From contig CAIUOO010000013.1 of the NCBI GenBank assembly GCA_903900795.1, positions 1-45,959 of the forward strand: a stretch of DNA of 45,959 nt, read 5' to 3'. The notes under the pieces were generated by a model. That model searched no databases. It saw nothing but the letters and a program-made list of their open reading frames with translations, and was not told the DNA's origin. This document shows, one piece after another, positions 1 through 45,959 of this stretch. This stretch comes from an uncultured Gemmatimonadota bacterium. GTDB lineage: Bacteria > Gemmatimonadota > Gemmatimonadetes > Gemmatimonadales > Gemmatimonadaceae. A program made the translations under genes and the position numbers. How positions within the stretch are numbered: the stretch's first letter is position 1; each line of letters opens with the position of its first letter.

Positions 1-892
1 GCGTCGCGGATTCCACCTCGTCGCCTTCGAAGATACGCTGGCACTTGAGGACGGAGCGTCGCCGCGCACCATCGAAGCATACCGTCGCGATGTCATTCGC
101 TGTGCCGCGTTCATGCGGGAGCAGGGGATCACCACGGCCACGGCGATCACGCCCGGCGCCCTGCGTGAGTTCGTCTATCACCTGAAGGATCTCGGGCTCG
201 CGGGGACGTCGATCCGTCGGAACATCTCGGCGCTGCGCACGTGGTTCCGCATCATGCTGGCCGAAGGGCTCGTGACCCACGATCCTACCGAGCGACTCGA
301 CTCGCCGGCGCAATTCCGCACGCTGCCCGAGGTGCTCAGCGTCGAGGATGTGTTGAAGCTGCTCGCGGCTCCCGGTCTCGACGAACGTCTGGCATTTCGC
401 GACCGGGCGATGCTCGAGGTGGCGTACGGCGCCGGATTGCGCGTTTCCGAGTGGATCGGGCTTGCGCTCAAGGACGTGTTGCTCGAAGAGGGCTTGGTGC
501 GCGTGCTTGGCAAAGGCAACAAGGAACGATTGGTTCCCATCGGCCGCACCGCGATCGGCGCGCTCGCGGTGTACGTGCGCGAACTGCGCCCCGTGCTCGA
601 GCGGGGGGAAGGGAAGGGTATCCTGTTCCTGAATGGGCAGGGAAAGCCGCTCACGCGCATGGGCGCCTGGAAAATGCTGCGGAAGTACGTCACGATGGCC
701 GGCATCGAGAAGCCCGTGTCGCCGCATACGCTGCGACACTCGTTCGCCACCCATCTATTGGAGGGAGGCGCCGACCTCCGCGCGGTGCAGGAGATGCTCG
801 GCCACGCCGATATCGCCACGACACAGATCTACACGCACGTGGATCGCGAGTATCTTCGAAGCGTGCACCGCCAGTTCCACCCGCGTCCCTGA
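1..892 (+). CDS. xerD: Tyrosine recombinase, XerD-type (5' end outside window)
   Basis: Site-specific recombinase that, with a XerC partner, resolves chromosome dimers at dif. The frame is open from base 2, and the bases before the first ATG (113) encode a typical SAM-like core-binding start (FEDTLALEDGASPRTIEAYRRD), so the gene begins before the window. About 296 residues are visible. The catalytic domain shows the first Arg in GAGLRVSE, the HTLRH box (His and Arg), the LGHADIATTQIY box (His) and the nucleophile Tyr. The C-terminal LRSVHRQFHPRP resembles the E. coli XerD tail more than XerC, hence the name. The gene itself contains three GGGNAGGG octamers. A dif-like site lies about 19 kb downstream. 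The family is certain; XerD versus XerC is less so. Confidence 0.9.
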   Translation, partial: RRGFHLVAFEDTLALEDGASPRTIEAYRRDVIRCAAFMREQGITTATAITPGALREFVYHLKDLGLAGTSIRRNISALRTWFRIMLAEGLVTHDPTERLDSPAQFRTLPEVLSVEDVLKLLAAPGLDERLAFRDRAMLEVAYGAGLRVSEWIGLALKDVLLEEGLVRVLGKGNKERLVPIGRTAIGALAVYVRELRPVLERGEGKGILFLNGQGKPLTRMGAWKMLRKYVTMAGIEKPVSPHTLRHSFATHLLEGGADLRAVQEMLGHADIATTQIYTHVDREYLRSVHRQFHPRP

Positions 893-903
893 CCTCGACG
901 TCC

Positions 904-1500
904 ATGCTGCTCGTCATCGACAACTACGATTCGTTTACGTACAACCTCGTCCAGTACTTCGGCGAGCTCGGTGAGACGCTCGAGGTGCACCGGAACGACG
1001 CCCTCACGGTCGATCAGGTGGGGGACATGGCACCCGACGCCATTGTCGTATCACCGGGGCCGTGCTCACCGCGCGAGGCAGGTATCTCGGTCGACGTGAT
1101 TCGGCGCTACGGCGGTGAGATCCCGTTGCTCGGGGTCTGCCTCGGACATCAGGCGATCGGCGAGGCGTACGGCGGAGTGGTCACGCGGGCGGACCGGGTC
1201 ATGCACGGCAAGATGTCGCAGCTCGTGCACGACGGAACCGGACTATTCGCCGGCATTCCCTCGCCGTTCGGCGTGATGCGATATCACTCGCTCATCGTCG
1301 AGCGTGCCACGCTGCCGGCCGCGTTGCAGGTGACGGCCGTCGCGGTCGATGACGCGAATGAAATCCATGCCCTTCAGCATCGGACGCATCCCGTGTGGGG
1401 CGTCCAGTTTCATCCCGAGTCGATCCTCACCGAGCATGGCCGCGATCTGCTGGTGAACTTCCTGGCGATGTCGCGCGCCTTCCGCGCGGCATCGGTCTAG
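904..1500 (+). CDS. trpG: Glutamine amidotransferase, anthranilate/aminodeoxychorismate synthase component II
   Basis: Class I glutaminase that releases ammonia from glutamine for anthranilate synthase (tryptophan) or aminodeoxychorismate synthase (folate). The 198-residue protein begins MLLVIDNYDSFTYNLVQYF, the classic TrpG/PabA start. It has the nucleophile Cys79 in GVCLGHQ and the His170/Glu172 pair in QFHPES. The ATG at 904 is 11 bp after xerD, and a longer open frame upstream only overlaps xerD. No synthase component I gene is in the window, so trpG and pabA cannot be told apart; many bacteria use one subunit for both. The stop codon (1498-1500) overlaps the stop of the convergent terC by two bases. 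Confidence 0.9.
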   Translation: MLLVIDNYDSFTYNLVQYFGELGETLEVHRNDALTVDQVGDMAPDAIVVSPGPCSPREAGISVDVIRRYGGEIPLLGVCLGHQAIGEAYGGVVTRADRVMHGKMSQLVHDGTGLFAGIPSPFGVMRYHSLIVERATLPAALQVTAVAVDDANEIHALQHRTHPVWGVQFHPESILTEHGRDLLVNFLAMSRAFRAASV

Positions 1501-2468
1501 CTCGCGTCGTCGGCGTCGTTCCCGGTCGATGCGTGCCCAGTCGGTTCCGTCGGCGTGATCACGAGCGACAGCAACACGCTGCCCAATAGCAACGCGCCTA
1601 CCACGCCCAGCGAAATACCAATGCCGAGCGGCCAGATCTCCGACAGGAGCATCTTCATGCCGACGAACGCCAGTACCAGCGCCAGGCCGTACTTCAGCAG
1701 ATGAAACTTGCCGATCACGCCGGCGAGGACGAAGTACATCGAGCGTAGGCCAAGAATGGCGAACACGTTCGACGTGTACACGAGGAACGGATTCCTCGTG
1801 ACGCCGAAGATGGCCGGAATCGAATCGACCGCGAAAACGACATCGGTCGTTTCCACGAGCGCGAGCACCACGAACAACGGCGTGGCGACGAGCTTCGCGG
1901 CCTTGCCGTCGACGAGCTCGCGCACGAAGAAGCGCGCGCCGTGGAACTTCGCGGTGATCGGCAAGAAGCGCCGGACCAGGCGGATGACCGGATTGGACTC
2001 CGGCTCGATCTCGCTGTCACCGCCAAAGGCCATTTTGGCCCCCGTAAACACCAAGAACGCGCCGAACAGATAGATGATCCAGTGGAACTGGGCGATCAGC
2101 AACGCGCCTGCCCCGATCATCGCCCCGCGCATGAAGAGCGCGCCGATGATGCCCCAGAACAGCACGCGGTGCTGCAGCTCGGCCGGAATGCGGAAGTAGC
2201 CGAAAATCAGGATGAACACGAACAGGTTGTCCACCGACAGCGCCTGCTCGACCAGGTAGCCCGCGTAGAACTCCAGCATGGATTGGCGTCCCATGGACGA
2301 GCCGATCCAGAGCCCGAAACCGATCGCCAGCGATATCCAGACCGCGCTCCACCCCAGCGCCTCGCGAACCGACACCGTGTGCGCCTTCCGGTTGAAGACA
2401 CCGAGGTCGATCGCCAGCAGGGCGAGCACCATTGCGTTGAACGCGATCCACCACCAGGTCGTCGGCAT
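1497..2468 (-). CDS. TerC family integral membrane protein
   Basis: Predicted inner-membrane protein of the TerC/Alx family, linked in other bacteria to tellurite resistance, manganese homeostasis and metalation of exported proteins. The 323-residue product has about eight or nine hydrophobic segments. It keeps the family's acidic motif in a membrane helix (EQALSVDNLFVF, residues 74-85) and the later FAVDSIPAIFGVTRNPFLVYTSN block. The start is set at the ATG at 2468 (MPTTWWW), which begins the first hydrophobic helix; the 28 codons upstream are polar and lie in the promoter region shared with kdsB. It is the only - strand gene left of the dif-like site, is divergent from kdsB, and meets trpG stop to stop. 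Confidence 0.88.
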   Translation of the reverse strand: MPTTWWWIAFNAMVLALLAIDLGVFNRKAHTVSVREALGWSAVWISLAIGFGLWIGSSMGRQSMLEFYAGYLVEQALSVDNLFVFILIFGYFRIPAELQHRVLFWGIIGALFMRGAMIGAGALLIAQFHWIIYLFGAFLVFTGAKMAFGGDSEIEPESNPVIRLVRRFLPITAKFHGARFFVRELVDGKAAKLVATPLFVVLALVETTDVVFAVDSIPAIFGVTRNPFLVYTSNVFAILGLRSMYFVLAGVIGKFHLLKYGLALVLAFVGMKMLLSEIWPLGIGISLGVVGALLLGSVLLSLVITPTEPTGHASTGNDADDAS

Positions 2469-2500
2469 GCAGCAAGCGAAAGGGGGAAGCGATGACCTGT

Positions 2501-2529
2501 TTGCCTTCAGGTGCCGGACTTCGTATCTT
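2501..2529 (+). promoter_or_regulatory. Sigma-70-type promoter for kdsB operon
   Basis: TTGCCT (2501-2506), a 17-bp spacer, then TATCTT (2524-2529): a near-consensus vegetative promoter about 46 bp before the kdsB start. The same bases read on the other strand give TAAGAT (2530-2525), preceded at 16 bp by TTGCAG (2552-2547), a weaker candidate for terC. The two promoters would then share their -10 region. Assigned by eye from spacing and base match only. Confidence 0.55.
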
Positions 2530-2574
2530 AACTGGCGTGAATTTTGCTGCAACTACGCCCAATCCTACCGGACA

Positions 2575-5065
<2,491 letters not shown>

Positions 5066-5082
5066 GCGACGCCACCGCACCC

Positions 5083-5907
5083 ATGGCCACGTCGCTCTTT
5101 CCCGCGGACCGTCTCTTTCTCATTGCCGGCCCCTGCCAGCTCGAGGACGACACGCTCAACCTGCGCGTCGCCGAAGCGTTGGCGCGACTGGCAGAGCACG
5201 TCCCTGGCGGCATTATCTTCAAGGCCAGTTTCGACAAGGCGAATCGCTCGAACGTCGACGGCGTGCGCGGACCGGGGCTGGAGGCGGGACTCGCCGCACT
5301 CGAGCGCGTCCGAGCTGCCACAGGACTGCCAATTCTCACCGATGTGCACGAAGCGTCGCAGTGTGCGATCGCCGCCGAGGTGGTGGATGTGTTACAGATT
5401 CCGGCGTTCCTGTGCCGTCAGACCGACCTGCTGCTGGCGGCCGGCGCGACGGGGAAAGCGGTGAACGTGAAGAAGGGGCAGTGGATGCATCCCGACGGCA
5501 TGCGCGGGGCGGTGCGCAAGGTGGAAGCCGGTGCGACACTCGCGGCGGTGGACGTCGGCGCGCTGGCCGTCACCGAACGCGGCACGTTCTTCGGCTACGG
5601 CGATCTGGTGGTGGACATGCGCAGCTTCGCGCGCATGCGCGAAGCATGCGATGTCCCGGTGATCTTCGACGCGACGCACAGCGTACAGCGCCCGGGACAA
5701 GGCGCCGGCGGCACCAGCGGCGGCGCGCGCGAATTCATCCCACCCCTCACGCTGGCCTCGATCGCCGCGGGCGCGCAGGGACTGTTCATCGAAACACATC
5801 CCGATCCGGACCGCGCGCCGAGCGACGGACCGAACATGCTCCGGCTCGATCAGATGGGGGACCTCATGGCGCGCGTGGTTGACATCTGGGATCGCGTGCG
5901 TCCGTGA
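5083..5907 (+). CDS. kdsA: Kdo-8-phosphate synthase, cysteine (metal-dependent) type
   Basis: Condenses phosphoenolpyruvate with arabinose 5-phosphate to Kdo 8-phosphate. The protein has about 274 residues. The first strand carries IAGPC (Cys18), where the metal-independent E. coli enzyme has Asn, so this should be the divalent-metal-dependent class. The other expected ligands are present in ITHSVQ-like FDATHSVQ (His), FIETHPDP (Glu) and SDGPN (Asp). FKASFDKANRS binds substrate. Start is uncertain: GTG at 5062 overlaps the pyrG stop as GTGA and would add seven residues; ATG at 5083 is used here and leaves eight residues before the first strand. The stop overlaps the kdsC ATG. Confidence 0.94.
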   Translation: MATSLFPADRLFLIAGPCQLEDDTLNLRVAEALARLAEHVPGGIIFKASFDKANRSNVDGVRGPGLEAGLAALERVRAATGLPILTDVHEASQCAIAAEVVDVLQIPAFLCRQTDLLLAAGATGKAVNVKKGQWMHPDGMRGAVRKVEAGATLAAVDVGALAVTERGTFFGYGDLVVDMRSFARMREACDVPVIFDATHSVQRPGQGAGGTSGGAREFIPPLTLASIAAGAQGLFIETHPDPDRAPSDGPNMLRLDQMGDLMARVVDIWDRVRP

Positions 5908-6566
5908 TGGAAGCCGCTTTCCCAGCCCCCATCGATGTGCTCCCACCGCTTGTCATCGATGCCGCGCGAATCGAGCCGACACTCGCCAGGCGTATCCGTG
6001 TGGTCGGTCTCGATGTGGACGGCGTACTGACGGACGGCGGTGTATACCTCGGCTCGGCGAAGGCTGACGGAGCCGACGTGCCGTTCGAGCTCAAACGCTA
6101 CAACATTCAGGACGGCCTTGGCATTCAATTGCTCCGTGACTGCGGTCTCAAGGTCGTGATCATCACGGGTCGTGTGTCGGACAGTGTCGCGCAGCGAGCG
6201 CGTGAGCTTCGGGTCGATGCAGTCGTCCAGGATCCGGAAGCCCGGAAGCTCACGGCACTAACGAAGATCGCCGACGACTTCGGCTGCACGCTCGACGATG
6301 TCGCATTCGTCGGCGACGATCTTCCTGATCTCGCAGTGCTCCGCAGCGTTGGACTGTCCGTCGCTGTGGGCAATGCGGTCGGCGAGGTTCGTCGTGCCGC
6401 GCATCTGCAGCTGAACGCGCACGGTGGGCATGGTGCGGTGCGTGAATTCGCCGAGGCGCTCTTGCTCGCCCGTGGAGAGTGGATAGACGCTGTGGAACGT
6501 TACGTAGCCAGTCGCGATGGTCCGGCGACTACGGCCCAGGACCCACGTGAGAACGCGCACGCATGA
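5907..6566 (+). CDS. kdsC: Kdo-8-phosphate phosphatase (HAD family)
   Basis: Removes phosphate from Kdo 8-phosphate to give free Kdo. The 219-residue HAD phosphatase shows the nucleophile loop GLDVDGVLTDGGVYL (Asp36, Asp38), the IITGRVSDSV motif, and the VGDDLPDLAVL metal-binding motif. About 30 residues precede the first strand, slightly longer than in E. coli. The ATG at 5907 overlaps the kdsA stop (TGATG); an in-frame GTG at 5904 is an alternative. The stop overlaps the start of kdsD (ATGA), so translation is probably coupled. Confidence 0.93.
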   Translation: MEAAFPAPIDVLPPLVIDAARIEPTLARRIRVVGLDVDGVLTDGGVYLGSAKADGADVPFELKRYNIQDGLGIQLLRDCGLKVVIITGRVSDSVAQRARELRVDAVVQDPEARKLTALTKIADDFGCTLDDVAFVGDDLPDLAVLRSVGLSVAVGNAVGEVRRAAHLQLNAHGGHGAVREFAEALLLARGEWIDAVERYVASRDGPATTAQDPRENAHA

Positions 6567-7525
6567 CGGCTGAACTGATCATCGAGCGCGGTCGCCGCGT
6601 GTTGAATCTCGAGGCGGCCGCATTAGCCGACGTTGAGCGTGCGCTGGGCGAAGACTTCGCGCGCGCCGTGCAGCTGCTGGCCAGCTGCCGTGGACGGGTG
6701 ATCATCGCCGGTGTCGGCAAATCCGGACTCGTCGGCCGAAAGATGGCCGCGACGTTCACGTCGACCGGAACCCCGGCGATGTTCTTGCACCCGGTGGACG
6801 GCGTGCACGGAGACCTTGGCATTGTCGGTGCAGATGACGTCGCCATTCTGATTTCGAAGAGTGGCGAGAGTCAGGAGCTGCTCGGGTTGATCGACGCCCT
6901 GTCGCGGTTGGGGGTCCGCCTGATCGCGATGACCGCAGACCGTTCGTCGCGCCTGTCCCGACACGCCGATGTTACGCTGGACCTGGGCCTGCGGGAGGAG
7001 GCGTGCCCACATGATCTTGCGCCAACCACCAGCACCACGGTGACGATGGCCCTTGGGGATGCCTTGGCCGTGGCACTGATGGAAGAAAAGGGCTTTCGCG
7101 CCGAGGATTTCGCCCGGTTTCATCCGGGTGGATCACTCGGTCGACGGTTGCTCACTCGGGTGAGTGATGTCATGGTGTCGGCGAATCTGCCGGTGCTCGA
7201 CAACGCCGCGACCATGCGCGAGGCCATTGTCCTGCTGGCCGAGCAGCGAGGAATCGCCGTGATTGTGGAACATGAACGCGTGTTAGGGGTCGTCACCGCT
7301 GGCGACTTGACGCGTTTGCTGGAGCGCCATGCCGACGTCCTGTCCGTCGCGGTCGCGTCGGTGATGACCACCACGCCACGGATGGCGCATGATCATGAAC
7401 TGGGGAGTGCCGTCGTGCACCGTATGGAAACGCATGGCATCATGGCGATGCCGGTGCTGAGTGCGCAGGACCATCTCGTAGGAATCGTGCATCTCCACGA
7501 CCTGATGCGCGCGGGCGCGGTATGA
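6563..7525 (+). CDS. kdsD: Arabinose-5-phosphate isomerase
   Basis: Interconverts ribulose 5-phosphate and arabinose 5-phosphate, the first step of Kdo synthesis. The 320-residue protein has a sugar-isomerase (SIS) domain at about residues 35-170, with GVGKSGLVGRKMAATF, HPVDGVHGDLG, ISKSGES and FHPGGSLGRRL, followed by two CBS domains (about 200-320). This is the usual KpsF/GutQ/KdsD layout and length. It overlaps both kdsC and lptC by four bases. The order kdsD, kdsC, lptC, lptA, lptB, rpoN is also found in E. coli, though there kdsD precedes kdsC. Confidence 0.95.
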   Translation: MTAELIIERGRRVLNLEAAALADVERALGEDFARAVQLLASCRGRVIIAGVGKSGLVGRKMAATFTSTGTPAMFLHPVDGVHGDLGIVGADDVAILISKSGESQELLGLIDALSRLGVRLIAMTADRSSRLSRHADVTLDLGLREEACPHDLAPTTSTTVTMALGDALAVALMEEKGFRAEDFARFHPGGSLGRRLLTRVSDVMVSANLPVLDNAATMREAIVLLAEQRGIAVIVEHERVLGVVTAGDLTRLLERHADVLSVAVASVMTTTPRMAHDHELGSAVVHRMETHGIMAMPVLSAQDHLVGIVHLHDLMRAGAV

Positions 7526-8088
7526 ACTGGCGCGTCGTTGCGATACCGGTAGTCGCCTGCTTGACCTTGGCCGCCGCGGCCTGTCCGAGCGCGAAAGGCA
7601 AGACGCAGGTCAAGGCGAAGGCCACCAAAGCGGTGATCCCTGATTCTGCCGATCAGATAATCTTCGGCGGTCGCATCTTCCTCACGGATCAGGGCGTATC
7701 CAAGGGGGTGCTGCTGGCGGACACCGTTTTGACCTACGATGAGGGCACCCGTATGGAGCTGCGTCGGGTGAACGTCACGTTCTATACGTCGGTGGGGCTG
7801 AAGGATGGTGTGCTGACAGCACGGGCGGGAACGTATAACTCCCGGCTCTCGCGTCTCGACGCGCGCGGTGACGTGGTCGTCGTGCGCAATGATGGAAAGC
7901 GACTCTCGTCCCCACAACTCGTCTACGATCAGGTCCGAAACCAGATCTTCACGGACAGTGCGTTCGTGCTCAATGAGCCGTCGCGCACCTTCACGGGCCT
8001 TGGATTCGAATCGGATCCACAGCTTACGACGTTCCGCTGCATCCGCAATTGCAAGGGCCTCGCGCCCGTCAAGATTCCCACCAAGTAA
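7522..8088 (+). CDS. lptC: LPS export protein LptC-like, with possible lipobox
   Basis: Likely the component that receives LPS from the LptBFG transporter and hands it to LptA. The 188-residue protein has a short hydrophobic N-terminus and then a beta-rich OstA-type fold (FGGRIFLTDQGVSKGVLLADT, repeated strand pattern, LDARGDVVVVRNDGKRLSSPQLVYD). That last motif is typical of the LptA/LptC superfamily. Unlike the E. coli protein, which keeps a transmembrane anchor, the leader contains Cys13 and Cys21 in weak lipobox contexts (VVAC and AAAC), so it may be a lipoprotein. It overlaps kdsD by four bases and is followed by the lptA-like gene. Family placement rests on motif and position. Confidence 0.8.
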   Translation: MNWRVVAIPVVACLTLAAAACPSAKGKTQVKAKATKAVIPDSADQIIFGGRIFLTDQGVSKGVLLADTVLTYDEGTRMELRRVNVTFYTSVGLKDGVLTARAGTYNSRLSRLDARGDVVVVRNDGKRLSSPQLVYDQVRNQIFTDSAFVLNEPSRTFTGLGFESDPQLTTFRCIRNCKGLAPVKIPTK

Positions 8089-8091
8089 CTC

Positions 8092-9816
8092 GTGACTCCT
8101 CGCCGCTCGCGCCTTCGCGCGTTTGCTCTGCTCGGTACGGTTTCGGTGCTGGCGTTCTTCGCGGGGTGCCGCGGCACGCGCCGGAGCGCAACGTCGGTCG
8201 CACCCGCCACCACGGTGGCGGTGAGCGACAGCGCGCGTGTATCCAAACCGCGGACGGATGCACGGCGCACCGATTCGGTGCCGGCCGACTCACTCGTGGG
8301 ACAGGCGACGGTGGCGGCAAAGGACAGCGCTGCGCGGCCCGCCGGCATCGCGCTTGGAGAAGCTCGACCAGACAGCGTGACAGCCGCCAAGAAGAGTGCC
8401 ACGACGAGTCCCGCCAAGAAGAGTCCCGCCAAAAAGGCGACTTCCTCTGCCACGACGCGAAATTGCGTCTTGGATTTCGCCGATAGCCCGCCGGAGACAC
8501 GCCTCGTCTATACTCGGCTTCCCGACAGTACGGCGAACACCTTTATCGGTGGAGGGTTCGTCGGGCGTTGCCAAGGCGAAAACAACCGCATCAGTGCCGA
8601 TAGTGCAGAGCAGTACGAGGCCGCCGGTGTCGTCAACATGTACGGCAACGTCGTGTATGAGGAGCCGGATAAGCTGCGAATTCTGGCGGCACACGCGACG
8701 TACTTCACACGGGAAGGCCGCCTCTTCGCCGACGGTGGCGTCGTCGCGACCCAACTCGCCACGGGAAGCACATTCCGCGGGCCAAATATCGAATACTACC
8801 GGGTAATGCCCGGTCGACCAGTCGCGCGACTGGTCGCTCCGAACCGGCCCACCGCCCAACTCATCGAGAAGGACAGCACCGGCAGGCCAGGGCAACCCAC
8901 GATCGTCATCGCCGATCGGTTTGAAGATGTTGGCGACACGCTCGTGCTCGGCTGGGGTGATGTCATCATTACCCGCGAAAAGATCACCGGGCGTTCTGAT
9001 TCGCTGGCCTATAACAAGACGACACAACTGGCGCGGCTGGTGCGCGCAGCGCGCATTCGCAGTCTCGATACGTCCCAAGCGTTTACGCTGAACGGCGACA
9101 CCATCGACCTGTTCACCACCGACAAGAAACTCGATCGGGTCTTCGCGCTACACAGTGCGACGGCAACGAACAAGGATCTGGTAATCAGCGCGGAACGCAT
9201 CGATCTGCGGCTTAAGGAGCAGAAGATCGATCAAGCATACGCCTTCGGAGCAGGCCGTGCGCGCGCGAAGACGCCACAGCAGGATGTCGAGGCGGACTCG
9301 ATTCGTATTGTACTGACCGATCAACGCCCGAGGGAATTCCGCGCGATCGGCGAGGCGGTGGCGAAGGGCTTTCCGGACACCCTCCAGATCAAATCGAGCG
9401 ATCGTGACATGCTGCGCGGCGACAGTCTGTTCGCCTACTTCGATTCCACGCAGGTGCCGACGGACACGAGTAAGCAGACGCGTATCAAGGAGATTCGCGC
9501 CTTCGGCAATGCCAGTTCGCTCTTTCATATCGCCTCGAAGAAAGGACCGACCGCACCGCCAGCGCTGAACTACGTGCGGGGGCAGCGCATCTCCGTCCAG
9601 TTCGACACGGGCTCCGTACGAGATGTTCGAGTAGATTCCTCGGCATCCGGACTGTATCTCGAACCTGCTCCGGACAGTCTGTCCGACAGTACCGTTCGAA
9701 AGACGCCCGCCAAAAAGCCACCGCTCGCCCCCGTTGCCCCGCTGCCGGACCCTCCGGCGCCGATGTTCGCTCCGCTGGCCGCCGCCGTCGTCACTCCATC
9801 TCGCCGACTGACATGA
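8092..9816 (+). CDS. lptA: Oversized OstA/LptA-like LPS-transport protein
   Basis: Probably the periplasmic LPS bridge or an outer-membrane-side OstA-domain protein. It has 574 residues, against about 185 for E. coli LptA. The leader ends in FAGC (Cys26), a weak lipobox. Residues about 30-125 are a Ser/Ala/Lys-rich linker with an [10 protein letters not shown] repeat (8409-8438). From about residue 130 there is a long OstA-like beta region ([68 protein letters not shown]), ending in a Pro-rich tail. The GTG start at 8092 lies three bases after the lptC stop. No lptD is in the window. The symbol is given by position; it could equally be named an OstA-domain protein. Confidence 0.72.
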
Positions 9817-11021
9817 CCGATTCCGCTTCGCCCACGCCGCATTCGCTCGAGGACACCTTCGCGCTCGTCGATCGCGTCGTTTACGGTGATCGGCCGATGG
9901 CGTTGGCCCTCGGCGCGGTCATCGAGGCGGCGGACGCCCATGGCTCAGCAGCCGTCCATGCGATCGTCGGCCGTTACATCGAGCAGCAGACCGACGGAAC
10001 GCAGCTCCAGATGGATGAAGTGCGCGCGCATCTGGCGTCGGCGATCTTGCCGCGACTTGCGGCGAGTGGGGTGCTCGAGATTCCCGCGCATGGCCTGTTG
10101 TCGCCGGAGGCCTCGGTGCAAATCTCACCGGCACTCTGGACGACGATCCACGCGCATCGGGCCGATCTGGCGCGTCAGCTCAGAGCGACCGGCGCGTCGC
10201 CCCGTGGTGGACGCGCGCCCACGCCGACCGCCAGTCTTCCGGCCACCGGCGACTCGGTGCTGAGCGCCGAGGGGCTGGTGAAGGCCTACCGCGGCCGTCG
10301 CGTCGTGAATGATGTCGCGCTGAACGTGGCGCAAGGCGAGATCGTTGGATTGCTCGGGCCGAACGGCGCGGGAAAGACGACCACGTTCTATATGCTCGTC
10401 GGCCTCATCGAGCCGCAGTCGGGCCGCATCAAGCTCGATGGACGGGACATTTCCGGCATGCCGATGTATCAGCGTGCACGCCACGGTATCGGATACCTGT
10501 CGCAGGAGCCGTCCATCTTCCGGAAGCTGACCGTCGAGCAGAACATCCTGGCGATTCTTGAAACGCTCCCGCTGTCGGCGGCTGAGCGAAAGGAACGCCT
10601 CGAGTTGCTACTGGATGAACTCAGTATCAAGCACCTGCGCAGCAGCCGAGCCTTCCAGCTTTCGGGTGGCGAACGCCGCCGGCTGGAGATCACGCGCGCG
10701 TTGGTGACGCAGCCGAAGTTCATGATGCTCGATGAGCCGTTCGCCGGGGTCGATCCAATCGCGGTACACGATATCCAGACCATCGTGGCGGGACTGCGCC
10801 ACCGGGGTATCGGCGTACTCATCAGTGACCACAATGTCGAGCAGACGCTAGACATTGTGGATCGTGCGTACATCATGTTCGATGGGCAAGTGAAAGTCTC
10901 TGGCACTGTTCGCGAACTGGTGTTCGACGATACCGTAGCCGAGATTTATCTGGGGCCGACCCTCACTGCGCGTCTCCGCGCTCGCTTCGCTGAAGCTGAT
11001 GAAGAAGTCGTGACGTCATGA
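9813..11021 (+). CDS. lptB: LptB ATPase with an extra N-terminal domain
   Basis: ATPase that drives LPS extraction from the inner membrane with LptF/LptG. Residues about 148-402 are a standard LptB: Walker A GPNGAGKT (182-189), Q-loop Gln231 in [12 protein letters not shown], signature LSGGE (283-287), Walker B MMLDEP (to 309) and H-loop His340, followed by AEIYLG. The total length of 402 is far above the usual 240. The first roughly 120 residues form an unfamiliar, mostly helical domain joined by a Gly/Pro/Thr linker (127-146). The extension is in frame from an ATG that overlaps the lptA stop (ATGA), so it looks genuine. Its role is unknown to me. The stop overlaps the rpoN start. Confidence 0.92.
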
Positions 11022-12505
11022 GGCCGGGTCTCCAACAGAGCACCGGACTCCGTCAGGAGCTGAAAGTCAATCCGCGCCTGTATCAGGCGATGGATTTGCT
11101 GCACATGCCCTTGCTCGACCTCCAACAGCATCTCAAGCAGGAACTACTCACCAATCCGTTCCTTGATCTCGTCGAACCCGAGGACGAGGACGACGAATCC
11201 GCCGACACCGACGAAGTGCCGGAAGCGCAGGATCTCGCCGAGCCGGAGACGGCGGTCGAAGCCGAGCCGGAGAAGACCGGCGACGACGACGTCGACTGGG
11301 AAGCGGTGCTACTCGACGGGTTTGAGACCGGCGGTCAGCGGGAAGAGCATGAGCAGCGCGAGTGGTACGAGCCGGTCACTGTCGACACGAAGCATTTGTC
11401 CGACCATCTCACCGAACAGTTATCGCTGATCGAGATGTCGCCTCGCGAAGCGATTCTCGCGGACGAATTCGCCGGCAATATTTCGGACGACGGCTATCTA
11501 TCCTGTCCGCTCGAGGAAATTCAGCGTGGTTTGAACGAGTGGCTCGCCGCCGAAGCCGAGGAGCGCGACGCCGAGGTGTCGCCATTCACCGACGCTGAAA
11601 TGCAGGCCATGCTCGCGATCATCCAGGAGCTCGATCCTCCTGGCGTCGGCGCTCGCAATCTTCGCGAATGCCTACTGCTGCAACTGCGCGCCGCCGGACA
11701 ACGGGATTCGATGGCGTATCGACTCGTCGAAGAATCCTTCGAGGAGCTCATTTCGCACCGATGGAGTGAGCTGTCGAAGCGATTCGGGATCAGCGCGAGG
11801 GACGTGCAGAGCGCCGCGGACGAAATTGCCAAGCTCGATCCGAAACCAGGCCTGCGCTACAGTGCCGGCGGGGCCAACTACATCATTCCCGATCTCGTGG
11901 TCGACAAGATCGATCAGGCATATCACATCTTCCTGAACGACGGGAATCTGCCACGGCTCAAGTTGTCGCGAGCGTATCAGGAGATCGCTCGGGATAAGAA
12001 GAAGTTCGATACCGAGAGTAAGGACTTCATCGCCAGCAAGCTCAATTCGGCTCACTGGATGATTCAGGCCATCGAACAGCGTCGCCAGACCATGCTGAAG
12101 GTCATGCACTACATCGTCGATCGGCAGCGGGACTTCTTCGAGCGCGGTGTCCAGGCGCTGCGGCCGCTCACGCTTCGTGAAGTGGCCGAAGCCGTGGGCA
12201 TGCACGAGTCCACGGTCAGTCGCGTCACCAACGAAAAATTCGTGCAAACGCCGCGCGGCGTGCTGCCGCTCAAGTTCTTCTTCTCGTCGGGACTCGCCAC
12301 CAGCGATGGCGACGACGTGTCCGCGCGCGGTATCAAGGATCAGATCCAGAAGTTGGTATCAGGGGAAAACACCAAGAATCCTCTCACCGATCAAACGATC
12401 GTCGAAATCCTGCAGCAGACCGGTGTACAGATTGCGCGTCGTACGGTCGCCAAATACCGCGAACAACTCGGTGTGCTGCCCGCCCGTATGCGAAAGCGCG
12501 TCTGA
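11018..12505 (+). CDS. rpoN: RNA polymerase sigma-54 factor
   Basis: Alternative sigma factor that recognises -24/-12 promoters and needs AAA+ activators. The 495-residue length is typical. Region I is Gln/Leu-rich ([20 protein letters not shown]), followed by a very acidic region II (residues about 50-95). The core-binding domain includes [19 protein letters not shown], the HTH segment reads [18 protein letters not shown], and the RpoN box is [10 protein letters not shown] at residues 473-482. It sits immediately after lptB with a four-base overlap, the same lptB-rpoN linkage as in many proteobacteria. No sigma-54 activator or obvious -24/-12 promoter was recognised in this window. Confidence 0.96.
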
Positions 12506-12508
12506 CCC

Positions 12509-13555
12509 ATGTGCGCGACTGAACGCGATCTCACTCCTCTCCGAATGGCCGTCCCTGCTCGTCCACTCCGGCGTGTCTCCCGTTCGACGTCTACACATGA
12601 TGTAGACGTCAGCGTCCTCGTTCCTGCGAAAGACGAGGCCGGCAACCTCGCCCTATTCCTCGAGCTGTGCGAGGCAACGTTTAAGAACGAGTCGGCCCGC
12701 TACGAAGTCGTGGTCATCGACGATGGCTCGACCGACGGAAGCTGGGCATTGCTGCAGGAATTCTGTGCGCAGTACCCGTTCCTGCGACCGGTGCGTCACC
12801 GCGCACAACGCGGCATCGCCGAAGCGCTGCGCACCGGATATCTCCATTCGCACGGGCACGTACTGGTCTTTTATCCCGCCGACCTGCAGTTCAAGCCCGA
12901 AGATATCCCTCGGCTCGTCAATCCGATTCTGGCTGGTGAGTCAGACATGGTCACGGGATATAAGCAGGGCACGTACGAGAAGGCCTTCGTCTCGGGCATC
13001 TATAATAAGCTCAGCCGTACGCTCTTTCACGTGCCCGTACGCGATCTGAACAACGTGAAGGCGTACCGCCGGGAGATCATGGCGGCGCTCCCGATGCGAC
13101 CGGATTTTCACCGGTACATGATCGTGATAGCGGCGGCTCAGGGCTTCACGGTCACGGAAGTGCCCGTGCCGCTCTACGCTCGGCACTCCGGTCGTTCAAA
13201 GTTCGGCCTGTCGCGTATTCCGATCGGCGTCCTCGACATGCTGGCCGTGTGGTTCGAACTCAAGTTCGGACAGAAGCCGCTATTGGCATTTGGCATGCTC
13301 GGGGTGGCGCTCTTCGCCGTCGGGGTACTCTCCGGACTCGGAGCGTTCGTCTGGCTCGCGATCACGGGAGAAGGACAGCGCTGGGCTTGGACCGTCATTC
13401 AGACGTGCCTTCTGCTCGGGTCGATCTTCTTCGCGACCGGACTGTTGGGAGAGCAGATTGCGCAGCAGCGGGCGGAAGTGCGTGAGCTGCGGCGCGAGCT
13501 CGACGAGTTGGCCAGTGCGCAGCAGGACGCGGATGCCGACGAGGTCACACCGTGA
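12509..13555 (+). CDS. Membrane-anchored family 2 glycosyltransferase
   Basis: Inverting GT2 enzyme resembling polyprenyl-phosphate sugar transferases. The catalytic domain (about residues 32-240) shows VSVLVPAKDEAGNL, VVIDDGSTDGSW and the metal-binding FYPADLQF. Then come two predicted transmembrane helices (about 255-320; AFGMLGVALFAVGVLSGL and TCLLLGSIFFATGLL) and an acidic coiled-coil tail (QQRAEVRELRRELDELAS). It starts three bases after rpoN; an internal ATG at 12545 is possible. It heads a run of five envelope-glycan genes. Substrate cannot be read from sequence; transfer of a sugar to undecaprenyl phosphate is the usual activity of this layout. Confidence 0.82.
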   Translation: MCATERDLTPLRMAVPARPLRRVSRSTSTHDVDVSVLVPAKDEAGNLALFLELCEATFKNESARYEVVVIDDGSTDGSWALLQEFCAQYPFLRPVRHRAQRGIAEALRTGYLHSHGHVLVFYPADLQFKPEDIPRLVNPILAGESDMVTGYKQGTYEKAFVSGIYNKLSRTLFHVPVRDLNNVKAYRREIMAALPMRPDFHRYMIVIAAAQGFTVTEVPVPLYARHSGRSKFGLSRIPIGVLDMLAVWFELKFGQKPLLAFGMLGVALFAVGVLSGLGAFVWLAITGEGQRWAWTVIQTCLLLGSIFFATGLLGEQIAQQRAEVRELRRELDELASAQQDADADEVTP

Positions 13556-13598
13556 CCGCCGGCCCCGATCACGACCACCGCTGACGGCCGGCGCTCCG

Positions 13599-14828
13599 GT
13601 GCCTCGTGCGCAGCGCGTGCTCTTCGTGACCCACAATATGCCGCGCTTCGTCGGTGACGCGGCTGGGTCGTTTGTCCTTCGGCTCGCCGTCGCACTGCAG
13701 TCTGCCGGTGCGCAGGTCGATGTCATCGCGCCAGCGGCGCCGGGCCTGTCGGACAACGAGATACTGGAAGGCGTTCGCATCCGGCGCGTGCGCTACGCGA
13801 GCGACGCGCGCATGACGCTCGCCTATGTGGGGAATATGGCCGAGCAGGTGAGGTCGTCATGGGACGGCAAGCTCGCGCTGCTGGGGCTGCTCCGAGCCAT
13901 GCGGCGCGCTGTTCGCCAACGGATCGATGCGGCGGCGCGTGCGGGTGAGGCATACGACGTCGTGCATGCACATTGGTGGTTCCCCGCTGCGCTGTCACTC
14001 TGGCGCTCGCGCCGCGCAGGCGACCCGCCGCTGGTCATCACGATGCACGGCTCCGACGTCCGCCTCGCGCAGCACACCGCGCCGGCGCGCGCGGTCATGC
14101 GAGCCGTACTAGGGGAGGCCGCGATCTGCACAGCCGTCTCGGGATGGCTCGCAGACACGGCGCACCGGATTGTGCCGGATGCCACGGTGGCTGTCTCTCC
14201 CATGCCAGTAGATGCGCGACACTTTGCTCCCCCCGCCGCGTCAGCGACCGGGACAGCCGCGACGCGGAGCGGAGTGCTGTTCGTGGGCCGACTGAACGCG
14301 CAGAAGGGTCTCGCCGATCTGCTCGACGCGATGGTGTCTCCGGCAATGCGTGAACACGACGCTCAGCGCGCGGGCAAGGCCACAATGCTCGAGGTCGTCG
14401 GCGACGGGCCAGAGCGCGAGGCGCTGATGGCGCGTGCCGCCGGTCTCGGCCTGGCGGAACGCGTGCGATGGTACGGTGCCCTTCCGCAGCCCGCCTTGGT
14501 CCCGCTGTACCAAGGGGCGTGCGCACTGGCGATTCCCTCGCGTGAAGAGGGGCTCGGGCTGGTGGCGGTGGAAGCGCAGCTCTGCGGCACGCCCGTCGTG
14601 GCATATGCCGACGGTGGCCTGATCGATGTCGTGCGTCCGGACCATGGCGGAACACTGGTGACGGTAGGGGACTCGCGTGCGCTCGGAGAGGCGCTTGCCA
14701 GAGTGCTCACCGACGAGACGGCCGCACATCAGCGCGGCATCGCTGCGCGCGAGGACATGCTCTCCCGCTTTTCGCCCGAAGCCGTCGCCGGCCGGTATCT
14801 CACACACTACCGCCAGGCCGTGCGGTGA
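13599..14828 (+). CDS. Family 4 (GT-B fold) glycosyltransferase
   Basis: Retaining glycosyltransferase of 409 residues. The N-terminal acceptor domain begins RVLFVTHNMPRFVGDAAGSFVLRLA, and HAHWWFPAALSL and TMHGSDVRLAQ follow. The C-terminal donor domain has VLFVGRLNAQKGLADLL, VVGDGPERE, and the EX7E-type nucleotide-sugar motif PSREEGLGLVAVEAQLCGTPVV. The GTG start at 13599 is chosen because the longer open frame reads through the end of the previous gene in another frame. The stop overlaps the next gene (GTGA). It likely acts with the neighbouring GT2 and flippase-like genes on a cell-surface glycan; the sugar is unknown. Confidence 0.85.
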   Translation: MPRAQRVLFVTHNMPRFVGDAAGSFVLRLAVALQSAGAQVDVIAPAAPGLSDNEILEGVRIRRVRYASDARMTLAYVGNMAEQVRSSWDGKLALLGLLRAMRRAVRQRIDAAARAGEAYDVVHAHWWFPAALSLWRSRRAGDPPLVITMHGSDVRLAQHTAPARAVMRAVLGEAAICTAVSGWLADTAHRIVPDATVAVSPMPVDARHFAPPAASATGTAATRSGVLFVGRLNAQKGLADLLDAMVSPAMREHDAQRAGKATMLEVVGDGPEREALMARAAGLGLAERVRWYGALPQPALVPLYQGACALAIPSREEGLGLVAVEAQLCGTPVVAYADGGLIDVVRPDHGGTLVTVGDSRALGEALARVLTDETAAHQRGIAAREDMLSRFSPEAVAGRYLTHYRQAVR

Positions 14829-15799
14829 CCACGACGGCGCCATGGCGTACGCGTAGTCTCTGGCATCATCCAGCGATCAAGCTCGTGCTGCTGCTGCTCA
14901 CGGGGATCTGCATTGCGTGGGCGCTTCACGGACAGTGGACTGACATGCGCGCCGCGGCGCGTGAGTTCCACGTTGAGTGGCGATGGATCGCCGCGGCCAG
15001 CGCGACGGTGCTCGCGGTCTACGGGGTACTGATTCAGAGCTGGCGCATGTTGCTGGGCGGATGGGGTGGCGAGCTGGCGTATCCGAGCGCGGTGCAGATC
15101 TGGACCATCGCCAATCTCGGGCGTTGGATTCCCGGTAAGGTCTGGTCGGTCGGGGCGTTGAGTGTGCTCGCCGCTCGTGAGGGAGTTTCCGGAGCTGCCG
15201 CCGCCGGTGCGGCCGTACTCGGAACGCTGCTGAATATCGGTACGGGGTTCGCCGTCGCCGTGATCACGGGCGCCGAGGGGCTGGAGACGGTATATCCCGG
15301 GTTCCGAACAGGTGCGCTGGTTGCCTCCGCCAGCTTTGCGGTCGGCGTGTTGGCGCTCCCGCGGCTGCTGCCGCCGGTCCTCGCCTGGTTTGCCACGAAG
15401 CGGGGCGTGTCAATGACCGGCAGGCATTTGTCGGCGAAAACGCTCTGGGCGGCCGTCGCCATGAACGCGGCGGCATGGGTGGGGTATGGGTTGGCCTTTG
15501 CATTGTTTTCGCGCGGTGTCACCCCACGAATCGGTAGCGATCCGACCCTGTTCATCGCCGTGTTCACCGCGTCCTACCTCGTCGGATACCTCGTGCTGTT
15601 CTCGCCTGGGGGACTGGGATTCCGGGAGGCGGCGCTGACCATCTTTCTGGTGGGCGTTGGTGCCGCGGGGCAGGGGGACGCCGTGATACTCGGCGTCACA
15701 TCGCGAGTCTGGCTGACCGTGCTCGAAGTCCTGCCGGGGCTTCTCAGCCTCCTCTTGCTTCCGGCTTCGCAGCGAGCCGCGCTGCAACGCTCCGAATGA
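14825..15799 (+). CDS. Membrane protein of the lysylphosphatidylglycerol synthase TM family
   Basis: Polytopic membrane protein of 324 residues with about eight hydrophobic helices and no soluble catalytic domain. The pattern (IWTIANLGRWIPGKVWSVGALSVLAAREGVSGAAA, then SYLVGYLVLFSPGGLGFREAALTIFL) matches the LPG_synthase_TM / UPF0104 family, in which free-standing members often sit in glycan or lipid clusters and are suspected flippases. There is no MprF-type aminoacyltransferase domain. The GTG start overlaps the upstream GT4 stop. Placement between GT4 and the YfhO-like gene suggests a role in moving a lipid-linked intermediate; this is inference. Confidence 0.78.
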   Translation: MTTTAPWRTRSLWHHPAIKLVLLLLTGICIAWALHGQWTDMRAAAREFHVEWRWIAAASATVLAVYGVLIQSWRMLLGGWGGELAYPSAVQIWTIANLGRWIPGKVWSVGALSVLAAREGVSGAAAAGAAVLGTLLNIGTGFAVAVITGAEGLETVYPGFRTGALVASASFAVGVLALPRLLPPVLAWFATKRGVSMTGRHLSAKTLWAAVAMNAAAWVGYGLAFALFSRGVTPRIGSDPTLFIAVFTASYLVGYLVLFSPGGLGFREAALTIFLVGVGAAGQGDAVILGVTSRVWLTVLEVLPGLLSLLLLPASQRAALQRSE

Positions 15800-15847
15800 A
15801 CGGTCCCGCTTGGAAAGTGCTTACCGATCACCTTTCCCGTCTTCTCG

Positions 15848-18277
15848 ATGGCACGCGCTGACGCGACGAGTGCAATTCCGCCGTCACCACGATTCCCGTT
15901 AGCGTGGGCGGCGATCGTCTGCACTGCCGCGACGATGCTGCTGGCGTGGCCGGCGCTCGGTGGCGCCTTTCTCGTGAATCCGAATTCAGATCAGTACATC
16001 GCCGGCTATGCGTTCCGTGAGTTCGCGGCGCGTGCGCTGCGAGACGGCCAGGGATTCCCGCAGTGGAATCCCTACCAGTTCGGCGGCATGCCGTACATCG
16101 CGGCGATGCACGGCGACATTTTCTACCCGACGTTCCTGCTGCGGATGGTGCTGCCCACCGACATCGCGATGACGTGGGGCTTTGTGGTCCATATGGTACT
16201 TGCCGGCGTCTTCACCGTCGGATTCCTCGGGGCGGCCGGTGTTCGGTTCTACAGCGCCATCGTGGGCGGCGTTGCATATCTGCTCAGTGGGGCCGTCGCG
16301 TCGTACGCGTCGCCGGGACACGACGGAAAGCTGTTCGTCAGCGCGCTGCTACCCGCCGCCCTCTGGGCCCTTGTTCGCGGTATACGCGATGGCCGGCGGG
16401 GGGCTTGGGGGCTGCTCGCGTTGACTGTCGGTTTGGCGGTGCTCTCGCCGCACCCGCAACTCCTGCAGTACCTGCTGCTCACGTGCGGTGCGTACGCCCT
16501 CTTCATCGCGCTCCGTCGGCGCAGCTTGGCCTCCGAATCCCCGGTAGCAACCCGCGACGCCATTCCGTCGAGACCGCTCGCCCGGCTGGCCCTCGCGCTG
16601 GGTGCGGTGGTCCTCGGTGTCATGATGGGCGCGGTCCAGTATCTTCCGGTTCAGCAGTACGTACCCTGGTCACCGCGGGCCGGCGGCAAGGGCTACGACT
16701 TCGCGACGAGTTTTTCGTTTCCCCTAGAAGAAACGGTCAACCTGTATCTCCCGCAGTTCTCGGGCATTCTCGGGCACTACTGGGGCCGGAACGGCATCCA
16801 TTTCCACAGTGAGTACATGGGCGCGACGGTGCTCGTGCTGGCGCTCTTCGCGTTCAGCGGAGGGCTCGGCAATCGGCATCGTTCGCACGCGTGGTTCTGG
16901 CTGGGCGTGCTGATGGTATCGCTCCTCTGGGCCTGGGGCGGCAACACACCGTTCTATCAGCTGGTGTATGCGCTCGTTCCAGGCTCCACGTATTTCCGGG
17001 CGCCGAGCACCGTCCTGTACGTGACGGCCTTGGCCTTCGCGGTACTTGCCTCATTCGGCGCGGAGCGGGTGCTCGCGGGGAAGGGGACCACCCGTTACGC
17101 CATGGGCTGGGCAAGCTTCGCGCTGGTGGTTGGGGTACTCGCCACGTCGGGCGCCTTCACGAGCCTTGCGCTCTCGATCTCGGGTGAGGGGCGCGGAGAC
17201 CTAATCGAGGCCAACAGCTTGAGCGTCGTCGCCGGCGCCTGGAGATCGGCCGTCGCCGTGCTCGCGATGGTCGGGCTGATGCTGGCCGTCGCGCGTGGCG
17301 CGCTCAACACCACCGCGGCTGGTTGGATGCTCGTGGCCGTGGTCGCGCTCGACCTGTGGAGTGTGGAGCGATCCTACTGGACGTTTTCGGCCCGCGCTGA
17401 CCATCTGTACGCGGAAGACGATATCATCCGCTTCCTCAAGGCACAGCCGGAACCGGGCCGAGTGATCGCGATTCCGCTCGCTGACAACATGGCACCGCAT
17501 GATCCGTTTCTGCTCGGCGACGCGTTGATGCACCACGGAATCCGTGGCGTCCTCGGGTATCATGGCAACGAGCTCGGCCGTTACCAGGAGCTGTACGGTA
17601 AGAGCGACGGGTTCCAATCGATCGCCAATCCGAACTTCTGGTCACTGACCAACACACGATTCGTCTACACCAACACACCGGGATTGCCGTTTCCGGGAGC
17701 GAGGTTGGCCGCCGGGCCGGTACGTAACGCGGCGGGCACGATGACCTATCTTTACGAGCTGCCCGGTGATCACCCAGCCGCTTGGATTACGCCCCGCATC
17801 GTGAAGCTCGACGATCCGACGAGCAAAGCGACGGTACTCAGCCCGTTGTTCGATGTGAAGCGGGTGGCGATCTTTGACGTGTCCTCGAGCTTTGAGGAGA
17901 AGCCGATAAACGCGCCGTTACCCGAGCCCGTTCCGTTCGACGTCGCAGTGACGAGGTATCAAGCCGGGGCGATCGACATCACCCTCGGTGGACCAGCGCC
18001 CTCCGGCAGCGCGTTGGTCGTTTCTGAAAATTTCTATCCTGGTTGGAGCGCGAGGGTGGACGGAAAGCCTGCCACAATTGCGAGAGCCGACTATACACTT
18101 ATTGGCGTCGAGCTACCCACGGGTGCAAAGTCCGTGCAGCTCCGTTTCGACAGCGCACCATATCACACGGGGAAGTTGTTGACTTTACTGGCACTTGGCG
18201 CGGCGTTGCTCTGGTGGATTCTCGGGTTCGCGCTCGACCTGAAAGCCGTATCTGCGGCTGACGTTCTCGCAGCGTAA
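15848..18277 (+). CDS. YfhO-like large membrane protein (GT-C type)
   Basis: An 809-residue membrane protein resembling the YfhO family (bacterial GT-C-like proteins linked to lipid-dependent glycosylation in Firmicutes). About 12 hydrophobic segments cover residues 15-520. An early loop reads NPNSDQYIAGYAFREFA and WNPYQFGGMPYIAAMHGDIFYP, acidic and aromatic as in GT-C first loops. A soluble C-terminal part (about 520-780) ends in VVSENFYPGWSARVDGKPA, a strongly conserved YfhO tail motif, and one last helix. There is a 48-bp gap from the previous gene and 10 bp to the next. It may transfer a sugar from a polyprenyl-phosphate donor made by one of the adjacent GT2 enzymes; the acceptor is unknown. 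Confidence 0.8.
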   Translation: MARADATSAIPPSPRFPLAWAAIVCTAATMLLAWPALGGAFLVNPNSDQYIAGYAFREFAARALRDGQGFPQWNPYQFGGMPYIAAMHGDIFYPTFLLRMVLPTDIAMTWGFVVHMVLAGVFTVGFLGAAGVRFYSAIVGGVAYLLSGAVASYASPGHDGKLFVSALLPAALWALVRGIRDGRRGAWGLLALTVGLAVLSPHPQLLQYLLLTCGAYALFIALRRRSLASESPVATRDAIPSRPLARLALALGAVVLGVMMGAVQYLPVQQYVPWSPRAGGKGYDFATSFSFPLEETVNLYLPQFSGILGHYWGRNGIHFHSEYMGATVLVLALFAFSGGLGNRHRSHAWFWLGVLMVSLLWAWGGNTPFYQLVYALVPGSTYFRAPSTVLYVTALAFAVLASFGAERVLAGKGTTRYAMGWASFALVVGVLATSGAFTSLALSISGEGRGDLIEANSLSVVAGAWRSAVAVLAMVGLMLAVARGALNTTAAGWMLVAVVALDLWSVERSYWTFSARADHLYAEDDIIRFLKAQPEPGRVIAIPLADNMAPHDPFLLGDALMHHGIRGVLGYHGNELGRYQELYGKSDGFQSIANPNFWSLTNTRFVYTNTPGLPFPGARLAAGPVRNAAGTMTYLYELPGDHPAAWITPRIVKLDDPTSKATVLSPLFDVKRVAIFDVSSSFEEKPINAPLPEPVPFDVAVTRYQAGAIDITLGGPAPSGSALVVSENFYPGWSARVDGKPATIARADYTLIGVELPTGAKSVQLRFDSAPYHTGKLLTLLALGAALLWWILGFALDLKAVSAADVLAA

Positions 18278-18287
18278 GGCGAACGAC

Positions 18288-19049
18288 GTGACCAGAATGC
18301 CGACTCCGCCTCGTGGTTCGCTCGCACTCGGTGAGCGAGCCCTTGTGATCGTCCCGACCTACAACGAGAGCGAAAACGTCACCCGCATCGTCCCGCAGAT
18401 CCTCGCTCAGGATTCGCGGCTCGATGTCCTGGTGGTCGACGACAATTCCCCCGACGGCACCGGACGGCTCGCCGACGGGCTGGCGGCCGCCGATCCGCGT
18501 GTCCATGTACTTCATCGCGCGGGCAAGGAAGGCCTCGGCCGGGCATATCTGGCGGGGTTCAAGTGGGCGCTCGAGCGCGACTACGCCTTCATCTTCGAGA
18601 TGGACGCCGACTTCTCGCACGATCCCGGTCACTTGCCTGAGTTCCTGGCCGCGATCCGCGGCGCCGATATGGTGCTCGGTTCTCGGTACCGCGACGGCAA
18701 GGTGACGGTGGTGAATTGGCCGATGACGCGACTGATGCTGTCGTACGGCGCCAATATCTATGCGCGTTCGGTCACGGGACTTCGACTGGGCGATGCCACC
18801 GGCGGCTACAAGTGCTTCCGCCGAGAAGTCTTGCTGGCGATCCCGCTGGATCAGGTTCGGTCGAACGGATACGCCTTTCAGATCGAGATGAGCTTCCGGG
18901 CATGGAAGCGCGGATTCCGCATCGCGGAGATTCCGATCGTGTTTCACGATCGCACAGAAGGCGAGTCGAAAATGTCCAATCGGATCGTACGAGAAGCGAT
19001 CGGGATGGTATGGCGGCTTCGATGGTGGGCGATCACGGGGAAGGCCTAA
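18288..19049 (+). CDS. Polyprenol-monophosphate mannose/glucose synthase (DPM1-like GT2)
   Basis: Soluble GT2 of 253 residues resembling dolichol/polyprenol-phosphate mannose synthase. It has ALVIVPTYNESENVTRIV, VVDDNSPDGTGRLAD, the catalytic metal motif FEMDADFSHDP, DMVLGSRYRDG and GGYKCFRREVL. There are no transmembrane helices, as in the catalytic-only subtype of this family. It probably makes a polyprenyl-phosphate sugar used by a GT-C enzyme, and the YfhO-like protein just upstream is an obvious candidate. It starts with GTG 10 bp after that gene, and its TAA overlaps the dapF ATG (TAATG). Confidence 0.87.
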   Translation: MTRMPTPPRGSLALGERALVIVPTYNESENVTRIVPQILAQDSRLDVLVVDDNSPDGTGRLADGLAAADPRVHVLHRAGKEGLGRAYLAGFKWALERDYAFIFEMDADFSHDPGHLPEFLAAIRGADMVLGSRYRDGKVTVVNWPMTRLMLSYGANIYARSVTGLRLGDATGGYKCFRREVLLAIPLDQVRSNGYAFQIEMSFRAWKRGFRIAEIPIVFHDRTEGESKMSNRIVREAIGMVWRLRWWAITGKA

Positions 19050-19897
19050 TGTCGGCACGCTCGGCGCTCCACGGGATCCCGTTTACCAAGATGACGGGAT
19101 CCGGCAATGACTTCGTGTTTTTCGACGGCCGTCATGTGTCGCTGGAGCGCGTGAAATCACCTGAGATCATCAGGTCTATCTGCAATAGAAACAATGGCAT
19201 AGGTGCTGACGGGATCGTTCTTCTCGAGCCGGCGCCGCCCACGGCGGACGTGCGAATCCACTACTTCAACAGCGACGGCACGCCGGCCGATCTGTGCGGG
19301 AACGCCACGCTCTGCTCGACGGCCATGTCCGCGATGCTTGGCCTGGCCACGGATTCCGGGATGACGCTGATAACGCCGGCCGGGCTCATCGCCAGTCGGG
19401 TCACGGCCGGCCTCCCCGAGATCGACCTACAGCCGGTCACGGCGATTCGGGACGACATGCCGCTCGATATGGTGCCCGGGGAGCAGCGCATCGGCTTCGC
19501 CTTGGCTGGCATTCCGCACGTGGTGATCCTCTGTACGGACGCCGATTCGGTTGATGTTGAAGGTCGTGGGCCGCTACTGCGGCGGCATGCCGCCTCCGGG
19601 CCTGCCGGCGCGAATGTCAACTGGGTGTCACCGATACCAGGCGGCCACTGGCGGTACCGCACCTTCGAACGCGGCGTGGAAGGCGAGACCTTGGCGTGTG
19701 GAACCGGAGCCGTTGCAACGGCGGTACTCCTGACCAGCTGGGGGCTCGCCGCGACGCCGACCGTCACGATCCGGACGAGCTCCGGGCGATACCTCGACGT
19801 GCGTTTATCGGCGACCACAGCGCCGGCATCTGGCTACCAGCCCACGCTGCGCGGCGAGGGTCGCGTAGTATTCCGTGGTGTGATCGAGTCGATCTGA
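19049..19897 (+). CDS. dapF: Diaminopimelate epimerase, with a divergent first Cys motif
   Basis: Interconverts LL- and meso-diaminopimelate for lysine and peptidoglycan. The 282-residue protein begins FTKMTGSGNDFVFFDGR and has two active-site cysteine regions: FNSDGTPADLCGNATLC, and GETLACGTGAVATAVL. In most DapF proteins the first reads CGNGxRC; here the second Gly and the Arg are replaced by Ala and Leu, although the catalytic Cys and GN are kept. RxCNRNNGIGADG and the RTFERGVEGET block are normal. The start at 19049 overlaps the upstream stop. It is the last + strand gene before the terminus gap. The call is a probable functional DapF, with a small chance of a related isomerase. Confidence 0.85.
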   Translation: MSARSALHGIPFTKMTGSGNDFVFFDGRHVSLERVKSPEIIRSICNRNNGIGADGIVLLEPAPPTADVRIHYFNSDGTPADLCGNATLCSTAMSAMLGLATDSGMTLITPAGLIASRVTAGLPEIDLQPVTAIRDDMPLDMVPGEQRIGFALAGIPHVVILCTDADSVDVEGRGPLLRRHAASGPAGANVNWVSPIPGGHWRYRTFERGVEGETLACGTGAVATAVLLTSWGLAATPTVTIRTSSGRYLDVRLSATTAPASGYQPTLRGEGRVVFRGVIESI

Positions 19898-19910
19898 GCG
19901 GATCACGCGA

Positions 19911-19956
19911 CATGGCCGTCCAAACACCTGCGGCCATGCCCCACAGTTCATGTGGG
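19911..19956 (+). terminator. Two tandem hairpins after dapF
   Basis: CATGGCCG (19911-19918) pairs with CGGCCATG (19931-19938) across a 12-base loop. Two bases on, CCCACA (19940-19945) pairs with TGTGGG (19951-19956) across five bases. They begin 13 bp after the dapF stop. No T-run follows, so this would be a weak or factor-dependent terminator, or a 3' end stabiliser. Confidence 0.4.
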
Positions 19957-20106
19957 AAGGTGGACAGCCTTACGTTTCGTGAGATCCGGACACTGGATTG
20001 GAAGACAGACGAGAGCTAATACGTTCCATGCCAATGTGTTAGAGTGTTTACCAAGACCACACGCACGCTCTCTCTAAATGTTTTCCCACAGTTATCCACC
20101 AGACAA

Positions 20107-20134
20107 AGTTTACATAACATGTATTATGCGCACT
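20107..20134 (-). other. dif: dif-like chromosome dimer-resolution site
   Basis: On the - strand the site reads as an XerC-type arm AGTGCGCATAA (20134-20124), a central hexamer TACATG, and an XerD-type arm TTATGTAAACT (20117-20107). The XerC arm differs from E. coli dif (GGTGCGCATAA) at one base. The XerD arm is identical to that of B. subtilis dif. The 11-6-11 spacing is exact, and 22 of 28 bases match E. coli dif. It lies in the only long gene-free gap, at the point where gene direction converges. Function is inferred from this match; recombination itself cannot be seen. Confidence 0.9.
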
Positions 20135-20221
20135 CTAAACGGCCACGATTTCCTACAGAATGCTGCTATTCGGATCGGTTGCCGTTGCATTACTGTCGAC
20201 TTCCCCCTCCGCACGCGACTC

Positions 20222-20260
20222 GACAACAAAACGGCGGCCCGGAACATATCCGGACCGCCG
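20222..20260 (-). terminator. Intrinsic terminator for the TPR-like membrane protein gene
   Basis: On the - strand, CGGCGGTCCGG (20260-20250) and CCGGGCCGCCG (20242-20232) form an 11-bp stem with one mismatch and a 7-base loop, followed directly by TTTTGTTGT. It begins 48 bp after the stop at 20309. It stops transcripts from the right arm before they reach the dif-like site. Confidence 0.75.
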
Positions 20261-20308
20261 CAGCACCATACTCACCAATCATCACAACGACGACGCACCC
20301 CAAACGCG

Positions 20309-20974
20309 TCAGTTCTTTCCGGCTCCAGCCAACTCGCCGAGGCGAACGTTCGCTTCCTGCGCCGACTGACCGTCAGACTTGGCCAGCTCCTCCCAGATTA
20401 TCCGCGCTTCCGTGTTTTTGCCGGCGGCCATCAGGCTGCGAGCCTCAAACGCCTTGTAGCTGTTCTTGTCGTTCGCGAACTTGGCAGCCGTTGAGGCCTT
20501 GCCGTAGTGCACGGCCGCGTCCGCAAGCTTCCCCTGAAGCTCGTAGCCGACCGCGATCATCGACTCCATCGATGCTTTAAAGTCCGCGCTCGCGCCACCC
20601 ACCGCCTTCTCGAGGGAAGCGACACCTTCGGCGTATTTTTTCTGGTCGAAGAGCGCCTGAGCAAGCAGCAACGCTGCCTGTTGGCCGGACGCCGTGCCCG
20701 AGTAGCCCGTGGCCACCTTGTCGAGCGCCTTCGTGGCCTCTTCAAGCTTGCCTTGAGCCATCGGAGCCTGAGCGGCGTACAGCGCGGTTGACGCCTTCAC
20801 GTTCTGACTCGTCGAGTAACTGCGGTAGCCAAAGATCGCCAGCGCGGCAACGGCAACGCCGCCGACCGCCATGCCGATCGGACGGCTGTTCGACTGGAGC
20901 CAATCACCGAGCTTCTCCATCGGGTCGTCGGAGAGGCTCGAGGAGGACGACGCGGAACGGGACGACTGGGCCAT
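20309..20974 (-). CDS. TPR-like membrane protein (YfgM/YbgF-like)
   Basis: A 221-residue protein with a Ser-rich cytoplasmic N-terminus (about 35 residues, including DDPMEKLGDWLQ), one transmembrane helix (about 36-52, MAVGGVAVAALAIFGYRSY) and a helical repeat domain of TPR character (ALYAAQAPMAQGKLEEATKALDKV, LLLAQALFDQKKYAEGVASLEKAV). The layout resembles YfgM, a membrane-tethered TPR protein tied to Sec-dependent export chaperones, though its partner gene bamB is absent. The ATG at 20974 is chosen because the upstream 20 codons are not protein-like. A 7-bp inverted repeat (21023-21043) lies in its leader. It is the first gene right of the dif-like site and has its own terminator. Confidence 0.7.
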   Translation of the reverse strand: MAQSSRSASSSSSLSDDPMEKLGDWLQSNSRPIGMAVGGVAVAALAIFGYRSYSTSQNVKASTALYAAQAPMAQGKLEEATKALDKVATGYSGTASGQQAALLLAQALFDQKKYAEGVASLEKAVGGASADFKASMESMIAVGYELQGKLADAAVHYGKASTAAKFANDKNSYKAFEARSLMAAGKNTEARIIWEELAKSDGQSAQEANVRLGELAGAGKN

Positions 20975-21022
20975 GCGGAAGACCAGCGATGAGGGGCAAA
21001 GACGGGCGCGTCCAACAGCCGG

Positions 21023-21043
21023 ACACCCGGTCAAGACGGGTGT
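21023..21043 (-). repeat. Inverted repeat in the leader of the TPR-like gene
   Basis: ACACCCG (21023-21029) and CGGGTGT (21037-21043) form a perfect 7-bp inverted repeat with a 7-base loop, 49 bp before the start codon at 20974. It could be an operator or an RNA hairpin. The rest of 20975-21130 shows nothing I can name. Confidence 0.35.
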
Positions 21044-21130
21044 GCGCGAAGCGGACGGGAGTTAGCCTTTAAACATAGTGTCGAACGCCACCAGAGTGTA
21101 CAGGGGCGGCCGTTTTGACATCGAGAATGA

Positions 21131-21204
21131 TGTCCCCGGCAGGGATCGAACCTGCGGCCTGAAGTTTAGGAAACTTCCGCTCTATCCAACTGAGCTACGG
21201 GGAC
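21131..21204 (-). tRNA. tRNA-Arg (anticodon CCU)
   Basis: The - strand folds as a complete cloverleaf: acceptor stem GTCCCCG/CGGGGAC, D stem GCTC/GAGC, anticodon stem GAAGT/ACTTC with loop TTCCTAA (anticodon CCT, reading AGG), T stem GCAGG/CCTGC with loop TTCGATC, and discriminator A. No CCA is encoded. It lies 88 bp downstream of apt and may be processed from the same transcript, as no clear promoter was seen. Confidence 0.95.
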
Positions 21205-21292
21205 AGGACCAGGCGCGAGTTCCGCCGCTCGGTCGCTGCGGAATCTCATCAATTTGTCTGCGGCCCTCAAGGCTGCGCGGGCGTTCTCGAGA

Positions 21293-21823
21293 TCAGATCG
21301 TGACGACGGCGTGGACCGTGCGCTCCGGCAACCGCGTGCGCCCCTGCAGAAAGCCCAGCTCGATGAGCACGGAAACGCCGACCACCGCCCCACCGAGCCG
21401 ATCGACCAGACGGCACGTCGCCGCAGCGGTTCCGCCGGTCGCGAGGACATCGTCGACCACCAGAACACGGGCACCTGCCCCGACGGCATCCGTGTGCATT
21501 TCGAGCACGTCGCTCCGGTACTCCAGCGCGTACGACTCGCGCTCGGTTTGCCACGGCAACTTGCCGGGCTTGCGCGCGGGGGCGAAGGGAACGCCGAGTT
21601 GCAGCGCCATCGGCATGCCGAACAGGAAGCCTCGACTCTCGACGCCCACCACATGAGTGACCCCAAGACGTTCGGCGGGCGCAAGCATCGCGGTGATGAC
21701 GTCGCGCATCAACACGGGGTCGGCGAGAACCGGAGTAATGTCCTTGAACAGAATCCCTGGAGCGGGAAAGTCCGGGACGTCCCGAAGTGTGGCCGACAGG
21801 CGGTCGAGGAGGCTGGAAGTCAT
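21293..21823 (-). CDS. apt: Adenine phosphoribosyltransferase
   Basis: Salvages adenine to AMP using PRPP. The 176-residue length is normal. The PRPP-binding motif is VLVVDDVLATGGTA. The N-terminal part has DVPDFPAPGILFKDITPVLADP and GVESRGFLFGMPMA, both typical of Apt. The ATG at 21823 is preferred over an in-frame TTG three codons upstream. It follows a short acylphosphatase gene by 27 bp and precedes the tRNA-Arg gene. Confidence 0.96.
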   Translation of the reverse strand: MTSSLLDRLSATLRDVPDFPAPGILFKDITPVLADPVLMRDVITAMLAPAERLGVTHVVGVESRGFLFGMPMALQLGVPFAPARKPGKLPWQTERESYALEYRSDVLEMHTDAVGAGARVLVVDDVLATGGTAAATCRLVDRLGGAVVGVSVLIELGFLQGRTRLPERTVHAVVTI

Positions 21824-21850
21824 GTGAGGCAAGTTAGCGCCACCGGCCCG

Positions 21851-22042
21851 CTATCGCTCAATGAGGAAGGGCGACGGTAGCCCCGTCGCGTCGCCTGACG
21901 CGACGAGGACCACAGCGCCATCGGGCTCATTGCGGACCCATCCCGCGATCGCGAGCGCGCGCGCCTGCTCGCGCACGTACCACCGGAATCCAACCCCCTG
22001 CACTTCCCCCTCCGCCCGACAGCGGCGAACCGCCAATGTCAT
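21851..22042 (-). CDS. Short acylphosphatase, missing its C-terminal third
   Basis: Acylphosphatases are about 90-residue enzymes that cleave acyl phosphates. This one has 63 residues. It keeps the substrate loop with catalytic Arg (GEVQGVGFRWYVREQA) and the catalytic Asn in GWVRNEPDGAVVLVASGD. It ends at FLIER before the second helix and last strand that complete the ferredoxin-like fold. The other two frames downstream do not supply the missing part, so this is not a simple frameshift. The ATG overlaps the stop of the upstream gene (TAATG), implying coupled translation. It may be inactive or a degenerate remnant. Confidence 0.7.
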   Translation of the reverse strand: MTLAVRRCRAEGEVQGVGFRWYVREQARALAIAGWVRNEPDGAVVLVASGDATGLPSPFLIER

Positions 22043-22977
22043 TACCGACGGACGCCGAGTACGGCGGCCAACGCCGCGGTCAGCGCCGCGGTCAGCGCAG
22101 CGGTGTCACCGAGGCGGGGCTCAGAGCCTGCCAAGGAGATTTCGCCATGGCGCACGCGGCGGGCGAGCACCTCGAGCGCCCGAGCAGCCGCCTCCGCGTC
22201 TTCATTATCCGATCGACTCGCCCGATGGGCCCACGGTTCGATCGAGTGGCTCGCCCCGAGCGCAGGCCCCCGGTCTGGGCCGGAGGTGTGCTCTCGGTGC
22301 TGCGGCCTCATGTCGATCTCGTCGGCGTCACCCCATGCCGAAATCGGATCAGAGGATGACATCCCGTTCGACCACTGAACTGCCGTACCGGAGCCAACGG
22401 CGAGGCGTTCGCGCCCTCGCAGTTCGTCGGCGAACGCCCGCATCTGGGCGGCCGCCTCGTCGAGCGCCCACGCGTCCGATGGTGTTGAGACCTCTTCACC
22501 GGCGGCGCTCAGTGGCCATCCGGCAGCGGGCACGGCTTCGTCGACTATCGCCTCTGGCGAGGGAAGAGCGAAGAACGCCACCGGCTCATCGACCGCCCGA
22601 ATCGACATCGCCGGCGTCGACGTGAGGAAGGCATCGATCCACGGAAGCCCCGAAGCCTCCCGTATGCCATCCTCCTGCACCGGCGATCCAAGCGGCGTGA
22701 GGTACGCCGGTGTCGGATACGACGGCGGCATCTTCGGCATCTGCGGCGCCAGCAATGCCTCAACAGCGAGCGGTGTCACCGATCGTATCGGGACTGCCCG
22801 TACAGATTCGACCGCGGGCGTCCCGCGCCAGGGCGCCGGCACGTACGGACCGACCTGCCCACGCGCCGACTGCAGCACGCGGGCAACCGGAGCGTTCCCC
22901 GTGGGCGGGAATGCATACGGCGGGGCGGCTGAGCGCCGGTCCGCACCGGTGGTCGGAGTCGAGGGAGTTGAGGACAT
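22042..22977 (-). CDS. Hypothetical protein, Pro/Ala-rich
   Basis: I do not recognise this 311-residue protein. The first 130 residues are Pro-rich and probably disordered (PPYAFPPTGNAPVARVLQ, APQMPKMPPSYPTPAYLTP). A middle acidic helical part follows (DEAAAQMRAFADELRGRERL). The C-terminus is helical and Ala-rich (AEAAARALEVLARRVRHGEI, then ALTAALTAALAAVLGVRR). There is no signal peptide or clear membrane segment. The terminal helix, with its ALTA repeat, could pack against a membrane or a partner. It is translationally coupled to the short acylphosphatase and lies 75 bp after pcm. Codon use looks like that of its neighbours, which supports a real gene. Confidence 0.6.
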   Translation of the reverse strand: MSSTPSTPTTGADRRSAAPPYAFPPTGNAPVARVLQSARGQVGPYVPAPWRGTPAVESVRAVPIRSVTPLAVEALLAPQMPKMPPSYPTPAYLTPLGSPVQEDGIREASGLPWIDAFLTSTPAMSIRAVDEPVAFFALPSPEAIVDEAVPAAGWPLSAAGEEVSTPSDAWALDEAAAQMRAFADELRGRERLAVGSGTAVQWSNGMSSSDPISAWGDADEIDMRPQHREHTSGPDRGPALGASHSIEPWAHRASRSDNEDAEAAARALEVLARRVRHGEISLAGSEPRLGDTAALTAALTAALAAVLGVRR

Positions 22978-23052
22978 AGCGTGGTCAGGCCGTGAGTGCC
23001 GAAGATGCGCGGCAGAGCGATTGCGCGCATACGCACGTTCTCGCCGGGTCCA

Positions 23053-23709
23053 TCAGGCCGGCCAACCACCGGCCCCAATTAACGGGACGAAGCGGACCGG
23101 AACGATGTCACGTCCTTCCAGTAATCCGTTTCGTTTGACGAACAGCGTGAGCATCTGTTCATCCCGGTCGCCGATCGGAATCAGCATCCGTCCGTCCTCG
23201 GCCAACTGCTCCTCCAGTGCTGGCGGCACGTGGGGCGCGCCAGCGCTGACCACGATCCCGTCGTACGGACCGTACTCGCGCCATCCCAGCGTGCCATCCC
23301 CGAGCAAGAGCGAAACATTACGTACGTTGGCCTGCTGCAACGACGGACGCGCTTTGTCGAGCAGCGCCGCATAGCGCTCAATCGAGAAGACTTGGGCCGC
23401 GAGCTCCGCCAGCAACGCGGTCTGGTACGCGGAGCCCGTGCCGATTTCGAGCACCTTCTCCTTGCCAGTCAGCATCAGCTGTTCGAGGGCACGCGCGTGC
23501 ACGTACGGTTGCGAGATCGTCTGTCCGCTGCCGATCGGCAACGCAGAATCCTCGTAGGCACGATGGCGCACCGTGGGCGGCACGAACAGATGCCGAGGCA
23601 CCTGATCGATGGCCCGCAATACCGCGAGATCGCGGATCCCCTTATCCTGCAGCGCCTCGACGAGACGTCGGCGCGCGCCACGAAACTCGGGCTCTACAGA
23701 GGACGCCAC
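23053..23709 (-). CDS. pcm: Protein-L-isoaspartate O-methyltransferase
   Basis: Methylates abnormal L-isoaspartyl residues using S-adenosylmethionine, the first step of their repair. About 218 residues. It shows the N-terminal LVEALQDKGIRDLAVLRAIDQVPRHLF, PIGSGQTISQPY (substrate contact), the SAM motif VLEIGTGSAYQTALLAELA, and the C-terminal IPIGDRDEQMLTLFVK. The start is GTG at 23709 or TTG at 23712; both overlap the end of surE by 16-19 bases. The surE-pcm pairing is the classic stress-survival arrangement. Confidence 0.94.
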   Translation of the reverse strand: MASSVEPEFRGARRRLVEALQDKGIRDLAVLRAIDQVPRHLFVPPTVRHRAYEDSALPIGSGQTISQPYVHARALEQLMLTGKEKVLEIGTGSAYQTALLAELAAQVFSIERYAALLDKARPSLQQANVRNVSLLLGDGTLGWREYGPYDGIVVSAGAPHVPPALEEQLAEDGRMLIPIGDRDEQMLTLFVKRNGLLEGRDIVPVRFVPLIGAGGWPA

Positions 23710-24452
23710 CAATCCGCCGCCGTATCGAGCACATCGCGGTGCGTGAGGTCGAGGTGCAACGGGGTCACCGAAATGTAGCCGTCGTGCACGGCGCGGAAGT
23801 CGGAATCATCCGGGCCGCTCCACTCCACACTGCCGCCACCGATCCACAGGATCTCACGTCCCCATGGGTCCTTCATCTTCGTGATGGAATCGCTGAAGAC
23901 GCGACGACCGAGCCGGGTGAGACGGACGCCCTTGATCTGATCGCCCGCCACATTGGGAAGGTTCACGTTCAGCAGGGTCTCGGGCGGAAAAGAGGTGAGC
24001 GCCATCAGGTGCTTCAGCAGATCGCGCAGCACATCGACTTGCGTCTCGAGTAGGGCATCGGCGCGTAGCACGCTGCCGGCGAACGACACCGCGATGGACG
24101 GTATGCCCAGAGCGAGCCCTTCCATTGCGGCCGCCACCGTACCGCTGTACAGCACGTCTTCGCCCATATTCGGTCCGTGGTTGATGCCGCTGATCACGTA
24201 ATCCGGGCGCATATCGAGCAGCGCCTCGCACGCGAGCATCACGCAATCGGTCGGCGTGCCGTCCACTTGCCAGCGGCGTTCACCGAGCTGCACGGGACGC
24301 AACGGATGATGCAGCGTGAGCGAATGGCTGGTCGCGCTCTGTTCACGATCGGGGGCGACGACACTGAGCTCGCCGAGCGGCCCACAGGCCTGCTCGAGCA
24401 CGCCCAATCCCTTGGCGAGAATGCCATCGTCGTTACTGAGGAGAATGCGCAT
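23694..24452 (-). CDS. surE: 5'/3'-nucleotidase SurE
   Basis: Metal-dependent nucleoside monophosphatase of the survival-protein family. The 252 residues include the N-terminal metal site MRILLSNDDGILAKGL (the acidic pair Asp8 and Asp9), Ser in REQSATSHSLTL, and the ISGINHGPNMGEDVLYSGTVAAAMEG block, which are diagnostic. The C-terminal YISVTPLHLDLT is also conserved. It overlaps pcm. A small terminator after merR sits just upstream, so surE may have a weak promoter of its own or depend on readthrough. Confidence 0.96.
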   Translation of the reverse strand: MRILLSNDDGILAKGLGVLEQACGPLGELSVVAPDREQSATSHSLTLHHPLRPVQLGERRWQVDGTPTDCVMLACEALLDMRPDYVISGINHGPNMGEDVLYSGTVAAAMEGLALGIPSIAVSFAGSVLRADALLETQVDVLRDLLKHLMALTSFPPETLLNVNLPNVAGDQIKGVRLTRLGRRVFSDSITKMKDPWGREILWIGGGSVEWSGPDDSDFRAVHDGYISVTPLHLDLTHRDVLDTAADWWRPL

Positions 24453-24477
24453 CGGATCGGGTGAAAGACGAAGAGCG

Positions 24478-24496
24478 AAAAACGCGCCGTTGGCGC
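24478..24496 (-). terminator. Short intrinsic terminator after merR
   Basis: On the - strand GCGCC (24496-24492), a 3-base loop and GGCGC (24488-24484) are followed by a G and five T. The stem is only 5 bp but all GC. It starts two bases past the merR stop codon and would end the DUF512-der-plsY-gpsA-merR transcript. Confidence 0.55.
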
Positions 24497-24497
24497 C

Positions 24498-24875
24498 CTA
24501 TCGGGAACGCGGGGCCGGTCGATCGTCGAGTATCGCCTGCAACTCCGCCAGATCGCGCTCGAGACTCTCGAGCGCTTCCACTTCCAGCGCCGCACGGGCC
24601 GCCGGTCGAAGCGAGCCGCCTTTACGATGCTCATCCAATTTCTGACGGGCGCCGTCGATCGTGTACTTCTCAGTGTACAGCAAGTGCTTCACGAGGAGAA
24701 TCAACTCGACTTCGCGACGTGCGTAGACGCGGTTGCCGCTCCGATTCTTGGCGGGATTGAGGAGCTTGAACTGGCTCTCCCAATACCGGAGGACGTGCGG
24801 CTTGAGTTCGGTGAGTGAACAGACCTCGCCAATGGAGTAGAACTCCTGGATCGGCTCGCCACGTGGCGCGACCAC
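24498..24875 (-). CDS. MerR-family transcriptional regulator
   Basis: Small DNA-binding regulator of about 125 residues. The winged-helix HTH domain reads FYSIGEVCSLTELKPHVLRYWE, then NRSGNRVYARREVELILLVKHLLYTEKYTIDGARQKL, the one-domain MerR type common in Gram-negative lineages with no metal-binding Cys. A helical tail (LEVEALESLERDLAELQAIL) probably dimerises. All candidate starts are GTG: 24875 is used because it directly follows the gpsA stop and has GGAG ten bases upstream; 24902 would overlap gpsA. Targets and ligand are unknown. Confidence 0.85.
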   Translation of the reverse strand: MVAPRGEPIQEFYSIGEVCSLTELKPHVLRYWESQFKLLNPAKNRSGNRVYARREVELILLVKHLLYTEKYTIDGARQKLDEHRKGGSLRPAARAALEVEALESLERDLAELQAILDDRPAPRSR

Positions 24876-24876
24876 G

Positions 24877-25884
24877 TCAGTCGCGCTCCGCACGCAGTTC
24901 ACGCGCCATCAGCTCGGTGACGGCTTCGCGCGGGGCCTGCCCTTCAAACAGAATACGATAGGTCGCGTCGATGATCGGCATCTCGACGCCGGCACGGTCG
25001 GCCAGTGCTTTCGCGCTCTGCGCATTCAGCACCCCTTCCGCGACGCTGTCCTTACCGGCCAGCGCGTCGGCAAGCGACTGCCCCTGCCCGATCGCCACGC
25101 CGAGGGCCCGATTGCGGGAGAGCGCGCCAGTGCATGTCAGCACAAGATCGCCGAGACCGGCCAGCCCAGCAAACGTCTCCGCCCGCGCGCCGGCTGACAC
25201 GCCCAGGCGCGTCATTTCCGCCAACCCGCGGGTCATCAGCGCCGCGCGAGGATTGTAGCCGAGTCCCAGGCCGTCGAGAATGCCCGTCGCCACCGCCATC
25301 ACGTTCTTGAGCGCACCGCCGAGTTCCACGCCGACGACGTCATCGCTCGTGTATACGCGGAACGCGGCGGCACTCATGGCCCCCTGCACCAACTTCGCGG
25401 CGTCATGCGAGGAACTCGCCGCCACGACGGCCGTGGGTTGCCCCTGCGCGACTTCAGCCGCGAAGCTCGGACCGCTCACCGCCACGACCTCATGCCCGAA
25501 CGCTTCCTGCGCGACGACATCTGTCATCAAGGCCAACGTCTCGCGCTCGATCCCCTTCGTGGCCACCGACAACACCGCGCCGGGTGCGATCGAGCCGGCA
25601 CACGATGCGACCACCGTGCGCAAGACGTGCGACGGCGCGGCGTATACCACCAGACCGGCGCCGTGCAGCGCACGCGCCATGTCACTACTGGCCGTGAGGC
25701 CTGGCGCCAGCGTGATGTTCGGCAGAAACCGCGGATTCTCGTGCCGGGCGTTGACCGCATCGACCACGTCGTCCTCGCGGGCCCAGAGCGTCACGCGATG
25801 GCCGTTGCGCACGAGGCGATCGGCGATCGCTGTGCCCCAGGCACCACCTCCAATCACGGCGCAACCAAGCGGACGGTCCTTCAC
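24877..25884 (-). CDS. gpsA: Glycerol-3-phosphate dehydrogenase (NAD(P)+)
   Basis: Reduces dihydroxyacetone phosphate to sn-glycerol 3-phosphate, the backbone for phospholipids. The 335-residue protein has the Rossmann motif AVIGGGAWGTAIADRL, FLPNITL, SVATKGIE, SGPSFAAEVAQG, the catalytic-lysine block VELGGALKNVMAVATGI and GLGDLVLTCTG. It starts with GTG overlapping the plsY stop (GTGA). Together with plsY just upstream it makes and uses glycerol 3-phosphate in consecutive steps. Confidence 0.97.
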   Translation of the reverse strand: MKDRPLGCAVIGGGAWGTAIADRLVRNGHRVTLWAREDDVVDAVNARHENPRFLPNITLAPGLTASSDMARALHGAGLVVYAAPSHVLRTVVASCAGSIAPGAVLSVATKGIERETLALMTDVVAQEAFGHEVVAVSGPSFAAEVAQGQPTAVVAASSSHDAAKLVQGAMSAAAFRVYTSDDVVGVELGGALKNVMAVATGILDGLGLGYNPRAALMTRGLAEMTRLGVSAGARAETFAGLAGLGDLVLTCTGALSRNRALGVAIGQGQSLADALAGKDSVAEGVLNAQSAKALADRAGVEMPIIDATYRILFEGQAPREAVTELMARELRAERD

Positions 25885-26510
25885 GCGCGACCTCCAGTGG
25901 TAGGCGATGAGGTCCGTCCGACGCGACGTTCCTCCCCACGGCGGAGGCGACCGATGTTCTCGCGGTGCGTCCAGAACACAAATGCGCCCACGGCCGCACT
26001 CACGAGCACCAGTGGTGTGACGGCGCGCTGCTGCAGCAACAACGCGACGGGCAGCACCACCGCACCAACCAGCGAGCCCAGCGAGACGTAGCGGGTCATC
26101 GCGACGACAATCACGAAGCCGACGATGGCACAGAGCGCCGGAACGGGGGTCAGAGCGACGAAGACACCACTCGCGGTGGCGACACCTTTACCGCCGCCTC
26201 TCCCCATCAGAAACACGGGGCGCACGTGACCGACAATGGCAAGCAGGCCGAATACCACCCCCCATGGCCATCCCGTCGCCATGCCGATGGCGCTGGGCAA
26301 CCACACCACCGGGAACGCCCCCTTCAGGCCATCGACCAGATACACGAGCAATCCCCATCTCCACCCGAGCGTCCGAAACACATTCGTGGCGCCAAGGTTT
26401 CCAGACCCAACCGTCCGCAAATCGACGCCGTTGGCCTTTCCCACCAGGTAGGCCGTGGGAAAGGAGCCAATGACGTAGGCGGCAAGTAACGCCGCGGCCT
26501 GGGCAATCAT
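25881..26510 (-). CDS. plsY: Acyl-phosphate:glycerol-3-phosphate acyltransferase
   Basis: Inner-membrane enzyme that acylates position 1 of glycerol 3-phosphate with acyl phosphate. The 209-residue protein has five or so membrane segments and the three conserved motifs: IGSFPTAYLVGK, GSGNLGATNVFRTLG, and GHVRPVFLMGRGGGKGVATASG. The ATG at 26510 lies five bases after the der stop, and the residues upstream of it in the open frame come from der read in another frame. The basic C-terminal tail (RRGEERRVGRTSS) is cytosolic. Confidence 0.96.
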   Translation of the reverse strand: MIAQAAALLAAYVIGSFPTAYLVGKANGVDLRTVGSGNLGATNVFRTLGWRWGLLVYLVDGLKGAFPVVWLPSAIGMATGWPWGVVFGLLAIVGHVRPVFLMGRGGGKGVATASGVFVALTPVPALCAIVGFVIVVAMTRYVSLGSLVGAVVLPVALLLQQRAVTPLVLVSAAVGAFVFWTHRENIGRLRRGEERRVGRTSSPTTGGRA

Positions 26511-26515
26511 GGGAC

Positions 26516-27829
26516 TCACGACTCGCGCTTGCTCCGCATGATGATGCGCATCGGCGAGCCAGTGAAGCCCCACTTCTCACGCAGCTGATTGTGAATGAAA
26601 CGGATGTAGTTCTCGGGGATCAACTCCGGATGGTTCCCGAAGAACGCGAACGTCGGAGGAGAGGTCTCCACCTGCGTGGCGTAGTTCAGCTTCACTTCCC
26701 GGCCAGCGGCTTGCGGCGGTTGCAGTCGCGCGATGATCTCCTGCAGCGCATCGTTCACCTGCGAGGTGGAAATGCGGCGCTTGCGCTGCTCCTGCACCTC
26801 GAGCGCCATGTCGAGCACCTTGTTCACACGCTGGCCCGTCAGCGCGGACGTGAACAGAAAGGGCACGAAGCCGAGATACGGCACCTTCTCGACAGCGTCC
26901 TTGCGGAACTTGGCCGAGCTCTTGTCGGTCTTGTCCGCGTACAGGTCCCACTTGTTGATGACCATGATCAGGCCGCGACCAGCCTCCCACGCCAGCGTCG
27001 CGATCTTGAGATCCTGGTTCTGCAAGCCTTCCGTGGCGTCGACCATCAGAATGCACACGTCGGACGAATCGATCGCGCGACGGGTGCGCAATGCCGAGTA
27101 GAACTCGATGCCGTCATCGATCTTCGACTGACGCCGCAAGCCGGCCGTATCGACGAAGATGATCTCTTGGTCGTGATACCGCATCGGGGCGTCAATCGAA
27201 TCGCGCGTGGTACCCGATTCGTCGTTCACCACCAGACGCTCTTCTCCGAGCAGCTTGTTCACGAACGACGACTTGCCCACGTTCGGACGACCGATCACGG
27301 CGATGCGCACCGCTTCCGACGGCACGTCATCCGTTTCTGGAATCGCGGCCACAACGGCGTCGAGCAGATCGCCCGACCCCTTGCCATTGGCGGCGGACAC
27401 GGGATACACGTCGGCCACGCCGAGGCGATAGAAATCATAGAAGTCGGCACTGTTGGGATCGTCGACCTTGTTGGCGACGAGCACCCACGGCTTCTTCGCG
27501 AGACGTAGAATATCGACGAGGCGCGCATCACTCGGATGCACGCCGACCTTGGCGTCTACCACGAGCATCAGAAGATCGGCCTCTTCGATCGCCTGCATGA
27601 CCTGCTTGCGGATGGCGACGTCCATGGGCTCATTCGAATCTTCGACGAGACCGCCGGTGTCGACGAGCCAGAAGTGGTGGCCAGCCCAATCGGCCTGACC
27701 GAAATGGCGGTCGCGGGTGGTACCCGCTTCCTCGCTGACGATCGCCGACGCTTCACCGACGATACGATTGAACAGATGGGACTTCCCGACATTGGGGCGT
27801 CCGATGATGGCTATGACTGGAAGACTCAT
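26516..27829 (-). CDS. der: Ribosome assembly GTPase Der (EngA)
   Basis: Tandem-GTPase needed for 50S ribosome maturation. The 437 residues contain two G domains, each with a G1 motif (GRPNVGKSHL and GRPNVGKSSF), G3 motifs (DTGG and DTAG) and G4 motifs (NKVD and NKWD), followed by the KH-like C-terminal domain with INKW...PTFAFFGNHPELIPENYIRF and GSPMRIIMR. Length is normal. It overlaps the upstream DUF512 gene by four bases. Confidence 0.98.
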   Translation of the reverse strand: MSLPVIAIIGRPNVGKSHLFNRIVGEASAIVSEEAGTTRDRHFGQADWAGHHFWLVDTGGLVEDSNEPMDVAIRKQVMQAIEEADLLMLVVDAKVGVHPSDARLVDILRLAKKPWVLVANKVDDPNSADFYDFYRLGVADVYPVSAANGKGSGDLLDAVVAAIPETDDVPSEAVRIAVIGRPNVGKSSFVNKLLGEERLVVNDESGTTRDSIDAPMRYHDQEIIFVDTAGLRRQSKIDDGIEFYSALRTRRAIDSSDVCILMVDATEGLQNQDLKIATLAWEAGRGLIMVINKWDLYADKTDKSSAKFRKDAVEKVPYLGFVPFLFTSALTGQRVNKVLDMALEVQEQRKRRISTSQVNDALQEIIARLQPPQAAGREVKLNYATQVETSPPTFAFFGNHPELIPENYIRFIHNQLREKWGFTGSPMRIIMRSKRES

Positions 27830-29121
27830 GCGGCTGGTTGGAACGCCGCGTCACCTTCCGGGACCAGCGCGTCTATGAAATCGTACGAAGGATATACCGG
27901 CATCGGCAGCGATGCTCGCACCGCCACGAACGACTCTTCGTCGAGGAAGAGTCCATCGTCGTTGATGCACTCGGCGGGAATGAGCGCGAGATCGAGATCA
28001 TGCCGATCGGACAGCGCCTTGCGGATATCGGCGCCCACCAGCAATCCGGCAGTGGTCGTGGTCGGCCCGAACAACGAGTTCTCCATCGTGATAAGCGAGA
28101 ACTGGGCGCCGGTGGCTTCACGCAGCAGGTCGAGCAACTCGGGCATCAACGGCGTCATGGAGACCCCCGTCACGATACCAATCTTCTTGCCATCGAGGCG
28201 CGGCAATTGCGACAACCCGTCGCGCACGCGGGACCGCAGCGACGTGACGGCACCGACGCCATTCTCGATTTGCGAGAAGTCGCCGTAATGCTCCATGTCG
28301 GGCAGCGGTTCGTCGGAGAGCAGATAGAGCTCGTCGGAGCCGAACACCCATCGGTCGCCACGCTCGGCGAGACCGCGCTCCGACCACCGATGCACGGTGT
28401 CGAGCAGAAGCCGCGCGTTGACTGCGTCCATCGACTTGCCGTTGTACAAGTGCGAGAACTGCGTGACGCCCACCGGTACGAGCGCCACCGACATGACGGC
28501 ATCACCGAGATTCCAGAGGTCGGTGAGCGACTGTTCGAGCACCTCACCGTCATTCAGGCCGGGCACGATGACCATCTGCCCATGGAACTGAATACCCCCC
28601 TCGGCCAGCCGCGTGAGCTGCTCGACGATGTTGGGGACGCGCGGATTGTTCAGCAGCACCTTCCGTGCTTCCCACGGCGTCGCATGCACCGACACGTAGA
28701 GCGGCGACAGTCGATACTCGAGGATGCGCGCGATGTCCCGCTCCTTCACGTTCGACAACGTCGCGAAGTTGCCGTAGGCGAACGACAACCGATAATCGTC
28801 GTCGCGGATATACAGGCCCTTTCGAAGCCCCTTCGGAAGCCCTTCGATGAAGCAGAACTCGCAGCGGTTGGCGCACCGTCGGACTGTGGGCGGTGCGAGC
28901 TCCACACCCATCGCCTCGCCGCCTTCGCGCTCGATGTCGTACTCGACTTCGGAGCCATCGGGGAGCCGAGCCGACACGATGAACGCCTCATCGGCCGTCA
29001 GGAACTCCCAATCGAGGAAGTCTTCCAACGGCCGTTCGTTGACGGCGAGGAGTTCAGTGCCCGGAACGATGCCGATCTCATCGGCAATGCTTCCTGGCTG
29101 TACACGTGTGACGCGAACCAT
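27826..29121 (-). CDS. DUF512 radical-SAM-like protein with N-terminal PDZ domain
   Basis: A 431-residue protein of the DUF512 family, of unknown reaction. An N-terminal PDZ-like domain (VTRVQPGSIADEIGIVPGTELLAVNE) is followed by the iron-sulfur motif CANRCEFCFIEGLPKGLRKGLY, a CxxxCxxC cluster typical of radical SAM enzymes. Then comes a barrel-like part with SVHATPWEARKVLLNN and MVIVPGLNDG, and the C-terminal DUF512 domain (KIGIVTGVSMTPLM). The ATG at 29121 is used; 21 more codons upstream would run through a hairpin. The DUF512-der-plsY-gpsA order is also familiar from Clostridia, suggesting an old link to translation or lipid precursor supply. Confidence 0.88.
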   Translation of the reverse strand: MVRVTRVQPGSIADEIGIVPGTELLAVNERPLEDFLDWEFLTADEAFIVSARLPDGSEVEYDIEREGGEAMGVELAPPTVRRCANRCEFCFIEGLPKGLRKGLYIRDDDYRLSFAYGNFATLSNVKERDIARILEYRLSPLYVSVHATPWEARKVLLNNPRVPNIVEQLTRLAEGGIQFHGQMVIVPGLNDGEVLEQSLTDLWNLGDAVMSVALVPVGVTQFSHLYNGKSMDAVNARLLLDTVHRWSERGLAERGDRWVFGSDELYLLSDEPLPDMEHYGDFSQIENGVGAVTSLRSRVRDGLSQLPRLDGKKIGIVTGVSMTPLMPELLDLLREATGAQFSLITMENSLFGPTTTTAGLLVGADIRKALSDRHDLDLALIPAECINDDGLFLDEESFVAVRASLPMPVYPSYDFIDALVPEGDAAFQPAA

Positions 29122-29130
29122 GACCCGGGA

Positions 29131-29201
29131 CGAAAACGGGGGACGAGGCCCAAAGGCCTTCCCCCGGATGACAAGGGGCGGCAACCGTAGCGCTGCCGCC
29201 C
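29131..29201 (-). promoter_or_regulatory. Leader with two hairpins before the DUF512-der operon
   Basis: On the - strand the first hairpin pairs GGGCGGCA (29201-29194) with TGCCGCCC (29183-29176). The second spans 29165-29138 (outer stem GGGGG/CCCCC, inner stem AGGCC/GGCCT, small internal bulge) and is followed by GTTTTCG. It ends 16 bp before the DUF512 start codon. It may be an attenuator, the terminator of the upstream TPR gene, or the end of a small RNA of about 70 bases. Confidence 0.5.
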
Positions 29202-29210
29202 ACTTGAGAA

Positions 29211-29239
29211 AATATACGAACTGTGAGGCCCGAAGTCAA
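29211..29239 (-). promoter_or_regulatory. Sigma-70-type promoter before the DUF512-der operon
   Basis: On the - strand TTGACT (29239-29234), 17-bp spacer, TATATT (29216-29211): five of six consensus bases at each box and ideal spacing, the strongest promoter match I found in the window. Predicted start is near 29204, directly before the first leader hairpin. Confidence 0.65.
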
Positions 29240-29253
29240 TTCAGAACATGGAC

Positions 29254-30741
29254 TTACTTGAGGGGCGCATAGCGATATGCGACCGCTTTCGGCGCATCGA
29301 GCTTCACCGAGAAGGTCGTGTTTCCGCCCGCCTCGACCGGACCGATCGCCACATCCTTCGCGGCGACGACGGCACCGGCGGCATCGAGGAGCTCGAGCTT
29401 CATCGTCCACGAGGTCGTCGCGCTGCCCTCGTTGTTGACGGTCCCCTGTACTGAATACGAGTTCGCCGACTTCTGTGCCAACGTGATGTCGACCCGCGGA
29501 TTGGTCTTGGTCTGCTTGTCGAGGTAATACAACACCGAATCGTTGGCCGACTTCTTCTTGGCCGCGTCCGGCTCGGCACGCGCCCGAAGCTGCCATAGCC
29601 CTGCCGTGAGGCGATAGCCGCGATCGAAATTGGGGTCGACCTCGATGAGGCGCGCCACAATTGGCGCCATGCGCTCGGTGTCCTTCAGCGTGAAAAGCAC
29701 GGTGGCGTAGTTGAGCAGCGCCACTCGATGGTAGGGGTTCTTCTTGAGCCCATTCTCGAACAACTTGGCGGCATCCGGGTCATGACCGGTTGCCGCCGCA
29801 TTCGAGGCGGCCTCGAACAGCTGGTCGGCCGAAAACTTGTCCGGCGATTTCACCATGTCGACAAAGATCGCCGTCACCGCCGCGGTGTCGCCCGACAGGC
29901 GAACCGCCCGCCCCAGCGCCTGCGCCGCATTAGCGTCACCCGGCGTGTCCTTGAGATAGGCCTCGAGAAGCGTGCGGGCCGCCTTGATCTCGGCGTCCTT
30001 CGTGTTGCCGGCGGCTTCCGCTTCGGCACGGGTCAGCTTGATGACCGCCAGGTTGTAGCGGCTCTGCTGCTTGACCTTGGTGTAGAGCGTGTCGGATCCG
30101 GAAAGCGCGATCACCTTCTCCATGGCGATCATTGCACTGTCCGTCTTGTTCTGCTTCTGGTACACAGCCGACAAGACGTTCCACGGACGCGGATCAGCCC
30201 CTGCCACCTGAAGCGACAGATTCGCGAAGTACGACGCCGAATCATTCTGCTCGGCGCTCATCGCCGCGATCGACTTGTTCAGGATCTCGCCGAAGAACTG
30301 CGCGCGATACGGGCGCACTCTCTCCTTACACTGCGGCAGCATCAACTCGATGGCCGTCGCCGCTGAATCGAGGGCGAGCAGCAGGTTTTGCAAGCCGACC
30401 GGATTCTGCGTGAAGCCGACATCGCCTCGCGTCATCACGTAGCTCGCATTTTCACGCTGAAGCCACTGCGCGTATGCGCGCAGCAGCATCCACTGCCGAC
30501 CCGCGTCGTTCTTGATCTTGGACGGATCGTCGGTGAGGACACGAATTGCATTCTGCAGGTGCTTCGGGACCTCGTCGGTGCGACGGGAGTTGGCCGCGGC
30601 AATGATGTACTGCTTCGCGCCATTGACCTGAAACGGGCTGCTGTCGTTGATCTCGCACGCGCCCTGCGCGAAGGACGCCATCGGGACCACTGCGCCCAGG
30701 ACCGTCGCGCTCACTACCGCCGTCCACATCCGAGCCTTCAT
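29254..30741 (-). CDS. Exported tetratricopeptide-repeat protein
   Basis: A 495-residue periplasmic or surface protein. A signal peptide (MKARMWTAVVSATVLGAV, ending ASFA before QGA) is followed by helical TPR-type repeats to about residue 410 (for example PRPWNVLSAVYQKQNKTDSA and DAAKLFENGLKKNPYHRVAL). A C-terminal beta domain (NSYSVQGTVNNEGS, AKDVAIGPVEAGGNTTFSVKL) resembles the FxLYD-type domain. The ATG at 30741 has GAGG nine bases upstream; longer starts at 30765 and 30780 would spoil the signal peptide. It lies 35 bp after thrC. Partner and role are unknown. Confidence 0.78.
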   Translation of the reverse strand: MKARMWTAVVSATVLGAVVPMASFAQGACEINDSSPFQVNGAKQYIIAAANSRRTDEVPKHLQNAIRVLTDDPSKIKNDAGRQWMLLRAYAQWLQRENASYVMTRGDVGFTQNPVGLQNLLLALDSAATAIELMLPQCKERVRPYRAQFFGEILNKSIAAMSAEQNDSASYFANLSLQVAGADPRPWNVLSAVYQKQNKTDSAMIAMEKVIALSGSDTLYTKVKQQSRYNLAVIKLTRAEAEAAGNTKDAEIKAARTLLEAYLKDTPGDANAAQALGRAVRLSGDTAAVTAIFVDMVKSPDKFSADQLFEAASNAAATGHDPDAAKLFENGLKKNPYHRVALLNYATVLFTLKDTERMAPIVARLIEVDPNFDRGYRLTAGLWQLRARAEPDAAKKKSANDSVLYYLDKQTKTNPRVDITLAQKSANSYSVQGTVNNEGSATTSWTMKLELLDAAGAVVAAKDVAIGPVEAGGNTTFSVKLDAPKAVAYRYAPLK

Positions 30742-30776
30742 CGCTGCTCGCCTCGTAAGTGCCATGAGAATCGTGA

Positions 30777-31922
30777 TCACGCTCGGTACGACGCGCCGCT
30801 GCCAGTATTGAACACCACAACCTCGGCATCGGCCGAGAGCGTGCCCGCCGTCACCGCATCGCGAAGAACGGACAGGGCGCAGCCACCCTCCGGCGCCGCG
30901 TCGATACCGGTTGCCGTGGCGAGCCGCAGCGTCCAGTCACGGATCGCCTCCTCGGTCGCGGTGCCCGCGATGCCGTTTGTCTCGCGGAGCACGCGAAGCA
31001 ACAGTCGGTCGCCGAGCGGTGACGGCACGCGAAGACCGCTGGCGTACGTCACGGGGTCGACCCAGGGAGTGGCCCGATCCTCTTTCGCGGCAAACGCGCG
31101 CGCGATTGGCGCGCATCCCGCGGCCTGTGCAACCACATACCGAGGCTGCATGGCACCGTCGGGGAGCCATCCACCAGCCATCAATTCGTTGATCGCCTTC
31201 CAGATGCCGATCGTCCCTTCCCCGCCACCGGTCGGATACACCAGCGCGTCAGGCAACCGCCAGCCAAGCTGCTCGGCCATCTCGAAGCCCATCGTCTTCA
31301 TGCCTTCCACCCGGTATGGCTCACGAAGCGTGGACACATTGAAATAGCCGGACTCGGCGGCATACGCGATCGCGAGCTTACCGGCGTCGCCGATATGCCC
31401 CTCGATGCGCACCAGCGTGGCCCCGAGCGCCTCGATCGTATCGAGAATCGGCCGCGGCGTGGTACGCGGCGCGAACACCCGGACAGGAAGACCGGCCGCC
31501 GCTCCATAGGCGGCGAGGGCGGCACCCGCATTGCCCGCCGTCGGAACCACCAAGCCGGGATACCCCTGCGCCTTGGCACGGGTCACGGCGGCACTCATGC
31601 CACGGGCCTTGAACGACACCGTCGGATTCTGCGATTCGTCTTTGATCCATAGTCGGCGCACACCGGTCGCGGCGGCGAGTGAGGGCGCTTCGATCATGGG
31701 CGTCAGTCCCTCTCCGAGCGACACCGGCACTTCGCCGGCCTCGAGCGGCATGAAGGGCGCATAGCGCCAGGCATCCCAGCGATCGGCCAGCGGTGTCCCC
31801 TTCGGCACGGGAGCGTACTGAGCGAAGAGGGGTTGTCCGCACGCGCCGCACACGGAGGCGCGATCACGATCGGCCGCCGTATCGCACGCGGAACAACGCA
31901 GAGTCCAAGTCGCAGGAGTCAT
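30777..31922 (-). CDS. thrC: Threonine synthase (PLP-dependent)
   Basis: Converts O-phosphohomoserine to threonine. The 381-residue protein has an N-terminal zinc-ribbon (Cys10, Cys13, Cys25, Cys28), then the fold-type II PLP domain with Lys105 in NPTVSFKARG, the PTAGNAGAALAAYGAAAGLP phosphate loop, and TGGGEGTIGIWKA. This zinc-ribbon subtype is often annotated as threonine synthase, but some relatives act on other substrates. The ATG overlaps the uvrC stop by four bases. No other threonine gene is nearby. Confidence 0.85.
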   Translation of the reverse strand: MTPATWTLRCSACDTAADRDRASVCGACGQPLFAQYAPVPKGTPLADRWDAWRYAPFMPLEAGEVPVSLGEGLTPMIEAPSLAAATGVRRLWIKDESQNPTVSFKARGMSAAVTRAKAQGYPGLVVPTAGNAGAALAAYGAAAGLPVRVFAPRTTPRPILDTIEALGATLVRIEGHIGDAGKLAIAYAAESGYFNVSTLREPYRVEGMKTMGFEMAEQLGWRLPDALVYPTGGGEGTIGIWKAINELMAGGWLPDGAMQPRYVVAQAAGCAPIARAFAAKEDRATPWVDPVTYASGLRVPSPLGDRLLLRVLRETNGIAGTATEEAIRDWTLRLATATGIDAAPEGGCALSVLRDAVTAGTLSADAEVVVFNTGSGASYRA

Positions 31923-33874
31923 TCGAGAGTCGAGTCTTGAGGAACGTTCAAAGACGGAACGCGGGAAATATCCGCCGGAGTTGCCTGGGAGGGAACGCCC
32001 AGCGCCGCAAGGAGCCGCTCCGCCGAGCCGGGACCAAAACCCGGCACGGCGGCAATCTGGTCGACCGTGGCCTCGCGGACCCCCTGCATGCTTCCAAATG
32101 CCGTCAGGAGCGCCCGCCGTTTGGTGGGGCCGACGCCTGGAATCTTGAGGAGCTCCGACGTGATCGTACGCGCGGCCCGCTTCTGTCGCTGAAACGTGAC
32201 CGCAAAGCGGTGCGCCTCGTCGCGGGCCTGCTGCAGCATACGCAGCGCTGGCGAGCGGCGTGGCAGTCGTACGGGGTCACTCCGGCCGGGCAGGAAGATC
32301 TCTTCGTCGCGCTTGGCCAGACTGATCAAGCCGATCGACGTGATCCCGAGCGCGTCGAGCGCCGCGCGCGCGGCACCGAGCTGTCCCTTGCCACCGTCGA
32401 TCACGGCCAAATCGGGAAGCATGAGTTCCTCGGTCACCCGACGTGTGAAGTATCGCGTGACGACTTCGTGCATCGACTTGAAGTCGTCGTTGCCCTCGAA
32501 GATCGCGATTTTATACTTGCGATACTCCGCGCGCTTCGGGCGGCCGTTCTCGAACCACACGGCGCTAGCCACCACATCGGTGCCCTGCGCGTGCGAAATG
32601 TCAAAGCAGATGAGCGATCGCGGGAGGCGGGGTAATCCCAGCTCGCGCTGCAATTCGTACACCGGATCGACGGCACGTTCATCGGCCTCGAGCGCAGCCA
32701 GCTTGAACTCCTCGAGCAGATGCTGCGCATTCTTGTCGGCGAGATCCACGAGCGCACGGCGCGGCCCGCGCTGCGGGATGCGAATCTTCGTTGCCTCGAG
32801 CGATGCTTCAAGCGACTCACGATCGTCAAAGTCGAACGGCACCAACAAATCGCCAGCGCGCGCTTCGGCCGTGCGATACCACTGCGCGAGACACGCGCCG
32901 AGTACGGCGCCATCGTCTTCGTCTTCGGCGTGTTCCACCAGGCGATGGTCGCGTGCCAGCAACTTGCCGCCGCGGATACGCAGGATGACGACACACGCAT
33001 CTTCGCCGTCGCGCGCGTACCCAACGACATCACGGTCACCACCCTCGACCTCGAGCACGACCGTCGGCTCTTCCATCTTCTCGAGATGACGCAACGCGTC
33101 GCGCAGTTCACCCGCACGCTCGAAGTCCAGACGCTCCGACGCGTCCATCATACGCTCGCGAACGTGGCGCACGACATCGCTGGTGCGCCCGTCGAGAAAC
33201 CACACCACCTCATCAATCATCGTGCGATACTCGTCCGTACTCTGGTAGCCCACGCACGGCGCCTGGCAACGCTTGATGAAATAATCAAGACACGGCCGTT
33301 CCGGCGCTTCTCGAGGCAGGTTGTAGTGGCACGACCGCACCGTGAAGATCCGCTTGACCACGTTCAGGGCGCGACGCATCGATCCGACATCGGTGTAGGG
33401 ACCGAAGTATCGTGCGCCGTCATCCTGCAAGCGGCGTGTGACGATCACTCGAGGAAAGGGCTCCTGCACCGTGACCTTGATGTACGGATACGACTTGTCG
33501 TCGCGGAGCGCGATGTTGAAACGCGGGTGATATTCCTTGATCAGTGTCGCTTCGAGAATCAACGCGTGCGACTCGCTCGGCACCACGATCGTGTCGAGCT
33601 CCCTGACTTTGCGCATCAAGCCGCGCGTCTTCGGACTGCTCAGGTGATCCTGTGCCCAGTAACTCTTCACGCGGGAGCGCAGGCGCTTCGCCTTCCCCAC
33701 GTAGAGCACCTGTCCCTCGGCATCCTTCCACAGGTAGACGCCGGGGGACTCCGGGAGATGCGGCAGCTTCTGCGCGACGCTGGGCGGCATACCGCGTGCG
33801 ATAGCGGCGCTGGTCCAGTCGTCCTCGGGCACCAAAAGCGCATCACTGAGCCGTTGATCGTGCTCGGCACTCAT
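31919..33874 (-). CDS. uvrC: Excinuclease ABC subunit C
   Basis: Makes both incisions in nucleotide-excision repair. 651 residues. The N-terminal GIY-YIG nuclease (PGVYLWKDAEGQVLYVGKAK, residues 44-63), the UVR helix pair (DASERLDFERAGELRDALR), the RNase H-like nuclease (LICFDISHAQGTDVVASAVWFENG, LPDLAVIDGGKGQL), and two helix-hairpin-helix motifs (KIPGVGPTKRRALL, VPGFGPGSAERLL) are present in the normal order. Start at 33874 overlaps the murJ stop (ATGA). The open frame continues upstream for 168 codons but only as a shadow of murJ. Confidence 0.97.
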   Translation of the reverse strand: MSAEHDQRLSDALLVPEDDWTSAAIARGMPPSVAQKLPHLPESPGVYLWKDAEGQVLYVGKAKRLRSRVKSYWAQDHLSSPKTRGLMRKVRELDTIVVPSESHALILEATLIKEYHPRFNIALRDDKSYPYIKVTVQEPFPRVIVTRRLQDDGARYFGPYTDVGSMRRALNVVKRIFTVRSCHYNLPREAPERPCLDYFIKRCQAPCVGYQSTDEYRTMIDEVVWFLDGRTSDVVRHVRERMMDASERLDFERAGELRDALRHLEKMEEPTVVLEVEGGDRDVVGYARDGEDACVVILRIRGGKLLARDHRLVEHAEDEDDGAVLGACLAQWYRTAEARAGDLLVPFDFDDRESLEASLEATKIRIPQRGPRRALVDLADKNAQHLLEEFKLAALEADERAVDPVYELQRELGLPRLPRSLICFDISHAQGTDVVASAVWFENGRPKRAEYRKYKIAIFEGNDDFKSMHEVVTRYFTRRVTEELMLPDLAVIDGGKGQLGAARAALDALGITSIGLISLAKRDEEIFLPGRSDPVRLPRRSPALRMLQQARDEAHRFAVTFQRQKRAARTITSELLKIPGVGPTKRRALLTAFGSMQGVREATVDQIAAVPGFGPGSAERLLAALGVPSQATPADISRVPSLNVPQDSTLE

Positions 33875-35445
33875 ACGCCGGCCTTGCGCACCGAGAGGCG
33901 AAGCCAACGCGCCGCTTCGGCGGAGCCCATCGCCCAGGCCACCACCAGATACGTGACGCCGAATCCCGCCAGCACCGGCAAGCCCGCCAGACGGGGGTGC
34001 AGGCCGGGAAACCACCGTTCCTGGGCAAGTCGCAGGGACACTGACAGCACGCCGGCCACCAACGCGGCGACGACGATGCGCCGCGTTCCCCGCCACATCG
34101 CCGGTGTGTACAGCGTGCCGAGTCGCTGCCGCAATCCGCGAGACAGCATCGCCAGATTCACATACGATCCCATCGCCGAGCCAAGCGCGATCCCAGCGGC
34201 CGCCATGGGCAATGAACGCATCGGGACCGCGATACCGATGGACACCGCGGCAGACACGATGATGCTCGCGATCGACGCCCGCAGCGGCGTGCGATAATCT
34301 TGCAGCGCGTAGTATGCGGACCCGAGCAGCTTCACCGATCCGAAGCTGACGAGTCCGACGGCATAAGCGGCAAGCACCCAATGCACCGATTGCTGTTCGG
34401 CGGCGCCGAATCGTCCGGCGCGATACAGAATGCCGACGCAGTAGTCGCCGAGCGTGATGAACACGACCGCGCTCGGCACGATGTAAAAGAGGATACGCTG
34501 CCAGCCGCCGCGAAGGCGTTCAAGCAACGCCTCGAGCGCGAGTGTTCCGCTGTCACGCGCGAACTCAGGCAGTGCCGCGGCCGCCACGGACACGCCGAAC
34601 AGCGACACCGGCAACATCGCCAAGGTGTTCGCGTACGATATGTTGGTCGCGGCGCCCTGCGGGAGATACGACGCGATCTGCAAATCGATGAACGACGAGA
34701 TCTGCACCACGCCAAGCGCCGTTACCACCGGCAGAATGTTGCGGAGCGTCTGCATCACGCCTTCGGCCGAACGATCAACCGACGGGCGGATCGATCCGAC
34801 GAGACGGAGCACTTCCGGCATCTGCGCGGCGATCTGCAGGACCGCGCCGCCGAGCGTGGCCCAGGCCAGCCAGTACGCGAGCGTCATCGCGTCGGGGGCG
34901 CGCCGTCCCCACACCACTAACAGCGCAATCTGTGCGACCGACCAGAGCGCGGCGCTGGCGTATGACCAAAAGAAACGCCGGTGCGAGTTCTGAATGCCGA
35001 GGCACCACCCACTCAGCACCATCAGTCCGGTCATCGGAAACAGCACGCGCATCAAGCGCGTGGTCAGTTCCTGCGTCGCCGGATCGAAGCCCGGGGCCAG
35101 CACGGTCGTCAGGATCGGGGCGGCGGCGATTCCGGCCAACGTGAGCAGCGAGACCGCCGCGAGCAGCAATCCGAGCACGGCGTTCGCCAGCGCTTTGGCG
35201 GCCTTCGGATCGTTCCGGACGAGCACGCGGCTGTACACCGGCACGAACGACGCCGACAACGTCCCTTCCCCCAGCAGATTCCTCACGGCATTCGGAATCT
35301 TGAACGCCGCGTTGTACGCGTCCGACGCCGCGCCCGATCCGAAGTAGTACGCGAAGGCCGTATTCCGGAGGAGCCCGACGACGCGACTGATCAGAATTCC
35401 CGCACCAACGACGAACGCGGAGCGTCCGCCCCCGGCGTCACTCAT
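33871..35445 (-). CDS. murJ: Lipid II flippase MurJ
   Basis: Moves lipid II across the inner membrane for peptidoglycan synthesis. 524 residues with about 14 membrane helices. Diagnostic segments are the start FVVGAGILISRVVGLLRNTAFAYYFG, FKIPNAVRNLLGEGTLSASFVPVYS, and SYANTLAMLPVSLFGVSVAAAALPEFA. The conserved functional arginines in RNLLGEG and SRVVGLLR are kept. It overlaps bshC upstream and uvrC downstream by four bases each. Confidence 0.96.
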   Translation of the reverse strand: MSDAGGGRSAFVVGAGILISRVVGLLRNTAFAYYFGSGAASDAYNAAFKIPNAVRNLLGEGTLSASFVPVYSRVLVRNDPKAAKALANAVLGLLLAAVSLLTLAGIAAAPILTTVLAPGFDPATQELTTRLMRVLFPMTGLMVLSGWCLGIQNSHRRFFWSYASAALWSVAQIALLVVWGRRAPDAMTLAYWLAWATLGGAVLQIAAQMPEVLRLVGSIRPSVDRSAEGVMQTLRNILPVVTALGVVQISSFIDLQIASYLPQGAATNISYANTLAMLPVSLFGVSVAAAALPEFARDSGTLALEALLERLRGGWQRILFYIVPSAVVFITLGDYCVGILYRAGRFGAAEQQSVHWVLAAYAVGLVSFGSVKLLGSAYYALQDYRTPLRASIASIIVSAAVSIGIAVPMRSLPMAAAGIALGSAMGSYVNLAMLSRGLRQRLGTLYTPAMWRGTRRIVVAALVAGVLSVSLRLAQERWFPGLHPRLAGLPVLAGFGVTYLVVAWAMGSAEAARWLRLSVRKAGV

Positions 35446-37058
35446 GAGTCGGCGCGCGTTCCGTGCACGAGCGATTGCGCGTGCGACTCGGACGCATCGC
35501 GAAGACGGAGCAAGAGCCCGACGCCAAATCGCGCGAGATACGGCAGCAGATTGAGGACACGCTCCGGGGACTTCCCTAGGGGTCTCAACGAGGCCCGCAC
35601 AAACGCGAGCTCGCGCATGACGTCCACTTCAGTGCGCTTCACGCCGCCGAGCACACGATGCTCAAACTTATCGATCCGGTGGATGAGGTCTCGCGACAGC
35701 CCGGCGATCACCTCGTGACTGACCGGCGCACCCGCGGCGTCGACGCTGTCTCGCAGCGCGCGCAGTTGCGCATCGATGGCCCCCCGGAGCCGTTCAAGCG
35801 TGTCACTGATCCCGTCGTCGAGGAGACGCTGCGCCACCTGCTGTTCGGCGGCATGCGGATCACGGAGAATGGCTTCGTTCAGGCCGAGCCGATCGAGCGT
35901 GCGATACGCGTCACCGTCGAGGACCTCGCCGGCCCACCGCGGTGACACGACCGGCTCCGCGGCGCCAAGCGCCACGGCAATCGGCGACACCTGTGCGAAA
36001 TACGCCAGCTCACCGGGCCCGGCCAGATAGGTGAGTGTGGGCAGGAGTGATCGTTCCAACACGGGGCGCAGCAACACATTCGCTCCCAACGTACCCGGCT
36101 CCGCCTCGCGAGCGACCGCTGCCGCCTCCGCGACGGGAACCCGAACCCGCACGCGCTGCACACCTTCCCCGTTCGAAACGAGGCGCGTATGAAACACCAG
36201 GGACAGGCCGTCGATCACATCGACCTGCGGCGCGTACCCGGCCGCCTCGATCGCCCGGGTACGGGCCACCAACGACTCCGAGACGGACGCTGACGCCGTG
36301 AGTGCATGGCGAAGGAATCGATCCGACGCCACCCGGAACGCCGGATGCGCGGCATCGAGCACCGCAATGCCGAGTGGCTCGAGCAACGCCCGCAAGAGTT
36401 GCACATAGGCGGCACCAACGGTCGCGTGCGGCACGTACGCGGCATCGACGGCGGCGAGCACGCTCGCCTGCGCCGCGGATCCGCACGCAGCCGCGAGGGC
36501 GGCTCTGGCCGCCGTGAGATCGCCGAGCGGAACGTCGGCCATCGCGACCCCTTCCGTCGGGTGCCCAGCCAGCGACGCCGTCTGAAGGCCACGCGCCGTG
36601 GCAACGTGGGTGACAGCGGCCTCCATCCAGTCGGCGTCGTCGCAGGCGGCCCAGAAAATAGGCGCCACCGGCATGTCGATCGCCGCCGACAATTCGTCGG
36701 CGAGCGACAGCGCGCTGAGCGCCTTACTCCAAGTGTAGGCCGGACCACCGAACAGTCCGGGCTGTTGCCCCGTGGTGACGACGACACCACGGGCCGCCGC
36801 CTGCGCCAACCGGTCGGCAGCGGCACCGGTCGCGGCAAGTGCCGGAGCGAGCGCCGTGAGCCAGTCGAAGCCGTCGATATCGGCACGGACCTGCAGCGCA
36901 TGCGCACGCCATGCAGCCGGAGACGCGGGCCGATGGGAATACCACTCCGAGGCGACGTCACCGCGCTGTACCGCCCGCGATAGCGTGCTGCCGCCCAGCT
37001 GGGCCGTCCGTACGATCACACCGTCTACCGACATCGGAATTGGTTCACGGACAGTCAC
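35442..37058 (-). CDS. bshC: BshC-like bacillithiol biosynthesis protein
   Basis: BshC is the proposed cysteine-adding enzyme of bacillithiol synthesis. The 538-residue length, the nucleotide-binding block VVTTGQQPGLFGGPAYTWSKAL, PIFWAACDDADWMEA, and the C-terminal coiled coil with SPERVLNLLPYLARFGVGLLL all match the family. The family's EDHD segment reads DDAD here, with the His replaced by Ala. BshA and BshB are not in the window. The GTG start at 37058 is used; an ATG at 37034 is an alternative. Confidence 0.85.
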   Translation of the reverse strand: MTVREPIPMSVDGVIVRTAQLGGSTLSRAVQRGDVASEWYSHRPASPAAWRAHALQVRADIDGFDWLTALAPALAATGAAADRLAQAAARGVVVTTGQQPGLFGGPAYTWSKALSALSLADELSAAIDMPVAPIFWAACDDADWMEAAVTHVATARGLQTASLAGHPTEGVAMADVPLGDLTAARAALAAACGSAAQASVLAAVDAAYVPHATVGAAYVQLLRALLEPLGIAVLDAAHPAFRVASDRFLRHALTASASVSESLVARTRAIEAAGYAPQVDVIDGLSLVFHTRLVSNGEGVQRVRVRVPVAEAAAVAREAEPGTLGANVLLRPVLERSLLPTLTYLAGPGELAYFAQVSPIAVALGAAEPVVSPRWAGEVLDGDAYRTLDRLGLNEAILRDPHAAEQQVAQRLLDDGISDTLERLRGAIDAQLRALRDSVDAAGAPVSHEVIAGLSRDLIHRIDKFEHRVLGGVKRTEVDVMRELAFVRASLRPLGKSPERVLNLLPYLARFGVGLLLRLRDASESHAQSLVHGTRADS

Positions 37059-37067
37059 GCCCTCTGC

Positions 37068-37532
37068 TCACTTGTGGTACGGTTCGCCTCGAATGATGGT
37101 GCCCGCTCGGTACAATTGCTCCGAGAGCACCAGCCGCGCTACCTCATGTGGCAACGTCCATGGCGCCAACGACAATCGGCGGGTTGCCCGACCACGGACG
37201 GACTCGCCAAGGCCATGCGCACCGCCAATGATAAACGCGACGCTTCGTGCGTGTTCTCGCTGATCCTGCAGCCAGCCAGCAAAACGGGTGGAGTCCATCG
37301 AGTCACCGCCCGGATCGCACGCGACGATCTGCGCATCGGCCGGAATTCGCTCGGCCAGTCGCTCGGCCTCGCGCTCCATCACCAGCGTCGGCGTGAGCCC
37401 ACGTCCCGATTCCTCTTTGACCTCGATCACGTCAAGGGGCCAGTAGCGCGCCGCTCGCGTTTCATAGTCCCGAATGGCATCGGCCAGCCCCGCATGGCGG
37501 GGCCGGCCGATTACCAACAGCGAGATCCGCAT
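37068..37532 (-). CDS. rlmH: 23S rRNA pseudouridine-1915 N3-methyltransferase
   Basis: SPOUT-fold methyltransferase that methylates pseudouridine 1915 of 23S rRNA in assembled ribosomes. The 154 residues include VIGRPRHAGLADAIRDYETRAARYWPLDVIEVK, CDPGGDSMDSTRFAGWL, and the SAM-binding knot FIIGGAHGLGESVRGRA with LSLAPWTLPHEVARLVLSEQLYRAGTI, and end in the conserved EPYHK-type tail. It sits 28 bp after gdhA and nine bp before bshC. Confidence 0.96.
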   Translation of the reverse strand: MRISLLVIGRPRHAGLADAIRDYETRAARYWPLDVIEVKEESGRGLTPTLVMEREAERLAERIPADAQIVACDPGGDSMDSTRFAGWLQDQREHARSVAFIIGGAHGLGESVRGRATRRLSLAPWTLPHEVARLVLSEQLYRAGTIIRGEPYHK

Positions 37533-37560
37533 GGCTCCGGAGTCAGCGCCGCATCGACCG

Positions 37561-38871
37561 TCACGCGTAAATGCCGCGGAGCCGGTGCACGGTGGCCACC
37601 CGGCTGATCGATAGCATGTACGCCGCCGTTCGCATGTTCACACGATGCTGCTTCGACAGCGAGAGCACATCCTGGAAGCTGCGGGTCATGATGCCACCCA
37701 AACGCTCGTTCACGTCGGCCTCAGACCAGAAGTAGCCCATGCGATCCTGCACCCACTCGAAGTATGACACGGTGACCCCCCCGGCGTTGGCCAGGATGTC
37801 GGGAATCACGAAAATCCCCTTCTCGTCGAGAATCGGATCGGCGGCCGCCGTCGTCGGGCCGTTGGCCCCCTCGCAGATCACCTTGGCGCGGATACGGGCG
37901 GCGTTCTTGGTCGTGATGACGTTCTCGAGCGCTGCGGGCACCAGCACATCCACGTCGAGCGCGAGCAACGTCTCCGCGTCGATGATCTCCGCACCCGTGA
38001 ACCCTTCCAGCGAACGGTGCTTCTGCACGTACGCGATAGCCGCGTCGACATCGATGCCCTTCGCGTTGTAGAACGAGCCGGCGCGATCGCCGATGCCCAC
38101 AATCTTGCAGCCCTCGGCCGCCATGAGTTTGGCGGCCGTCGAGCCCACGTTGCCGAAGCCTTGCACCGCGACCGTTGCGCCCTTCATCGACAGGCCAAGG
38201 TGATCGAGCGCTTCGCGGGTCACGAGCATGCAGCCACGGCCGGTCGCTTCCTTTCGCCCCTGCGAGCCGCCCATTTCGATCGGCTTGCCGGTCACCACCG
38301 CGTTCTCGGTGCGACCGACATGCATCGAGTAGGTATCCATCACCCACGCCATCACACGCTCGTTCGTGTTCACATCGGGCGCCGGGACGTCCGTGTCGGG
38401 CCCCAGCAGCGAGATGATCCCCTTCGTGTACCGGCGTGTGACACGCTCGAGCTCCCCAACACTCATCGTGAGCGGATCGCAGATCACGCCACCCTTCGCG
38501 CCGCCGAACGGCAGATTCACGACCGCACACTTCCAGGTCATCCACGCGGCGAGGGCCTTCACTTCCTCGAGGGTGACCTTCATGTCGAAACGGATACCGC
38601 CCTTCGCCGGCCCACGAGACGTGTTGTACAGGACGCGATAACCGGTGAACACCTCCACATCCCCGTTGTCGAGTTGCACCGGTACCGAAACGATCAGCTG
38701 CTTTTCAGGATTGCGAAGAATTTTGTAGATGCCGGGCTCGAGATCGAGCAGCTCGGCGGCGCGGTCGAAGCGCGACATCATCGCTTCGAACGGATTCTCT
38801 TCGTTGAGGAACCTGTCCTTGTCCGGGCGGACAATACTGTCCGTCGGCAGGCGGAGGAGGTCGATAGCCAT
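37561..38871 (-). CDS. gdhA: Glutamate dehydrogenase (Glu/Leu/Phe/Val family)
   Basis: Interconverts glutamate and 2-oxoglutarate plus ammonia. The 436-residue hexameric-type enzyme has [18 protein letters not shown], the catalytic Lys and Asp region [20 protein letters not shown] and [31 protein letters not shown], and the nucleotide fold [17 protein letters not shown]. Leu or other specificity cannot be excluded, but the segments fit the glutamate group. It follows lpxK by 24 bp and may be read from the lipid A operon. Confidence 0.93.
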
Positions 38872-38895
38872 TTCGCCAGGTATTTTGGGCCGGCC

Positions 38896-39975
38896 TCAGC
38901 CGGCGGTGGGAGTGATGGCCCTGCGCGCCGCCAACACCCGAGCCACGACCTGCTCCAGTATCTCGGCGCCTTGCTCGACCACCACAGTCTGGGAAAGATA
39001 CCAAAGCGCGGCTCCGGCGCGAGGCCAAAGCGGCACCAGTTTGACGGCATCTTTAAGCGTGCAAACCACGGCCACTGACGGACCGGCCCGCGCCACGATG
39101 TCCGAGACATCACCGGCCCCGAAGGCGTGATGGTCCGGGAACACGGCGTGATGCCGGACAACCGCCCCCGCCGCCGCCATTTGCTGACCGAACGCATCGG
39201 GATCAGCGATCGCGCTCACGAGAAGCGTCTCCCGTCCGCGAAGCCAGGCCATGTCGTGCTGGAGTTCGTGCGGGACCGACTGGGCGTTGCCGACGATCGT
39301 TGCGGCCAGCCGGACCCCGCCGGGCGCTAATCGGAGCTGCGCGATCGGCACAGACGGAGCCGCCCGTCGTATCGCCGCCCGCACCACCTGCACGGTGTCG
39401 GCGCTCGCCGCCTTGACGGTGATCACCGCGACCGAGGCTCGGTTCAGGCTTTCGAGCGGCTCCCGATACGGCCCGGACGGCAGCAGCCGAAGCGGCTCCT
39501 GCCACGCGTCGGCGCTTACCAAGACGACATCCTCGAGCCGTGCCACCTGACGGTGCTGAAACGCGTCATCAAGGACCGCGCAGTCACACTGCTCCCTTCG
39601 CGCCGTTACGAGTCCAACCGCACGCTCGGCTGCCACCACGACCGGGACGCCGGGGGTGAGCAGCCCATGGACACGCCATTCGTCGTCCCCGTAGCCACGG
39701 AGTACCAAGGCCGGCGACGCACCACTCGCGCGAAGGCGAGATACGAACCACGAAGCCACGGGCGTCTTGCCCGTGCCGCCCACGGTCAAGTTTCCGACCG
39801 ATAGCGCCGGGAGGGCCGGCACGGCGAGCGCACTGCGGCGCGCGCGGCGGTCGAAGCCGGCGTTGCGACGCGCCACGATCGCGCCGAACAGCCAACTGAG
39901 CGGGGCGAGCGCCATGCGTGCGACACGCGCTCCGGTCGCCGACGAACGCCACACGTACGACACGAACGTCGTCAC
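38896..39975 (-). CDS. lpxK: Tetraacyldisaccharide 4'-kinase
   Basis: Phosphorylates the lipid A disaccharide at the 4' position at the inner membrane. The 359-residue protein has a membrane-associated N-terminus (LAPLSWLFGAIVARRN), the P-loop VGNLTVGGTGKTP, LVLRGYGDDE, DDAFQHRQVARLEDVVLV, and the C-terminal FPDHHAFGAGDV and TLKDAVKL. The GTG start overlaps the acyltransferase stop (GTGA). It is the last lipid A gene of the operon; no Kdo transferase (waaA) follows. Confidence 0.95.
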   Translation of the reverse strand: MTTFVSYVWRSSATGARVARMALAPLSWLFGAIVARRNAGFDRRARRSALAVPALPALSVGNLTVGGTGKTPVASWFVSRLRASGASPALVLRGYGDDEWRVHGLLTPGVPVVVAAERAVGLVTARREQCDCAVLDDAFQHRQVARLEDVVLVSADAWQEPLRLLPSGPYREPLESLNRASVAVITVKAASADTVQVVRAAIRRAAPSVPIAQLRLAPGGVRLAATIVGNAQSVPHELQHDMAWLRGRETLLVSAIADPDAFGQQMAAAGAVVRHHAVFPDHHAFGAGDVSDIVARAGPSVAVVCTLKDAVKLVPLWPRAGAALWYLSQTVVVEQGAEILEQVVARVLAARRAITPTAG

Positions 39976-40640
39976 GCGCGCGCCGGCTGACCCGCGAGTG
40001 CTTCCACGCGCGCGAGGGCCTCGCGCATCCGCTGCGCGAATTCCTCCGTACGCGCGGCGGCGGCGCGCACATCGGGATCGCTCAGCATCACCGGCTCGCC
40101 GTACTCGATCGTGACCCGCGCAAACGGCTTCGGGATCTCGAACCCATCCCAGCTACGCAACTGCCACTTGCGATTCACGTGGGCCACAAGCGACACGACC
40201 GGTGCGCCGGCCCGGTGAGCGAGTACCAACGCGCCAGGAGCGAAACGGTAGCGCGGGCCACGCGGGCCGTCGGGGGTGATCGCCATGTCAGCGCCCCGTT
40301 TAAGCACCTGAACGGCCTCGAGCAGCGCCCGCGTGCCTCCGCGTGACGAGGAGCCGCGAACGCCGAAGAATCCAAAGGTCTCAACGATACGCGCGATGAT
40401 CTCGCCATCTTTGTGCTCGCTAATTATCACACCCGTCGGCTGACGATGCGCCCACAGGAGCGGCAGCATCTGCCCATGCCAGAGGGTGAGCACGACGCGC
40501 GATGCATCGGGGGCACGGTCGAGCAGCGCCTGTCGGCCATGCACCTGCACGCGCCAGGTGCTGCCGAGCGCGTACAGCACCCAGGTGCCGAGCCTGATGG
40601 CAACGCGCGTACGCCAGTCGAGCGACGGCGCTGAGGTCAC
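39972..40640 (-). CDS. Lysophospholipid acyltransferase-like protein (DUF374)
   Basis: A 222-residue membrane-associated acyltransferase relative. The motif LTLWHGQMLPLLWAHR corresponds to the His-containing block of this group, and SEHKDGEIIARIVETFGF, RGSSSRGGTRALLEAV, and ITPDGPRGPRYRFAPG are diagnostic for DUF374. Its place between lpxB and lpxK suggests it acts on lipid A, perhaps as a stand-in for a late acyltransferase; the typical LpxL/LpxM family is absent. GTG start overlapping the lpxB stop. Confidence 0.85.
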   Translation of the reverse strand: MTSAPSLDWRTRVAIRLGTWVLYALGSTWRVQVHGRQALLDRAPDASRVVLTLWHGQMLPLLWAHRQPTGVIISEHKDGEIIARIVETFGFFGVRGSSSRGGTRALLEAVQVLKRGADMAITPDGPRGPRYRFAPGALVLAHRAGAPVVSLVAHVNRKWQLRSWDGFEIPKPFARVTIEYGEPVMLSDPDVRAAAARTEEFAQRMREALARVEALAGQPARA

Positions 40641-41761
40641 GCGCTGTTCGACGCGACCAGGTCGCGGATCATCGTGGCCACACGCATCGACGCGCCCGGG
40701 GTACCGAGCATCCCGCGCACTTCACTCAGGCCCGCCTCGGCCAGCGTACGCTCCGCGCTGTGCACGTCAAGCAGCGGCATGAGCGCGTCGGCCACGCGAC
40801 TGGGTTGGAATGCGTCCTGCACAAACTCCCGGGAAACCTCGCGATGCGCCACCACGTTCACCAGCCCGATGTGCGGAATTTTCACCACACGTTTCGCAAT
40901 CGCATACGTGATCGCACTGGTTCGATAGCCGATGACATGCGGAAGTCCAGCGACGGCGGCTTCGAGCGTCGTGGTTCCGCTCTTCAAGAGTCCGGCGGTC
41001 GCGGCACGCAGCACGCTGAACGAGCCACCGTGCACGCGCGGAAACGGACAATCGACTGCGCTGATCTTCACCGTCGGTGCAACGCTGACGACAACATGCA
41101 ATCCGGGGATCCGAGCCTGCAACATCGATGCCGTTTCCATGAACGGACTCAAGTGTCGCGCCAACTCAGCTCGGCGACTCCCGGGGAAAACCGCGAGGAC
41201 CGGCCCATCGGCAGGCAATCCCAGTGCGGCACGCGCAGCCGCTGGAGTGGGCAAGGACTGGGCACGATCAAGCAACGGGTGGCCCACAAATGTCGCATCG
41301 ATCCCGTGGCGCCGCAGCAACCCTTCCTCGAAGGGAAGAATCGACGCGGCCTTGGTGACGACACGCGCGAGTGTGGGCAATCGTCCGGCCCCCCACGCCC
41401 ACACCTGGGGCGTGATGTAATACAAAACCGGCACGCCCGCTTTCTTCGCGACCGCGGCCACCTTGAGATTAAACCCGGGGTAGTCGAGGAGCACCACCAG
41501 CGCCACCCGGCCACTCTGAATGCGCTCGCGCAGCCTCCCAAGGAGCGCATAGTGCTTCGGGATGTGCCTGACCACTTCCGCGAACCCCATCACCGCGAGA
41601 TTCTCGACATCTTCGATGATCTCCACACCGGCGGTTCGCATGTGCCCGCCACCGACGCCAACCATCGCCAGCTCCGGAGCGATGGTGCGAATCGCCTCGG
41701 CCACTTTCCCCGCATGCAAATCGCCCGACGCCTCGCCGACGACGAACAGGATTTCACGCAC
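40637..41761 (-). CDS. lpxB: Lipid-A-disaccharide synthase
   Basis: Joins UDP-diacylglucosamine and lipid X to form the lipid A disaccharide. 374 residues with the start EILFVVGEASGDLHAGKV, VGVGGGHM, GFAEVVRHIPKHY, LLDYPGFNLKVA, YYITPQVWAWGAGR, and the donor site FPGSRRAELARHL. All are typical of the GT19 family. It starts with GTG and overlaps the upstream oxidoreductase gene by eight bases. Confidence 0.97.
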   Translation of the reverse strand: MREILFVVGEASGDLHAGKVAEAIRTIAPELAMVGVGGGHMRTAGVEIIEDVENLAVMGFAEVVRHIPKHYALLGRLRERIQSGRVALVVLLDYPGFNLKVAAVAKKAGVPVLYYITPQVWAWGAGRLPTLARVVTKAASILPFEEGLLRRHGIDATFVGHPLLDRAQSLPTPAAARAALGLPADGPVLAVFPGSRRAELARHLSPFMETASMLQARIPGLHVVVSVAPTVKISAVDCPFPRVHGGSFSVLRAATAGLLKSGTTTLEAAVAGLPHVIGYRTSAITYAIAKRVVKIPHIGLVNVVAHREVSREFVQDAFQPSRVADALMPLLDVHSAERTLAEAGLSEVRGMLGTPGASMRVATMIRDLVASNSA

Positions 41762-42785
41762 GCGTCGCCTCGTCGGATGCTCGCATGACCTGCTGCGCCG
41801 CTTCGATCGCCGTCACGATACGCAGCGCCGCTTCGAGCGCCTCGCGCCCCTCCTCGCCGGTCACCGCCACCGGATTGCGGCCCGCAATCGCGCCGAGGAA
41901 CTGCGAGAGTTCAAGCACCAGCGGCTCACCATCCGGCGCCTCGAGCGGCACCCGCTCCACGAACTCCTCGAGGGCACGCGGCGCGCGCGCCAGCAGCATC
42001 GGATCGAAATCACCGCGCAGACGAAAGAACTCACCCGTGCCCGCCGCAAGATCGAGCGAGATGTATCCGCTGCGCTGGAAGATGCGCAGCTTGCGCAGCC
42101 GTTCACGCGACACGCGACTCGCCGTGATGTTCGCCACCGCCCCGTTGGCGAACGTGAGGCGCGCGTTGGCGATGTCGATCTGCGGCGTCAGCACGGGCAT
42201 GCCCATCGCCTGCACGTCAGCCACGCGCAGCCCGACGAGCGTGTGCACGAGATCGAGGTCGTGGATCATGAGATCGAGCACGACAGCGACATCGGAGCCG
42301 CGCGGATTGAACGGCGCGAGGCGGTCGCTCTCGATGAACCGGGGCCCGTCGACATACGGCATCGCCGCGCGCACCGCACGATTGAACCGCTCGACATGGC
42401 CAACCTGCAGCAACACGCCGGCCGCACGCGCGCGCGCCAGAAGATCGTCCGCTTCTGCTAGGGTGACGGTGAACGGCTTCTCGACGAACACGTGCTTCCC
42501 GCGATCGAGGGCCACCGACGCCACGGCATGATGCGCGGTGGTTGGCACGACGATCGAGACCGCATCGACCTCGTCGAGCATCGACGACAGCGATGCATAC
42601 ACGCGGACACCGTGCTGCGTGGCCACTTCGGCCGCGCGGCCGGGATTCTCATCGACAAACCCAGCGAAGCGATCGCCGCACAGATCACGCAGAATACGCA
42701 CGTGATGCACGCCCAAACCACCGGCGCCAACGACGCCGACGCGCGGCGCATCGCTCCTCGAGAAGGCGCGCGACTCCGGGGTCAT
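41754..42785 (-). CDS. Gfo/Idh/MocA-family oxidoreductase in the lipid A operon
   Basis: NAD(P)-dependent sugar oxidoreductase family member of 343 residues. The Rossmann start GVVGAGGLGVHHVRILRDL, the HVFVEKPFTVTLAEAD motif with the conserved Lys, and LMIHDLDLVHTLVGL (catalytic His/Asp) are present. It sits between lpxA and lpxB. In Acidithiobacillus and Leptospira a Gfo/Idh protein (GnnA) with a transaminase (GnnB) makes UDP-GlcNAc3N for lipid A; no transaminase is found here. In many Alphaproteobacteria this slot holds lpxI. Its substrate is therefore open. Confidence 0.85.
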   Translation of the reverse strand: MTPESRAFSRSDAPRVGVVGAGGLGVHHVRILRDLCGDRFAGFVDENPGRAAEVATQHGVRVYASLSSMLDEVDAVSIVVPTTAHHAVASVALDRGKHVFVEKPFTVTLAEADDLLARARAAGVLLQVGHVERFNRAVRAAMPYVDGPRFIESDRLAPFNPRGSDVAVVLDLMIHDLDLVHTLVGLRVADVQAMGMPVLTPQIDIANARLTFANGAVANITASRVSRERLRKLRIFQRSGYISLDLAAGTGEFFRLRGDFDPMLLARAPRALEEFVERVPLEAPDGEPLVLELSQFLGAIAGRNPVAVTGEEGREALEAALRIVTAIEAAQQVMRASDEATRA

Positions 42786-42796
42786 GGCCGTGGTTC

Positions 42797-43573
42797 TCAG
42801 AATCCGACGCCTCGCTGGCTCGCTTCGATGAAGTCAAGAAAGTGCCGTACGTCAGGTAGCATGCTCAGCTCGGCACGCGCCCTGTCCACGCCCTGACCAA
42901 GATTGAGATCAGAACGGAAGCACAAGCGGTACGCGCGCTTGAGTTCACGAACCACGTCTTCCTCGAACCCCGTTCGGCGTAATCCAACCGAGTTTAGCCC
43001 GAACAACTTGATCGGATTGCCAACGGCCCGAACGAAGGGGGGGACATCCTGCGCCACGCGCGAGCAGCCGCCGATGAACGAATGGCGGCCGATACGCGAG
43101 AATTGATGCACGGCGCACAGGCCGGAAATCGTCGCCTTGTCCTCAACGGTCACATGTCCGGCCAACTGCGTCCCGTTCGAAATGATCACGTTGTCGCCAA
43201 TGTGACAGTCGTGCGCGAGATGCACGTAGCTCATCAGGAAGCAGTTGCGACCAACGCTCGTCGTGATCGAGTGCGCGGTGCCACGATTGATCGTCGCATA
43301 CTCACGGACAGAGGTCTCGTCCCCGATATCCACCCACGTCTCTTCCCCTCGATACTTCAGATCCTGCGGATCGCCACCGAGAATCGCCCCGATGCCGATC
43401 TGCACGCGCTCACCGAGCCGTACGTTGCGCTCCAAGGTCGCGCGCGCAGCGATCTGTGTGCGATTGCCGATGATGCACTGCGGGCCGATGATCGCCCATG
43501 GCCCTACCTCGACCTGATCGCCGAGCTGCGCCGTTGCATCGATCAGTGCCGTCGGATGGATTCGCGCAGTCAT
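42797..43573 (-). CDS. lpxA: UDP-N-acetylglucosamine acyltransferase
   Basis: First step of lipid A synthesis: adds a hydroxyacyl chain to UDP-GlcNAc. The 258-residue protein begins IHPTALIDATAQLGDQVEVGPW, with left-handed beta-helix hexapeptide repeats, and contains the catalytic-His segment YVHLAHDCHIGDNVIISNG, GGCSRVAQDVPPFVRAVGNP, and the helical C-terminus. It overlaps the lpxC/fabZ stop by four bases. Confidence 0.96.
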   Translation of the reverse strand: MTARIHPTALIDATAQLGDQVEVGPWAIIGPQCIIGNRTQIAARATLERNVRLGERVQIGIGAILGGDPQDLKYRGEETWVDIGDETSVREYATINRGTAHSITTSVGRNCFLMSYVHLAHDCHIGDNVIISNGTQLAGHVTVEDKATISGLCAVHQFSRIGRHSFIGGCSRVAQDVPPFVRAVGNPIKLFGLNSVGLRRTGFEEDVVRELKRAYRLCFRSDLNLGQGVDRARAELSMLPDVRHFLDFIEASQRGVGF

Positions 43574-44898
43574 CGATCGCGAACCATCGCGGCCATGTCC
43601 GCCTCCGTGACCACCTGACCATCAACCGTCGCGACGCCACGCATCTTGCACATCATGCCACGGATCTGCAGCACTTCCATCTCGATCCGTAATTGATCGC
43701 CGGGCTTCACCGGTCGGCGGAACTTGACGTTATCCAGCGACAGGAAGTACACGACCTTACTCGACGGATCGGCGATGGTGCGCATGAGCAGCATGCCACC
43801 CACTTGCGCCATTGATTCGATGATCAGCACCCCGGGCATAATGGGATGCCCGGGAAAATGCCCTTGAAAGAACGGCTCGTTGATCGTGACGTTCTTGAGC
43901 CCCACAATCCGCTTCCCTTCCTCGATCTCCAAAATGCGATCGACGAGGAGGAACGGATAGCGGTGCGGTAGCACCTGCATGATATCTTCGATGGAATACA
44001 CGGCGGGCTCCCGGACGGCGTGTTGCACGAGGGCTCGAACCAAGGCGACCGTGCCCCGGTGACTCGGTTTGTGAGCGACGATGTGCGCGCGGACGCGCGC
44101 ACCAGCGAGAACGAGATCACCGACACAATCGAGGGCCTTGTGCCGGGAGAATTCATCGGGCCAACGGAGCATCGTGTCCACCACACCGTCGGCGTCGAGC
44201 ACCACCGCGTTGGCCGTGGATGCCCCCTGAATCACTCCTTTCGAGCGAAGTGCGTCCACTTCGTGCATGAACCCGAACGTCCGGGCTGACGCGAGTTCGC
44301 GCGTGAAACTCTCCGCAGTCACCGCACACTGCGTGCGCTGTCTACCGATGAGCGGGTGCGGAAAATCGATGGTGACGTCGAGCGACAGCCCCAGACAGGG
44401 CCGAGCCTCGTACACCGACTCGCCATCCACCACCCGAATTGACTTGCGCAGTACGAGCCACTCAGGTCGACCGCCGTTGGCGACGAGCCGCGCGCCAAGC
44501 AGCGCCTCGAGAAACGGCGCAGCGCTCCCATCCATAATCGGAGGCTCTGGCCCGTCCAGACCGATCTCGAGATCATCGATGGCCAGCGCGCCAACGGCGG
44601 CCAGTACATGCTCCACCGTGTGTAGCGCCTCCGCGCCCTGGCCGAGCTGCGTCCGACGCTCGGCTTCGACGGCGAGCTCGACGCGCGCGGGAATCGGCGC
44701 GGATCCGGCCAGATCGGTTCGAAGGAACACGATGCCAGTTCCTGCCGGTGCCGGTCGGAAGGTGAGTCGACACGGCTTACCGAGGTGGAGGCCGATGCCT
44801 TCCACCACCGCCTCCGCACCGATGGTGCGCCGCTGCCCGGCCGGTTCAGCCGTCGAGCCGGATAACGCGGCGGCAGACTGTCCAGCCTTCGCGATCAT
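43570..44898 (-). CDS. lpxC/fabZ: Bifunctional LpxC deacetylase / FabZ dehydratase fusion
   Basis: One 442-residue chain carrying two enzymes. Residues about 20-300 are the zinc deacetylase LpxC, the committed step of lipid A synthesis: HTVEH (Glu96, His97), His253 and Asp257 in [13 protein letters not shown], and His280 in HKPSHRG. Residues about 302-442 are the 3-hydroxyacyl-ACP dehydratase Fab[14 protein letters not shown], the catalytic His347 in [10 protein letters not shown], and Glu361. This fusion is known in Bacteroidetes and some related groups. It links lipid A and fatty-acid synthesis, which compete for the same acyl-ACP. The start overlaps the lpxD stop. Confidence 0.96.
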
Positions 44899-45959
44899 GA
44901 CACGCTCCCTGTCGATTCTACATCCGCAGGCGTCGCGGCGACCGGCTTGCTCACCAGTTGCTCAAGCGGGCGCACGATCTTCGCGAGCCGGGCGATCGCC
45001 GCCGCCGCGCGAAGATGATCTCTGTGCGGTCGCGCCGGATAGCCGGACCACGTTTCACCGGCTGGCACGTTGCCGATCACACCGGCGCCGCCGGCCAAAT
45101 TGGCTCGCGCACCAACCGTGACATGTCCTCCGATCCCCGCCTGACCACCCACCTGCACGCCGTCGCCGACCCGGGCAGAACCTGCCACACCGACTCCGGC
45201 GGCGAAGAAGCAGCCGCGGCCGATACGCACGTTGTGAGCGATCTGGACCAAGTTGTCGATCTTGGTGCCCGCACCGATGACCGTATCGTCCACGCTGCCG
45301 CGGTCGACGCAGCTGTTCGCGCCGACCTCGACGTCATGCTCAAGGACACAGCGTCCCGCGTGCGGTATGCGCACCACGCCCTGGTCCCGGGGAACGAAGC
45401 CGAAGCCTTCCCGACCAACTCGGGCTCCCGCATGCAGAACCACGCGGTCTCCCAGTTCGGTAAACGGGTAGACCACGGCCGAGGCATGCACCCGAACGTC
45501 AGTGCCAAGCACCGAGCCGGCGCCGATGACCGCATGGGCGCTGATCCAGCATCCATCGCCGATCACAGCCCCCTCACCGATGACAACAAACGGGTCAATC
45601 GTCACCCCTTCGCCAAGCTGTACCGCGTCTGCAATGACCGCGGACGGGTGGACACCTACGGCCCTCGGCTCCTTGCGGTGGAATCGCGCGAGGAGGGCAA
45701 CCATGGCGTCGACCGGTTTGTCCACCACGATTCGCGTCGAAGGTGCTCCGGCGAGCTCGGCCAGCTCGGGCGAGATCAACACCACGCCGGCGCGCGACGT
45801 CGCGAACCATTGACCGTACCGGCGGTCCGCAAGAAAGCTCAGCTGATCGGAGCCGGCCCGATCGAGAGGCGCAATGCCCCGCACCTCGACGGTCCCATCC
45901 CCAACCAGCACGCCACCCACCTGCGCCGCAACGGCAGCGGCGGTGATGGGCTGTTGCCC
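44895..45959 (-). CDS. lpxD: UDP-3-O-acylglucosamine N-acyltransferase (5' end outside window)
   Basis: Third lipid A step: N-acylates UDP-3-O-acylglucosamine. The visible 354 residues keep the N-terminal uridine-binding domain ([26 protein letters not shown]) and the left-handed beta-helix repeats with catalytic His in [23 protein letters not shown], then the C-terminal helix. The frame stays open to the window edge, and the bases beyond the GTG at 45920 still encode a family-like start ([12 protein letters not shown]), so the true start is outside the window. Confidence 0.95.

Follow-up and report, generated by a model that had tools for sequence, protein, structure and literature searches.

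A chromosomal dif site of a Gemmatimonas-like bacterium and the conserved DnaA-box-like element beside it

The window, meaning the whole stretch of 45,959 nucleotides that was analyzed, carries a 28-bp dif site in the convergent gap between dapF (ORF end 19897, + strand) and a gene for a TPR-repeat protein (stop 20309, - strand). A xerD gene is located at the left edge, and a short conserved element lies beside dif. The features of the locus are as follows.

2..892, + strand: xerD, truncated at the 5' end by the contig boundary (TIGR02225, 350.4 bits, cut-off 329.6)
18716..19897, + strand: dapF, diaminopimelate epimerase (TIGR00652, 160.9 bits; homology from about ORF residue 122)
20040..20140, no strand: replication terminus, where GC skew and gene orientation both change from + to - (cumulative maximum at 20046)
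20081-20100, - strand: companion element GGTGGATAACTGTGGGAAAA, a pair of DnaA-box-like units with 10-bp spacing, located at about 7-26 bp from dif on its XerD side
20082..20090, - strand: accessory unit 2, TGTGGGAAA, the best-conserved part of the companion element
20092..20100, - strand: accessory unit 1, GGTGGATAA, 8/9 of the DnaA box TGTGGATAA, position-locked in relatives
20107..20134, - strand: dif, 28 bp, exact sequence, single genome copy, kept in relatives
20107-20117, - strand: XerD arm of dif, TTATGTAAACT
20118-20123, - strand: centre of dif, TACATG
20124-20134, - strand: XerC arm of dif, AGTGCGCATAA
20309..21034, - strand: TPR-repeat protein gene (PF09976), on the XerC-arm side

The full 28-mer, AGTGCGCATAATACATGTTATGTAAACT on the - strand, has the 11-6-11 layout, and its arms and centre at 20107-20134 read exactly as a preliminary description of this DNA had given them. 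The identity of 22/28 with E. coli dif claimed there was borne out against a reference sequence that is matched 28/28 in 4751 complete E. coli genomes out of 5426; by part, the identity is 10/11 in the XerC arm, 3/6 in the centre and 9/11 in the XerD arm. The preliminary description also matched the XerD arm to that of B. subtilis dif, at 11/11 positions. Shuffles of the window yielded zero matches at 3 or fewer mismatches, and at the same threshold the bacterium's own genome (3.97 Mb in 580 contigs, 94% complete) holds a single copy, without equal or better rivals.

The position of the site agrees with that of the replication terminus, which the window had been said to span. GC skew in the window is positive up to about 20 kb and negative beyond it, with the cumulative maximum 60 bp away from dif; the corresponding distances are 69 and 129 bp in 400 kb stretches centred on dif from two complete relatives. 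On the scale of whole chromosomes, widely spaced samples from the complete chromosomes G022 and G048 also display a flip of the skew sign at dif. Long ORFs are arranged accordingly, with 14 of 16 on the + strand to the left of dif and 21 of 23 on the - strand to the right. Because the skew peak coincides with this switch in gene orientation, it marks the terminus and is not an independent measure of fork fusion. GC skew is partly a coding effect, and it is therefore supporting evidence, short of proof, for fork fusion at dif.

The recombination machinery is encoded in the same genome. The gene at the left edge, 19 kb from dif, had been called XerD-type, and its score above the TIGR02225 cut-off agrees with this. 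XerC is encoded on another contig; its score of 334.9 for TIGR02224 is 0.25 bit under the cut-off of 335.15, yet it is the best match. FtsK with a gamma domain is found on a third contig (4.5e-25). The E. coli KOPS motif, GGGNAGGG, points toward dif 97 times and away from it 33 times in 846 kb, a bias that is partly due to the general G skew.

Comparison with relatives indicates that the site is widely distributed. Of the 148 family genomes, 76, covering 27 of 35 genera, contain the dif core (core pattern, at most 2 mismatches), nearly always as one match per genome and rarely as two, at contig ends. With a looser pattern, dif was found in 56 of the 70 genomes that represent ten further families of the phylum, and a reversed-pattern control returned zero matches in both the family search and the wider-phylum search. 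The arms are kept among relatives, and the six centre bases vary. Many high-quality genomes of genus g23 and of some f5 genera are without a dif match by the patterns used, and dif in these groups may have diverged or become reduced. In several assemblies, a contig break coincides with dif (L254/L255 in G107, L256/L257 in G121 and L258/L259 in G171, as well as the contig ends L006 and L008). In three such assemblies, two contigs each terminate on dif, with an overlap of about 120-180 bp, and the flanks of the G121 pair differ. These breaks could be strain variants or elements integrated at dif.

The neighbouring genes are also conserved. The TPR gene is kept beside dif throughout the genus and in much of the family, and the closest relatives of its protein are in Gemmatimonadetes/Gemmatimonas assemblies. 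dapF is the convergent neighbour on the XerD-arm side in all 62 family sites where it was detected. Its distance from dif ranges from about 30 to 590 bp, except for two outliers of more than 2 kb. It adjoins dif across three families of the order; in E. coli, dapF adjoins xerC instead. This synteny bears on the possibility that the 28-mer is the integration scar or attachment site of an Xer-using mobile element and not a resident dif. Such elements are common elsewhere, and three viral contigs from IMG/VR (L303, L304 and L305) carry 22-mers matching the core of dif and could thus be mobile elements of this type. However, the 28-mer is present in single copy at the skew switch, and the dapF/TPR synteny kept in distant relatives largely refutes a mobile origin, which is extremely improbable. 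The 28-mer is almost certainly the chromosomal dif of a Gemmatimonas-like bacterium, with predicted recombination activity. Its proposed role as the dimer-resolution site is supported by the single copy, the skew switch, the presence of XerC and FtsK-gamma, the KOPS-like orientation and the conservation in the phylum.

By analogy with known systems, XerC would bind the left arm of dif and XerD the right arm. An odd number of crossovers would leave the sister chromosomes fused as a dimer; FtsK, steered by dif-pointing GGGNAGGG, would pump DNA up to XerCD, and its gamma domain would activate XerD, so that the dimer is resolved. The site shares 28 bp, the 11-6-11 layout, the skew switch, the single copy and XerC/XerD/FtsK with the chromosomal dif of E. 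coli and B. subtilis (Kono et al. 2011, PMC3025954). The same study predicted dif in the sole Gemmatimonadetes genome then available, and a strand-biased, off-centre terminus region of Gemmatimonadota with a strand switch at ter was described by Tomasch et al. 2024 (PMC11237797). With both the prediction of dif in the phylum (2011) and the strand switch at ter (2024) already on record, the finding of dif is in itself ordinary.

The companion element beside dif was overlooked in the preliminary description. Unit 1 begins 6 bases past the XerD arm and reads outward from dif, and unit 2 begins 16 bases past the arm, 10 bp from unit 1. The companion 19-mer is unique in its own genome even at 3 mismatches. 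All genus members examined with an intact flank have dif, then about 7 variable bases, then GTGGATAA(C/G)TGTGGGAAA; in other genera the sequence is degenerate and the position is fixed. Of the 70 family sites, 60 (20 of 27 genera) have TGTGGNNA starting at +15/16 counted from the XerD arm, whereas 1000 shuffles gave 0.04 on average and 2 at most; in 0 of the 70 was it found at the mirrored left position. At many sites the unit also occurs 10 bp closer to dif. Near matches to the element number 99 over 15.1 kb, whereas 19.6 kb of control flank contained 2. Information content is about 0.05 bit in the columns before and after the element and reaches 1.7 bits at its central G. As the flanks are variable while the element is conserved, common ancestry alone is insufficient to account for the match. 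Most genus members have a further, weaker stretch of conservation, similar to G(T/C)AAGnnnTTGC, about 80 bp from dif on the XerD side.

The constant presence of dapF on that side could suggest that the element belongs to the end of this gene, as a terminator or 3' UTR. However, the distance to dapF varies while the offset from dif to the element is fixed, and the element is therefore assigned to dif. Moreover, f5 has the box on the opposite side, and f4 and f6 carry the element, yet dapF was not found within about 1 kb. An origin in the dapF end is thus very improbable.

The element is not confined to one family. Families f2, f3, f4 and f6 carry it with the offset unchanged. It is absent beside dif in most of f5 and in f8-f11, which indicates that it is dispensable for Xer recombination as such. 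Some f5 genera carry a mirrored copy, TTTTCCACA or TTCTCCACA, reading outward from the XerC arm at 9-11 bp, and other f5 genera carry none. The companion element was also absent from the viral contigs and from the flank of E. coli dif, so the tandem DnaA-box-like element on the XerD side distinguishes the present site from that of E. coli. The element most probably binds a protein. DnaA, a Xer accessory protein and a fork-arrest protein can be considered as its binder, and we infer that DnaA and a fork-arrest factor are the leading candidates.

Should the element consist of two DnaA boxes, binding of DnaA next to dif would connect the initiator with the terminus, with possible roles in DnaA titration, fork slowing or signalling that replication is complete. 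The match to TTWTNCACA is 8/9 in unit 1, weaker in unit 2 and perfect in some relatives. Unit 1 has the core GTGGATAA of the DnaA box (TTATCCACA / TTWTCCACA), and the perfect 9-mer TTATCCACA is found in several relatives (L026 and L034 of f1; G158, G160 and G305 of f2; G294 of f6), along with TTTTCCACA in f5. The perfect box is very rare elsewhere, with 2 in 846 kb. In nearly all family loci examined, TTWTCCACA is present upstream of dnaA, as expected of an autoregulatory box, and mostly lies inside a promoter-like TTGACTTWTCCACA. However, the commonest forms at dif are TTTCCCACA and TTCTCCACA, which differ from the DnaA box and from the TTWTCCACA of the dnaA promoter. A comparable box cluster around dnaA was not found either, and the open-access papers searched yielded no precedent for DnaA at dif. 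A DnaA-binding element is accordingly quite possible, though short of probable.

The surroundings of dnaA were also searched for an origin. No oriC cluster with the motif of the element was detected within 20 kb on either side of dnaA in G022 and G048, nor in the dnaA regions sampled for G098 and G000. Likewise, no canonical DnaA-box cluster was found around dnaA in L268/L097 (G022), L269/L117 (G048), L271 (G098) and L270 (G000). This suggests that oriC of the genus may use unusual boxes or lie elsewhere.

The geometry of the element is also consistent with a site for an accessory protein that shapes the XerCD-FtsK complex from the XerD side. Plasmid Xer sites such as ColE1 cer and pSC101 psi consist of a recombination core and an adjoining conserved protein-binding sequence, and the ArgR/PepA sites of cer and psi would be the model. 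A core with adjacent conserved sequence is common to those sites and the present one, where protein binding is predicted; by contrast, the present site is chromosomal, and its element is about 20 bp long, DnaA-box-like and on the XerD (FtsK-contact) side. The offsets of 6/7 and 15/16 bp from the XerD arm are fixed, the period is 10 bp, the strand orientation is single, and the mirrored copy in some f5 members lies 9-11 bp from the XerC arm. Nevertheless, the element is missing in f5 relatives whose dif is otherwise good, and the textbook dif requires only 28 bp plus FtsK. An arm-binding extension of XerC or XerD was excluded: both proteins lack one and have ordinary lengths, apart from the contig cut in XerD and a short N-terminus in XerC. 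An accessory site for the Xer complex is as possible as a DnaA-binding element, though likewise short of probable. Identity of the element with KOPS was excluded as well, because GTGGANAAC, with a count of 24:11 over 846 kb, is infrequent as a polar motif and is oriented away from dif.

A third candidate is a new kind of polar fork barrier, similar to Tus-Ter or RTP-Ter, that would make the forks meet at dif. In three complete relatives, dif is off the midpoint, at 42-45% of the chromosome from dnaA (1.93 of 4.64 Mb in G022, 2.12 of 4.72 Mb in G048 and 2.27 of 5.18 Mb in G098), and the skew nonetheless switches at dif. The combination of an off-centre dif and a skew switch at dif is a prediction of such a barrier, short of proof, and gene orientation can shape skew too. 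The fork of the shorter arm would reach the element right after copying dif. An off-centre terminus with the same gene-strand and GC-skew switch was reported in PMC11237797, which mentions dif in passing and does not map it, whereas here dif is within about 130 bp of the switch point. On the other side, no barrier protein came to light, and there is one site, whereas the traps of E. coli and B. subtilis comprise several. A fork barrier therefore seems rather unlikely.

Taken together, dif would in most of the phylum belong to a composite terminus module, consisting of dif and a tandem DnaA-box-like element of about 20 bp on the XerD side. The units of the element are one helical turn apart and in fixed helical phase to dif, and a protein would likely be bound beside the recombination complex. 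That protein may act on dif or on fork fusion there, which is suggested with less confidence than the recombination steps. It is proposed only tentatively that a DnaA-family or new terminator protein occupies the tandem element and either concentrates fork fusion at dif or serves to license XerCD; dimer resolution would then be physically tied to the initiator or to the termination machinery. No description of DnaA boxes at dif or of a composite dif architecture was found in the open-access papers searched, and the composite of dif and companion element appears to be the undescribed part.

For a phylum that has received little study, these findings locate the terminus to within roughly a hundred bases. 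They also provide a new target, an element at a fixed position next to dif that is kept across several families and lacks a counterpart at E. coli dif. If the element binds DnaA or a fork-arrest protein, the debate on whether replication ends at dif would become testable in Gemmatimonas.
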